Of a stretch of 43,264 bases of DNA, positions 1 through 43,264 are shown piece after piece; position 1 is the stretch's first letter; each line of letters begins with the position of its first letter. The DNA lies in the IMG/VR virus record IMGVR_UViG_3300025736_000059, positions 1 through 43,264 of that record; one strand, 5' to 3'. The notes below the pieces were generated by a model. It saw nothing but the letters and a program-made list of their open reading frames with translations. It did no database searches and was not told the origin of the DNA. The DNA is from a virus. The position numbers were made by a program, and so were the translations under genes.

Positions 1-2110
1 GCTTAGCTTTTAGGGTTGATGGTGAGACCGACTCATCAGTAACCGTTCCAGCTATAGCCTCAGCATCAGAACAATAAGCCGCTACTACTGCTGCTTGCCA
101 TGTAGGAGCTGATCCAGCTCCAGTAGCAGTAAGAAGATGACCTGCAGTCGTTCCACCAGTAGAAACTCCAATAACATTAGCTGCTGAAGCAACTAGAACA
201 TCTCCTATCGCTACTGTGGCAGGATAAGTCGCTGTAGTCCATGTTGGATTTGAGCCTGCGACGCCTGTTAGGATAGTACCCACTCCGCCTACAGCTAAGG
301 CTTCTATAGGCCCTGCCGTAGCGCCTACTAGTAAGCCACCATCAGTAAATGTGCTCGCTCCCGTACCACCATCAGAAACGGGAACATCTGTTCCATCAGC
401 CCTATAGACATATTTAGTGCCTATTGTAACGCCTGTATTTAAATCACAGGTTGGATCATTAGCATTAGTAATAGTAATGAAAGGTACATACGCTGTTCCA
501 TCAACATCATATCCCTGGATAAGCATTGTATCTGTATCTGTGGTAGTTGTTTGAATACTTCCAGTGTCAGCCATTGTAACACTTGTAAGAGCTGTTAATG
601 CTGCATCAAGAGTAACTGTAACTGCTGCAGCTGCACCACTTGTTGTTATATTTGTTCCACCAGATATTGTTACTGTGGCACCTGTTGCAGAACCAGAATC
701 ACTATCTAATGTTCCTATTCCGCCACCAGCAGCAGCTTGCCATGTAGGAGCTGAGCCTGCTCCATTTGCAGTAAGAAGATGACCTGCGGTTGTCCCACCA
801 GTAGAAACGCTAATAACGTTAGCTGCTGAAGCAACTAGAACATCTCCTATCGCTACCGTTGCTGGATATGTTGCAGTCGTCCATGTAGGATTAGCGCCTG
901 CGACTCCAGTAAGAATGGTGCCCACTCCGCCAACAGATAACGCTTCGATTGCAGTTGCAGTACCAGAACCAACAAGTAGTCCGCCATCAGTTTGTGTGCC
1001 TAACTTTGCTTTTAAAGATGTTGGAATAATAGCAACTGAACCAGCACCACCTGCTATAGATTCTGCGTCAGTCGCAAGTTCTACTACACCAGTTAATGAA
1101 TCGGTTGCAGCTCTACAATCTAAGGCTAATGTTCCAGCTCCTGGAGTAAACGCTATTGTTCCAGTAGAACTAATTGTTCCAAAAACTGGATCTGCTGCGC
1201 TAGAACCAAGAAGTACCTGACCGTCAGTTCCTACAGTTAACGCTGCTATTGCTGTGTCTGTACCTTCTCCAACAAGCACACCATGCGCCGTTTGTGTTCC
1301 TAGTTTAGCCTTTAATGTTGATGGAGCCACTGCTTCATCCGTAACAGTTCCCGCTATAGCCTCAGCGTCATCACAATAAGTAACTCCAGCACCAGCCGCT
1401 TGAAATGTAGGGGCTACTCCGACACCGTTAGAAGTTAAAATATGCGTAGCTGTTCCAACAGCAGTTGTAACTATAGACGTACCATCAAAGTAGTTAACGC
1501 CATAAGTGTTAGTCATTGAGCTAGAGTTCGTCCCACCATCGGCAATTGCTACATCAGTTCCATCTGCTCTATACACATACTTTGTGCCAATAGTGACGCC
1601 TGTATTTAAATCACATGTTGGATCATTAGCGTTTGTAATAGTTATAAAAGGTACGTATGCTGTTCCATCAACATCGTATCCCTGGATTAGCATAGTATCA
1701 GTATCTGTAGTTGTAGTTTGGATACTTCCAGTATCTGCCATTGTAATACTTGTCATACCTGTAATTGCAGCATCAAGATTAACTACTGGAACTGCAGCTG
1801 TACCTCCCACAGTTGTATTAGTACCATTACCAATAGAAGTAACTACTCCAACTGTTGGAGTTTCCCATGTCAATGCACTTCCTACTCCATTTGTGGTCAA
1901 AACTTTGCCGGCATCTCCAGCAGCAAACCAACTCGCAACTGCTCCAGTAGTACCAATAAGAAATTGACCTGTTGCACCTTCTGCTGTAGCCGTAACTGCA
2001 TTTGTTGAATTACCAATTAAAACACCATGGTCTGTTAAAGTACTTGCACCAGTACCACCAAAGGCTACTTCTTGAGGTTTATTTGCCCCAATACTATTCA
2101 TTGTTGCCAT
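1..2110 (-). CDS. tail fibre protein, N-terminal 703 residues (3' end beyond base 1)
   Basis: The frame is open from an ATG at 2110 to the window edge, with AGGAG seven bases upstream of that ATG. The protein is a low-complexity Gly/Ala/Thr/Ser phage fibre. It has recurring GGTGAST.TDGG.LVG units, AxPTWTTATYPATVAIGD units and the motif DAEAIAGTVTDE..APSTLKAKLG, typical of phage tail fibres. Two blocks of about 70 residues (MADTGSIQTTTTDTD to RADGTDV.I.DGG) are almost identical. It sits last in the fibre cluster, and its start overlaps the HNH gene's stop. The fragment at 43056-43264 continues it in frame if the ends are joined, giving about 772 residues. Role inferred: host recognition or tail appendage. 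Confidence 0.85.
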   Translation of the reverse strand, partial: MATMNSIGANKPQEVAFGGTGASTLTDHGVLIGNSTNAVTATAEGATGQFLIGTTGAVASWFAAGDAGKVLTTNGVGSALTWETPTVGVVTSIGNGTNTTVGGTAAVPVVNLDAAITGMTSITMADTGSIQTTTTDTDTMLIQGYDVDGTAYVPFITITNANDPTCDLNTGVTIGTKYVYRADGTDVAIADGGTNSSSMTNTYGVNYFDGTSIVTTAVGTATHILTSNGVGVAPTFQAAGAGVTYCDDAEAIAGTVTDEAVAPSTLKAKLGTQTAHGVLVGEGTDTAIAALTVGTDGQVLLGSSAADPVFGTISSTGTIAFTPGAGTLALDCRAATDSLTGVVELATDAESIAGGAGSVAIIPTSLKAKLGTQTDGGLLVGSGTATAIEALSVGGVGTILTGVAGANPTWTTATYPATVAIGDVLVASAANVISVSTGGTTAGHLLTANGAGSAPTWQAAAGGGIGTLDSDSGSATGATVTISGGTNITTSGAAAAVTVTLDAALTALTSVTMADTGSIQTTTTDTDTMLIQGYDVDGTAYVPFITITNANDPTCDLNTGVTIGTKYVYRADGTDVPVSDGGTGASTFTDGGLLVGATAGPIEALAVGGVGTILTGVAGSNPTWTTATYPATVAIGDVLVASAANVIGVSTGGTTAGHLLTATGAGSAPTWQAAVVAAYCSDAEAIAGTVTDESVSPSTLKAK
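365..574 (-). repeat. long direct repeat inside fibre gene, copy 1 (copy 2 at 1532-1741)
   Basis: About 210 bp that recur exactly 1167 bp (389 codons) away at 1532-1741. Both encode the same block running from MADTGSIQ to the GTDV..DGG junction. The DNA copies differ mainly at third positions, so the protein repeat is being kept while the DNA drifts. Confidence 0.8.
1532..1741 (-). repeat. long direct repeat inside fibre gene, copy 2
   Basis: Partner of 365-574, offset 1167 bp. It encodes the same ~70-residue fibre block, with ADGTDVAIADGG here against ADGTDVPVSDGG in copy 1. Confidence 0.8.
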
Positions 2111-2715
2111 TGCTGCTCCTTATAACGTTTTTTTAAAGATTCACTTATTTTATTTCTTGTTTTATGAGAAACAAGATGTCCATTCTTGTGAAGTTTCATA
2201 TGGCACGACTTACACAATGTTATTACATTATTTATATCAAATCTTAAATTGGGATATTCTTCCCAGTTTTTAATATGATGTACATGTAAAACATGAGTTG
2301 AAGCGCATTGCTTACATTTATATAAATCTCTTTCAAGCGCTTTTTTAATATAAGCCTTATATTCCAAAGAATTTCTTCCATCAACTTTATATTTATTCCA
2401 TGGAATATTGCCTTTTTTAAAAGTTATTCCAGTACTAGGAATGCCTTTTTGAAATCCTGCTCCATTTGGCATTACGTGTCCGGGTTTAAAAGAAGTATTA
2501 TTTGGTTTTGAAACCCCTTTTGTACCTTTATTCCAAGGTTTTTGACCCTTTTTAAACCTTGTAGAACTTATTCTTCCGGTTGCTGGCCTGAATTTCAAAT
2601 TATGGCACTCGTTACAACGTTTTTCATACCATATTTCTTGCGTACGTTTAGACTTACCTTTTTTATAAAACTTACTTAATGATTTTTCAATTCCACAATC
2701 TGCGCATATTCTCAT
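2098..2715 (-). CDS. HNH homing-type endonuclease with NUMOD3-like motifs
   Basis: A 205-residue protein from the ATG at 2715, chosen because AAGGAT lies seven bases upstream; an in-frame ATG at 2754 has no ribosome site. Numbering from 2754, an N-terminal zinc knuckle has C17/C20 and C47/C50. Repeated basic motifs of the NUMOD3 type follow (FKKGQKPWNKG, FKKGNIPWNK). The HNH core has CKQC at 147-150, HVHH at 157-160, DINN at 173-176 and CKSCH at 181-185, and the C-terminus is SHKTRNKISESLKKR. It is a free-standing endonuclease wedged between two fibre genes. Its last codons contain the ribosome site and start of the next fibre gene. It probably mobilises itself rather than serving the virion. 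Confidence 0.9.
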   Translation of the reverse strand: MRICADCGIEKSLSKFYKKGKSKRTQEIWYEKRCNECHNLKFRPATGRISSTRFKKGQKPWNKGTKGVSKPNNTSFKPGHVMPNGAGFQKGIPSTGITFKKGNIPWNKYKVDGRNSLEYKAYIKKALERDLYKCKQCASTHVLHVHHIKNWEEYPNLRFDINNVITLCKSCHMKLHKNGHLVSHKTRNKISESLKKRYKEQQWQQ

Positions 2716-2759
2716 AATATAATCCTTATTAAAATTATAAGTATACAAGACCACCGTTA

Positions 2760-5700
2760 CTACACCAGCGTTAAGTTGCCAACACTAGCTGTTATGTTAA
2801 ACGTTGTATCAGCCACTACACATACTAATTCAACACCATCATAGGCTTGAGTTGCGGCTAACGATCCACCAACTCCAACTGTTGTTGTATCAGAACAAAA
2901 GTTTATTGATTGCAGTGCGTTCTGTGCAATTAAAAACAAGCCAGCACCTAATCCTGTAATCTTTATGATACTTCCCTTTGCGGCTGTTACCGGTAAGGTA
3001 GCTGTAATCAATGTTCCACGATTCATTATGTAAGCGCTATTAACAGCTAGATTAACAGTTGCATCTGTTACTTCTGTCCATACCAATTGACCACCATTTG
3101 TAGCAGGTAAAACCCCAGTAACACCATTAGTTAGATCTATTTGTGCCCATGCAGGATTATTAGTTGCTCCAGTATTAGATAGATACCTTGTGGCATTAGC
3201 ATCTTTGGTTAGTGCTACAATAGTATTATCAGCTGAAGAATATAAAAGATCGCCTTGAGAACTTGTACTTGGATATGTAGCAGTCGTCCACGCTGGGTTT
3301 GCTCCGCCTACTCCAGTTAGAATAGTTCCAGTGCCTCCAACAGCTAAAGCCTCTATTGCTGCTGCTGCTGCACCAACTAATAATCCTCCGTCAGTGAGTG
3401 TACTTACTCCAGTACCACCTTCTGATACATCCAAATCATTATTTAAGGTAATTACACCAGCATTAGACATTGTAAGTAGATCTGTACCTGCTGAAGGGGT
3501 AGCTCCAGAGGTTATCTTAAATGGATCATCAGCTACAGAATTATCTATACCCATTGAATAGGTTCCACCACCAGTTACTAGGTAATTAGTATACGGATCA
3601 CCAGTTGAAGTTGTTCCACCAACAGAGACATTCATAGCTGCATTAGATGCTGTTGCAGTATTATCTGTGTTAGCGACTGTTAAGTACCTAGTTCCTGCTA
3701 TTTCAGGTCCACTACATTTTAGATCACCATCGCTAGGGCTTTTAACCTCATAGAAGATACCAGTAGCGGTGACAGTAGCTCCGTCAGCAGCAACAACATC
3801 ATCAAATATTGCAGATACCGTTGCTCCAGCACCAACAAGGTATGAATAACTCGCACCTGCTACGTCAGTTACATGTATATGATTAAAAAAGAATCTAGAG
3901 TTCGAGGCTGTATCAGCACTAAAAAACCCATATCCAGTGTTATTCGTTGCAACTACATGAACATCGTTTCTGAAAAACTCACTAGATGTTCCGGTACCAC
4001 CAAGATAAGCAAGACCAGTTACGATTGTTGAACTCGGATCTGTAACCGTAATCTTACAATCGTGAATTTCAAAATTACCAGTTGACGCGGTATCAATACC
4101 TACACCACTTACTAAGGCTGTACCACTGTTAGTAATTGTTAAATCTTCAATAATAGCTAATGAGATAAGCCCACCATTAGCAACAGAAAATGCTGCTTTT
4201 TGAGCCGTAGCCCCGCCATCTCCAGTATGGTAGAAATATACTTTACCTAAAATGACAGTGATAGCTCCTGCGCCAGTAACCCTAGCAACACCAGCTTGAG
4301 CAACTGCTGCTACATTTGTAGAAGTTGTCATGCTTAATCGGCATTCTTTAAACGCACAAGAACCAGCAACGCCAGTTATAGTCCATATTGCAGTTGTTGC
4401 AGCAGTACAAGAAATCATGAAATACTTGTATTGAATGCCTGTATATCCAACAAAGTCGATAACATTTGCATCTGCTTGAGTAATCTTACAAGAGTTAGGC
4501 TTACCCTGTGCGATCAAAGTTACATTATTTGCAGTATGGGTTACTGTCTCAGCATACTCTCCAGGATAAACGATAATTGTATTACCTGCTGCCGCTGCAG
4601 TAACAGCTGCCTGGATAGTTAACTTTGCCTTACTTGATGTTTTACCATTATTGGCATCATCACCATGCTTTCCAACATAAAGTATATTATCTTGATCAAC
4701 ATCAACTGCACTTGCAGATAAATCTAATGTTCCAGCACCAGGAGTATATGTTACAGTGCCGTCAGTAGAAGCTAATGTTGCGAAAATTGGATCTGCTGCG
4801 CTTGAACCTAGAAGCACTTGTCCGTCAGTTCCAACAGCTAAAGATGTTAATGCTCCAGCCGCACTTCCAATCTGTACAGCATGTTCAGTAGTTCCAGTTA
4901 CAGCAATAGAAATAGAGTTAGCACCTTCAGTAGATGTAATGTTATTACCATCTGTTAAGGTAGCCCAAATAGGCACATCGCCAGTCTTTGATATAAGCAG
5001 CATACCATCTGTGCCATCTGCAAGTGATGAAATATCACCGGTAGCGGAAGACCTGACAGTACCAGCTGTTAGACCAGAAATATTAAGATCGTCTATTATA
5101 ACGTGACCAGTTCCCTTAGCTGTAATAGTTAAATCGATATCAGCATCTGTTCCATCAGCGCTTAAGGTAGTTCCTGCAAGAGTAACACCTGCAGCAGCTA
5201 CGTTAGTATCAAATGTAGTAGCATTCACCGTAGTCAATGTAATCGTTGCATCTAAATTAACTATAGGATCAGCTGCCGTACCTGTCATATTGATGTTTGT
5301 ACCACCAGAAACAGAAGTAACTGTACCAACACCATTAACTTGCCAACTAGGGGCCACTCCGACTCCTCCATCCGTTAAGACGAACCCTGCTGTATCAGGT
5401 GCCAAAGTTGTTATTGTATTAGCTGCAGATGCAATAAGGATCGTTCCTATAGCAGCAGTTGCTGGGTAAGTAGCTGTTGTCCATGTTGGATTTGCGCCTG
5501 CAACTCCAGTTAAGATGGTACCAACTCCGCCAACTGCTAAGGCTTCGATTGCGTTAGCTGCTGCGCCTACAAGTAGTCCACCGTCTGTAAATGTTGAAGC
5601 ACCTGTACCACCGTAAGAGACAGCAAGGTCTGTCGTAAGTGTTAATTCTGTTGTTGCAAGTACGCCAGCACCTTTAGGGGTAACGTTAATAGAAATATCA

Positions 5701-6659
5701 GCGTCTGTACCGTCAGCCAATAAGGAAGTTCCAGAAAGCGTTACCCCAGAAGCGTCAACATCAGTATCAAAGGTAGGTGAATAAATAGTTCCTGTTCTAA
5801 GAGTGCTAGTTACATCTTCAGTAACCGTTGCTGCGCTTGCGCTACTATCTTCATATGAGACAGATACAAGTTTAACTGTACCTGTGCCACCGATAGCAGC
5901 AACATTAGATGTATTTATTGCAACGTTGCTTAGCACTGTAGTAACAGATGAAGTTGTTATAAATGATGTATCAACACCAGTACTAAATCTAGAGTTACCA
6001 ATATTTAAGTTTACATCTCCAGATACTGTTACTGTTTCTAAAAGTAGAGATCCTGAATCTATAATAGAATCTTCTACTCCAGACAAGTTTATTGGACAAC
6101 CTATTACACTATTATAAATGCTTACCGAACCATCCATAGTAATAGATTTTGTTGTACCAACCCCAATATAGGAGCTTTCAATAGATAACCAAGCTGTGCC
6201 TGCGTTATTAAAGATACCATTAACTGTAGAAGTATCAGAACACATACTTATATTAAGCTCACCACCTGCAGCCCAGTTAGGTAAGTTTCCAATATATCCA
6301 TCAGTACAGGTAAAGGTACAATTTTCAAGATAAATTAAAGCTGTACCTGCGGCTGCTGAGTAAATAATATCAGTAGTAGACCCAAGTCCTAAGTTACTAA
6401 TTTTAACATTACCGGTAGCAGGCGGAGTATGAACTCCTGTAACAACGGTTTCGAAGTTTGTATAACCCTGGATACCTATTCCATCATAAAGGGTTAAATC
6501 TTCAGTATACGATCCTGCTCTTATAAATACTATTGCTTCCACGCCAGCTGTGTTTGCTGCGTCTAGAGCTGATTGTACAGTTGTGTATGGGCTGTTCCCA
6601 CTATCATCAACAATATAAATAGAGCTCTCGTAATGATTCGTACTAGTTTGATATGCCAT
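2760..6659 (-). CDS. tail fibre/tailspike-like protein with two beta-helix regions
   Basis: A 1299-residue virion protein. The ATG at 6659 is preferred over 6665 because AGGAGG lies eight bases before it and only two before the other. The N-terminal region (about 10-290) has the pectate-lyase-like signature YTTVQSALDAANTAG...FIRAGSYTE. A second one starts near 656 (ILYVGKHGDDANNGK...LTIQAAVTAAAAGNTIIVYPGEY). Between and after them are fibre repeats (GGTGxSTxTDGGLLVGAA near 350 and 1080). The last ~90 residues form a module shared with the gene at 6672. I see no catalytic residues I would vouch for, so depolymerase activity is unproven. Confidence 0.8.
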   Translation of the reverse strand: MAYQTSTNHYESSIYIVDDSGNSPYTTVQSALDAANTAGVEAIVFIRAGSYTEDLTLYDGIGIQGYTNFETVVTGVHTPPATGNVKISNLGLGSTTDIIYSAAAGTALIYLENCTFTCTDGYIGNLPNWAAGGELNISMCSDTSTVNGIFNNAGTAWLSIESSYIGVGTTKSITMDGSVSIYNSVIGCPINLSGVEDSIIDSGSLLLETVTVSGDVNLNIGNSRFSTGVDTSFITTSSVTTVLSNVAINTSNVAAIGGTGTVKLVSVSYEDSSASAATVTEDVTSTLRTGTIYSPTFDTDVDASGVTLSGTSLLADGTDADISINVTPKGAGVLATTELTLTTDLAVSYGGTGASTFTDGGLLVGAAANAIEALAVGGVGTILTGVAGANPTWTTATYPATAAIGTILIASAANTITTLAPDTAGFVLTDGGVGVAPSWQVNGVGTVTSVSGGTNINMTGTAADPIVNLDATITLTTVNATTFDTNVAAAGVTLAGTTLSADGTDADIDLTITAKGTGHVIIDDLNISGLTAGTVRSSATGDISSLADGTDGMLLISKTGDVPIWATLTDGNNITSTEGANSISIAVTGTTEHAVQIGSAAGALTSLAVGTDGQVLLGSSAADPIFATLASTDGTVTYTPGAGTLDLSASAVDVDQDNILYVGKHGDDANNGKTSSKAKLTIQAAVTAAAAGNTIIVYPGEYAETVTHTANNVTLIAQGKPNSCKITQADANVIDFVGYTGIQYKYFMISCTAATTAIWTITGVAGSCAFKECRLSMTTSTNVAAVAQAGVARVTGAGAITVILGKVYFYHTGDGGATAQKAAFSVANGGLISLAIIEDLTITNSGTALVSGVGIDTASTGNFEIHDCKITVTDPSSTIVTGLAYLGGTGTSSEFFRNDVHVVATNNTGYGFFSADTASNSRFFFNHIHVTDVAGASYSYLVGAGATVSAIFDDVVAADGATVTATGIFYEVKSPSDGDLKCSGPEIAGTRYLTVANTDNTATASNAAMNVSVGGTTSTGDPYTNYLVTGGGTYSMGIDNSVADDPFKITSGATPSAGTDLLTMSNAGVITLNNDLDVSEGGTGVSTLTDGGLLVGAAAAAIEALAVGGTGTILTGVGGANPAWTTATYPSTSSQGDLLYSSADNTIVALTKDANATRYLSNTGATNNPAWAQIDLTNGVTGVLPATNGGQLVWTEVTDATVNLAVNSAYIMNRGTLITATLPVTAAKGSIIKITGLGAGLFLIAQNALQSINFCSDTTTVGVGGSLAATQAYDGVELVCVVADTTFNITASVGNLTLV

Positions 6660-6671
6660 AACCATTTCCTC

Positions 6672-7040
6672 CTATATAATATTGAACACACCTACAGCAG
6701 CAGTTACTGCCCATGTAGTATTTTCCACTCTACATACAAGACGAATAGTATCATATCGATGACTTGCTTTTACTGATCCGCCAACTCCTACAGTAGAGCT
6801 TAAACTACCGTACTGTATATTTTGCCCTGCATTTTGAGTTATTTGGAATAATCCAACACCTTCACCCACAATAGCAATAACCGTTCCAACTACTGCTGAT
6901 ACTGGCAAAACGAAAGTAGTAAGCGGAGCTCCGGCATTAATATATCCATGGCCAGTAGCCATAGCTACAGGAGTGCCGGCTTCCCTAGTCCAAGTAAGTA
7001 TTGGCATCAAAGGGTTAAAAGAATATGTAATTTGACTCAC
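6672..7040 (-). CDS. small tail-associated protein, fibre C-terminal module
   Basis: A 122-residue protein starting at GTG 7040, with AGGAG about ten bases upstream. It consists almost wholly of the module that ends the 1299-residue fibre: LP.(S/T)A..G..I.I.G.G.GLF.I.QNA...I......TVGVGGS, then Y...LVC.V..TT..(V/I)TA.VG. Such Gly-rich beta modules recur at the C-termini of phage fibres. It may be a detached tip or assembly partner of the neighbouring fibre. No membrane segment or enzyme motif is visible. Confidence 0.6.
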   Translation of the reverse strand: MSQITYSFNPLMPILTWTREAGTPVAMATGHGYINAGAPLTTFVLPVSAVVGTVIAIVGEGVGLFQITQNAGQNIQYGSLSSTVGVGGSVKASHRYDTIRLVCRVENTTWAVTAAVGVFNII

Positions 7041-7061
7041 GACAGTGTCTCCTATCCATAA

Positions 7062-7400
7062 TTATTCTCCGTAAGCAACAGATAAATAAACGCTTCCAGT
7101 AGTTGGTGCAATAACTAATTGTTTTACGTAAAAGCTAGTTCCAGTACCTATATACCAGCCATTTCCTCCAGCTTCATTACTTACAACATCAATAATTCTT
7201 GATGTATTTGCAGGTAAAACAAAATGATCATCTATTCCATCAATAGAGATTTGCAATGCAGCATCTGTTGAATTATACATATCATACATCCTTAATGGAT
7301 GTTCCATTTCAGCACCTATACTCATATATACAGCACCAATAGAAGCGAAGCCCAGCGAACGTTGAGGCTCCATCATAAATCTTATACTTATATCAGCCAT
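7062..7400 (-). CDS. small virion-associated protein, paralogue 3 of a tandem trio
   Basis: A 112-residue protein distantly related to the next two upstream. The shared centre is a hydrophobic strand, (I/L).IS.DGI.DH...(L/P)A...I, followed by a C-terminal strand ending in a short Tyr-Gly/Asn-Glu tail. All three are probably small beta-sandwich proteins expressed with the fibres, perhaps appendage or decoration subunits; the exact role is unknown. It lies 8 bp from the gene at 7409, consistent with one late transcript. Confidence 0.6.
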   Translation of the reverse strand: MADISIRFMMEPQRSLGFASIGAVYMSIGAEMEHPLRMYDMYNSTDAALQISIDGIDDHFVLPANTSRIIDVVSNEAGGNGWYIGTGTSFYVKQLVIAPTTGSVYLSVAYGE

Positions 7401-7408
7401 TGAATTCC

Positions 7409-7747
7409 TTACTCTTGATAAAAACCAGAAACAATTAATATTCCACCCTTAGGAAGATTACCCCACGCCCTAACATATACTTTAGTCTTATCTCTAAACA
7501 AACTCTTTTTGTTTAACCCTCTAGAACAAAGCTGGACGTTTAGATCGATTGAGCTATTTGCCTTTAAATACTCATGCCCATAAGTACCATCAAAACTAAT
7601 AACGATAGGCTTATCCATAGTACTTTTGATTCTTATAAGATTTAAAGGTCCATCAAAACCATCAACATCTACAACCTTAAAGTCACCAGTTAGGTTTGCA
7701 GCTAAAAAGGTCTGCAACTCCATGTTTTTTATAGAATCTTTACTCAT
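7409..7747 (-). CDS. small virion-associated protein, paralogue 2 of a tandem trio
   Basis: 112 residues when started at the ATG at 7747, which overlaps the upstream gene's stop as ATGAGTAA, a classic coupled start; an in-frame ATG lies at 7765. The trio core reads PIVISFDGTYGHEYLKANSSID, with a C-terminal ILIVSGFYQE that matches VYVSGYYNE of paralogue 1. No enzymatic motif is seen. Inferred to be a minor structural or fibre-associated protein. Confidence 0.6.
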   Translation of the reverse strand: MSKDSIKNMELQTFLAANLTGDFKVVDVDGFDGPLNLIRIKSTMDKPIVISFDGTYGHEYLKANSSIDLNVQLCSRGLNKKSLFRDKTKVYVRAWGNLPKGGILIVSGFYQE

Positions 7748-8069
7748 TGTAGTAACCGCTAACATAAACTAAGCCAACGCCAGCTGTTCCACGTATATTA
7801 ACTATTGCTCCTTCCTTAAGCTTAGCTACATAGTTATTAGGAGCTGCATTAAGTTGAAAATAAGTTTCTATCCTATCTCCAGCTGGAATATATTCATGAT
7901 CTGTTATACCATCGTAACTTATAAATACATCAGTATTAGAATCATTTGTTATTCTAATGAAACATAAAGCACCTTCAAGTGGATTGCCTACTTCAGAATA
8001 GGCTCCTGCTCCTATAGTGGCAGTATCTACAGACTGAAGTTCAATTGGTACTATAATATCTTTTGCCAT
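7740..8069 (-). CDS. small virion-associated protein, paralogue 1 of a tandem trio
   Basis: A 109-residue protein and the clearest member of the trio: FIRITNDSNTDVFISYDGI, then TDHEYIPAGD, ending in VYVSGYYNE. The predicted composition is all-beta, with alternating hydrophobic strands and no signal peptide. A hairpin (8090-8121) separates it from the upstream 76-residue gene. It starts at an ATG preceded by AAGGGAG. Role inferred from position among fibre genes. Confidence 0.6.
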   Translation of the reverse strand: MAKDIIVPIELQSVDTATIGAGAYSEVGNPLEGALCFIRITNDSNTDVFISYDGITDHEYIPAGDRIETYFQLNAAPNNYVAKLKEGAIVNIRGTAGVGLVYVSGYYNE

Positions 8070-8089
8070 TACTAACTCCCTTAATGTAA

Positions 8090-8121
8090 TATAAGGGCCT
8101 AAAATAAATTAGACCCTTATA
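8090..8121 (-). terminator. hairpin without U-tract between late genes
   Basis: TATAAGGG (8090-8097) pairs with CCCTTATA (8114-8121). After a single mismatch, CTAA (8099-8102) pairs with TTAG (8109-8112) over a six-base loop. It lies between the stop of the 76-residue gene and the next late gene. No T-run follows on either strand, so it may be an mRNA end-protecting or processing hairpin rather than a true terminator. Confidence 0.45.
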
Positions 8122-8155
8122 TAAATTGTGATTGTAGTATGAAATTCTGTTTTAA

Positions 8156-8386
8156 TTAAACAGTTTCAGCAACTGCTTCTTCTACCTTATCATCATCGGG
8201 TCTAGCAGCCTTCATTTGCTCTTGTGCTTTTTTATGCCAATTTGATATTACATCCATTGCTTGGAATGCAGCATCAAAGGATTCTCCAAATGGTGCTCCA
8301 GCTGGAACACTAAAGACATATCTTCTCTCACCCTTAACTACTTCAATGTTAACGCTAGAAGTAACTTTAAATTCTTTATCTTCCAT
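8156..8386 (-). CDS. small hypothetical late protein
   Basis: A 76-residue protein: a beta-rich first half (FKVTSSVNIEVVKGERRYVFSVPAGAPFGESFDAA) followed by a charged helix with an acidic end (DDDKVEEAVAETV). Small proteins of this shape are common beside podovirus fibre genes, but I cannot assign a function. It lies between two strong hairpins and so may be separately metered. AAAGGA precedes the ATG. Confidence 0.6.
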   Translation of the reverse strand: MEDKEFKVTSSVNIEVVKGERRYVFSVPAGAPFGESFDAAFQAMDVISNWHKKAQEQMKAARPDDDKVEEAVAETV

Positions 8387-8450
8387 ATTTTCCTTTCATT
8401 AGATTATTAATAAAATACTACCATTATATTTTAACATGTTTCTATTTTTG

Positions 8451-8489
8451 ATATGGCTCATATATAAAATAGTTATATATGAGCCATAT
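8451..8489 (-). terminator. 17-bp perfect hairpin after the 770-residue fibre gene
   Basis: ATATGGCTCATATATAA (8451-8467) is perfectly complementary to 8473-8489, with the five-base loop AATAG. It lies twelve bases past the fibre gene's stop, where a terminator would be expected. Neither side has a U-tract on the exiting strand, so termination is inferred from position only. Confidence 0.5.
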
Positions 8490-8501
8490 TAAAGTTATTA
8501 A

Positions 8502-10814
8502 TTAACTAAGAACTATAATAGATATTATTACGTCACCAGCAAGATCTGCTCCACCATTATTTTGAGTTTTTATCTCAACTGAGCCGGCAGCAGGCTTAAC
8601 CTGCTCAAGAGTCATGCGAGCATCTGCTGCACCCGTATTGCCGACCGTAACAATAAGACCTGAAGTTGCAGAGATTTCACTATTAGTAATAGTGAATGTC
8701 TCTTGAGCAGTTGTTGCAGTTGTTTGTCCAGTTAATGTTGCAACAGTTACTTTACCATTAAGGGTTATTGAATTTGCAGCTGCAGTTCCTGTGGCAGGTT
8801 GTATGTCTACGTTTCCACCAGCAACTAAAACGATTCCGCCAGTCCCAGAACCAAGTGACATAGCCGAAACACCGTTCGTTGATCCAACGTTTGTTGTATG
8901 ATCTGTAGGGTTAGCACCGAAAGTACAGTCCCCAGTACCTCCGTAGATATTTACGCTAGTTGCTCCAGAGTCGTTTCCTATTACTAGGTCTCTCTGAGCT
9001 GCACCGTCTCCGATATTTATACCAAAAGCATTTGCACCCGATCCGATTGAGATAGCTCCGCCTGTAGAATCTATAGTTGCTGCACCAACAGCATTTACAT
9101 CCCATATTCCACCAGCTGTTTGAACAAAGTTTCCGGTTCCTGCTTGTAAGGTCAATGCAGAAGCGTCGGTTGTGCCCCCAACCCTAACGGTATGAGCTCT
9201 AGCATTAACACCAATGTCAATATTTCCAGTACCAGAATTTACAACTACAGAGGTTGCGTCTGTAGCATTACCCAAGGTGATAATTCTTTGAGCACCACCC
9301 GTTCCGATAGCGATATTTTGAGCATCTGCTCCAGCGCCAATAGAAAGAGCTCCACCGGTTGAATCTATTGTTACTGCACCAACAGCATTTACATCCCATA
9401 TTCCGCCTACAGTTTGTGTATAAGCGCCCGTGCCTGTTTGCAAGATCAATGCTGAAGTTGTGTTGGTTGAACCTACAGTTGTTGTATGTGCGTTTGTAGA
9501 AGCTCCAACTGAGACTCCAGCAGTACCGCAATCTAGAATTACTGAACTTGCTGCGGTTGTGTTCCCAACCGTGACAACTCTCTGAGCCCCGCCCGTTCCG
9601 ATATTTATATTTTGGGCAATAGCATCATTTCCGATACCTATAATTCCACCTGAAGAGTTAAGCTCAAGAACTCCAATAGCATCAAGAGTCATATCATCAG
9701 TAGAAGTAGCTATGAGATTTCCTGTTCCTGAAGCCAAAGTAAGGCTGGATGCACCTGTGGCGTTTCCTAAACTTACATCTTTAGCTACTGCGTCTACACC
9801 AAGTAGGATAGCAGCTGTGCCTGTTTGAAGAGTAAATGCTCCGTTAGCACCATCTACTGTCATACCACCAGTACCGAAATCAATATCTATTCCACCAGCA
9901 GCATCTGCTGAATTAAGACTTATTGAATCAGCTGCGGCTAAACCAGATCCGATAGCAACACCACCAACATCAGAATGCATATATACTGAATCATTAGCGG
10001 TACCTTGATCAGCATGAATATGGATAGCTTCGTTAACACCAGCATTAGCATGTAAATAAATAGCGTTAGCAGCATTATCATCAGAAACTATAGTACAAGT
10101 ACCAGCAAGCATGTCAAGATCGTTAGTAGCTGTTATTGATGCTACAGAAACAATGTCATCTGCAAGTCTAATACGTACTGTATTTAAAGTTGCACCATCT
10201 GTTGTTATATTTACGTCATAACCTTCAAAAGTAGTTAAACCAGCAACTGTAGGATCTACCGGCCCACCAGCATCAGTTCCAAATGTTGTACCTGTAGCAC
10301 CTGGATTAGTAATAGTTATTGTTCCAGCAGCTTCTGTAATAGTTATACCACCGCCAGCTGTTAAGGTACTCCAGGCTGGAGCTAATCCAGTTGATCCAAT
10401 TAAAACTTGTCCGTCTGTGCCCGCTGAAGTAGCTAATAGTCCAGCTGCACTGTTAACTACAACACCAGCTGTAACATATGCAGCAACGTTAATAGCACCT
10501 GTGGTCAATGTAACATCACCAGCTGCTAGTATTACATCACCAGCTGTGACATTAATGTCACCAGGATTAACAGTAATAGCATCAAAGTTTCCAGAACCAC
10601 CACCACAATTGGTCCAATTAGAAGAACTTGCAACAATGCTTGTCAAAATATAAACATTGTCAGTGCCAGTTACATCTTTATAACACCAAACTGTACCTAT
10701 TTCAGCTCTATCATTAACAGTAGGTACTCTAGTAGCAACAATAGGTTCATTAAATACATCAACCCTAGGATTACCTATACCATAGGCACTCTGGTTTTTC
10801 TTATATACAGCCAT
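8502..10814 (-). CDS. tail fibre protein, repetitive
   Basis: A 770-residue fibre. The N-terminus (MAVYKKNQSAYGIGNPRVDVFNEPIVATRVPTVND..EIGTVW) is an anchoring type shared in style with the 2117-residue fibre (PTTQDFREYTIGTIW). The shaft is built from repeats such as GGAQR..T.GN.T.A.S...., GTG...IG......T..VG.T....S.L and GGIWDVNAVGA.TIDSTGGA.SIG. The C-terminus is a beta-rich tip. It begins the fibre cluster, downstream of the ejection genes and across the plus-strand island. Function inferred as adsorption; the receptor is unknown. Confidence 0.85.
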   Translation of the reverse strand: MAVYKKNQSAYGIGNPRVDVFNEPIVATRVPTVNDRAEIGTVWCYKDVTGTDNVYILTSIVASSSNWTNCGGGSGNFDAITVNPGDINVTAGDVILAAGDVTLTTGAINVAAYVTAGVVVNSAAGLLATSAGTDGQVLIGSTGLAPAWSTLTAGGGITITEAAGTITITNPGATGTTFGTDAGGPVDPTVAGLTTFEGYDVNITTDGATLNTVRIRLADDIVSVASITATNDLDMLAGTCTIVSDDNAANAIYLHANAGVNEAIHIHADQGTANDSVYMHSDVGGVAIGSGLAAADSISLNSADAAGGIDIDFGTGGMTVDGANGAFTLQTGTAAILLGVDAVAKDVSLGNATGASSLTLASGTGNLIATSTDDMTLDAIGVLELNSSGGIIGIGNDAIAQNINIGTGGAQRVVTVGNTTAASSVILDCGTAGVSVGASTNAHTTTVGSTNTTSALILQTGTGAYTQTVGGIWDVNAVGAVTIDSTGGALSIGAGADAQNIAIGTGGAQRIITLGNATDATSVVVNSGTGNIDIGVNARAHTVRVGGTTDASALTLQAGTGNFVQTAGGIWDVNAVGAATIDSTGGAISIGSGANAFGINIGDGAAQRDLVIGNDSGATSVNIYGGTGDCTFGANPTDHTTNVGSTNGVSAMSLGSGTGGIVLVAGGNVDIQPATGTAAANSITLNGKVTVATLTGQTTATTAQETFTITNSEISATSGLIVTVGNTGAADARMTLEQVKPAAGSVEIKTQNNGGADLAGDVIISIIVLS

Positions 10815-10897
10815 CTCTGACTCCTTTTAATTAAATAAAAAAACTTATCAACTTAAGTTCACATTATTTCAGTTTTTTATGCAATGTTTAATAAAAC

Positions 10898-10925
10898 TTG
10901 ATATATAAATATATAAATATATACT
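10898..10925 (+). promoter_or_regulatory. candidate sigma70-type promoter for the plus-strand island
   Basis: TTGATA (10898-10903), a 16-bp A/T spacer and TATACT (10920-10925). The expected start near 10932 leaves a very short leader with AGGAAGG before the ATG at 10944. It would drive four plus-strand genes in an otherwise minus-strand late block. Confidence 0.45.
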
Positions 10926-10943
10926 TAAAGAGGAAGGTAAATA

Positions 10944-11102
10944 ATGAAGAAAAATGATAAGACTAAGTTGTTATTGATAGAGGTTCCGATAGAGTTCCAT
11001 GCTGAGATAAAAGCTATGGCTGCCCTTAGGAATATAAGCATAAAGAAGTTGATCATGAGGCTGCTTTATACTGAGTTAAAGCGTTTAGAAGAATATAAAT
11101 AG
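10944..11102 (+). CDS. ribbon-helix-helix (Arc/MetJ-like) DNA-binding protein
   Basis: A 52-residue protein: a basic N-terminus, one beta-strand (LLLIEVPIEFH) and two helices (AEIKAMAALRNIS and IKKLIMRLLYTELKR). This matches the Arc/MetJ fold: a strand of alternating residues for groove contact, then helix-turn-helix for dimerisation. AGGAAGG lies upstream. It is first in the plus-strand island and probably autoregulates it or acts on late genes. The end RLEEYK is echoed at the ends of downstream units (see the repeat at 11082-11101). Family assignment is by fold pattern only. Confidence 0.65.
   Translation: MKKNDKTKLLLIEVPIEFHAEIKAMAALRNISIKKLIMRLLYTELKRLEEYK
11082..11101 (+). repeat. 20-bp direct repeat at gene ends (also 11414-11433 and 11808-11826)
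   Basis: CGTTTAGAAGAATATAAATA occurs here and, exactly, at 11414-11433. The form at 11808-11826 matches 18 of 19 bases. Copies one and three encode the final codons of genes (RLEEYK, SLKEYK). Copy two lies just past a stop and would encode RLEEYK in the old frame. This suggests serial duplication in the island. Confidence 0.8.
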
Positions 11103-11112
11103 TTAGGAAATT

Positions 11113-11406
11113 ATGATAACAAGAACAGAATTTGATGAATTAGTATCGGATTGGGCTGTATTCATGGAAGATACTAACGCAGAAATGGAACTTATTAAAC
11201 AAGCAGTAAATAGTTACACACGTGAAATCACGACTACAATACGAAAAAGACTAAATGAATTAGAAAATAAAGTTGAAACTCTTTCTAAGTCTATTATAAA
11301 AATTAAAAAAAAATCCAAATCTTTTAAGTCAAATAAAGATTTGGTCAAAACAATGCCAGAGATCTCTAAAGAGTTAAAAGACATTATCGAGAATGGGAAG
11401 ATATGA
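11113..11406 (+). CDS. coiled-coil protein, paralogue of the alpha-CTD-like gene without the CTD
   Basis: A 97-residue, mostly helical protein. The N-terminus (M.T..EF..L) and the segment IRKRLNELENKVE align with MVTKEEFKFLL and IRIRLNELENKDK of the 124-residue downstream protein. A lysine-rich linker and a short helix (EISKELKDIIENGKI) replace the alpha-CTD-like domain. Bases 11402-11433 past its stop still encode RVRLEEYK in another frame, hinting at a frameshifted older C-terminus. It could form hetero-oligomers with its paralogue. Function unknown. Confidence 0.6.
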   Translation: MITRTEFDELVSDWAVFMEDTNAEMELIKQAVNSYTREITTTIRKRLNELENKVETLSKSIIKIKKKSKSFKSNKDLVKTMPEISKELKDIIENGKI

Positions 11407-11452
11407 TAGAGTACGTTTAGAAGAATATAAATAAAGTTGGGGGGGGGATATT

Positions 11453-11827
11453 ATGGTAACAAAAGAAGAATTTAAATTTTTATTAAAGATGCTTAAAGAT
11501 TTCGCAGAAAACATACAAAAAGATATTGATGAAATACGAATAAGACTAAATGAATTAGAAAATAAAGATAAAATATCTTCTAATAAAAAATGTATATTTA
11601 CGCAAGAAAAAAAGTTAGAGATTTTACGTAAAAACAATATAGATGATTTAAATCTTCCTGTAATAACTAAAAGGTGTTTAAAAACTGCACAAATAGAACA
11701 AATATCAGATCTAGTTAGTCTAACAAGGGAAGACTTATTAAAAATTAAATATTTTGGTAATAAGTCTCTTTGGATAGTCATGAATATCCTTAATTCTCTT
11801 GGTTTAAGTTTAAAAGAATATAAATAG
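11453..11827 (+). CDS. coiled coil fused to RNA polymerase alpha C-terminal-domain-like fold
   Basis: A 124-residue protein. Residues 4-40 form a coiled coil (EIRIRLNELENK). Residues 66-121 resemble the alpha-subunit CTD of bacterial RNA polymerase: LPVITKRCLKTAQIEQISDLV..TREDLLKI.YFGNKSL....N.L.SLGLSL, against the E. coli pattern LTVRSANCLK...I..I.DLV..TE.ELLK..N.GKKSL....L...GLSL. The hairpin GNKSL is kept (G296, K298 and S299 equivalents). The R265 and N268 equivalents are Ile and Arg, so UP-element reading would differ. It may act on host transcription by mimicking or displacing alpha-CTD (inference). The ribosome site is a nine-G run five bases before ATG. Confidence 0.65.
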   Translation: MVTKEEFKFLLKMLKDFAENIQKDIDEIRIRLNELENKDKISSNKKCIFTQEKKLEILRKNNIDDLNLPVITKRCLKTAQIEQISDLVSLTREDLLKIKYFGNKSLWIVMNILNSLGLSLKEYK

Positions 11828-11840
11828 CTGGGGGGCTACT

Positions 11841-11981
11841 ATGAAAGAAAAATCAACTGAAACATTGGGAACATTAATCTTATTAATTTTAATAATCATA
11901 TTGTTCCCTCAGATACTTATTATATTACTAGCTATTGCGATACCAATAAGCTTCTTACAATTTTACCTTAAAGCAGATTAA
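11841..11981 (+). CDS. tiny membrane protein
   Basis: A 46-residue protein of almost continuous hydrophobic residues after MKEKSTETLG (TLILLILIIILFPQILIILL, then AIAIPISFLQFYL), a transmembrane hairpin or one long helix. A run of six G lies five bases before ATG. It is last in the plus-strand island, and its TAA overlaps the convergent late gene's stop in the tetramer TTAA. It could be a small holin-like, inhibitor or exclusion protein; nothing distinguishes these. Confidence 0.5.
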   Translation: MKEKSTETLGTLILLILIIILFPQILIILLAIAIPISFLQFYLKAD

Positions 11982-13162
11982 CCTTTACCTAATAGTGTAT
12001 TTAATGCGCCAGTAATTATTTTTGATGGTGAATAAACTTGTGCTCCAGAAAGGATAGATGGTTTTGTCTTTCTTTGCTTAACTGGCATACCTGATCTAAA
12101 CTTTTCAGCAAGTGCATCTAATTTAGGACCTATTCTTTCTTCTATCATAAAATCTAAATTATCTGGAAGATCTTTTCCATATTTAGCCTTGATATCGTTA
12201 TTTGCATTATATCTAAGCTCCTTAGCTTCGTTAACAACTCTCATATTATGAATTACTTTTCTCTTACCTTCTCGAGACTGTGTTAATGTAGGTATAGTTT
12301 TAAGAAAGCTTTCAACTTCTATAACACTAACTCTTCCTCCAGGAAAATAGTTTTTTATATTTTTCAGGAATCCAGTACTTATTTTTTCAAATTCTTGAGA
12401 ATCTGGAGTCATTAAAGAGTCTAAATTAAGCCCTACCTTACTGAAAAGCTTATACATTGAAGCAAGCCTTGGTCTAGTTAAATTCTTAGCACTTACTATT
12501 TCATCTAGTCTATCCAAATCTCTAATTTCAGTTTTAGATGTTTTATAATCACTTATAATATCTTTAGATATAGTATTGTTTTCTTTTCTAAGCTCGAGCA
12601 TGTCAGCTCTTTTTTCTTTTCTATCTTCTGTATTTTCTTTCTGTATCACCTTGCGTTCTTGACTTTGAGCTTTAAGCACTTCTTTATTATCACCTCTAGA
12701 GGCAATCCAGGCATCTTTTCCCGCTTTATTTATTCTAGCATTTTCATCTACCTTACGTTGCTGATCTTGTGTTGCAACCCTGTTGACTACATCCTGATCC
12801 GAAAAACCCATAGGTTGCTGATCTGGCTGAATTAACTGTTCTAGCTGACCAGGTTGTGTCTGTTGTGTAGGATCGACAGCAGTAGGATCAACCGGAGTCG
12901 GCTGTGTATCAAACTGCCTTAATCCCTGTTGGAACTGCTGGTTCTTTTGTATTTGTGGCAATAAAGTTTTCAAAATATCATCTGGCAAGTAAGACAAAGC
13001 TTGCGCCTGCTGTCCAGGCATTACGCCAGTCATTCCAGCCTGCTTCTGCATCTGTCCTAGCTTTGCAGTGATTAAAGACTGTAAGCCTGAAGATAATCCA
13101 CCACCTAAGCTTGCTCCTATCTCAGCACTTGGAGAAAGCTTATCAAGTATCGTTGTTGCCAT
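11978..13162 (-). CDS. probable DNA-ejection (internal virion) protein
   Basis: A 394-residue protein with a Gly/Leu-rich amphipathic N-terminus (IGASLGGGLSSGLQSL), a Gln/Pro-rich linker (about 75-130), a long charged coiled coil (about 130-215) and a conserved-looking C-terminal helical domain (SPDSQEF-like TPDSQEFEKISTGFLKNIKNYFPGGRVSVIEVESFLKTIPTLTQS). This architecture, next to a Gly/Gln-rich partner and just after the tail genes, fits podovirus ejection proteins that exit the capsid before the DNA. Start and stop overlap neighbours by a few bases. Confidence 0.65.
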   Translation of the reverse strand: MATTILDKLSPSAEIGASLGGGLSSGLQSLITAKLGQMQKQAGMTGVMPGQQAQALSYLPDDILKTLLPQIQKNQQFQQGLRQFDTQPTPVDPTAVDPTQQTQPGQLEQLIQPDQQPMGFSDQDVVNRVATQDQQRKVDENARINKAGKDAWIASRGDNKEVLKAQSQERKVIQKENTEDRKEKRADMLELRKENNTISKDIISDYKTSKTEIRDLDRLDEIVSAKNLTRPRLASMYKLFSKVGLNLDSLMTPDSQEFEKISTGFLKNIKNYFPGGRVSVIEVESFLKTIPTLTQSREGKRKVIHNMRVVNEAKELRYNANNDIKAKYGKDLPDNLDFMIEERIGPKLDALAEKFRSGMPVKQRKTKPSILSGAQVYSPSKIITGALNTLLGKG

Positions 13163-13755
13163 TACTTTCCTCCCTGATTTTGAAACATATTTTCAAGCTT
13201 CGGCATCATTTTCTGTAATTGTTGAGCTTGAAAACCTTGGCCAAACATAGGCATACTGCCCTGGAATAAAGACTGTCCAAATCTCTGCAATCCACCCATC
13301 TGTCCTGGTTGATATATATTATCAAAGCCAGGCTGCATACCAATGCCTAAAAGCTGTTGTAATAGGCCTCTATTTTGCAAACCATATTGTGCGCCTTGAG
13401 CAGCTAGTCCTTCTTCAAGGTCTGCGCCAGCTCCGGCAGCTGCACCCATGAAATCACTTGATCTCTGTCCACCCTGGCCAAAAGAGGTAAAACGTTCAGC
13501 TAATGAAGGTATAGTCTGAGTTTGAAATTGTGATCTTGCTCGTTGTGCAATAGGATCAAAGCCTTGTGACGGATCTTGCAATCCTTGCATAGCCATTTGT
13601 CCTGCCTGTTGTTGCCAAGCTTGTTGTTGTGGACTTAATATTGGTAACTGTGTTGTCTGAGCTTTCTGAGATTTTCCAAAAAGAGAACCTAAAGCCCCTA
13701 GACCAGCTGCTCCTGCAGATAAACCTAACATTGTTGGTGATGGTAAACCAAACAT
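13162..13755 (-). CDS. probable small DNA-ejection protein
   Basis: A 197-residue protein. A hydrophobic Gly/Ala-rich N-terminus (MLGLSAGAAGLGALGSLFG) is followed by Gln/Gly-rich sequence (QQQAWQQQAGQMAMQGLQDPSQGFDPI, then FGQGGQRSSDF). Phage ejection proteins often have such a membrane-active segment and low complexity. Its stop abuts the 394-residue partner's start, so the two are probably made together. No enzyme domain is seen. Confidence 0.6.
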   Translation of the reverse strand: MFGLPSPTMLGLSAGAAGLGALGSLFGKSQKAQTTQLPILSPQQQAWQQQAGQMAMQGLQDPSQGFDPIAQRARSQFQTQTIPSLAERFTSFGQGGQRSSDFMGAAAGAGADLEEGLAAQGAQYGLQNRGLLQQLLGIGMQPGFDNIYQPGQMGGLQRFGQSLFQGSMPMFGQGFQAQQLQKMMPKLENMFQNQGGK

Positions 13756-13776
13756 AATACTCCCTTTCTAATTTTA

Positions 13777-14289
13777 TTACAGCTCCACATACTCGACTAC
13801 TACATAGGTCGTCGTAAATGCACTTCTATCTTTTCCGACTGTTATATTAATATATGTAGCATCTACGTATAACTCAATTATATCAGCTGCGGTAGAAGTA
13901 GCATAAGGAATAGGTAGATAAATCTTACCTGTTAGATCTGACGTAGTACCATATATCCTTGTAAATTTATATGACCAATTAGCATCAAGATCATGAGCTA
14001 TCTGTGTATTGCCCGCAGCATTCTTCAATACACCAAAATCTATTACCTTTCTATAGACCGGCCTCTGTACCTGTCTATCAGGATCAAAATAACTTTGGCC
14101 AGCAAGAGTTTCAGTAGCGTCATAGATACCTATATCCTTTGAGTTAATAGATAACAACAAGTTATTAACGTTATCAGAAATAGATGTTAAAAGAGTCTTG
14201 AACTCAGGAGACTTAACGTCTATCGAATCTATCTTAGATGTATCTATTACGTTACTTATGGATAATAATGTTGAATTATCTAATGCCAT
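13777..14289 (-). CDS. putative tail/virion protein, beta-rich C-terminal domain
   Basis: A 170-residue protein. Residues 1-60 are helical (DNVNNLLLSINSKDIGIYD). The remainder is a beta domain (RPVYRKVIDFGVLKNAAGNTQIAHDL, KFTRIYGTTSDL, YLPIPYATSTAADIIELYVDATYINITVGKDRS, YVVVEYVEL). Such domains occur in small tail proteins near podovirus nozzle genes. Its stop/start overlaps the 825-residue gene by one base. Function inferred from position. Confidence 0.55.
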   Translation of the reverse strand: MALDNSTLLSISNVIDTSKIDSIDVKSPEFKTLLTSISDNVNNLLLSINSKDIGIYDATETLAGQSYFDPDRQVQRPVYRKVIDFGVLKNAAGNTQIAHDLDANWSYKFTRIYGTTSDLTGKIYLPIPYATSTAADIIELYVDATYINITVGKDRSAFTTTYVVVEYVEL

Positions 14290-16766
14290 TACCTACCCTC
14301 CTTCATGGTATATAAAATCATACCCTGTAACTCAAAGTTAGCTAAAGCATACTTCTTATCAAGCATCTGATCTTCACTCAAAGTTATGTTTATATTCACG
14401 AAATCACCAAGCGCCTGAAAATAAATAGTCTTCCAGAGTATATCCCTATAAACCTCTAAAGGATTAAGAATAATATCTCCATGAAGATCTAGAACATTAG
14501 TTCCTAAAGAAGCATTAGAAACATTACCCTCGTTAACAAAATCAATACCCTTTATAGCGTCTACATTATAGTTAACTATAGCTTTACCATTTCCAGTATT
14601 CTTTATACAAAAATCCATCCTGGCTAGGTATACTCTATCACCAGTCTTAACATACGGGTTCCAGTCCTTAGACTGAAGTTCTATCTTAGAGACTCTTGAT
14701 AAAGTACCATTGCCTACATAAGTACCAGCAAAAGTAAGATCGGTTAATAATATTGAATCAGCGTCAATCCAAACAGCTTTAAATATATTGTTATAAGATG
14801 CAACAGAATCTCTAGTTACGCTTATGTTACTGTCTATAAGCTCAACGTAATCTCCATCTGCTATATTATGTTTAGGAATAGTTAACGTTGCTATACCAGT
14901 CGCTATAGTTAAGTTAGCTATAGGTAAGACTTTAGCATTATAATTTTTAGTATTATCGATTGAAAACAGGTATCCCTTATGGTTACCAGCTATAATTCTT
15001 CTAGACTGTGCTTGTCTGTATCCGCTTCCCCATGTAGCATCGGAACTCCAAGGTCCAGCTGATGACCATGTAATATCTCCGGACTGTTCAAAATAACCAA
15101 AAGTTGTTATCGTATCGTCATAAATTGACCATGACCTACTATCATAATTATAAGCTAATATCTTGTTAGGATATTTGTGCGTAGATTCGTTGGCATAATC
15201 TAAAAAGGTCCAATAAATAAAGTTATTTGAATAGTCTTTGATGCCATTAACAAGCTGTGTTCCTTCAGCAGATCTTAAAAAGCTAAATATTTCATCTGGT
15301 ATTTGTTTATCTATGCGACCAACACTTACACCGTTACAGGCGTAAACACCAGTAGTATCTATAGTCAAAATCTCACTCTCAATATTAACAGTAGAGAAGG
15401 TAGACTCACACCCAACGTCAGCAGAAATAGACTTCCATATAAAGGGTAAACCTGTATTTCCTGTATATGCTAACTCCCAAGTGCTACGTTCAAAATAGAC
15501 TATAAGCCTATCCTTAATAACAGCAGCTGACATTATCTGTTCCTCAATTGGAGCGTCTATATATCCACCACCATCAGCTTTATCAGCACCAATAACCTGT
15601 CTTCGCTGTAGCCATGCATTATTACTAAATGGATTACCGTTATGTGAGTATCTAACCCTATTAGGATGAGCAGAGTTAGTAATCGTTGGAGCTATATCTT
15701 TTTCAACAGTATTTAATAGTAAGAGTCTATTTTTCCAAGCTATTATTATCTTACAGGAAGAAACTATATCTGAAGCTGAATTAAACTTTGTATAAGCTGA
15801 AAAGTCTCCCCATGTAGTATTGTCATAATAATAAATAGGATCATCAGTAGCTGGAGGATTAACTCCTAATGTATAGTTAAAGTTCGTTGTGAATAAAGCT
15901 ATTTGATCGGCTGTTGGTCCTAGATAGTTAGCTGACCAGAAGAACTGTTTATAGTCTCCATGAAATGTAGCAGTAAACGTAGTGTCTTTAATAAAAGATG
16001 TTCCGGAATACCTATAAATAAACTGAGTATCATAAACATATGTCGCATGCTCGTTTACTGGTCCCTTTTCATAATGCGTTATCCCCATTATAGGTTCACA
16101 TGGATAAAAATATATTACGCTAGCTGGAGTTGCTCCAGTAATAGTATAAGCGCCAGTTGTTGTATTAAATGTTCCAGCTCCAGCACCCGTTGAAAGCATT
16201 GCTCCAGGAATCCCCAAAGCAGGAACGGTAAATATCTCTGTGTCTATAGAAAACTGTTGACCTACCTTAAATATAAGTCCAGGAACTATTCCAGTAGCTG
16301 TTCCTGCTACTGTTGTTGTGCCATATCCAGTAGGATAAAAATATGTTGTTATAGTAGGCGTAGCTCCGTTAATAACAAATGCTCCAGTGGTAGTATCAAA
16401 TGTATGAACTGTAGCAGCACCTGTAGTTGCCATTACGCCAGGAGTTCCTAAAACAGTAACAGTAAATATCTCTGTACCTATAGAAAACGATTGCCCTACA
16501 GCAAATACTGTACCAGCAACAGTTCCAGCAAGATCTCCAGCTCCACTAGTTGCTCCTAGGTCTTCAGTAGTACTCAGTAATCCTATCCTCGCTCTTGACA
16601 ATAATTGATCGCCAATAAGAGCAGAGCCAAACCTTTTCTGGATTTTACCCCTAGATACATGCAAGTTCTGCAACTTACTGAATGAATTATCTGTTGTCAG
16701 CCAACTCGCCATGTCCTTAACTAGTCCACTCTTATATGGAGCTATTAAAAAGCGATCATATGCCAT
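14289..16766 (-). CDS. tail tube/nozzle-like protein
   Basis: An 825-residue protein beginning MAYDRFLIAPYKSGLVKDMASWLTTDN.F..LQNLHVSRGKIQKR.GS, the kind of opening found in large tail hub or nozzle proteins of short-tailed phages (P22 gp10/T7 gp12 role). A tandem repeat of about 65 residues (VG.xFSI.TEIFTV..LG.PG.M..TGA.....TTTGA..I.GATP....YFYP) forms two inserted beta domains at about 80-215. The centre has propeller-like blades (DRLIVYFERSTWELAYTG). Function is by analogy, not by a diagnostic motif. Confidence 0.65.
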   Translation of the reverse strand: MAYDRFLIAPYKSGLVKDMASWLTTDNSFSKLQNLHVSRGKIQKRFGSALIGDQLLSRARIGLLSTTEDLGATSGAGDLAGTVAGTVFAVGQSFSIGTEIFTVTVLGTPGVMATTGAATVHTFDTTTGAFVINGATPTITTYFYPTGYGTTTVAGTATGIVPGLIFKVGQQFSIDTEIFTVPALGIPGAMLSTGAGAGTFNTTTGAYTITGATPASVIYFYPCEPIMGITHYEKGPVNEHATYVYDTQFIYRYSGTSFIKDTTFTATFHGDYKQFFWSANYLGPTADQIALFTTNFNYTLGVNPPATDDPIYYYDNTTWGDFSAYTKFNSASDIVSSCKIIIAWKNRLLLLNTVEKDIAPTITNSAHPNRVRYSHNGNPFSNNAWLQRRQVIGADKADGGGYIDAPIEEQIMSAAVIKDRLIVYFERSTWELAYTGNTGLPFIWKSISADVGCESTFSTVNIESEILTIDTTGVYACNGVSVGRIDKQIPDEIFSFLRSAEGTQLVNGIKDYSNNFIYWTFLDYANESTHKYPNKILAYNYDSRSWSIYDDTITTFGYFEQSGDITWSSAGPWSSDATWGSGYRQAQSRRIIAGNHKGYLFSIDNTKNYNAKVLPIANLTIATGIATLTIPKHNIADGDYVELIDSNISVTRDSVASYNNIFKAVWIDADSILLTDLTFAGTYVGNGTLSRVSKIELQSKDWNPYVKTGDRVYLARMDFCIKNTGNGKAIVNYNVDAIKGIDFVNEGNVSNASLGTNVLDLHGDIILNPLEVYRDILWKTIYFQALGDFVNINITLSEDQMLDKKYALANFELQGMILYTMKEGR

Positions 16767-16767
16767 G

Positions 16768-17340
16768 TTAGATTCCTATAGCTAAATAAGTAAACTGACA
16801 CGTATCTAGATCGTTTTGATATCTCCTTGTTGCTACAACAGTAAAATTATCTGTGCCGCCATACCCTCTAAGCCTTATTTCTCTATTCATATTAGCGCCA
16901 TCTGTTCCATAAGGAGTTAACTGAACAGAATAGACTACTGTTGGGAATGGAGTAGCATAAGAAATTGTTCCAAGGCCAGTAGCAGTAGCTAATCCCCATT
17001 TCAATATTAAACCAGATGGTAATACTTCGTATCCAGGAGTAGCGTGTCCTACCGTAGACGGAGTTAAGTTAAATATTGTTCCACTGTTTTCTTTTCTAAG
17101 GTACAAGTTAGGCTCAGTAACATTATCTTTAATATACAACGCCATTTCATTAACCAAAGTAGCCTGGTCAACCTGCTCAGTAAGCTTGACCCATTTATGC
17201 TTACCTTGACCGTTAGCTGCGCCAAAGGTTTCGTGATCTACTGAAATAACAGTATTAATATCTAAGAAATTTTGTTTAATTTTAGGCTGACTTACTGAAA
17301 GAGTTTCATCAATAGTAAAAGGAACGTCGGAATATGCCAT
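16768..17340 (-). CDS. tail fibre-like protein with gp53-like C-terminal domain
   Basis: A 190-residue protein. The N-terminus (MAYSDVPFTIDETLSVSQPKIKQNFLDINTVISVDHETF) is helical and probably anchors to the tail. The C-terminal ~85 residues (GYEVLPSGLILKWGLATATG...ISYATPFPTVVYSVQLTPYG, ending FTYLAIGI) match the phage gp53-like fibre tip, in which LPSGLI.(Q/K)WG and a final (W/Y)LAIG are typical. It lies one base from the nozzle gene, suggesting a short appendage on the tail. The receptor is unknown. Confidence 0.65.
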   Translation of the reverse strand: MAYSDVPFTIDETLSVSQPKIKQNFLDINTVISVDHETFGAANGQGKHKWVKLTEQVDQATLVNEMALYIKDNVTEPNLYLRKENSGTIFNLTPSTVGHATPGYEVLPSGLILKWGLATATGLGTISYATPFPTVVYSVQLTPYGTDGANMNREIRLRGYGGTDNFTVVATRRYQNDLDTCQFTYLAIGI

Positions 17341-18285
17341 TTATTCTCCTCCTGAGTATATTGTAGGAACACGCTTTCTTGCATTTTGAACAATCTTGCG
17401 TCTCGTAATCAATACTTCTTGTTTTTTAAACTGAGGCATAAGTATTTGAACACCTTCAGTATCTAATCTATCCTGTAAAATCTTTATAGCTGCTCCATAT
17501 GATATGTATTCAGCCCATTCAGCTAGCTGTGGAAGACCAGTAGTAAGTTCTGTAGGCCTAATATTAACAGTAACTTCTACTCTGTATGTCATGTCAGGAA
17601 CAGGTCTTAATGTAAACTTGTCTTCAACAAATAAGATACTTGTGGGTTTACTTGCTACATAATTTACCGCTTGAATCCATACATATTCGCCAGAAGCAGG
17701 AGGTGTAGTGAATGTTATATCGTATACACCCGTTGTGTATGTAATATAACTAAAAGCGTCGACTGAACCAGTAAAGCCACCCGATCCGTTATCTACTAAA
17801 ACAAGAGGGAAACCTGCTGTATCTACCGTAGAAACTGTTACCTGATCTTTAAGGATAGGGTGTGCGTCAAGAGTACCAGTAAAAACTGTAGTAATACCAT
17901 TTCCTGTACCTATGTTTACCTTATAATTAGGTTTAGGATACATTGTATAAAATTCTTCAGTATCCTGGAAAAACTGTACTTCGCTTCCAGCCACATAAAT
18001 AGGGTCAATAACATTGGTGTATCTATTTTTAAAATTGTACAACGGAGCCGTAGTATCAATTGTATTTGTTTCATATATATCTACATTTGCTGACGTGAAA
18101 AAGGTTAGAACCTGTTCCAAGGAGTCTAGCTTCAATTGTGCAGGCATATCATAAAGCATAAAAGTATTAATATAGTTATCTATATCAGCATCTGATATCT
18201 GAGATGATGAAGGGTTTCTCGTAATACGTCTTATCCTTATTCTTATCTGCTCTAATGTAGATAATGTGTTATCTGGTGTAGGCAT
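17341..18285 (-). CDS. probable head-tail adaptor (neck) protein
   Basis: A 314-residue protein whose N-terminal helices (TLEQIRIRIRRITRNPSSSQISDADIDNYINTFMLYDMPAQL) resemble adaptor proteins that bind below the portal. A beta insertion follows (about 120-215, with TGVYDITFTTPPASGEYVWIQAVNY), then helices near EYISYGAAIKILQDRLDTEGVQ and a basic C-terminal tail. The order capsid, virion proteins, this gene, then tail is the usual neck position. Assigned from shape and synteny. Confidence 0.55.
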   Translation of the reverse strand: MPTPDNTLSTLEQIRIRIRRITRNPSSSQISDADIDNYINTFMLYDMPAQLKLDSLEQVLTFFTSANVDIYETNTIDTTAPLYNFKNRYTNVIDPIYVAGSEVQFFQDTEEFYTMYPKPNYKVNIGTGNGITTVFTGTLDAHPILKDQVTVSTVDTAGFPLVLVDNGSGGFTGSVDAFSYITYTTGVYDITFTTPPASGEYVWIQAVNYVASKPTSILFVEDKFTLRPVPDMTYRVEVTVNIRPTELTTGLPQLAEWAEYISYGAAIKILQDRLDTEGVQILMPQFKKQEVLITRRKIVQNARKRVPTIYSGGE

Positions 18286-18325
18286 AACATTTATCCTAAA
18301 ACTAATTATAAGTATTAAATAAGTT

Positions 18326-18721
18326 CTATCTTGATGAAGTAAATAATCTCGATGTATCTAAATCTTCATCTTCAAAAAACTCTAAACTTTCAAAATTGTA
18401 TCTTCTCTTAAACCTAGCAACACGTTCAAATGATTTACCATTCTCATCAGTAGCATATTCATGGATAGGAACCTTACCTGTTGTAGCTAAATGCTTAGCA
18501 ACACACTTAGGAAGAGTTCTGATCTCTCCATCTTTTATAGTATAAGTCTTTACACCATCTGCTTTGTATTTACGATATGAGAACGTCATTGTCCCACCAG
18601 GAACTTCGTCATAAACAAACTTACCTTTGACTAACTCGTTGTCTCGTTCCCTTCGCTGATTAAGTACTTGACTCTGTGATCTTACTGGAACACCAGTGTT
18701 AATAACTTTTGCTTGTGCCAT
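18326..18721 (-). CDS. conserved-type virion-associated hypothetical protein
   Basis: A 131-residue basic protein: VLNQRRERDNELVKGKFVYDEVPGGTMTFSYRKYKADGVKTYTIKDGEIRTLPKCVAKHLATTG and an acidic end FESLEFFEDEDLD. Proteins with the core LVKG.F.Y.EVPGG..F...DGE...LP..VAKHL are familiar beside N4-gp56-type capsid genes, usually with no assigned role. A strong hairpin precedes its transcript start. Probably a minor head or neck component. Confidence 0.6.
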   Translation of the reverse strand: MAQAKVINTGVPVRSQSQVLNQRRERDNELVKGKFVYDEVPGGTMTFSYRKYKADGVKTYTIKDGEIRTLPKCVAKHLATTGKVPIHEYATDENGKSFERVARFKRRYNFESLEFFEDEDLDTSRLFTSSR

Positions 18722-18766
18722 ATGGCCTCCTAAATATTAAAATAGTATAGTTTATGGCTGTCACTT

Positions 18767-18810
18767 TTAGCTTGTGGGCCCATAAATGCCCAAATAGGCC
18801 CACAAGCTAA
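18767..18810 (-). terminator. 14-bp perfect GC-rich hairpin downstream of the capsid genes
   Basis: TTAGCTTGTGGGCC (18767-18780) pairs perfectly with 18797-18810 across a 16-base loop that can itself pair GGGC with GCCC. It lies fourteen bases past the stop of the 326-residue virion gene. No U-run follows on the minus transcript (AAGTGACAG). It probably lowers read-through or protects the abundant capsid mRNA. Confidence 0.55.
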
Positions 18811-18823
18811 TTAGTTAGTAATA

Positions 18824-19804
18824 CTAGATAGTGTTAGTAACTAATTCTGATTTACCGGCATACCAAATGACGATATCGTCATTGTTTCCGCCAGGACCTG
18901 TTGTTCCACCAGCAAGTATTACACCAATAAAACCTTGGTTGTAAAATTTACCAGGTGCATCCATGTATGATGCATATCCAGAGTTCTCTCCAATAACGGT
19001 TACTGAAGGTGGTGTGAATGGAACTGCTGTATATACAGGGAAGTTGAATGCTGTAAATGCAGATGCATCAATATCAACAGTAAATGTATTTGGAGGTCCA
19101 GCTGTTACTGCCGTGATATTACCAGTCAAACCGTTAAGCTGAGTCATTCCACAAGTAGAAGGAATGTTAAACTTAACCTTTTGACCTACTGCATAACCAT
19201 GATCTACCAATGTTGTTACAACGCAAGGACTTGCAGCTGTAATGTTAGCGATATTTCTATTGCTAGGTGTAAACATTCTGTAGATTTCAAGGTTAGGAGC
19301 TACAGTTCTATAGTAACCAGCAGCACCTGCAACTCTACCAGGAGCTGTTGCTATGTTGTTAGATAGCTGGAAAGACGTATTAAGAGTTACTGTGTCTACA
19401 GAGAAATCTAAGCCATTAAGGTTGTTATGGTTTGTATTGTTCAATCTAACAATACCGCCAGCTAACAAGCCAGCTGTACTAGCTGTGCTGTAAAGTGGAT
19501 CTACAACGTTAGTACCAGCTGTTACTGCAGTGTTAGCACCTAATGCAAAAGATGAAGAATCTATTACATTAATAGAGTTAGCAGCAACGTTTGATGCCAT
19601 TGTTTGATCGCCAGCAGGACGGTATTTAATGATAGTATTGGTAGTCATACCTTTATACCATTCATACTCTACGCCGTAACCATTATTTGCGGCCGCATGC
19701 TGTGTATAGTTTATTATTTTAATATAATCAGCATCTGAGCGGATCTTTAAAGTGTGATCGAGACCATCAGATGTAAAATTTCCTTGTTGGAATATGTTGT
19801 TCAT
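18824..19804 (-). CDS. virion protein with FCCH-like beta domain, downstream of capsid
   Basis: A 326-residue protein. Residues about 183-262 (NIANITAASPCVVTTLVDHGYAVGQKVKF, then GMTQLNGLTGNITAV...NTFTVDIDASAFTAF) match a small beta domain common in phage structural proteins and often labelled ubiquitin-activating-enzyme FCCH-like. A weaker copy lies at about 113-150 (GIVRLNNTNHNNLNGLDFSVDTV). The ends look like capsid-associated sequence. It follows the capsid gene by 14 bp, so a head decoration or minor capsid role is likely but unproven. Confidence 0.6.
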   Translation of the reverse strand: MNNIFQQGNFTSDGLDHTLKIRSDADYIKIINYTQHAAANNGYGVEYEWYKGMTTNTIIKYRPAGDQTMASNVAANSINVIDSSSFALGANTAVTAGTNVVDPLYSTASTAGLLAGGIVRLNNTNHNNLNGLDFSVDTVTLNTSFQLSNNIATAPGRVAGAAGYYRTVAPNLEIYRMFTPSNRNIANITAASPCVVTTLVDHGYAVGQKVKFNIPSTCGMTQLNGLTGNITAVTAGPPNTFTVDIDASAFTAFNFPVYTAVPFTPPSVTVIGENSGYASYMDAPGKFYNQGFIGVILAGGTTGPGGNNDDIVIWYAGKSELVTNTI

Positions 19805-19818
19805 AATTTCTCCCTTAA

Positions 19819-20766
19819 TTATACTGTTGATTTAAGATTACAAATCCATGCATCATTAGTAATAGCTTGGCCATGAGACATCTTCCAACCACCTGTTGAA
19901 TTCAACTCAAGAGGTCCACCAGCTTCTCTGGTACTATGATAAAGAAACTTTGCATTGCTAGATTCTAAACCAATTGTTGTATATGCTTCCATGCCAGCAA
20001 TAAGGGTATTATAAACATCGTTACCTAATGCAGATGCTGTAGTTGATACTGAACCACGAGAAGATAGTAAGAATCTTACACGCCCTACAGTTCCCCACTC
20101 TGCTTGATCAATCATTCCCTTAGAACCATATTCATGTGTTCCTAGAAAACCATTGATGTTTTCTAATGTAGAAGACAAGTTGGTGTTTCCCATTCCAATA
20201 TATGCATTTGGGACAGGCGCTGTTCCAAATTTGTTAGAAGCTTCTAGTGAGCTAGCTACGGTCTTAGCGTCATGATTCAACAATGATTTAACACAATCTT
20301 GAATATCTGAAAGTGTAATTTCAGTTGGAGAATCGCCAGAAACACCACCAACAGCAAATATCGTAAATGCTGTAGTAGCTAATAGATCTCTAATAAGATC
20401 ATCTTCCGTTTGCCTCATTGAGCGTCCAAGTAACTTAGCTCTTTGATTCAATACTGGAGACTGTGACGTTAGATCGACTTGTTCATTTATTTCTGTCCAT
20501 GTGCCGTAAAAGTTAATCTTTGCATCAACGAAAATAGAAGACATTGATTTTGATGGTGGTGTTACGCCTGTATTCCCTAGAGGAACAGTAGCGCTACCAA
20601 TATCATCATATCTTTCCATACGAATAGTATCACCACTTCTTGAAGCTAAGTTCTTCTTCATAGCAGCTTTGGAATGGATAAGATTAGGCTCTTCCATACT
20701 AAGAAGAATTCTATCGTAATAGACCTGTACTGGTTGAGGTAAAGTTGTTGTTGTTACTCTTGCCAT
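19819..20766 (-). CDS. major capsid protein, N4-gp56 family
   Basis: A 315-residue protein with the family's hallmarks: an early LPQPVQVYYDRILL, GDTIRMERYDDIGSATVPLGN.GVTPPSKS, then FYGTWTEINEQVDLTSQSPVLNQRAKLLGRSMRQTEDDLIRDLL, and a late region with INGFLGTHEYG and ATTIGLESS-like TTIGLESSNAKF. Length fits the HK97-fold N4-gp56 group. It is preceded by a long untranslated structured leader and AAGGA before ATG, consistent with heavy, possibly regulated expression. Scaffold lies upstream across the accessory island. Confidence 0.85.
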   Translation of the reverse strand: MARVTTTTLPQPVQVYYDRILLSMEEPNLIHSKAAMKKNLASRSGDTIRMERYDDIGSATVPLGNTGVTPPSKSMSSIFVDAKINFYGTWTEINEQVDLTSQSPVLNQRAKLLGRSMRQTEDDLIRDLLATTAFTIFAVGGVSGDSPTEITLSDIQDCVKSLLNHDAKTVASSLEASNKFGTAPVPNAYIGMGNTNLSSTLENINGFLGTHEYGSKGMIDQAEWGTVGRVRFLLSSRGSVSTTASALGNDVYNTLIAGMEAYTTIGLESSNAKFLYHSTREAGGPLELNSTGGWKMSHGQAITNDAWICNLKSTV

Positions 20767-20814
20767 AAGATTTCCTTAAGTAATAATCCATAAAATTATA
20801 AATTACAGCTTAAG

Positions 20815-21053
20815 TCGGACGAGGCTCGTACAGATATAAACACAAATCTATATCCATTACAGTCCTGAACTTGCGAGGTCCTGTGAGATAAGAAATCTCT
20901 AACGCGAAACTATAAGAGCATATGTTGAAAACTTCTTGGCTTGCGAGACCTAGAAGATTCCCGAGTCTTAACTCAATGGTCAAGATTCAAGAATCCTCTT
21001 ACACAGTATCTGGATTGCGAAGTCCATTACGCAGCATTCAACATACTTTCGTA
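20815..21053 (-). ncRNA. candidate structured RNA / capsid gene leader
   Basis: About 240 nt without a gene, 49 bp upstream of the capsid start. On the minus strand three hairpins show nearly the same loop: 4-bp stem with CUCGCAA (20867-20881), 3-bp stem with CUCGCAA (20938-20950) and 4-bp stem with CUUCGCAA (21011-21026). A 9-bp long-range pairing (20921-20929 with 21037-21045) encloses two of them. Nested inside are 20952-20960 with 20991-20999 (one G-U) and 20966-20972 with 20979-20985 (one G-U). Further stems are at 20885-20899 and 20833-20854. I recognise no named RNA class. It could be a leader, riboregulator or processed ncRNA. Confidence 0.6.
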
Positions 21054-21106
21054 TAGTCAGCTAAGTATAACAAACAGAACTATAAATAAACAAATTTGAT
21101 TTTAAA

Positions 21107-21541
21107 TTACTTCTTACTTGAGATAATCCTAGAAGCTAATAATGTTGCTAAAAATGGAATACCATAATTAATTATCTTATCAATGAATCCATTAAATGTA
21201 ATAAACAAATACTTCTTAGGATTAGTACCTATCGCTTCTAAATTAGCAGACGACCTACCATAAGCTTCCTGGATCTTATAACACTCCTTAGCATAACCAA
21301 CTAAGTTAACACCCTTTTCAATAGTTATCCTTGCTGGACTGTAATTATAATACTTACAATAAAATATTATTAATGGAGATGCTAGTACAAGAGCCTTTAT
21401 TGCACCCTTAGTAGTCAAGATATCATTTAACACATTATTCATGCCCTTAACAACCCTGATTATTCTGCTTTTAGGCTCAACCTTGTTATTAGAAAAACAA
21501 GTACTAAAACATAATAATAAAATAAAAACGATCTTTTTCAT
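21107..21541 (-). CDS. membrane/secreted accessory protein
   Basis: A 144-residue protein with an N-terminal signal-like helix (MKKIVFILLLCFSTCFS), hydrophobic segments at about 45-63 (ALVLASPLIIFYCKYY) and near the C-terminus (YGIPFLATLLASRII), and a basic end SSKK. It is transcribed with the late strand but separated from scaffold and capsid by the island. It diverges from the 233-residue plus-strand gene. Possibly a superinfection-exclusion or host-envelope modifier (inference); no family recognised. Confidence 0.55.
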   Translation of the reverse strand: MKKIVFILLLCFSTCFSNNKVEPKSRIIRVVKGMNNVLNDILTTKGAIKALVLASPLIIFYCKYYNYSPARITIEKGVNLVGYAKECYKIQEAYGRSSANLEAIGTNPKKYLFITFNGFIDKIINYGIPFLATLLASRIISSKK

Positions 21542-21630
21542 GAATGCCCCTAAACATAATTAAATAAACTATATTCCCCTATACATAGCTTACCAAACTA
21601 TATCTAAGATGTAAAACATTGATATTTATA

Positions 21631-21711
21631 TTGTCAATACTTTTTTAACATGGTACTTTTTCCTATTATTATTAAAGTACTACTAATTTTTAATAGGAGT
21701 AATCAATGTAA
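21631..21711 (+). promoter_or_regulatory. candidate promoter, inverted repeat and start-stop mini-ORF
   Basis: TTGTCA (21631) with TACTTT (21654) at a 17-bp spacing, or TTAACA (21645) with TATTAT (21667) at 16 bp. CCTATTA (21662-21668) pairs with TAATAGG (21691-21697) over the second -10. AGGAG (21695-21699) is followed by ATG-TAA (21706-21711), a start directly followed by a stop, upstream of the real start at 21774. The arrangement suggests control of the 233-residue gene. Confidence 0.35.
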
Positions 21712-21773
21712 TAGAAAATATTAAATACAGTTAGAGAAAAATATAGTTCAATATAAATAAGAAAGAGAATTCA

Positions 21774-22475
21774 ATGATTAAAAAAACATTAGCAACATTT
21801 ATGACGATTGCTACATTAGTAACTGCTAATTTAAAGTCAATACAAATAGATAGAAATAATCTATTTGTTCCTCATGCACTAGGTGTAATAAAAGTATCAC
21901 ATAATAATAATGGTTTCAGTATATTAAAAGATAATGAAATCTATAGAGTCCAAAACTGTTTCGTTGATGAAGTAATAAGAAACATAACCAGTAAGCAGTT
22001 AAATTATTTCTTGGGAAATGTTAGAAATGTAATGATATCTGGTGGGTATATAGAGCTTAGAAGAGTTTTCATACACTCAGATATAGAAAAAATAAGCAAC
22101 TTAGGCACATTTACACAGCTATCAGATGAAGAAAGCGAAGACATAGCTAGGCAGCTTAGTTGCTCAACAAACTATTTAACCGTCTCACAACTAGATGATG
22201 GTGAATATGTCATACATGCTAAACAAAGACTAAATGGCGGTGGACCTGTCGCAGCTGTAGCTGGATTTTGGTTCGCAAAAGGATCAATATATGTAATATC
22301 TTATGGATTCTCCTCTTTGGTAGCTGTGGCCGTTACAGCAGCTACATTAAATCCAGGAGCTGGAGCTACTGCTGGAGCCCTAACAATGCAAGCGTTAGCA
22401 GTTCCAACAGAAGCGGTAAGTAATGCAGCAGGTGCAGTTTTTGCTACAGCCTTCGCAGCAACTCCAACTCCTTAA
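21774..22475 (+). CDS. secreted/membrane accessory protein with Gly/Ala-rich end
   Basis: A 233-residue protein. A signal peptide is likely at 1-19 (MIKKTLATFMTIATLVTANL). Residues 20-150 form a mixed domain with C62 and C130, the pattern FVDEVIRNITSKQLNYFL and GGYIELRR. RLNGGGPVAAVAGFW at about 152-166 is followed by hydrophobic Ala/Gly-rich segments to the end (ISYGFSSLVAVAVTAATLNPGAGATAGAL), probably membrane-inserting. It runs against the flanking late genes with its own promoter, as a moron would. It resembles a small pore-former or exported toxin in layout only; function unknown. Confidence 0.6.
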   Translation: MIKKTLATFMTIATLVTANLKSIQIDRNNLFVPHALGVIKVSHNNNGFSILKDNEIYRVQNCFVDEVIRNITSKQLNYFLGNVRNVMISGGYIELRRVFIHSDIEKISNLGTFTQLSDEESEDIARQLSCSTNYLTVSQLDDGEYVIHAKQRLNGGGPVAAVAGFWFAKGSIYVISYGFSSLVAVAVTAATLNPGAGATAGALTMQALAVPTEAVSNAAGAVFATAFAATPTP

Positions 22476-22490
22476 AGAATAGAATACAAA

Positions 22491-22589
22491 ATGACCGCTT
22501 TACATTCAGCTTATTTAGTTATCTTTTTTATGTTAGGTATGGTTAGTGGAGATATCATATTTTTTATATATAAAAAGGTAACAAATTGA
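22491..22589 (+). CDS. tiny single-span membrane protein (32 residues)
   Basis: MTALHSAYLVIFFMLGMVSG continues into DIIFFIYKKVTN: one hydrophobic helix with a basic C-terminus. The start lies fifteen bases past the 233-residue gene, and the stop overlaps the next start (TTGA). Short length lowers confidence, but the coupled layout with another small membrane ORF supports reality. Confidence 0.4.
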   Translation: MTALHSAYLVIFFMLGMVSGDIIFFIYKKVTN

Positions 22590-22687
22590 AAGAAGAATTT
22601 ATTTATTATCTTGTTGGTATATTCTCTAGTTTTCTTGGAAGACTTAGTGGTTATGTATTCAATAATCTAATTAATAAAAACAAATAA
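22586..22687 (+). CDS. tiny membrane protein (33 residues, TTG start)
   Basis: From TTG at 22586: a short acidic start, then hydrophobic YYLVGIFSSFLGRLSGYVF and a polar NNLINKNK end. AAAAGG lies about nine bases before TTG, and the start overlaps the preceding stop by four bases. A strong hairpin follows nineteen bases after its stop, marking the end of this plus-strand unit. Confidence 0.35.
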   Translation: MKEEFIYYLVGIFSSFLGRLSGYVFNNLINKNK

Positions 22688-22706
22688 TTGTTTCTTTTAA
22701 GGACTA

Positions 22707-22744
22707 ATTACACGCCTGTTTTGTAGGCATCGCAGGCGTGTAAT
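22707..22744. terminator. 12-bp perfect hairpin between convergent units
   Basis: ATTACACGCCTG (22707-22718) pairs perfectly with CAGGCGTGTAAT (22733-22744), loop fourteen bases. It lies between the plus-strand island and the convergent scaffold gene's stop at 22770, where a two-way terminator is expected. U-tracts are absent on both sides. Confidence 0.55.
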
Positions 22745-22769
22745 ATAAAAGAAGAGAAGAGAAATACTT

Positions 22770-23510
22770 CTAACCCATTGCTCGTTCAGTAGCAATTCTT
22801 ATAATTTCATCTCTTACCGATTTATCTTTAAGATCAGAATAATCAGAAGCGTGACTTAGATCAGATTGACTCTTAACAGCGCTAGTAGGTCTTGGCTTAG
22901 CGATGTTATCTTCAACCCGCTGCTTCTTAATTTCATAGTCTTCAGAAATATGTAAGCCAAACTTCTTTATTATGTTATACGCTGATACTCCAGTTGTATA
23001 GATATCTCTAGACTGTTCTAATGTTGCTGCTATCTCTGGAAATCTATTTTTAAGGATAGATATACTCTCACCATTAACAATCTTCCCAAAGTCTGGATAC
23101 TGTGTCTGTAACTTCATCCTAGAGTTATTAGCAGCCATCTCAGACATATAACTCTTGATTTGTTTTATTTCTTTTACTTGAGGATCTTCAAAATCATCAA
23201 GATCATTTTCTACTGGCTTATTCTTAGCAGCTTCTAATACCTGTATTCTTGCAAGGTACTCATCACGCTCACGTTGGAACTGATTCCTAGATGCTCGTAA
23301 TGCTTTAATGTTTTCCTGTTTTTCTATTTGTTTAGCTTCTTTTCTACTAATATTACTATCTTCTTTAATATCTGAATTATCTTCTCCTTTATGTGAACTA
23401 TCGTCGCCACTAAGAATTATATTATCTGATTCTTGTAATTCATTAGCTTTGACCTCTTCGTTTTGAACTTCAGTTTCTATAACAGCATCCTGTATTATTT
23501 CTTCTGACAT
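22770..23510 (-). CDS. probable capsid scaffolding protein
   Basis: A 246-residue protein. The N-terminus is strongly acidic (EEIIQDAVIETEVQNEEVKANELQE, DDSSHKGEDNSDIKED). A charged coiled coil follows at about 55-95 (SRKEAKQIEKQENIKALRASRNQFQRERDEYLARIQVLEAA). After it come helical regions with DFGKIVNGESI and a basic Ser-rich tail (KPRPTSAVKSQSDLSHASDYSDLKDKS). This layout and the place between portal and capsid genes are those of podovirus scaffolds, which guide capsid assembly and then leave. Assigned by architecture and synteny. Confidence 0.7.
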   Translation of the reverse strand: MSEEIIQDAVIETEVQNEEVKANELQESDNIILSGDDSSHKGEDNSDIKEDSNISRKEAKQIEKQENIKALRASRNQFQRERDEYLARIQVLEAAKNKPVENDLDDFEDPQVKEIKQIKSYMSEMAANNSRMKLQTQYPDFGKIVNGESISILKNRFPEIAATLEQSRDIYTTGVSAYNIIKKFGLHISEDYEIKKQRVEDNIAKPRPTSAVKSQSDLSHASDYSDLKDKSVRDEIIRIATERAMG

Positions 23511-23517
23511 GTTGCTC

Positions 23518-24027
23518 CTAAAAATTTTCTTTTAAATGATTATCATTTAAATGCTCTTCATTTAGTTCTATAGCTTTAACATAGAGCCTACCAGTTACAT
23601 AATCTATCACAAAAGGTAATAACGGATCATTTACCATATTTAAGTCATGTCTTTGTTTAAACATATCTTTACATAATTGTTTAGATGGAATCATCCATAA
23701 AAAGGTTAAAACTTCATCCTTGGAGTTAAACTTATATACAGCCTGTTCATAACTTGGAGTTGGGCATGACTGCCTAGCATAGAAAAAATTACGTAAAACC
23801 TTACTTATAAGTCTTTCTCTTTTAGTAAGTACAACAACATAAAAAGTATCAGTATACTTCTTCTTACCATCTATAGCCGTATCCTTAAGGGTATCCATAT
23901 ACCCCTTATTCATCTCTTTAGAAAGCTCTCTAACCTCAACAGTGTCATTATTAATCTTCTCAGATGCCTTAAGACACTGCTTGCCTATATCGTTATACTC
24001 ACTAGGAGCTTCAATCTTCTTTTTCAC
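23518..24027 (-). CDS. conserved-type hypothetical between portal and scaffold
   Basis: A 169-residue protein starting at GTG 24027, with GAGGG six to seven bases before it. Core: YTDTFYVVVLTKRERLISKVLRNFFYARQSCPTPSYEQAVYKF, then EVLTFLWMIPSKQLCKDM and LLPFVIDYVTGRLYVKAIELN. Proteins with TDTF.VVVLTKRERL...VLRN.F.ARQSCPTP are familiar at this position in N4-gp56/P22-portal phages, without a known job. Probably a head-assembly helper. Confidence 0.65.
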   Translation of the reverse strand: MKKKIEAPSEYNDIGKQCLKASEKINNDTVEVRELSKEMNKGYMDTLKDTAIDGKKKYTDTFYVVVLTKRERLISKVLRNFFYARQSCPTPSYEQAVYKFNSKDEVLTFLWMIPSKQLCKDMFKQRHDLNMVNDPLLPFVIDYVTGRLYVKAIELNEEHLNDNHLKENF

Positions 24028-24036
24028 TATGCCCTC

Positions 24037-24183
24037 TTATTTCTTTTTATTTTTCCAAGGCTTATCCTTTTTCTTATCTTTTTTAGGCTTCTTCTTATCA
24101 GTATTAATACCCATAACGCTATCAAAAACATCTCTTGGTTTTCCCTTGGGTTTCACGGCAGCTGGACTCAAAAACATCTTCAT
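24037..24183 (-). CDS. very small lysine-rich protein after the portal gene
   Basis: 48 residues from ATG 24183, preceded by AAAGGAG at ideal spacing. It opens MKMFLSPAAVKPKGKPRDVF and ends in a Lys/Asp-rich tail (KKKPKKDKKKDKPWKNKKK). The frame stays open upstream to 24330, but that part lies inside the portal gene and has no ribosome site, so the short form is chosen. The basic tail could bind DNA or the portal ring. Confidence 0.55.
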   Translation of the reverse strand: MKMFLSPAAVKPKGKPRDVFDSVMGINTDKKKPKKDKKKDKPWKNKKK

Positions 24184-24193
24184 AGCTACTCCT

Positions 24194-26287
24194 TTATAAG
24201 TTTGCGCCAAGTGAATTACCCGACATTCCTGAATTAGTGGTGTCAGATGGTATTTTATCCTTAGTCTGACCTGTAACAATAGCACTACCCAATTGTTCAG
24301 CATTATTGTCTTGGCTGGTCTTAGCATCAACTACCTGAGATAACTGTAAAAGCTTGGTAAGTTGAGAAAGATCAACGTCATCCATCTCTTGAAGAGTCTT
24401 AGCCAAGTTAAGCATAGCTTGCGTCTTATCTTTTTCTGCTTCCTGTCTACGTTCGTCCATCAAGCCAATGTTACTATAAACTCTTGAATCTCTTTCCTTA
24501 GCGAGGGAAAGATCTGATTGAACTTTAGCCTTAGCTAGTTCAGCTTGAGATAACTGGAGCTGTTGTTGTGTCTGCTCAGCCTTCTGTTGTGCTTCAGCCT
24601 GTTGCTGTTTTATCTTATCCATCTGTTCTAGGAGCTTATTCTTATTTTGTAATGTCGCAGCTTCTATAATAGCTTCATCAGGAATAGGCATGCCGATCTC
24701 CTTGAGCTGGATTAATTGGGAAAATTGCATGGCTCGTTGTGTGGTTGTATTAAACCCTTCCTCTACAGCAGCGTCATATCTACCAAAAGCCTTATTGTAG
24801 AATTGAGGGGCTGGTTCTTCTTCTATAATCCTCTTAACTTTTCCAGGTGTGTAGTTAGCCTGTATTGCTGATAACATTATAGTTCCAAGCATCTTTTGGG
24901 ACATATCAAGCTGATCAAAGAGTGTCTGTAATGTTGTAAGTCCTGCACCCTGTCTCAGCATAGACAGAATGCCTGCCTTATCGTCAGAAGCACTACCCAA
25001 TAACTCCTCGTTAACACCAGATATCTCTTGGATCTCCTTAGCCATCTGCTCCGATAACTGGAACATGCTAGGTGGAATTAATGGGGCCATAATTTGCTCA
25101 GCGTCAGTCATCTGAGACTCTGCCTTTAAGGCTAATCCTTTACCCTGACCAGAAAGGAAAACATCGTCAGGATTAACTAAGGCATCCTCTTTATATTTCC
25201 AACCTGAATTTATTTGTGACTCTTGGATATCGAGCTCAATATTCTTACGTCTGTTAAATAGGTATTGAGGATCTCTCAAGCCACGGACCATAGATTGCAT
25301 CTTTAATGAGTATGTTGAGATGTTAGGATTAAAATATGCCATGACAGGTACAAAAGGATACTTGTCTATGCCTAGTGGGTTGAGGCCGTCATAAGCTACT
25401 GAGCCTTGAAGTAATATAGCCATCTTTACTGTAGGAATCTCTATCTCTTCAACTGTCACAGAAGGATACATCCTAAGAAACTCAGCTAAGCCTTCATCTG
25501 ACTTACCTTGCCATTCCATAGTTTCACCAGTCTGTGTATCGATCATAAGCTTCTGAAAGCGTGAGTCTAGATAATAATATTCATCATATGATAACAAGTT
25601 CTTCTTATCTAAATGACTATTTTCAGGCATAAAAGTAAAAATGTTCTGTGGCCTTATATGTGATACATCTTCTATAAACTTTTTCTTGTCTGGTAATAGA
25701 GCTCTTGCCTGCATAGGACTAACAAAGGATCTCTTCCATAAACAGTTACAATCCGATAAGTCTGCTTTTCTGAAGAACGGATCTATTAAAAAACTATTGT
25801 AAGAGAGTACGTCAACCTTCAAGGAACCTGAAACTGGATCTTGTCTATAATCGTTCCACAAATGTAGAAGACTGAGGCCTGTAGTTAACGAATCATTAAA
25901 AGCCTGTGATATAGTCTCAAGAACATACTCTTTCCGGCTAATATGTGAAAAAATCTTGGAATATTGATCCGCTGTCTGCTGGTCCCCATTTTCTACTGGA
26001 ACACAGATTGTAGATTTTCTTGACTGCCTTTGCTTTCCAGACACCATCTCCACAACGCGACGGATCCTATTGAAATTGAAGACGTTACGACGGTTCTTGG
26101 CTTTACCGCTGTATACCTCATCCCAAACAGATTGGTCACCTGAATAGAATCTATTGTCCAAGTCGGCTTCGTACCAGAAGGCCTGATTCTTATCATTATA
26201 TATATGATAGAACTCAGTCATCTTTTCTTTTATTTCATGTCCTTTTTGTGAGTACAAATCTACAGAATCTGTAGGAAATAGCTTCAT
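24194..26287 (-). CDS. portal protein, P22-like
   Basis: A 697-residue protein matching the P22-type portal family in length and order: an N-terminal helix region with FWYEADLDNRFYSGDQSVWDEV and RRNVFNFNRIRRVVEMVSGKQRQSR, the wing (LSYNSFLIDPFFRKADLSDCNCLWKRSFVSP), the clip/stem around PFVPVMAYFNPN.....LKMQSMVRGLRDPQYLFNRRKNIELD, and a long Gln-rich helical barrel end (QQQAEAQQKAEQTQQQLQLSQAELAKAK). It forms the dodecameric DNA channel at the capsid vertex. AGGAG precedes the ATG by seven bases. Next to terminase, as usual. Confidence 0.85.
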   Translation of the reverse strand: MKLFPTDSVDLYSQKGHEIKEKMTEFYHIYNDKNQAFWYEADLDNRFYSGDQSVWDEVYSGKAKNRRNVFNFNRIRRVVEMVSGKQRQSRKSTICVPVENGDQQTADQYSKIFSHISRKEYVLETISQAFNDSLTTGLSLLHLWNDYRQDPVSGSLKVDVLSYNSFLIDPFFRKADLSDCNCLWKRSFVSPMQARALLPDKKKFIEDVSHIRPQNIFTFMPENSHLDKKNLLSYDEYYYLDSRFQKLMIDTQTGETMEWQGKSDEGLAEFLRMYPSVTVEEIEIPTVKMAILLQGSVAYDGLNPLGIDKYPFVPVMAYFNPNISTYSLKMQSMVRGLRDPQYLFNRRKNIELDIQESQINSGWKYKEDALVNPDDVFLSGQGKGLALKAESQMTDAEQIMAPLIPPSMFQLSEQMAKEIQEISGVNEELLGSASDDKAGILSMLRQGAGLTTLQTLFDQLDMSQKMLGTIMLSAIQANYTPGKVKRIIEEEPAPQFYNKAFGRYDAAVEEGFNTTTQRAMQFSQLIQLKEIGMPIPDEAIIEAATLQNKNKLLEQMDKIKQQQAEAQQKAEQTQQQLQLSQAELAKAKVQSDLSLAKERDSRVYSNIGLMDERRQEAEKDKTQAMLNLAKTLQEMDDVDLSQLTKLLQLSQVVDAKTSQDNNAEQLGSAIVTGQTKDKIPSDTTNSGMSGNSLGANL

Positions 26288-26352
26288 TACAACACTCCTA
26301 TTATATGTTTCAGTATAGATTTTATCAGAATATATCTAATACAGATTATTTA

Positions 26353-27693
26353 CTATCCTAACGGGTTGAAATTACCTCTATCAGTACCATACATCGCCCT
26401 ATTATATCTAGAATTTAGTTCTTCTGGGGATGTTCCTGTTACAGCCTTTTTATAAGATACTGCTAAGTACCTAAAAGCGTCGGCTGCGTGGGAATCCATA
26501 TGGCAAAACTTGTTCGTATAGTCCTGCCTCTTCTCATCCCATACATATCTATATAGGTTAAGATTCTTTACTAAACAAGAGCACTTATCTTCATCAATAT
26601 AGCATTTAGCAAGTGCTACCTTTGCAGCCTCCACTCCATCTGATACATGCAGCTTAGGTGAGATTATAAAACTAACACCCAACCTAGAAGCCATGTCACG
26701 CCTAGATACTCCAGTAGAAAAGGAATGGTTCTCCATATCATGTGGAGCTATATGTTTGCCATACTTATACGGCTTAGTATCAAGAAACTTAATATAATGC
26801 TCTAAGCCATGCTGGTTGTTCTCGTAGTAATCTATTATATGAATACTCTGACCACAAATCTGAAAAAAGATAATGACTGTCTTGTCAGCATATCCAAGAT
26901 CCCAACTTGTATGTACTTGGAATGAGGGCTCCCATGGAACATTTGTAATCTGATTATTATTATTGATTTGATTCATTACCGTAGCAAAGACACTGCCACG
27001 CACTCCTTGGTCAAACGATACGTAATACTCCTGCATAAACATATCATGGCTCATCGAAGCACGCTCTTCCTCTAACTTCTCCTGAGACAAGTGCATAGTC
27101 TCGTCTACGTTCTTTCTATAACAAAACCAAGCTGGTGAATTACTAGCAACCTGATAAAGATCGTAGAAATGATTTTTCGAAAATGGGGTGCTTATAAATA
27201 TTGCTACACCGTCGTTACTTGCTAATACGGGACGAATGGTTGTATATGCCATAGGGTTTTGATAAGCATATTCGCTAAAAATTACCATATAAGGGTTAGT
27301 GCCACGTAGTCTATCGTACTCAGAGCTACCTAAAAACTGAATCACGCTTCCATTAATAAAAGTGACCTTCATCTCTGAGGAGTTCTTCTTACATATAGCA
27401 TCAGGAAGATAGTCCAGTATTTTTATACCAGAATTATCAATAGCATCCCAGATAGCCTTTCTTGCATTTGAAAATGTAGGGAAAATATAGAATACGGTAC
27501 ATGCTTTTTTAAGGCATTGTCTAAGCGCAATTTGCAAGCAGGTTAAATCTTTTCCTGCCCTTCGCCCAAGGCAAATGAATATCTTCTTAAAGTTATCTCT
27601 CTCTACAGCGTTAACTATAGGTATTTGATAATCCCTAAAAGTAAACTTCTTCATAGCTATCCTGGTCTCAACGTTCTTGGTTAGATCATTCAT
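26353..27693 (-). CDS. terL: terminase large subunit
   Basis: A 446-residue packaging motor. The ATPase has a Walker A-like loop CLGRRAGKD (41-49), Walker B YMVIFSE (135-141, catalytic Glu141) and coupling motif ISTP (167-170). The RNase-H-like nuclease has SWDLGYAD with Asp265, HDME with Asp319 and DSHAADAFRY with Asp405. All key acidic residues are present. The start overlaps the small-subunit stop by eight bases, suggesting coupled translation. An in-frame ATG at residue 14 is possible but lacks a better ribosome site. Confidence 0.9.
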   Translation of the reverse strand: MNDLTKNVETRIAMKKFTFRDYQIPIVNAVERDNFKKIFICLGRRAGKDLTCLQIALRQCLKKACTVFYIFPTFSNARKAIWDAIDNSGIKILDYLPDAICKKNSSEMKVTFINGSVIQFLGSSEYDRLRGTNPYMVIFSEYAYQNPMAYTTIRPVLASNDGVAIFISTPFSKNHFYDLYQVASNSPAWFCYRKNVDETMHLSQEKLEEERASMSHDMFMQEYYVSFDQGVRGSVFATVMNQINNNNQITNVPWEPSFQVHTSWDLGYADKTVIIFFQICGQSIHIIDYYENNQHGLEHYIKFLDTKPYKYGKHIAPHDMENHSFSTGVSRRDMASRLGVSFIISPKLHVSDGVEAAKVALAKCYIDEDKCSCLVKNLNLYRYVWDEKRQDYTNKFCHMDSHAADAFRYLAVSYKKAVTGTSPEELNSRYNRAMYGTDRGNFNPLG

Positions 27694-28213
27694 CTGTATG
27701 CTTCTCGTTAGGATCTCTTAATATACGTCCTATTATAGAAACAAAGTCATCCTTAGATAGCCCTTCCTTATCATTAGCTATCTTAAGTTTAACCTGTCGT
27801 TCTTCAGCCTCTTTCCATTGCTTATCATACGTATATTGCATTGTTTTAAAAGCAAGTCCTTCTGCATTCTTAGCAAGCGCTGCAAGCTCTCTGTTAGTTC
27901 CTAAGACCTGCATTGTAAAGTTGTATGCGTCTTCTAGTGTTTTTGACTTAGGAATCCATCTAATAAAAGTAGATAAAGTCATATTCTGATAATAAAGAAA
28001 AGTATTAAAACAATAGAGTTCATTAGAAGACTTTACCCACTCAACCATTACATCTGCTATATAGGTTAATTTTTTTTGAGATATAGGTTTTTTAGGATCT
28101 TCCGGATAGGCAATATCAAAAGTTTGTTTATATCTTGGCGTAGCTATCGTAGGGGATTTCTTATTTGATATGATATGCTGACGGCCCTTCGCTCTATAGT
28201 TACTCTCTGCCAT
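27686..28213 (-). CDS. putative terminase small subunit
   Basis: A 175-residue mostly helical protein directly before, and overlapping, terL. It has a basic start (SNYRAKGRQHIISNKKS), a helical centre (LTYIADVMVEWVKSSNELYCFNTFLYYQNMTLSTFIRWI), then AYNFTMQVLGTNRELAALAKNAEGLAFKTMQYTYDKQWKEAEERQVKLKIA and an acidic tail. The middle resembles small terminases that read DNA through a helix-turn-helix (YYQNMTLSTFIRWIPKSKTLEDAY). Assignment rests mainly on synteny. Confidence 0.65.
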   Translation of the reverse strand: MAESNYRAKGRQHIISNKKSPTIATPRYKQTFDIAYPEDPKKPISQKKLTYIADVMVEWVKSSNELYCFNTFLYYQNMTLSTFIRWIPKSKTLEDAYNFTMQVLGTNRELAALAKNAEGLAFKTMQYTYDKQWKEAEERQVKLKIANDKEGLSKDDFVSIIGRILRDPNEKHTDE

Positions 28214-28224
28214 ATTCTCACCTC

Positions 28225-28551
28225 TTATTTTAACGAACTTACTTCGAATTCAGTCCTTGGATTATCAGACCAAAGTTTTCTACTTGAGCATAATGCTATA
28301 AGGTCGGGACGTAGGTAATGATATTGGCCATTTAGTCTAGATTGTTTCAGTCTGGATAAAGAGTTAGATATTTTCATAAAAAAGGTTATATCAATACTTA
28401 ACGGTCCTATTAATATAGGTTCATTATACTGTGATTTAATAATGAAAGACAAATCATTCATATATTTTCTTTGATCGTTATAAGCTCTCCCATCCTTCAG
28501 GAACCGTGGCCTATGCTTAGGAACAGGATTACCAGGCAATACTATCTTCAT
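28225..28551 (-). CDS. RusA-like Holliday-junction resolvase, shortened and lacking key residues
   Basis: A 108-residue protein. The start MKIVLPGNPVPKHRPRF and the strand PLSIDITFFMK match RusA resolvases. RusA normally has RPDxDN followed by a helix and W.DD. Here RPDL runs straight into IALCSSRKLWSDNP, so the second Asp of PDxDN and several helix residues are gone, while one Asp and a W.DN remain. Either a deletion has damaged it or it is divergent. It has no clear ribosome site and sits at the head of the late block. Confidence 0.6.
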   Translation of the reverse strand: MKIVLPGNPVPKHRPRFLKDGRAYNDQRKYMNDLSFIIKSQYNEPILIGPLSIDITFFMKISNSLSRLKQSRLNGQYHYLRPDLIALCSSRKLWSDNPRTEFEVSSLK

Positions 28552-28587
28552 GCGACAAATATACCATAAATATATTCTAATATATGC

Positions 28588-28616
28588 TTGACATTCTTTG
28601 TATATAGTTTAATATA
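28588..28616 (+). promoter_or_regulatory. strong sigma70-type promoter for the early block
   Basis: A consensus TTGACA (28588-28593), a 17-bp spacer and AATATA (28611-28616). It points at the regulator-SSB-ERF genes. Operator-like repeats overlap the spacer and the start region. Confidence 0.65.
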
Positions 28617-28638
28617 GTTGTATATAGTTACTATATAC
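28600..28638. promoter_or_regulatory. operator-like direct and inverted repeats
   Basis: GTATATAGTT occurs at 28600-28609 and 28620-28629, two helical turns apart (20 bp). The second copy also forms a perfect palindrome, GTATATAG (28620-28627) / CTATATAC (28631-28638). It covers the -10 region and transcription start, so a repressor bound here would block the early promoter. Confidence 0.6.
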
Positions 28639-28651
28639 AGAGAGGGTAGAA

Positions 28652-28879
28652 ATGTCATACGAAGAAGAGTCTTTTTTAGACTATGAATATGAAGACATAA
28701 TGGAAGATATGTTTAAAGTGAAAGAAGCAGCTGATTATCTTAAAGTTAGCATTATGACATTACAACGCTGGGATAGGCTTGGAAAGTTTAAAGCGTTTAG
28801 AAATCCTATAAACAATTATAGACAATACAGAAGAGAAGATCTGGAAGAACTTGCTAAAAAAATAGCTCACAAATCTTAG
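28652..28879 (+). CDS. MerR/excisionase-like small DNA-binding protein
   Basis: A 75-residue protein: an acidic start (MSYEEESFLDYEYEDIMED) and then a MerR-type helix-turn-helix with wing, MFKVKEAADYLKVSIMTLQRWDRLGKFKAFRNPINNYRQYRREDLEEL. The wing RNP.N.YR.Y is shared with the 66-residue protein at 34222. No effector domain. It is first behind the early promoter and its operators, so it may autoregulate. GAGAGGG precedes the ATG. Confidence 0.75.
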   Translation: MSYEEESFLDYEYEDIMEDMFKVKEAADYLKVSIMTLQRWDRLGKFKAFRNPINNYRQYRREDLEELAKKIAHKS

Positions 28880-28925
28880 TTAGTTAGATGTAGATTAAAT
28901 AACTTATATTTTAAAGGAAACTGAT

Positions 28926-29258
28926 ATGATAAAAAGAAAACAAATATGGATAAATGCTGCTGCCCAATTAAAAGATACTACGGACAAGATAGACTTTCTT
29001 AAAAGTATTAAAGACGAGCAGAGCAAGAGATTACAAGAATTATCTGAGTTTAAGGACTCATCTGGTGGGGGTTATGAATTCAAGGAAATCAATCGTATAG
29101 GAACAATTCAGTATAAAAATATTCCAGAGCTTAAAGACCTAGATCTATCAGCGTATCGTACTGAAGACTCTAGTTTTTGGAAGTTAAATCTTAAGAAACA
29201 ATTCAAAGAAATAGTAATGTATTCTAGCGTAGAAGATCTTGTTAATAAAGTATTATAG
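28926..29258 (+). CDS. hypothetical early protein next to ssb
   Basis: A 110-residue protein. A coiled-coil half (INAAAQLKDTTDKIDFLKSIKDEQSKRLQELSEF) is followed by GGGYEFKEINRIGTIQYKNIPELKDLDLSAYRTEDSSFWKLNLKKQF. The second half looks like a small conserved domain seen beside phage recombination genes, but I cannot name it. Eight bases before the SSB gene, so co-transcribed and probably part of recombination/replication. Confidence 0.5.
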   Translation: MIKRKQIWINAAAQLKDTTDKIDFLKSIKDEQSKRLQELSEFKDSSGGGYEFKEINRIGTIQYKNIPELKDLDLSAYRTEDSSFWKLNLKKQFKEIVMYSSVEDLVNKVL

Positions 29259-29266
29259 GAGTTCTT

Positions 29267-29599
29267 ATGTCGAACAATATGAACAAAGTTATTATGCAGG
29301 GCAATTTAGTAAAAGATCCTGAGTGTTCTGATATTGGCGAGACCAGACTTTGTAAGTTAGTACTAGCCAGCAACAGAAGTTATAAAGAAAAAGATGATAC
29401 CTGCTTCGTTGGATGTCAATGTTGGGGTGGTATAAATAAAGTAGTAGAAGCTTACTTAGTAAAGGGCAGTGCTGTACTCATAGAGGGCAGGCTAAAATTA
29501 GAATCATGGGAGTCTAAAGATGGTGAGTCTAGACACAGGCACATAGTTGTCGTTGAGTCACTTGTAATGCTCCCTAAAGGTGAAAATTCTAAGAGTTAA
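29267..29599 (+). CDS. ssb: single-stranded DNA-binding protein
   Basis: A 110-residue OB-fold protein: MNKVIMQGNLVKDPEC, LCKLVLASNRSYKEKDDTCFVGCQCWGGINKVVEAYLVKGSAVLIEGRLKLESWESKDG, RHIVVVESLVML. These are the SSB strands and the conserved W and GRL. The protein stops soon after the fold and lacks the acidic DDDIPF-like tail that recruits host partners, so it probably works with the adjacent ERF proteins. Confidence 0.85.
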   Translation: MSNNMNKVIMQGNLVKDPECSDIGETRLCKLVLASNRSYKEKDDTCFVGCQCWGGINKVVEAYLVKGSAVLIEGRLKLESWESKDGESRHRHIVVVESLVMLPKGENSKS

Positions 29600-29601
29600 T
29601 T

Positions 29602-30078
29602 ATGAGTGGAAAATATACACAAGAACCCAAAATAGAGTTCTATAAAGCATTCTTAAAGTCTCAGTCAGAGTTTCCAGATATGCCTAAAAGTAAAAGTGGC
29701 GCTAGGGGTTTTAAGTATTCTAACCTTGGAGAAATATTTAAGTTAGTTCTTCCAATACTCCATAAAAATGGAATATGCGTAGAGCAAGATATAACTTCTA
29801 ACGAGCAGGGCCAGCATCTAGTTTGTACAAGACTCACACATGCAGCAAGTGGTGAATGTTCAGAGTCTTTTACCTTGATACCCTACAGGGAAGAAGATTT
29901 TAAGAGTAAGATCAGCTTCCAAGTATATGGTACTGGTTATACATACTTTAAAAGATATGCCCTAGCTTCTAAGCTGTGTCTATACACCGATGAAGACACA
30001 GATGGCTACGTTACAGAGAATAATTCTTCTAGAGGTTATGTTAAAAAAGAGTTCACACCTAGTGAAAACTTCTTTTAA
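29602..30078 (+). CDS. erf: ERF-family single-strand annealing protein, copy 1
   Basis: A 158-residue protein with the ERF core: FKYSNLGEIFKLVLPILHKNG, then TRLTHAASGECSESFTLIPY, then QVYGTGYTYFKRYALASKLCLYTDEDTDGY. ERF proteins anneal complementary single strands with SSB, promoting recombination and circularisation of phage DNA. It starts two bases after ssb. A short C-terminal tail ends in ENFF. Its stop overlaps the convergent HTH gene by four bases. Confidence 0.8.
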   Translation: MSGKYTQEPKIEFYKAFLKSQSEFPDMPKSKSGARGFKYSNLGEIFKLVLPILHKNGICVEQDITSNEQGQHLVCTRLTHAASGECSESFTLIPYREEDFKSKISFQVYGTGYTYFKRYALASKLCLYTDEDTDGYVTENNSSRGYVKKEFTPSENFF

Positions 30079-30353
30079 TTAGTTTCTATAATCTTATAAA
30101 GGTTATTAAAACAATCATTAATCTTTTTGGCGGTATGGAATCTTATTTTATCTATATCGCCAACAGCCATCTTCTTTATTGTTCTTCTGTCCATACACAT
30201 AGCTAAAGCTAAATTAGACATATTCATATTCTTAAGATTAACTAGCTTTCTAACATTATCGCTAATAATAGGAAGAAGGTCTTTGTAATTATCTTTAGTT
30301 ACATCTTCTAGGTTCGTAAGTGTTAATTCTTTGTTTTCTCTTATATTATCCAT
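30075..30353 (-). CDS. small HTH repressor-like protein
   Basis: A 92-residue protein. The C-terminal half, ISDNVRKLVNLKNMNMSNLALAMCMDRRTIKKMAVGDIDKIRFHTAKKINDCF, has the spacing of a Cro/CI-type helix-turn-helix (N.S.LA......R.T..K...G). The N-terminal half is acidic and helical. It runs against both ERF genes, with AGGAG before ATG and operator-like palindromes upstream. It could repress the 30494 ERF gene or the early promoter. Confidence 0.6.
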   Translation of the reverse strand: MDNIRENKELTLTNLEDVTKDNYKDLLPIISDNVRKLVNLKNMNMSNLALAMCMDRRTIKKMAVGDIDKIRFHTAKKINDCFNNLYKIIETN

Positions 30354-30402
30354 GCATACTCCTGGTTATGGCATTAATTTTTATATAATATACAGGACTT
30401 CC

Positions 30403-30414
30403 TCAAATACTTGA
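30403..30414. promoter_or_regulatory. near-palindrome in the divergent region before the HTH and second ERF genes
   Basis: TCAAATACTTGA reads TCAAGTATTTGA on the other strand, so 10 of 12 positions are symmetric. It lies upstream of a minus-strand A/T-rich -10-like stretch (TATATT) of the HTH gene. Possible operator for that protein. Confidence 0.35.
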
Positions 30415-30448
30415 AAGATCTGTGCTAGAAGTATTTTAAAAAAAAAGA

Positions 30449-30491
30449 TACTCTCCTAAAAAGAGTTAATGAAGAACCTTAAAGGAGAGTA
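30449..30491. promoter_or_regulatory. hairpin hiding the ribosome site (+) / terminator-like with T9 (-)
   Basis: TACTCTCCT (30449-30457) is perfectly complementary to AGGAGAGTA (30483-30491). The second arm contains the GGAG ribosome site of the ERF gene at 30494. On the minus strand the same stem is followed by TC and nine T, an intrinsic-terminator layout that would stop transcripts running from the initiator/tRNA side into the HTH gene. The 25-base loop is large. Confidence 0.5.
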
Positions 30492-30493
30492 CC

Positions 30494-31216
30494 ATGCTAA
30501 ACGTTAGCACAAGCGCTATAGAAGAGAAGTTAGATTTAATCTTAAATAAGCTAGACGAAGAAATAGAAGAGTCTTATGAGTCTAAGGAGACTGCAAAGTT
30601 AAATGAGGCAATAGCACTAGCATCATTAGAATTTCCTATAATCAAAGTAAACAGACAAAACCCATACTTGGCATCGGGCTACTCAGACCTACATGAAATA
30701 ATGGTACGCATAAGACCTATCCTTGGTAAAAACGGTCTACATGTCTCCCAAAGAATAAAACTTAAAGACTCGGTCACAATACTTTGTTCTAGAATATGGC
30801 ACTCATCTGGCCAATGGATAGAATCTAGAGTTCTTATTACCCCAAGCAAGAATACAATAGAGTCTTATGGTTCAAATTTAAACTCTATGAAACGTTTTGA
30901 GATTATGGATATGTTGGGCCTCACAGTTTCAGGGGATCCGTTTGATGACGATGGTGAAGATGATATGCAAATAGCTAATGAGCTAGCTGAAGGAGGCTCT
31001 CAACTCAAAGCCTTGTATAACAAAAAAGAAGAATCTTTTGCCGTTATAAATAATAATGAGTACGCAGAGCTCATGAAAGAGCTAGATGATCAAGAAGACC
31101 TGGCTGAAGATATCTTGGATAAACTTCATATAAGATCACTTAGAGAACTACCTGCCACTAGGTACGCACCAACCATGAATAGAATAAGAGCCATAAAGAA
31201 AAAAAGAAGAGGTTGA
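30494..31216 (+). CDS. ERF-family single-strand annealing protein, copy 2
   Basis: A 240-residue protein, divergent from copy 1 but with the same core: YLASGYSDLHEIMVRIRPILGKNGL, ILCSRIWHSSGQWIESRVLI, IESYGSNLNSMKRFEIMDMLGLTVSGDPFDDDGEDD. The usual TYxKRY is NSMKRF here. The longer acidic C-terminal region (YAELMKELDDQEDLAEDILDKLHIRSLRELPATRY) is absent from copy 1 and ends in KKKRRG. Likely a second annealase or a specialised partner. The ribosome site lies in a hairpin arm. Confidence 0.7.
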   Translation: MLNVSTSAIEEKLDLILNKLDEEIEESYESKETAKLNEAIALASLEFPIIKVNRQNPYLASGYSDLHEIMVRIRPILGKNGLHVSQRIKLKDSVTILCSRIWHSSGQWIESRVLITPSKNTIESYGSNLNSMKRFEIMDMLGLTVSGDPFDDDGEDDMQIANELAEGGSQLKALYNKKEESFAVINNNEYAELMKELDDQEDLAEDILDKLHIRSLRELPATRYAPTMNRIRAIKKKRRG

Positions 31217-31239
31217 AATTACGTAAACTGGCAACCCCC

Positions 31240-31270
31240 GGGTTGGTGACCCTACGGGTTGGTGACCCTA
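31240..31270 (-). repeat. tandem duplication of the tRNA-Glu 3' end
   Basis: GGGTTGGTGACCCTA occurs at 31240-31254 and 31256-31270, period sixteen. On the minus strand each reads TAGGGTCACCAACCC: acceptor 3' strand, discriminator, CCA and four further bases. Only the inner copy belongs to the folded tRNA. It may be a recombination or attachment scar, or replication slippage. Confidence 0.75.
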
Positions 31271-31335
31271 ATCGGACTCGAACCAATGTCTAAGGAATGA
31301 AAGTCCTTAATTCTAACCAACTAAACTATAGGGTC
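31260..31335 (-). tRNA. tRNA-Glu (anticodon UUC), CCA encoded
   Basis: 76 nt including CCA. The acceptor GACCCTA pairs with TAGGGTC. D arm GTTT...GAAT; anticodon stem AAGGA/TCCTT around loop CTTTCAT (UUC). T arm ATTGG/CCGAT with loop TTCGAGT. Discriminator A, then CCA. Typical bacterial tRNA-Glu features. It follows the replication-initiator-like gene by twelve bases on the same strand and may be processed from its transcript. It would help read GAA/GAG codons. Confidence 0.93.
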
Positions 31336-31347
31336 ATTAGTTTATTC

Positions 31348-32757
31348 TTAGTCTGAACTATCAAATAAACCAGCACGACTACAATAGTCCATATAAGCCT
31401 TGTCACCTATTAACGCCTTAAATTTCTCGCCTACTGCAAGATCTGACGTTGACATGTCCTTACTGCAGATAGGTGCTTCTTGTGGCTCACGAGTCTTGTA
31501 TGGGTACTTATCGCGGTACTTATCAGCATCAATCTCTTCTGAAAATATATGTCTATGATAAAATCCATTTTCTTTTAATAATTTCTTTATTTCTGCTGCT
31601 TCCATATTGCTTCTAAACTTTAATATATCAAAAATCCATTTAAAACTATTCTTACACTCTGGAAACGACTTTAACTTGTTCTTAACAAACTGAATATCAT
31701 CTGCAGAGAATAGTTTTATAATACCAATTTCCATTTTAGTCAACTGGAAAGCACTTTTCGGCGGAACCCATACGAGATACTCCTTGCTAGTAGAGATAAG
31801 ATATTCTTCGTAAGCTAATACTGTGCCATAGTACTTACGTCCAGTGAAATATCTAGATGCAATAGGTTTATCAAGCTCAGATAAATACTTGAATTTATAC
31901 TCAGTACAGAACCGTAATTCTATTTCTTCCCTTTTTTGGGTCATTCTTGGTCTCCTCCCTATAAAGTCAACATACTCACCAAGTGGAGTTCGATCTTCAT
32001 AATATACTATGTCACTTGGATGCTCTGGAGGGAGTACTGACGCAATACTGGTATGGTCAAAAACATATTTACTGTGGGATATAGCCTCTTCTTCGTAAAT
32101 CTTAGCTATTTCATAACTATTAACATATTTCGTTGGAACATATACCCCGCCTTTCTTATAATGGTTATTCTTTGAATAACTATTATTAAGAAATAATAAG
32201 CTTAATACGCAAAATGTTTGGAAATATCGATGTAGAGCAGGTATTGACTTGAAAATCTTCTGCATGTTCTTCCTGGAACCGTTATCATTCTTGGAGATAA
32301 ATACCATATCTTCCTTGAACTTATCTCCATAACCGTAAGCGCAAGTTCTCTTTTCATAGATATTGTTTTTTATATCTACATTTTTCCACCCACGCTGTGT
32401 CTTGTTAATTATGCCCTTACTATCTAACTCACCGAGAAGACCATTAACCGTCCTTAAAGAACAACCTAGTTCGCAAGCTAGCCATGTTTGTGATGGAATA
32501 ACAGTATCAAAATCTATAAGCAAACTTACTAGCTTATGAATCAACCCTCTCTTGTTATAAACCATACTCGTGTAAAAGTATGTCATAGCCGTAGCCTCAT
32601 TAGCTCTTGCTATAACTCTCTTGGATTCTGCTATAAATTCATTGGCTTTCTGCTTTTTCACTAAAGCACCAATAGGGAGCTTAGGTTTATACCGGACTTT
32701 AGGGGTTTTATTTGATTTTACTTGACTTTGGCGGAGATAAGGTTTAAGGTGAGTCAT
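31348..32757 (-). CDS. replication-initiator-like winged-helix protein
   Basis: A 469-residue protein from ATG 32757, with AAGGAAG seven bases upstream; the frame extends to 32862 only through duplicated sequence. The basic N-terminus (MTHLKPYLRQSQVKSNKTPK) is followed by a helix-turn-helix/winged domain (LIHKLVSLLIDFDTVI, then QTWLACELGCSLRTVNGLLG, ELDSKGIINKTQRGW) as in plasmid or phage initiators and GntR-like folds. The remaining ~330 residues are basic and helical, with no helicase or primase motif that I can find. Position beside repeats and early genes supports a replication role; this is inference. Confidence 0.5.
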   Translation of the reverse strand: MTHLKPYLRQSQVKSNKTPKVRYKPKLPIGALVKKQKANEFIAESKRVIARANEATAMTYFYTSMVYNKRGLIHKLVSLLIDFDTVIPSQTWLACELGCSLRTVNGLLGELDSKGIINKTQRGWKNVDIKNNIYEKRTCAYGYGDKFKEDMVFISKNDNGSRKNMQKIFKSIPALHRYFQTFCVLSLLFLNNSYSKNNHYKKGGVYVPTKYVNSYEIAKIYEEEAISHSKYVFDHTSIASVLPPEHPSDIVYYEDRTPLGEYVDFIGRRPRMTQKREEIELRFCTEYKFKYLSELDKPIASRYFTGRKYYGTVLAYEEYLISTSKEYLVWVPPKSAFQLTKMEIGIIKLFSADDIQFVKNKLKSFPECKNSFKWIFDILKFRSNMEAAEIKKLLKENGFYHRHIFSEEIDADKYRDKYPYKTREPQEAPICSKDMSTSDLAVGEKFKALIGDKAYMDYCSRAGLFDSSD

Positions 32758-32989
32758 ATAAAGCTTCCTTGTAAGTTGTTTTATTTTGTGGTTCATGCTG
32801 AGAACTAAAACCATAAAGAAAATTTTGGTCTTTGTCAAAGCGAAAGCTGGCGCAAAGGCCATTTTTTTCGTTTATACAATATTCTAGACTATATTGACTA
32901 CAATAATCTAAATCGATATTATATTGTATCTTAGGGGTTTTATTTGATTTTACTTGACTTTGGCGGAGATAAGGTTTAAGGTGAGTCAT
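32744..32989 (-). CDS. duplicated initiator N-terminus with 61 unrelated residues (copy B)
   Basis: An 81-residue ORF starting with the same MTHLKPYLRQSQVKSNKTPK as the initiator gene, then IQYNIDLDYCSQYSLEYCIN, NEKNGLCASFRFDKDQNFLYGFS and QHEPQNKTTYKEALYDSP. The end lies in the next copy, so its stop overlaps the real initiator start. It keeps the ribosome site AAGGAAG. It may be translated as a coupled leader peptide or be a by-product of duplication. Confidence 0.35.
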   Translation of the reverse strand: MTHLKPYLRQSQVKSNKTPKIQYNIDLDYCSQYSLEYCINEKNGLCASFRFDKDQNFLYGFSSQHEPQNKTTYKEALYDSP

Positions 32990-33221
32990 ATAAAGCTTCC
33001 TTGTAAGTTGTTTTATTTTGTGGTTCATGCTGATAACTAAAACCATAAAGAAAATTTTGGTCTTTGTCAAAGCGAAAGCTGGCGCAAAGGCCATTTTTTT
33101 CGTTTATACAATATTCTAGACTATATTGACTACAATAATCTAAATCGATATTATATTGTATCTTAGGGGTTTTATTTGATTTTACTTGACTTTGGCGGAG
33201 ATAAGGTTTAAGGTGAGTCAT
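32976..33221 (-). CDS. duplicated initiator N-terminus with 61 unrelated residues (copy C)
   Basis: 81 residues, the same as copy B apart from YQHEP against SQHEP. Its stop overlaps the copy B start by fourteen bases, giving a chain of three overlapping starts: copy C, copy B, initiator. Upstream lies a bidirectional terminator-like hairpin. Product or relic cannot be told from sequence. Confidence 0.35.
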   Translation of the reverse strand: MTHLKPYLRQSQVKSNKTPKIQYNIDLDYCSQYSLEYCINEKNGLCASFRFDKDQNFLYGFSYQHEPQNKTTYKEALYDSP

Positions 33222-33282
33222 ATAAAGCTTCCTTGGTAAGTTGTTTTATTAGTGGTTTAGTCTGATAACTAAAACCATAAAG

Positions 33283-33321
33283 AAAATTTGACCCTTTGTC
33301 TATGGCAAGGGGTCAAATTTT
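33283..33321. terminator. bidirectional terminator-like hairpin
   Basis: AAAATTTGACCCTTT (33283-33297) pairs with AAGGGGTCAAATTTT (33307-33321), 15 bp with one G-U and a nine-base loop. A-tract and T-tract lie in the stem on both strands. It separates the minus-strand initiator unit from the plus-strand small genes starting at 33417. Confidence 0.6.
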
Positions 33322-33347
33322 CGTATATACACGCCATTTCTTTCAAT

Positions 33348-33376
33348 TTAACAAAATATAATTTTAATCTTATAGT
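33348..33376 (+). promoter_or_regulatory. candidate sigma70-type promoter
   Basis: TTAACA (33348-33353), a 17-bp spacer and TATAGT (33371-33376), about forty bases before the small gene at 33417. Probably drives the plus-strand run of small genes. Confidence 0.5.
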
Positions 33377-33416
33377 AATAGAAGCTAGTTAGTGTTCTAA
33401 ATAAAAAAGGATGATA

Positions 33417-33605
33417 ATGATGTTTCTAGATAATATAAGATTCTTATTTAAATCTGACCTACAAGACCTAAAGAACAGAGTAATTGAATGCAGGACCTGG
33501 TCTGATAGCTTTAGAATAAACTCCATAAAAGAGATCAAAAAGCTTAAGCTAGAAGTTTCTAGACTTACTAATAAAATCAAGAAGCTAAAACCAAAGAAAA
33601 TGTAA
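33417..33605 (+). CDS. small basic coiled-coil protein
   Basis: 62 residues from the ATG at 33417. AAAAGG lies six bases upstream, while the ATG at 33411 directly touches the ribosome site. Two helices: FLDNIRFLFKSDLQDLKNRVIEC and NSIKEIKKLKLEVSRLTNKIKKLKPKKM, the second a lysine-rich heptad. No family recognised. Could be a DNA- or protein-binding early regulator. Confidence 0.5.
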   Translation: MMFLDNIRFLFKSDLQDLKNRVIECRTWSDSFRINSIKEIKKLKLEVSRLTNKIKKLKPKKM

Positions 33606-33655
33606 AGTTACCAAAAAATAATTTTGATCCTATAATATCTATATACTTCATGTTC

Positions 33656-33791
33656 ATGTGGAGCAGGTAGTTTTTATTCGCATACTTTCTTCCTGTTCCG
33701 CATATATAAAATAGACTTCTTTTTGTACTTAGCCACTTAACATATGTGACAGAAACTTAGTGTTCGGTTTCTTAGCCTATGCGGTGGCTAA
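33656..33791 (+). ncRNA. candidate structured RNA element upstream of a small gene
   Basis: In a 282-bp gap without a gene there are two strong folds. First, 33656-33667 pairs with 33692-33703, 12 bp with two G-U. Second, nested: TTAGCCAC (33729-33736) with GTGGCTAA (33784-33791), CATA (33741-33744) with TATG (33778-33781), AGAAAC (33751-33756) with GTTTCT (33767-33772). No T-run follows. Could be a leader or small RNA, or a DNA structure near an origin. Matching class not recognised. Confidence 0.45.
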
Positions 33792-33887
33792 TTCTATTTA
33801 TACTTAATATTATTCTTGACGTCATTGGTAACGTATGACAAGCTTTAAATAATAATAGTGAGTTTAATGGTGAGAAGGAGACATGTA

Positions 33888-34229
33888 ATGCAAGATTTTT
33901 TTGATAAAATTATGATTAAGTATCATAGATTTCTAATTAAACACTATAGTGATAACGAACAATTACAAAAATATTTAGATAAACAAATTTATCCTGTTTA
34001 TCAAAAATGCACTGATGCAGTTAGTGGTGTAAGTAAAAAGCTATCAAAATCATCTCCTTCTTTTGATTGCTTTAATGAGTTTGTATTTTATAGTAATAAT
34101 ATTAATTTCAATTCAAGAAAAATCAAAGGTTTAGAAGAAGAATTAAGGCTTATGATAGATACTTTTAAGACTCATATTAAGATGCTAATTTTGTTTAGAC
34201 TTCAAAAAGATAAGGAATTAAGTGAATAA
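33888..34229 (+). CDS. hypothetical small early protein
   Basis: 113 residues from ATG 33888, with GAAGGAG eight bases upstream. An in-frame ATG at 33858 has no such site. The real start overlaps a start-stop ATG-TAA at 33883 (ATGTAATG). Mostly helical with mixed charge: FFDKIMIKYHRFLIKHYSDNEQLQKYLD, FNSRKIKGLEEELRLMIDTFKTHIKMLILFRLQK. Its stop overlaps the next GTG start by eight bases (GTGAATAA). Function unknown. Confidence 0.55.
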   Translation: MQDFFDKIMIKYHRFLIKHYSDNEQLQKYLDKQIYPVYQKCTDAVSGVSKKLSKSSPSFDCFNEFVFYSNNINFNSRKIKGLEEELRLMIDTFKTHIKMLILFRLQKDKELSE

Positions 34230-34422
34230 GCTGAATGAGTATTTAACTATATCTGAAGCTGCAAAGTTTATTGGTGTTAGTAAAAATACACTCAGAACCT
34301 GGGAAAGAGCAAACAAGATAAAGACTTTACGTAATCCAATGAACCAGTACAGACTCTATAAAAAAGAAGATCTAGAAGTATTACTTAAAAACATAAGCAA
34401 TTACATGTTAGCTAATGGTTAA
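34222..34422 (+). CDS. MerR/excisionase-like DNA-binding protein, second paralogue
   Basis: 66 residues from GTG 34222, with AAGGA just upstream. Whole-length MerR-type helix-turn-helix and wing: YLTISEAAKFIGVSKNTLRTWERANKIKTLRNPMNQYRLYKKEDLEVLLKN. It shares RNP.N.YR.Y..EDLE with the protein at 28652, but lacks the acidic N-terminal extension. Translation is coupled to the preceding gene. Probably controls early/late promoters or acts as a recombination directionality-type factor; no integrase is present to support the latter. Confidence 0.7.
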   Translation: MNKLNEYLTISEAAKFIGVSKNTLRTWERANKIKTLRNPMNQYRLYKKEDLEVLLKNISNYMLANG

Positions 34423-34501
34423 AAATTAGAGTATTTGAATAAAGAAAAGATTTATGTAACATGATAGATATGAACTCTTATAAGAATAGAGGAATAATTA
34501 T

Positions 34502-34711
34502 ATGTTACATGATAAATTATCTCCTAGGCTTAAGCTTCTAGAAAGCATGTCAAATTGCTATCCCTTATCTAAATATAGGCCTCAAATAGAACAATATATA
34601 TTGTCCCATATGCCAAATATCGTAGGCAATACTCCTGAAATTATTGTAGATAGGCTTAAAAAATTTTTCCCTGAAATAACAAAAACTATAAATGAAATCG
34701 ATAAGTTTTAA
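34502..34711 (+). CDS. hypothetical small protein
   Basis: 69 residues, MLHDKLSPRLKLLESMSNCY, PLSKYRPQIEQYILSHMPNI, EIIVDRLKKFFPEITKTINEIDKF: three short amphipathic helices. GAGGAA is eight bases before ATG. No domain recognised. It lies in a run of small plus-strand genes. Confidence 0.45.
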   Translation: MLHDKLSPRLKLLESMSNCYPLSKYRPQIEQYILSHMPNIVGNTPEIIVDRLKKFFPEITKTINEIDKF

Positions 34712-34740
34712 TTTAATTTGTTTACAAAGCGGGGGGAGAG

Positions 34741-35043
34741 ATGCCGAGATGCAAGTATGCAGTTCCATACGGTACATTAGTAATGTCGAAAAGAGATAAA
34801 GTGAATGACATTAAAGAAAAAAAGATATTCTTAATACTTAAAAGTATACTAATCTTAATTATTATTATATATATAGCATTCATTGCTTATTCAGAATTTT
34901 TCTCAAATACTGTAAAAATTACAGAAATAGTAGATATAATAACTATAGAAAAAATAAAAGTATGCGATGATTGCTATATATTAGATAATCATTATTTAAA
35001 AAAAAACCATATAAAAGATAATTTAGACATAACCTATGCATAA
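34741..35043 (+). CDS. small single-span membrane protein
   Basis: 100 residues: a basic cytosolic start (MPRCKYAVPYGTLVMSKRDKVNDIKEKK), one long hydrophobic helix (IFLILKSILILIIIIYIAFIAY), then an outside domain with a C.DC motif (KVCDDCYILDNHYLKKNH). A GGGGGGAGAG ribosome site abuts the ATG. A later ATG (residue 15) is also possible. The layout would fit a signal-anchor or inhibitor protein; function unknown. Confidence 0.5.
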   Translation: MPRCKYAVPYGTLVMSKRDKVNDIKEKKIFLILKSILILIIIIYIAFIAYSEFFSNTVKITEIVDIITIEKIKVCDDCYILDNHYLKKNHIKDNLDITYA

Positions 35044-35073
35044 CTCTAGGACTATCCTTTTACTCTTTGTTTA

Positions 35074-35103
35074 GCGGGCTTCTGACATACTCTAGAAGCC
35101 CGC
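35074..35103. terminator. 10-bp GC-rich hairpin between convergent early and late genes
   Basis: GCGGGCTTCT (35074-35083) pairs perfectly with AGAAGCCCGC (35094-35103), ten-base loop. It is placed between the last plus-strand small gene and the convergent late gene at 35183. U-tracts are absent. A weaker AAGCGGT/ACCGCTT pair follows at about 35131-35162. Confidence 0.55.
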
Positions 35104-35182
35104 CAATACTTAAATACATTTCTTATACAGATAAGCGGTATGCCTATCGTTAAACACACCGCTTGAAAGAAGAAAAGTGGCG

Positions 35183-35503
35183 TTATGGTTTGTTCTTATG
35201 TTCTTTCTTTTCCTTCTGCTCTTTATCACGAGCACTTCTGTCTTTATAATTTGGATTCTTAAAAATGTGAGCAGCAAGATCCATGTCCTGAAGGGGAACG
35301 CTTTTTTCACCTTCTTCAATAAGCTTTGGAATCCATTCAGTCTTTAAGCGACTTAAACAATTATCATGCTTATCCATAATAACCCATTTAAGACGTCTCT
35401 TGATATCACTAACGAATTCTTCTTCAGGTATATCATTCTGTATAACTTTTTGTTGTGTTTCAGTTAACTCGAAAACTAATTCATCGTCTAAATATATCTT
35501 CAT
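35183..35503 (-). CDS. small hypothetical protein coupled to the giant fibre
   Basis: A 106-residue protein starting one base after the fibre stop, so very likely coupled. The first half MKIYLDDELVFELTETQQKVIQNDIPEEEFVSDIKRRLKWVIMDKHDNCLSRLKTEWIPKL is helical and resembles small proteins seen near phage fibre genes. The tail is very charged (RDKEQKEKKEHKNKP). It may be a fibre chaperone or a minor tail part. Last in the late block. Confidence 0.55.
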   Translation of the reverse strand: MKIYLDDELVFELTETQQKVIQNDIPEEEFVSDIKRRLKWVIMDKHDNCLSRLKTEWIPKLIEEGEKSVPLQDMDLAAHIFKNPNYKDRSARDKEQKEKKEHKNKP

Positions 35504-35504
35504 A

Positions 35505-38500
35505 TTAAAATGCCCTTATCATATATCCACTACAAAATGTTTGATTTGCACCAATATCTAAAACTTTAGTACCTAACTCAAATAATATGTCTACACTAAA
35601 TATAGCAGTATCTCCTGCATCCATATCACAAACAGCATTATAGAAGTAAGACTGATTACCACCATCCTGATATTGGTATACAGAGTTAATCAAAGAGTAT
35701 GTTCTATTGGATGTAATAATGCTAGGATCACCACAACTAGGAGGTGGAGTTGGAGGTGGTGGAGGAGAATACAATGACATTATTTTAAATTGCACCTCAA
35801 GAAAGTATAGACCAGTTACAGGCGCTGTAAACGTTGCTGGAACACCAGAACCACCTTCATCATAATTATTTGCCTTATCATAAACTTCTTGGCATGGTTG
35901 CGTAGCTCCAAGATAATAAACAGAACCATCACCAGTTGCATTATATACGTGTCCCTGCTGAATACCTAGAAATGCAGCCGATAGATATCCGGATGTTCCT
36001 AATGTTCCATCAGCAGCAACATAAACAGATCGTGCCGATTCACCAGCCATATTCTTACCATAAATAGCAGCTATCTTAGTAGTAGTATGTGCATAGGCTC
36101 CTGATGTTTGACCCATTTTTACAGTGTAATCTTCAGCTACTTCGTTTCCTATATTTATAGATTGATTGCCACCATTAAAACCAGCCCTATGACCAATTGC
36201 AATACTATAAGAGCCTCCACCATCACGTGAAGCATGATGTCCTAATATAGTATTATAATTACCAGCAACAACTCTGCCAGCCTCAAATCCCGCTGCCAGA
36301 TTTCCTATTCCATCTACAACGTCATCAAGAGATCCATAACCTATAGCTGTATTATTATAACCATATCTTATTCCATTCATGGAATGATAACCAATAGCTG
36401 TATTATTGGAAGTCCCTTCTTTGACTCCAGCTCCTCCTCCATCATCTCCAAGCGCTAATCTGCCAAGAGCTATAGAATTTGTGCCAAAAGCATGCAAAAT
36501 AGTATTGCTATTAATTTGAATCAATCCAGAATCACTAATATGATCATCCGTAGCAGGTAAGTTAATAAAATCATTTAGATTTACAGTAACTACAGGTCCA
36601 GTTGGATTAGTACAGTTAATATTAGCTCCACCATTAACATCAGTGACATCTCCGCCACTAACAAGTAATCCAAGCTTACCAGTATCGTCAACTCCTACTA
36701 TATGACTAGTTGCGCCTATGGCTGTATTATAAATTCCGTGGATATAACAAGCGTCTTGCTGGCCGCTTCCGGTGCCTTGCGTGCCTATCCGGATAACGTT
36801 TGACTCTGCAGCCACTCCAATGTTTCCAATACTTATGTTGCTAGATTCTCCACCTACATATTCATAGCCAGATCTATAACCTAGAGCTAAATTATTTGAA
36901 CCCGTGGTTAGCTGACCTAACGAATTTCCACCAAAAGAGCTGTTAAAATCGCCCGTAGTGACAAGTCCTTGGGAATCATGACCAATCGCACTACATGACT
37001 CAGAATCTAGCGCTGACGCCAATGTTGAGTCACCAAATCCAGAATTCAATTCTCCAGTTGTAAGGCTTTTTAAAGATTGATATCCAACTCCTGTGTTTTC
37101 TGTAGCATCTAACGTAGTCAATGTTCTATTACCAGCAGAACTTCCCATGAAAACGTTCTGTGTTCCGTAGGAGTGCATATAATCATTAACGCCAAGCGTG
37201 TACATACCCTCAGTTCCAGATGCGTTTGTTACTGGTAATACTATAGAAGTATCAAGGTTAACAGTAACTATAGGACCAGTAGAGCTCGTGCAATTTATAT
37301 TAGTTCCACCGTTAACATCTGTTATATCACCTACGTTCACGGCTAAATTTATTGTTCCAGGCGTAGGATGAGATATTGTTACGCTACCATCAGTAGAATC
37401 TAGGCCACCCCAAATAGGTGAACTTCCAGCAACTCCAACTAATATTTGTCTATCAGTACCTGTAAAGACACCAAGCTTTCCAGTATCATCCACAAATACT
37501 ATGTTGTTTGTAGCTCCCGGTGTAGATCCATAAATACCTGCAATAAGCGTAGTTGCTTGTTGTCCAGATCCTGTTCCTTGTGTACCAATTTTTATTGTGT
37601 TATTAAGACCTGCAGTTCCAGTGTTACTAATAAGGATATTAGATGAGTCACTTAAGGTCAGATTAGACCCTGTAGAAGCTCCGATATTTACGTTATATAC
37701 ACCAGTGGTAGCCGTATTGAAAGAATTTGCGCCTAGATTTGTATTATAACCACCAGTAGTTATATTTCGCCCTGAATAATAACCAAAATTTGAATTATTT
37801 ACAGCAGAAGTCAAAAATCTGGACGATGATGATCCCGCGGACGTGTTCCTTGCACCAGTTGTGATCGCCCTTGTCGAATCATTTCCGTAGGCCGTGTTGT
37901 TTGTTGCGCTTCCTGTTGTTAGGGTTCTATTACCAGCTGAATTACCAGCAAATGTGTTATACGTTCCATAGTTGTGTAAGAAATCAAGGCCACCAAGTGA
38001 ATATAAACCTTCAGTTCCAGCAGTGTTGGTTACTGGTAACGCAATCGAATCATCTAGATTCACAGTAACAGTAGGCCCACCAGGGTTAACTGTAGTTACG
38101 TTAGTACCACCATTAACAGTAGTAACAGTTCCTGCTCCGCCAGCAGATACCAAATGAATAGTACCTGGTGTTGGGTTAGTAATAGTTATGCTACCATCAG
38201 ATGTCAATCCACCCCAAATAGGTGAACTTCCAGTGACTCCAACTAATAATTGTTTATCAGTACCAGCAAAAGAACCAAGCTTTCCTACGCTATCTACAAA
38301 GACTATCTTGTTTGTTGCTCCTGGTGTAGATGCGTAGATACCAGCAATATAAGTAGTGTCTTGTTGGCCTGATCCGGTACCTTGTGTGCCTATTCGGATG
38401 GTATTATTAAGTCCAGAACTTCCTGTATGACCGATCATTATGTTGGATGAGTCGCTAACTGTAAGTCCCGAGCCAGAATTATATCCGAGGGCTAAATTAT

Positions 38501-41500
38501 TTGAACCCGTGGTTGCAGCGTTTAGGGAATTCATTCCAAGACTTGAATTATTTGAACCAGTTTCTATATTTCCGCCTGAAAAATATCCAAAAAAAGCGTT
38601 GTTTGATCCTGTGGTCAAATCCCTGGCAGAAATCGAACCCGCAGACGTGTTGCTTGCCGCAGTAGTTATAAGATGCATCGAATACGCGCCATATGCGCTA
38701 TTATTTGTTGCACTTCCTGTTGTTAAGCTTCTGTTTCCAGCATATTCACCAGTAAAAGTATTATATGTACCATAAGCATGTAAGAAGTCTTTACTATCAA
38801 GTGAATATAAACCTTCGGTTCCACCGGCGTTAGTGGCAGGAAGAGATAGAGAGTCGTCTAAATTTACTGTGAGTGTGTTACTAGCTCCAGTAGTATTAAT
38901 ATTAGTTCCACCAGGAGCTAATATAACACCAGCAGCAGCAACAGCATTGCCAGAATCACTAGTAAACGTAGTTGCTCCACCACCAGCTCCAACTGCCTCT
39001 AGATTTACAGTATTAGCACCAAGAGAAACAGTTATAGATCCACCAGTTGATGTTATAGTTCCCCATGCAGCTGCTGCTCCGCCACCGATAATAACCTGGC
39101 CGTTAGTTCCATTAGTTATACTTGTAGTAACAATATGACTTCCTGATGCGCCATCAGTATTCAAAATACCAGCACCAGCAAATGTAATATTAGCTACATC
39201 AATAACAGCCGGACTGTTGGTATCAGTAATGAAAGTAGCAGCTCCGCCGCCTCCACCACCACCAACAGCAATCAAGTTTATAGCATTAGCAGTTTTAGCT
39301 ATTGTTATGGATCCGTCACTTGAACCTAAACTTGCCCAAGTAGGAGCAGTTCCACCACCTATCAATAGATAACCATTAGCACCATTAGACGATCCCATAA
39401 GCCCTGTACTATCTATCTGGACAACTCCAGATGTAGCCCCTATAGCAGCATTGTATATACCTGCAATATAAGTCGTATCTTGTTGGCCGTCACTGGTGCC
39501 TTGAGTTCCTATATGAATAGTGTTTGACTCTGTAATTGTACCAGCATTTCCGATACATATATTATCAGATTCTGTTCCAGTGTAAGCGTATCCAGATTGG
39601 AAACCTAGGGTCGAATTATAGGTTCCAGTTAGTAATAGCCCTAGCGAATCTCCACCTACAGAGCTATTGAAACCACCTGTAGTAACCAATCCTTGAGAAT
39701 CATGTCCTATGGCTGTTCCAGCTATAGCAGTAGTTGCCAAACCTAGGGCAGTGTCACCTATTCCAGTGTTGAGTTCGCCAGTTGTAAGGGTGCCTAAAGA
39801 TTGATACCCAATTCCTGTGTTTTCTGTAGAAGTTGTTAGTGTTCTGTTTCCAGCTGAACTTCCAAGGAAAACGTTCTGTGTTCCATAAGCGTGCATGAAA
39901 TCATTAGCACCAAGTGAATACAAACCCTCAGTACCAGCAGCATTAGTTACTGGTTGAACTATAGATTTATCTAAGTTGACCGTAATAATAGGACCGCCAG
40001 AGTTAGTACAATTTATATTGTCTCCACCATTAACATCTGTAATGTCACCTGTTGTAGCTAAGTTTATAACTCCTGCTGATGGATAAGTAATGGTTACACT
40101 TAGGTCAGCTGAATCTAGCTTACCCCAAACAGGTGAACCCGCAGTAACCCCAATTATGATTTGCTCATCTACTCCAGCCACAACACCTAATTTACCAGTA
40201 TCGTCTACAGAGACTAACCCTCTTGTTGCACCCGGCGTAGAACCGTAAATACCTGCAATATATGTCGTATCTTGTTGGCCATCGGATGTACCCTGTGTGC
40301 CTATGTGGATGGTGTTAGATTCTCCAAGAGTACCAGTGTTAGATAACAATAGATTGCTGGACTCTGTTCCGATATAAGAATACCCAGATTGGAAACCTAG
40401 GGTCGAATTATATGTTCCATCAACTAATTGACCTAACGAATTTCCACCTGCAGACGTGTTGAACCCACCTACAGTAACTAATCCTTGAGAATCATGGCCT
40501 AGTGCTGTTCCTGACTCAGAAGTGGTAGAAGACCCCAAAGACAAGTCACCAAAAGCACTGTTAAGCGTACCTGTAGTTAGGCTAGTCAATACATGATATC
40601 CGCCGGCTGTATTTTTTGTTGCCGTAACTACTGTTAATGACCTATTACCAGCAGATTCACCAACGAAAGTATTTTGTGTTCCATAATTATGTAAAAAATC
40701 ATTGCCACCAAGTGAATACAAACCCTCGGTACCTGCAGCATTTGTTACTGGTTGAGCTATGTATTTAGCTAAGTTAACAGTAACAACAGGACCGCCTGGG
40801 TTAGTACAATCTATATTGTCTCCACTATTAACATCTGTAACATCGCCAGCACCTGCCACTAAATGAATAGTACCTGGAACCGGGTTAGTAATAGTTATAC
40901 TACCATCAGAGGTTAAGCCACCCCAAATAGGAGAACTTCCTGTAACCCCAACTAATAATTGTTTATCAGTACCAGCAAAAGAACCAAGCTTTCCTACGCT
41001 ATCTACAAAGACTATCTTGTTTGTTGCTCCTGGTGTAGATGCGTAGATACCTGCGATATAGGCCGTGTCTTGTTGGCCGCTACCAACGCCTTGTGTACCT
41101 ATTCTTATGATATTATTTAGTCCTGAACTTCCTGTGTGACCAATAAGTATATTAGATGAATCCGCTACTGTGAGCCCTGATCCAGAATTATATCCTAGCG
41201 CTAAATTGTAATTTCCCGTCGTTATTGCATTTAGGGAATTTGCTCCAAAACTACTGTTATTTCCACCAGTTTGGATATTTGCTGACGAAAAAAAGCCTCC
41301 GGACGTGTTCATTGAACCTGTAGTCAAATCTCTGGCCGATGTAGAACCCGTTGAGGTGTTGCTAGAACCAGATGTGAGTACGTGCATCGAATATGCGCCG
41401 TGGGCCGAATTATTCGTTGAAGTTGCTGTAGTCAGAGTCCTATTTCCGGCATACTCACCAGTAAAAGTGTTATATGTACCATAAGAATGAAGGAAATCTT

Positions 41501-41858
41501 TACTATCAATAGAGTATAGACCAGATAATCCGTCAGAACTTGTAGTTGGTTGCGATATAGATGTATCTAGATTAACGGTAACTATTGGTCCAGTACTATT
41601 TACTGCATTGATATTATCTCCGCCCAAAACAGCAGTGACATCTCCAGCTGTAGCTATTGAAATCCATGTAGCAACACCAGCTGTTTTATATAAAAGCATC
41701 CACACGGTTTTTATAGGTTCTATGTTAGCTATCCATATAGTCCCTATAGTATATTCTCTAAAATCTTGAGTTGTAGGTTCTCGCTTAACGAAAACCATAT
41801 CTGGGGGCGTAGCAGCCCGAACGCCCAGATAAGAGGCACCGCTCTTTTTTATTGCCAT
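35505..41858 (-). CDS. giant tail fibre with YadA-head-like repeats and C1q/TNF-like tip
   Basis: A 2117-residue protein. The N-terminal anchor (VFVKREPTTQDFREYTIGTIWIA) is followed by six modules of about 220-300 residues and a decayed seventh. Each has VNGGDNINCTN..GP.VTVNL, a head-like array of NxxxG-type strands (NNSAHGAYSMHVLTSGSSNTS, NLALGYNSGSGLT) and ends I.IGTQG..SGQQDT.YIAGIY....GAT....VD..GKLG. The arrays recall trimeric autotransporter heads. The last ~140 residues (PATFTAPVTGLYFLEVQFKI and the late MDAGDTAIFSVD) look C1q/TNF-like, with a proline spacer. Likely trimeric adsorption fibre. Confidence 0.85.
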   Translation of the reverse strand: MAIKKSGASYLGVRAATPPDMVFVKREPTTQDFREYTIGTIWIANIEPIKTVWMLLYKTAGVATWISIATAGDVTAVLGGDNINAVNSTGPIVTVNLDTSISQPTTSSDGLSGLYSIDSKDFLHSYGTYNTFTGEYAGNRTLTTATSTNNSAHGAYSMHVLTSGSSNTSTGSTSARDLTTGSMNTSGGFFSSANIQTGGNNSSFGANSLNAITTGNYNLALGYNSGSGLTVADSSNILIGHTGSSGLNNIIRIGTQGVGSGQQDTAYIAGIYASTPGATNKIVFVDSVGKLGSFAGTDKQLLVGVTGSSPIWGGLTSDGSITITNPVPGTIHLVAGAGDVTDVNSGDNIDCTNPGGPVVTVNLAKYIAQPVTNAAGTEGLYSLGGNDFLHNYGTQNTFVGESAGNRSLTVVTATKNTAGGYHVLTSLTTGTLNSAFGDLSLGSSTTSESGTALGHDSQGLVTVGGFNTSAGGNSLGQLVDGTYNSTLGFQSGYSYIGTESSNLLLSNTGTLGESNTIHIGTQGTSDGQQDTTYIAGIYGSTPGATRGLVSVDDTGKLGVVAGVDEQIIIGVTAGSPVWGKLDSADLSVTITYPSAGVINLATTGDITDVNGGDNINCTNSGGPIITVNLDKSIVQPVTNAAGTEGLYSLGANDFMHAYGTQNVFLGSSAGNRTLTTSTENTGIGYQSLGTLTTGELNTGIGDTALGLATTAIAGTAIGHDSQGLVTTGGFNSSVGGDSLGLLLTGTYNSTLGFQSGYAYTGTESDNICIGNAGTITESNTIHIGTQGTSDGQQDTTYIAGIYNAAIGATSGVVQIDSTGLMGSSNGANGYLLIGGGTAPTWASLGSSDGSITIAKTANAINLIAVGGGGGGGAATFITDTNSPAVIDVANITFAGAGILNTDGASGSHIVTTSITNGTNGQVIIGGGAAAAWGTITSTGGSITVSLGANTVNLEAVGAGGGATTFTSDSGNAVAAAGVILAPGGTNINTTGASNTLTVNLDDSLSLPATNAGGTEGLYSLDSKDFLHAYGTYNTFTGEYAGNRSLTTGSATNNSAYGAYSMHLITTAASNTSAGSISARDLTTGSNNAFFGYFSGGNIETGSNNSSLGMNSLNAATTGSNNLALGYNSGSGLTVSDSSNIMIGHTGSSGLNNTIRIGTQGTGSGQQDTTYIAGIYASTPGATNKIVFVDSVGKLGSFAGTDKQLLVGVTGSSPIWGGLTSDGSITITNPTPGTIHLVSAGGAGTVTTVNGGTNVTTVNPGGPTVTVNLDDSIALPVTNTAGTEGLYSLGGLDFLHNYGTYNTFAGNSAGNRTLTTGSATNNTAYGNDSTRAITTGARNTSAGSSSSRFLTSAVNNSNFGYYSGRNITTGGYNTNLGANSFNTATTGVYNVNIGASTGSNLTLSDSSNILISNTGTAGLNNTIKIGTQGTGSGQQATTLIAGIYGSTPGATNNIVFVDDTGKLGVFTGTDRQILVGVAGSSPIWGGLDSTDGSVTISHPTPGTINLAVNVGDITDVNGGTNINCTSSTGPIVTVNLDTSIVLPVTNASGTEGMYTLGVNDYMHSYGTQNVFMGSSAGNRTLTTLDATENTGVGYQSLKSLTTGELNSGFGDSTLASALDSESCSAIGHDSQGLVTTGDFNSSFGGNSLGQLTTGSNNLALGYRSGYEYVGGESSNISIGNIGVAAESNVIRIGTQGTGSGQQDACYIHGIYNTAIGATSHIVGVDDTGKLGLLVSGGDVTDVNGGANINCTNPTGPVVTVNLNDFINLPATDDHISDSGLIQINSNTILHAFGTNSIALGRLALGDDGGGAGVKEGTSNNTAIGYHSMNGIRYGYNNTAIGYGSLDDVVDGIGNLAAGFEAGRVVAGNYNTILGHHASRDGGGSYSIAIGHRAGFNGGNQSINIGNEVAEDYTVKMGQTSGAYAHTTTKIAAIYGKNMAGESARSVYVAADGTLGTSGYLSAAFLGIQQGHVYNATGDGSVYYLGATQPCQEVYDKANNYDEGGSGVPATFTAPVTGLYFLEVQFKIMSLYSPPPPPTPPPSCGDPSIITSNRTYSLINSVYQYQDGGNQSYFYNAVCDMDAGDTAIFSVDILFELGTKVLDIGANQTFCSGYMIRAF
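38241..38342 (-). repeat. 102-bp exact repeat within the fibre gene (copy at 40950-41051)
   Basis: Identical over 102 bp to 40950-41051, 2709 bp (903 codons) apart, while flanking module sequence differs. It encodes the tail of a module (GIYASTPGATNKIVFVDSVG onward). This points to recent gene conversion or duplication between modules. Confidence 0.8.
40950..41051 (-). repeat. 102-bp exact repeat, second copy
   Basis: Partner of 38241-38342. Together they suggest modules 1 and 4 of the fibre exchanged DNA recently; those modules are also the most alike in protein. Confidence 0.8.
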
Positions 41859-41882
41859 TCCTTACTCCCTTTAATTTTTATT

Positions 41883-41978
41883 CTATTTAGCTCTCATGAT
41901 TATTATAAATAATAGACCTACTACTATAAACTGTAATGCCGTAGATGCTAATAATATATAGTGTATACTGTTGATCAT
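41883..41978 (-). CDS. tiny membrane protein (31 residues)
   Basis: From ATG 41978: MINSIHYILLASTALQFIVV then GLLFIIIMRAK, one transmembrane helix with a basic end. An open frame continues upstream to 42071 inside the propeller gene, but the short form is non-overlapping. The ribosome site is weak (AAAGAAAG). It lies between two tail genes. Could be a lysis or membrane-associated accessory protein. Confidence 0.35.
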   Translation of the reverse strand: MINSIHYILLASTALQFIVVGLLFIIIMRAK

Positions 41979-41997
41979 TTTTACTTTCTTTTTAAGT

Positions 41998-42948
41998 TTA
42001 AACCTGGCTATAAAGCAAAACTCCAGAGTATCCACCGGCAACCCAGTATCCATCGCCATACCCAATAGCAACTAGTCTTGTTTCTACGCCAGACGTAAGC
42101 GTTGTCCACGTTCCAGTTGGATCAGATTTTCGCGCTGCCATTTTACCATTCTCTCCAACCATTACCCATACACCATTTCCATATGAAACGTTATAAATGA
42201 TATCATTAGTTGTAAATGGTCCAGGCTCATCAACAACCGTCCAACTACCAGTTGGTGCCGTTGTTTGATATGCCATTTGACCTGTAGATCCAACTATTAC
42301 CCAATATCCATTTCCATATGCAGCATTCAAGATTGAACTTCCTGCGTCAAATGGAGATGTTCGTGTAGTAAACGTACTAGGGATTTGATAAGCTGTTGCT
42401 AGCCCGTTATCACTTCCAGTTGCAACCCAATATTCATCAGATCCATATTGAACACAGTTTATATGAGAAGTAAAAGGCTCTGTAGCCGTACTCCAACTTC
42501 CTCCAAGCGTATCCGCATAATGTATTACTGCAGGCTCTCCACCTATAGCCCAATAAGAATATCCATAATCACCACCATATGCATTTTCAGTACTAAAATT
42601 GAAACCTGTCCAATTACCACTTGGCGGTGTTGCCTTGTAAGAAAAATTTGTATTATACCCAGCTATACCCCAACTCGATCCATCATAGGCAACAGTTCTA
42701 ACCATATCTCCGATCCAGTCACCAATACTTGTTGGAGAACTCCATGTACTTGTAGGGTCTGTTGTATAATTAATAGTTCCATCTTTACCAGTATTTTTTC
42801 GTCCTACAATAACCCAATAACCATCACTTCCGTATCTTACTCTCCATAAAAGAGAATTAGCACCAGTTTCAAAAGTATGGTCTGTATTGGCTGTCCAAGT
42901 GGTTGGTATCTTCACACGCTTCTTTGTCATTAATCCCTGTAAAAGCAT
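41998..42948 (-). CDS. beta-propeller tail/appendage protein
   Basis: A 316-residue protein made of about six repeats of the pattern Y.(D/N)GYWV.(V/G)G..G...(Y/A)....PTG.W(T/S)(N/T). Examples are RYGSDGYWVIVGR, AYGNGYWVIVGSTGQMAYQTTAPTGSWT, SYGNGVWVMVGENGKMA and GYGDGYWVAGGYSGVL. This is a beta-propeller of the type used for binding in phage tails. AAAGGA lies upstream of ATG 42948. Receptor-binding or fibre-base role inferred. Confidence 0.7.
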   Translation of the reverse strand: MLLQGLMTKKRVKIPTTWTANTDHTFETGANSLLWRVRYGSDGYWVIVGRKNTGKDGTINYTTDPTSTWSSPTSIGDWIGDMVRTVAYDGSSWGIAGYNTNFSYKATPPSGNWTGFNFSTENAYGGDYGYSYWAIGGEPAVIHYADTLGGSWSTATEPFTSHINCVQYGSDEYWVATGSDNGLATAYQIPSTFTTRTSPFDAGSSILNAAYGNGYWVIVGSTGQMAYQTTAPTGSWTVVDEPGPFTTNDIIYNVSYGNGVWVMVGENGKMAARKSDPTGTWTTLTSGVETRLVAIGYGDGYWVAGGYSGVLLYSQV

Positions 42949-42986
42949 AATTATTTATCCTTTATCATTTTTAAACCTTTATTGTT

Positions 42987-43020
42987 TTAATGGTATTCTA
43001 CATTTAAAGAATACCATTAA
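42987..43020 (-). terminator. 13-bp perfect hairpin after a fibre gene
   Basis: TTAATGGTATTCT (42987-42999) pairs perfectly with AGAATACCATTAA (43008-43020) over an eight-base loop. It lies thirty-six bases past the stop of the fibre fragment at 43056 and before the propeller gene. A/T-rich, with no clear U-tract beyond the stem. Confidence 0.5.
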
Positions 43021-43055
43021 ATATCTTAAAGACACATCCATAACGACGTCTAGAG

Positions 43056-43264
43056 CTATGCTTCAACATCACCAAATATGCTAAACGTATTCGCAGCAAT
43101 TTTCACAATAGCAGCTCCAGAATACTGTTTTACAAGTTTATAAGCATCATCTGCCGACCTAAACGTAACATCGGCCGCAGGCGTTAATGTTACCTGGCCA
43201 GCTCCCAGTTGTTGCACGTAGATAACCGATCCGATATCATAATCGACGGTATCATTCTTTGGAA
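43056..43264 (-). CDS. tail fibre C-terminal fragment (5' end beyond base 43264)
   Basis: 68 codons open at the window edge, ending in TAG at 43056-43058. It begins PKNDTVDYDIGSVIYVQQLG, continues GAGQVTLTPAADVTFRSADD and ends FSIFGDVEA, a typical phage fibre C-terminus with GAGQVT and FGD. Two leftover bases at 43264 join the single leftover base at position 1 to form a Leu codon (CTT), in frame with the fibre open at base 1. That gives the LP.N motif often seen at this spot. Probably one gene across a circular junction. Confidence 0.75.
   Translation of the reverse strand, partial: PKNDTVDYDIGSVIYVQQLGAGQVTLTPAADVTFRSADDAYKLVKQYSGAAIVKIAANTFSIFGDVEA

Follow-up and report, generated by a model that had tools for sequence, protein, structure and literature searches.

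The virus record analysed here (IMGVR_UViG_3300025736_000059; 43,264 bp, 37% G+C; hereafter the window) carries a gene of 124 codons whose product contains what we are practically certain is a true RNA polymerase alpha-CTD. The domain (aa 53-112 by Pfam boundaries; 11609..11788, plus strand; the modelled globular part extends to about aa 120) stands behind a predicted N-terminal coiled-coil segment (aa 4-38; 11462..11566, plus strand). What is new is the pattern of change, which, at well-conserved alignment columns, is confined to four positions of the DNA face with the core kept. Canonical UP-element-like minor-groove binding has probably been lost, and we give an even chance to the view that the protein is a DNA-blind alpha-CTD that acts on transcription by protein contact, whatever the details of that action.

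Identity and structure of the domain

The gene occupies 11453..11827 on the plus strand as an intact open reading frame with an ATG start, exactly as a first, sequence-only reading of this DNA had it. Two contigs agree on it: a second contig of the same phage (IMGVR_UViG_3300022874_000060) holds a copy spanning residues 22-124 and identical over them, and the gene is known as one sequence variant. The Pfam family RNA_pol_A_CTD (PF03118) matches at 51 bits (E 1.2e-13; gathering score 23.8), and the next Pfam family, HHH_5, reaches 14.1 bits. Of the NCBIfam rpoA models only the C-terminal ends align, scoring 53 bits where a full-length match needs 353; at 124 aa the protein is not a full alpha subunit. 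Nor does it belong to PRK07758 (NF005841), a curated family of 95 positions that matches aa 71-121 weakly (15.2 bits, 115 needed). A phmmer search of the PDB returned RNA polymerase alpha chains only (best E 1.4e-10).

An AlphaFold2 model built from a 16-row alignment of viral alpha-CTDs is confident (pLDDT 92.1), with helices at 4-60, 70-78, 84-88, 92-96 and 103-115; with such relatives as its input, it supports the fold but does not count as evidence separate from the sequence match. Prediction from the single sequence gave pLDDT 48.7, with helices at similar places. The model has the compact helix-hairpin-helix fold of an alpha-CTD, and its best 50 Foldseek matches in the PDB are all RNA polymerase alpha: examples are 8y5t (rmsd 0.5, TM to target 0.94), 1lb2_E (rmsd 0.7, TM 0.95) and 1z3e (rmsd 0.8). 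The sequence-only reading, which had proposed the domain, named structure prediction and the search for a better-matching family as the ways in which it might fail, and the proposal came through both: other helix-hairpin-helix families are ruled out as a better fit (HHH_5 14.1 and LigA 15.8 bits, against 51-53 for alpha-CTD models).

The phage domain shares its fold with the alpha-CTD of bacterial RpoA: rmsd is 0.5-0.8 to the best domain structures, and in alignments of 59-72 residues its identity to eight bacterial copies and that of E. coli is 33-48%. It differs in that the alpha-NTD is missing, with the coiled coil in its place, and in the four changed residues of the DNA face. The coil had likewise been claimed from sequence, and it stands: the heptad score of aa 4-38 reveals a hydrophobic repeat (shuffle p = 0.011), and the model shows the N-terminus as one helix (4-60), which likely pairs as a coiled coil.

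The DNA face and proposed action by protein contact

A critical issue is what the domain has lost and what it has kept. We compared it with 26 other alpha-CTDs, 17 viral and nine bacterial, the latter comprising eight rpoA products from records and the E. coli sequence, which serves as numbering reference. Because similarity guided the choice, the set is thin in distant alpha-CTDs, and the small alpha-CTD proteins of BFVD lie outside it. At columns conserved in at least 70% of the comparison, the phage domain differs only at R265I, N268R, N294Y and E302I, and no hydrophobic core position is lost. R265 and N268, which belong to the canonical 265 determinant, are invariant in 26 of 26 comparators, even in those where C269, G296, K298 or S299 vary; the phage domain has I265 and R268 and keeps all four of the latter. 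Residues D258 and D259 are also kept, position 261 is N (not D or E), and net charge is +2 for the domain and +3 for residues 1-60. The isoleucine, the arginine and the retained GNKS motif (G296, K298, S299) had been read correctly from the sequence; N294Y and E302I are additional, and fall at positions that we take, from alpha-CTD-DNA structures, to lie on the DNA side as well.

The alpha-CTD of E. coli depends critically on R265 and N268 to bind DNA, and N268 substitutions abolish UP-element activation (PMC11434276). That R265 and N268 are critical, and that all four conserved positions of the DNA face are gone, weakens the earlier suggestion that the protein might occupy UP elements. DNA contact need not have been wholly abandoned: the retained C269, G296, K298 and S299 argue against it, and K267 together with R268 could supply new contacts.

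If DNA has been given up, the likeliest mechanism can be outlined as follows. The N-terminal coil would pair to form a dimer presenting two alpha-CTD surfaces, a mimic of the alpha-CTD. Its former DNA face – I265, R268, Y294 and I302, with W301 beside them – would serve as a protein-contact surface. The mimic could then bind alpha-CTD partners from host or phage (activators, sigma region 4 or the neighbouring ribbon-helix-helix protein) without being anchored to DNA, and alpha-CTD-dependent transcription would be dampened or redirected during infection. That the protein works as a decoy is, to our minds, possible but doubtful; the full proposition, of a dimeric phage mimic with a selectively rebuilt DNA face, acting free of DNA as a decoy on activators or sigma so as to shut down or redirect host transcription, we put forward tentatively and regard as somewhat improbable in all its parts.

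There is precedent for the alpha-CTD as a point of phage attack, since the Alt and ModA proteins of T4 ADP-ribosylate R265 and ModA-modified polymerase is unable to use UP elements or CRP (PMC2988021). Were the decoy reading true, the absence of R265 would imply escape from modification of the Alt/ModA type. Rac is reported to cleave the alpha subunit in phiKMV-like phages (PMC7552054). Some other phage alpha-CTDs are fused to helix-turn-helix and sigma-region-4 domains, which makes transcription the likely field of work. An alpha-CTD that is blind to DNA by nature would suggest that phages turn domain mimicry against host activators; it would also allow the DNA-contact and activator-contact roles of the domain to be cleanly told apart.

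The unlikely alternative that fares best is a DNA-binding regulator of altered specificity, in which the dimeric coil sets two helix-hairpin-helix units on DNA – on phage promoters, for example – with K267, R268, K298 and S299 replacing R265 and N268. The retention of C269, G296, K298 and S299 fits this account, as do the charge added by R268 and K267 and a dimer-like coil suited to two-site binding; and that other phage alpha-CTDs retain R265 and N268 would follow if DNA binding is usual among them. However, R265I and E302I exchange DNA-facing polar residues for hydrophobic ones, N294Y is unusual too, and the effect of N268 substitutions in E. coli is hard to reconcile with it.

We consider it improbable that the protein is instead an adaptor through which phage promoters recruit the host polymerase, with its coil bound to the ribbon-helix-helix protein or, as a heterodimer, to the CTD-less paralogue, and its alpha-CTD bound to sigma region 4 or RNA polymerase. 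This is a special case of action by protein contact, its outcome opposite to that of a decoy. The three genes concerned are consecutive on one strand, a common coil would permit heterodimers, and D258 and D259 are retained on the sigma-facing side of the alpha-CTD. Against it, position 261 lacks the acidic residue and no phage promoters were found in the window: a consensus scan returned 10 sites where 8.0 are expected by chance. One of the 10, TTGATA-16-TATACT (10/12 matches; 10898..10925, plus strand), is promoter-like by that scan only and lies ahead of the gene cluster.

Duplicated coil, junction repeats and an apparently variable site

The terminase, portal and capsid-type genes of the window lie on the minus strand (terminase and portal were named by tblastn against annotated phage genes). 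Between a fibre-like gene (8502-10814, minus strand) and the structural cluster (11978 onward, minus strand) stands a small plus-strand cluster: a 52-aa ribbon-helix-helix-like (RHH) gene (10944..11102), a 97-aa coil gene (11113..11406), the 124-aa gene and a 46-aa hydrophobic, membrane-like open reading frame (11841..11981) with no convincing family match.

The 97-aa protein had been described as a CTD-less paralogue, and the DNA bears this out. The two proteins have the N-terminal coil in common (BLASTP E 7e-4; RLNELENK in both), and their genes share a 51-nt repeat at 86% identity (11238-11288 and 11533-11583) that includes an exact repeat of 26 nt; the longest in 1000 Markov shuffles of the region was 17. 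A second repeat (family D2) marks the gene junctions. Its first copy, TTTAGAAGAATATAAATA, forms the end of the RHH gene (11084..11101, plus strand); it recurs exactly at 11416-11433 and with one mismatch at 11809-11826, and the three sites are the only ones in the window at up to 3 mismatches. The core TTTARAAGAATATAAATA is common to the end of the RHH gene, the stretch after the 97-aa gene and the end of the alpha-CTD gene. Behind the 97-aa frame the repeat encodes, in another frame, ...VRLEEYK-stop, which resembles the ...LEEYK-stop and ...LKEYK-stop ends of its neighbours. The shared 51-nt and 26-nt repeat, the junction repeats and this out-of-frame tail together suggest that the gene was duplicated in tandem and that the first copy then lost its CTD; the alternative is the reverse order, in which the second copy gained one. 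The motif TATAAATA within the junction repeats resembles the T4 late promoter, but the copies overlap gene ends, with the next start codon 11-19 nt further on, and duplicated junctions are a better fit.

The alpha-CTD gene is preceded by a ribosome-site-like run of nine G (11439-11447). The window holds three G runs of at least six (11439-11447, 11830-11835 and 34731-34736), all of them 4-5 nt ahead of a start codon, and a run of six G also precedes the gene after the RHH gene in two relatives (G006 at 10648; G007 at 9773, minus strand). A run of nine is by itself within chance, since 20 of 200 Markov windows reach at least nine; it is the placement before starts that is striking. Such runs are possibly unusual ribosome sites or slippage-prone tracts.

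The sequence-only reading had placed an RHH protein next to the alpha-CTD gene. The first gene of the cluster is RHH-like by weak matches: a PHROG match to an Arc-like repressor has E 0.0012, and the ParD match, at 23.2 bits, falls below the cut-off of 27.3. The gene is conserved in three relatives. Five divergent relatives were compared (G004-G008; TerL 62-84% identical). G006, G007 and G008 each have an RHH homologue (37-44% identity) at the corresponding site, followed by other small genes and not by the alpha-CTD gene, and a profile search detected PF03118 in none of the divergent relatives' records. The absence of the gene is firm for G006 and G007 only, because the records of G004 and G005 stop short of the site and that of G008 ends near it. 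Since relatives carry a different gene there, the position after the RHH gene appears to take variable cargo. In G007 (9318-9761, minus strand) and G006 (10658-11098, plus strand) the occupant encodes a signal-peptide-like protein of 146-147 aa, which by eye resembles that of a 144-aa frame of the window (21107-21541).

A search of 84,980 genomes with TerL led to no host, and a search of genomes with the alpha-CTD protein gave nothing useful. Searching viral contigs with the 97-aa and RHH proteins was equally unproductive; the RHH relatives came from local tblastn and the reading of open reading frames.

These observations bear on a last explanation, that the 3' end of a bacterial rpoA was captured onto a phage coiled coil and has since been subject to drift or decay, which in the CTD-less neighbour has gone one step further, with no selected role for either protein: lineage specificity (firm against G006 and G007), the neighbour without a CTD and the vestigial ...RLEEYK tail out of frame behind it all suit this account, which we nonetheless think very unlikely, because the frame is intact, is preceded by a ribosome-site-like G run and is the same in two contigs, and because drift would not change DNA-face positions only while keeping every conserved position of the core.

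Phage alpha-CTD proteins elsewhere and other features of the window

Phage alpha-CTD proteins are already known as a kind by annotation: BFVD contains many phage proteins of 98-139 aa, several of them named for the domain, and an alpha-CTD reading frame is annotated in Erythrobacter phage vB_EliS-L02 (ORF40; PMC9127768), its function being given by annotation. A search of the open literature found no functional study of phage-encoded alpha-CTD copies. In a survey of 50,697 phage records most matches look like host rpoA, from contaminating or mislabelled records. Likely genuine cases include those of Goe8, Atraxi and two other Microbacterium phages, Zenteno07, Ruegeria phage V16 and MT835636, and IMG/VR adds cases that differ in N-terminus and length, ranging from short proteins of 80-97 aa to combinations of helix-turn-helix, sigma region 4 and alpha-CTD. 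Small phage alpha-CTD proteins are thus scarce in cultured phages yet recurrent. The sequence-only reading had called stand-alone phage alpha-CTDs unusual: this holds for the phage records, where they are few, but not for IMG/VR and BFVD.

Many matches in phage and plasmid records were set aside as probable host rpoA, among them MT835508, a 316-aa RpoA amid ribosomal protein-like frames, and a C. difficile plasmid match located in a ribosomal operon. Also set aside was one in Lactobacillus phage phiAQ113 (E 1), which is an SNF2-type helicase.

Likeness to the genuine cases is of several degrees. Stand-alone proteins in BFVD are similar in size (128-135 aa) and fold, with 25-33% identity to the window protein. 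The proteins of Bacillus phage Goe8, Microbacterium phage Atraxi (gp24), Mycobacterium phage Zenteno07 (gp68), Ruegeria phage V16 and three IMG/VR loci (L062, L045, L057) score above the PF03118 cut-off at lengths of 97-288 aa, but all retain R265 and N268 and their N-termini are unlike the window coil. In a further group, from phages or mobile elements (L041, L035 and MT835636), the alpha-CTD is a module, as it is in the window protein; these differ in being 321-332 aa long, in carrying helix-turn-helix and Sigma70_r4 domains, and in retaining R265 and N268.

Elsewhere in the window, a 232-bp unit is repeated in tandem at 32699-33289 (2.5 copies at 98% identity), through which the start of a 504-aa frame (31348-32862) is repeated in a 116-aa frame (32744-33094); the second contig of this phage starts within the same repeat stretch. 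A tRNA-Glu (ttc) gene (31260-31335, minus strand) overlaps an exact 16-bp tandem duplication (31239-31270) and adjoins two genes for ERF-like single-strand annealing proteins (29602-30078 and 30494-31216), which show 34% resemblance to each other; the second matches PF04404 at 30.6 bits against a cut-off of 25.
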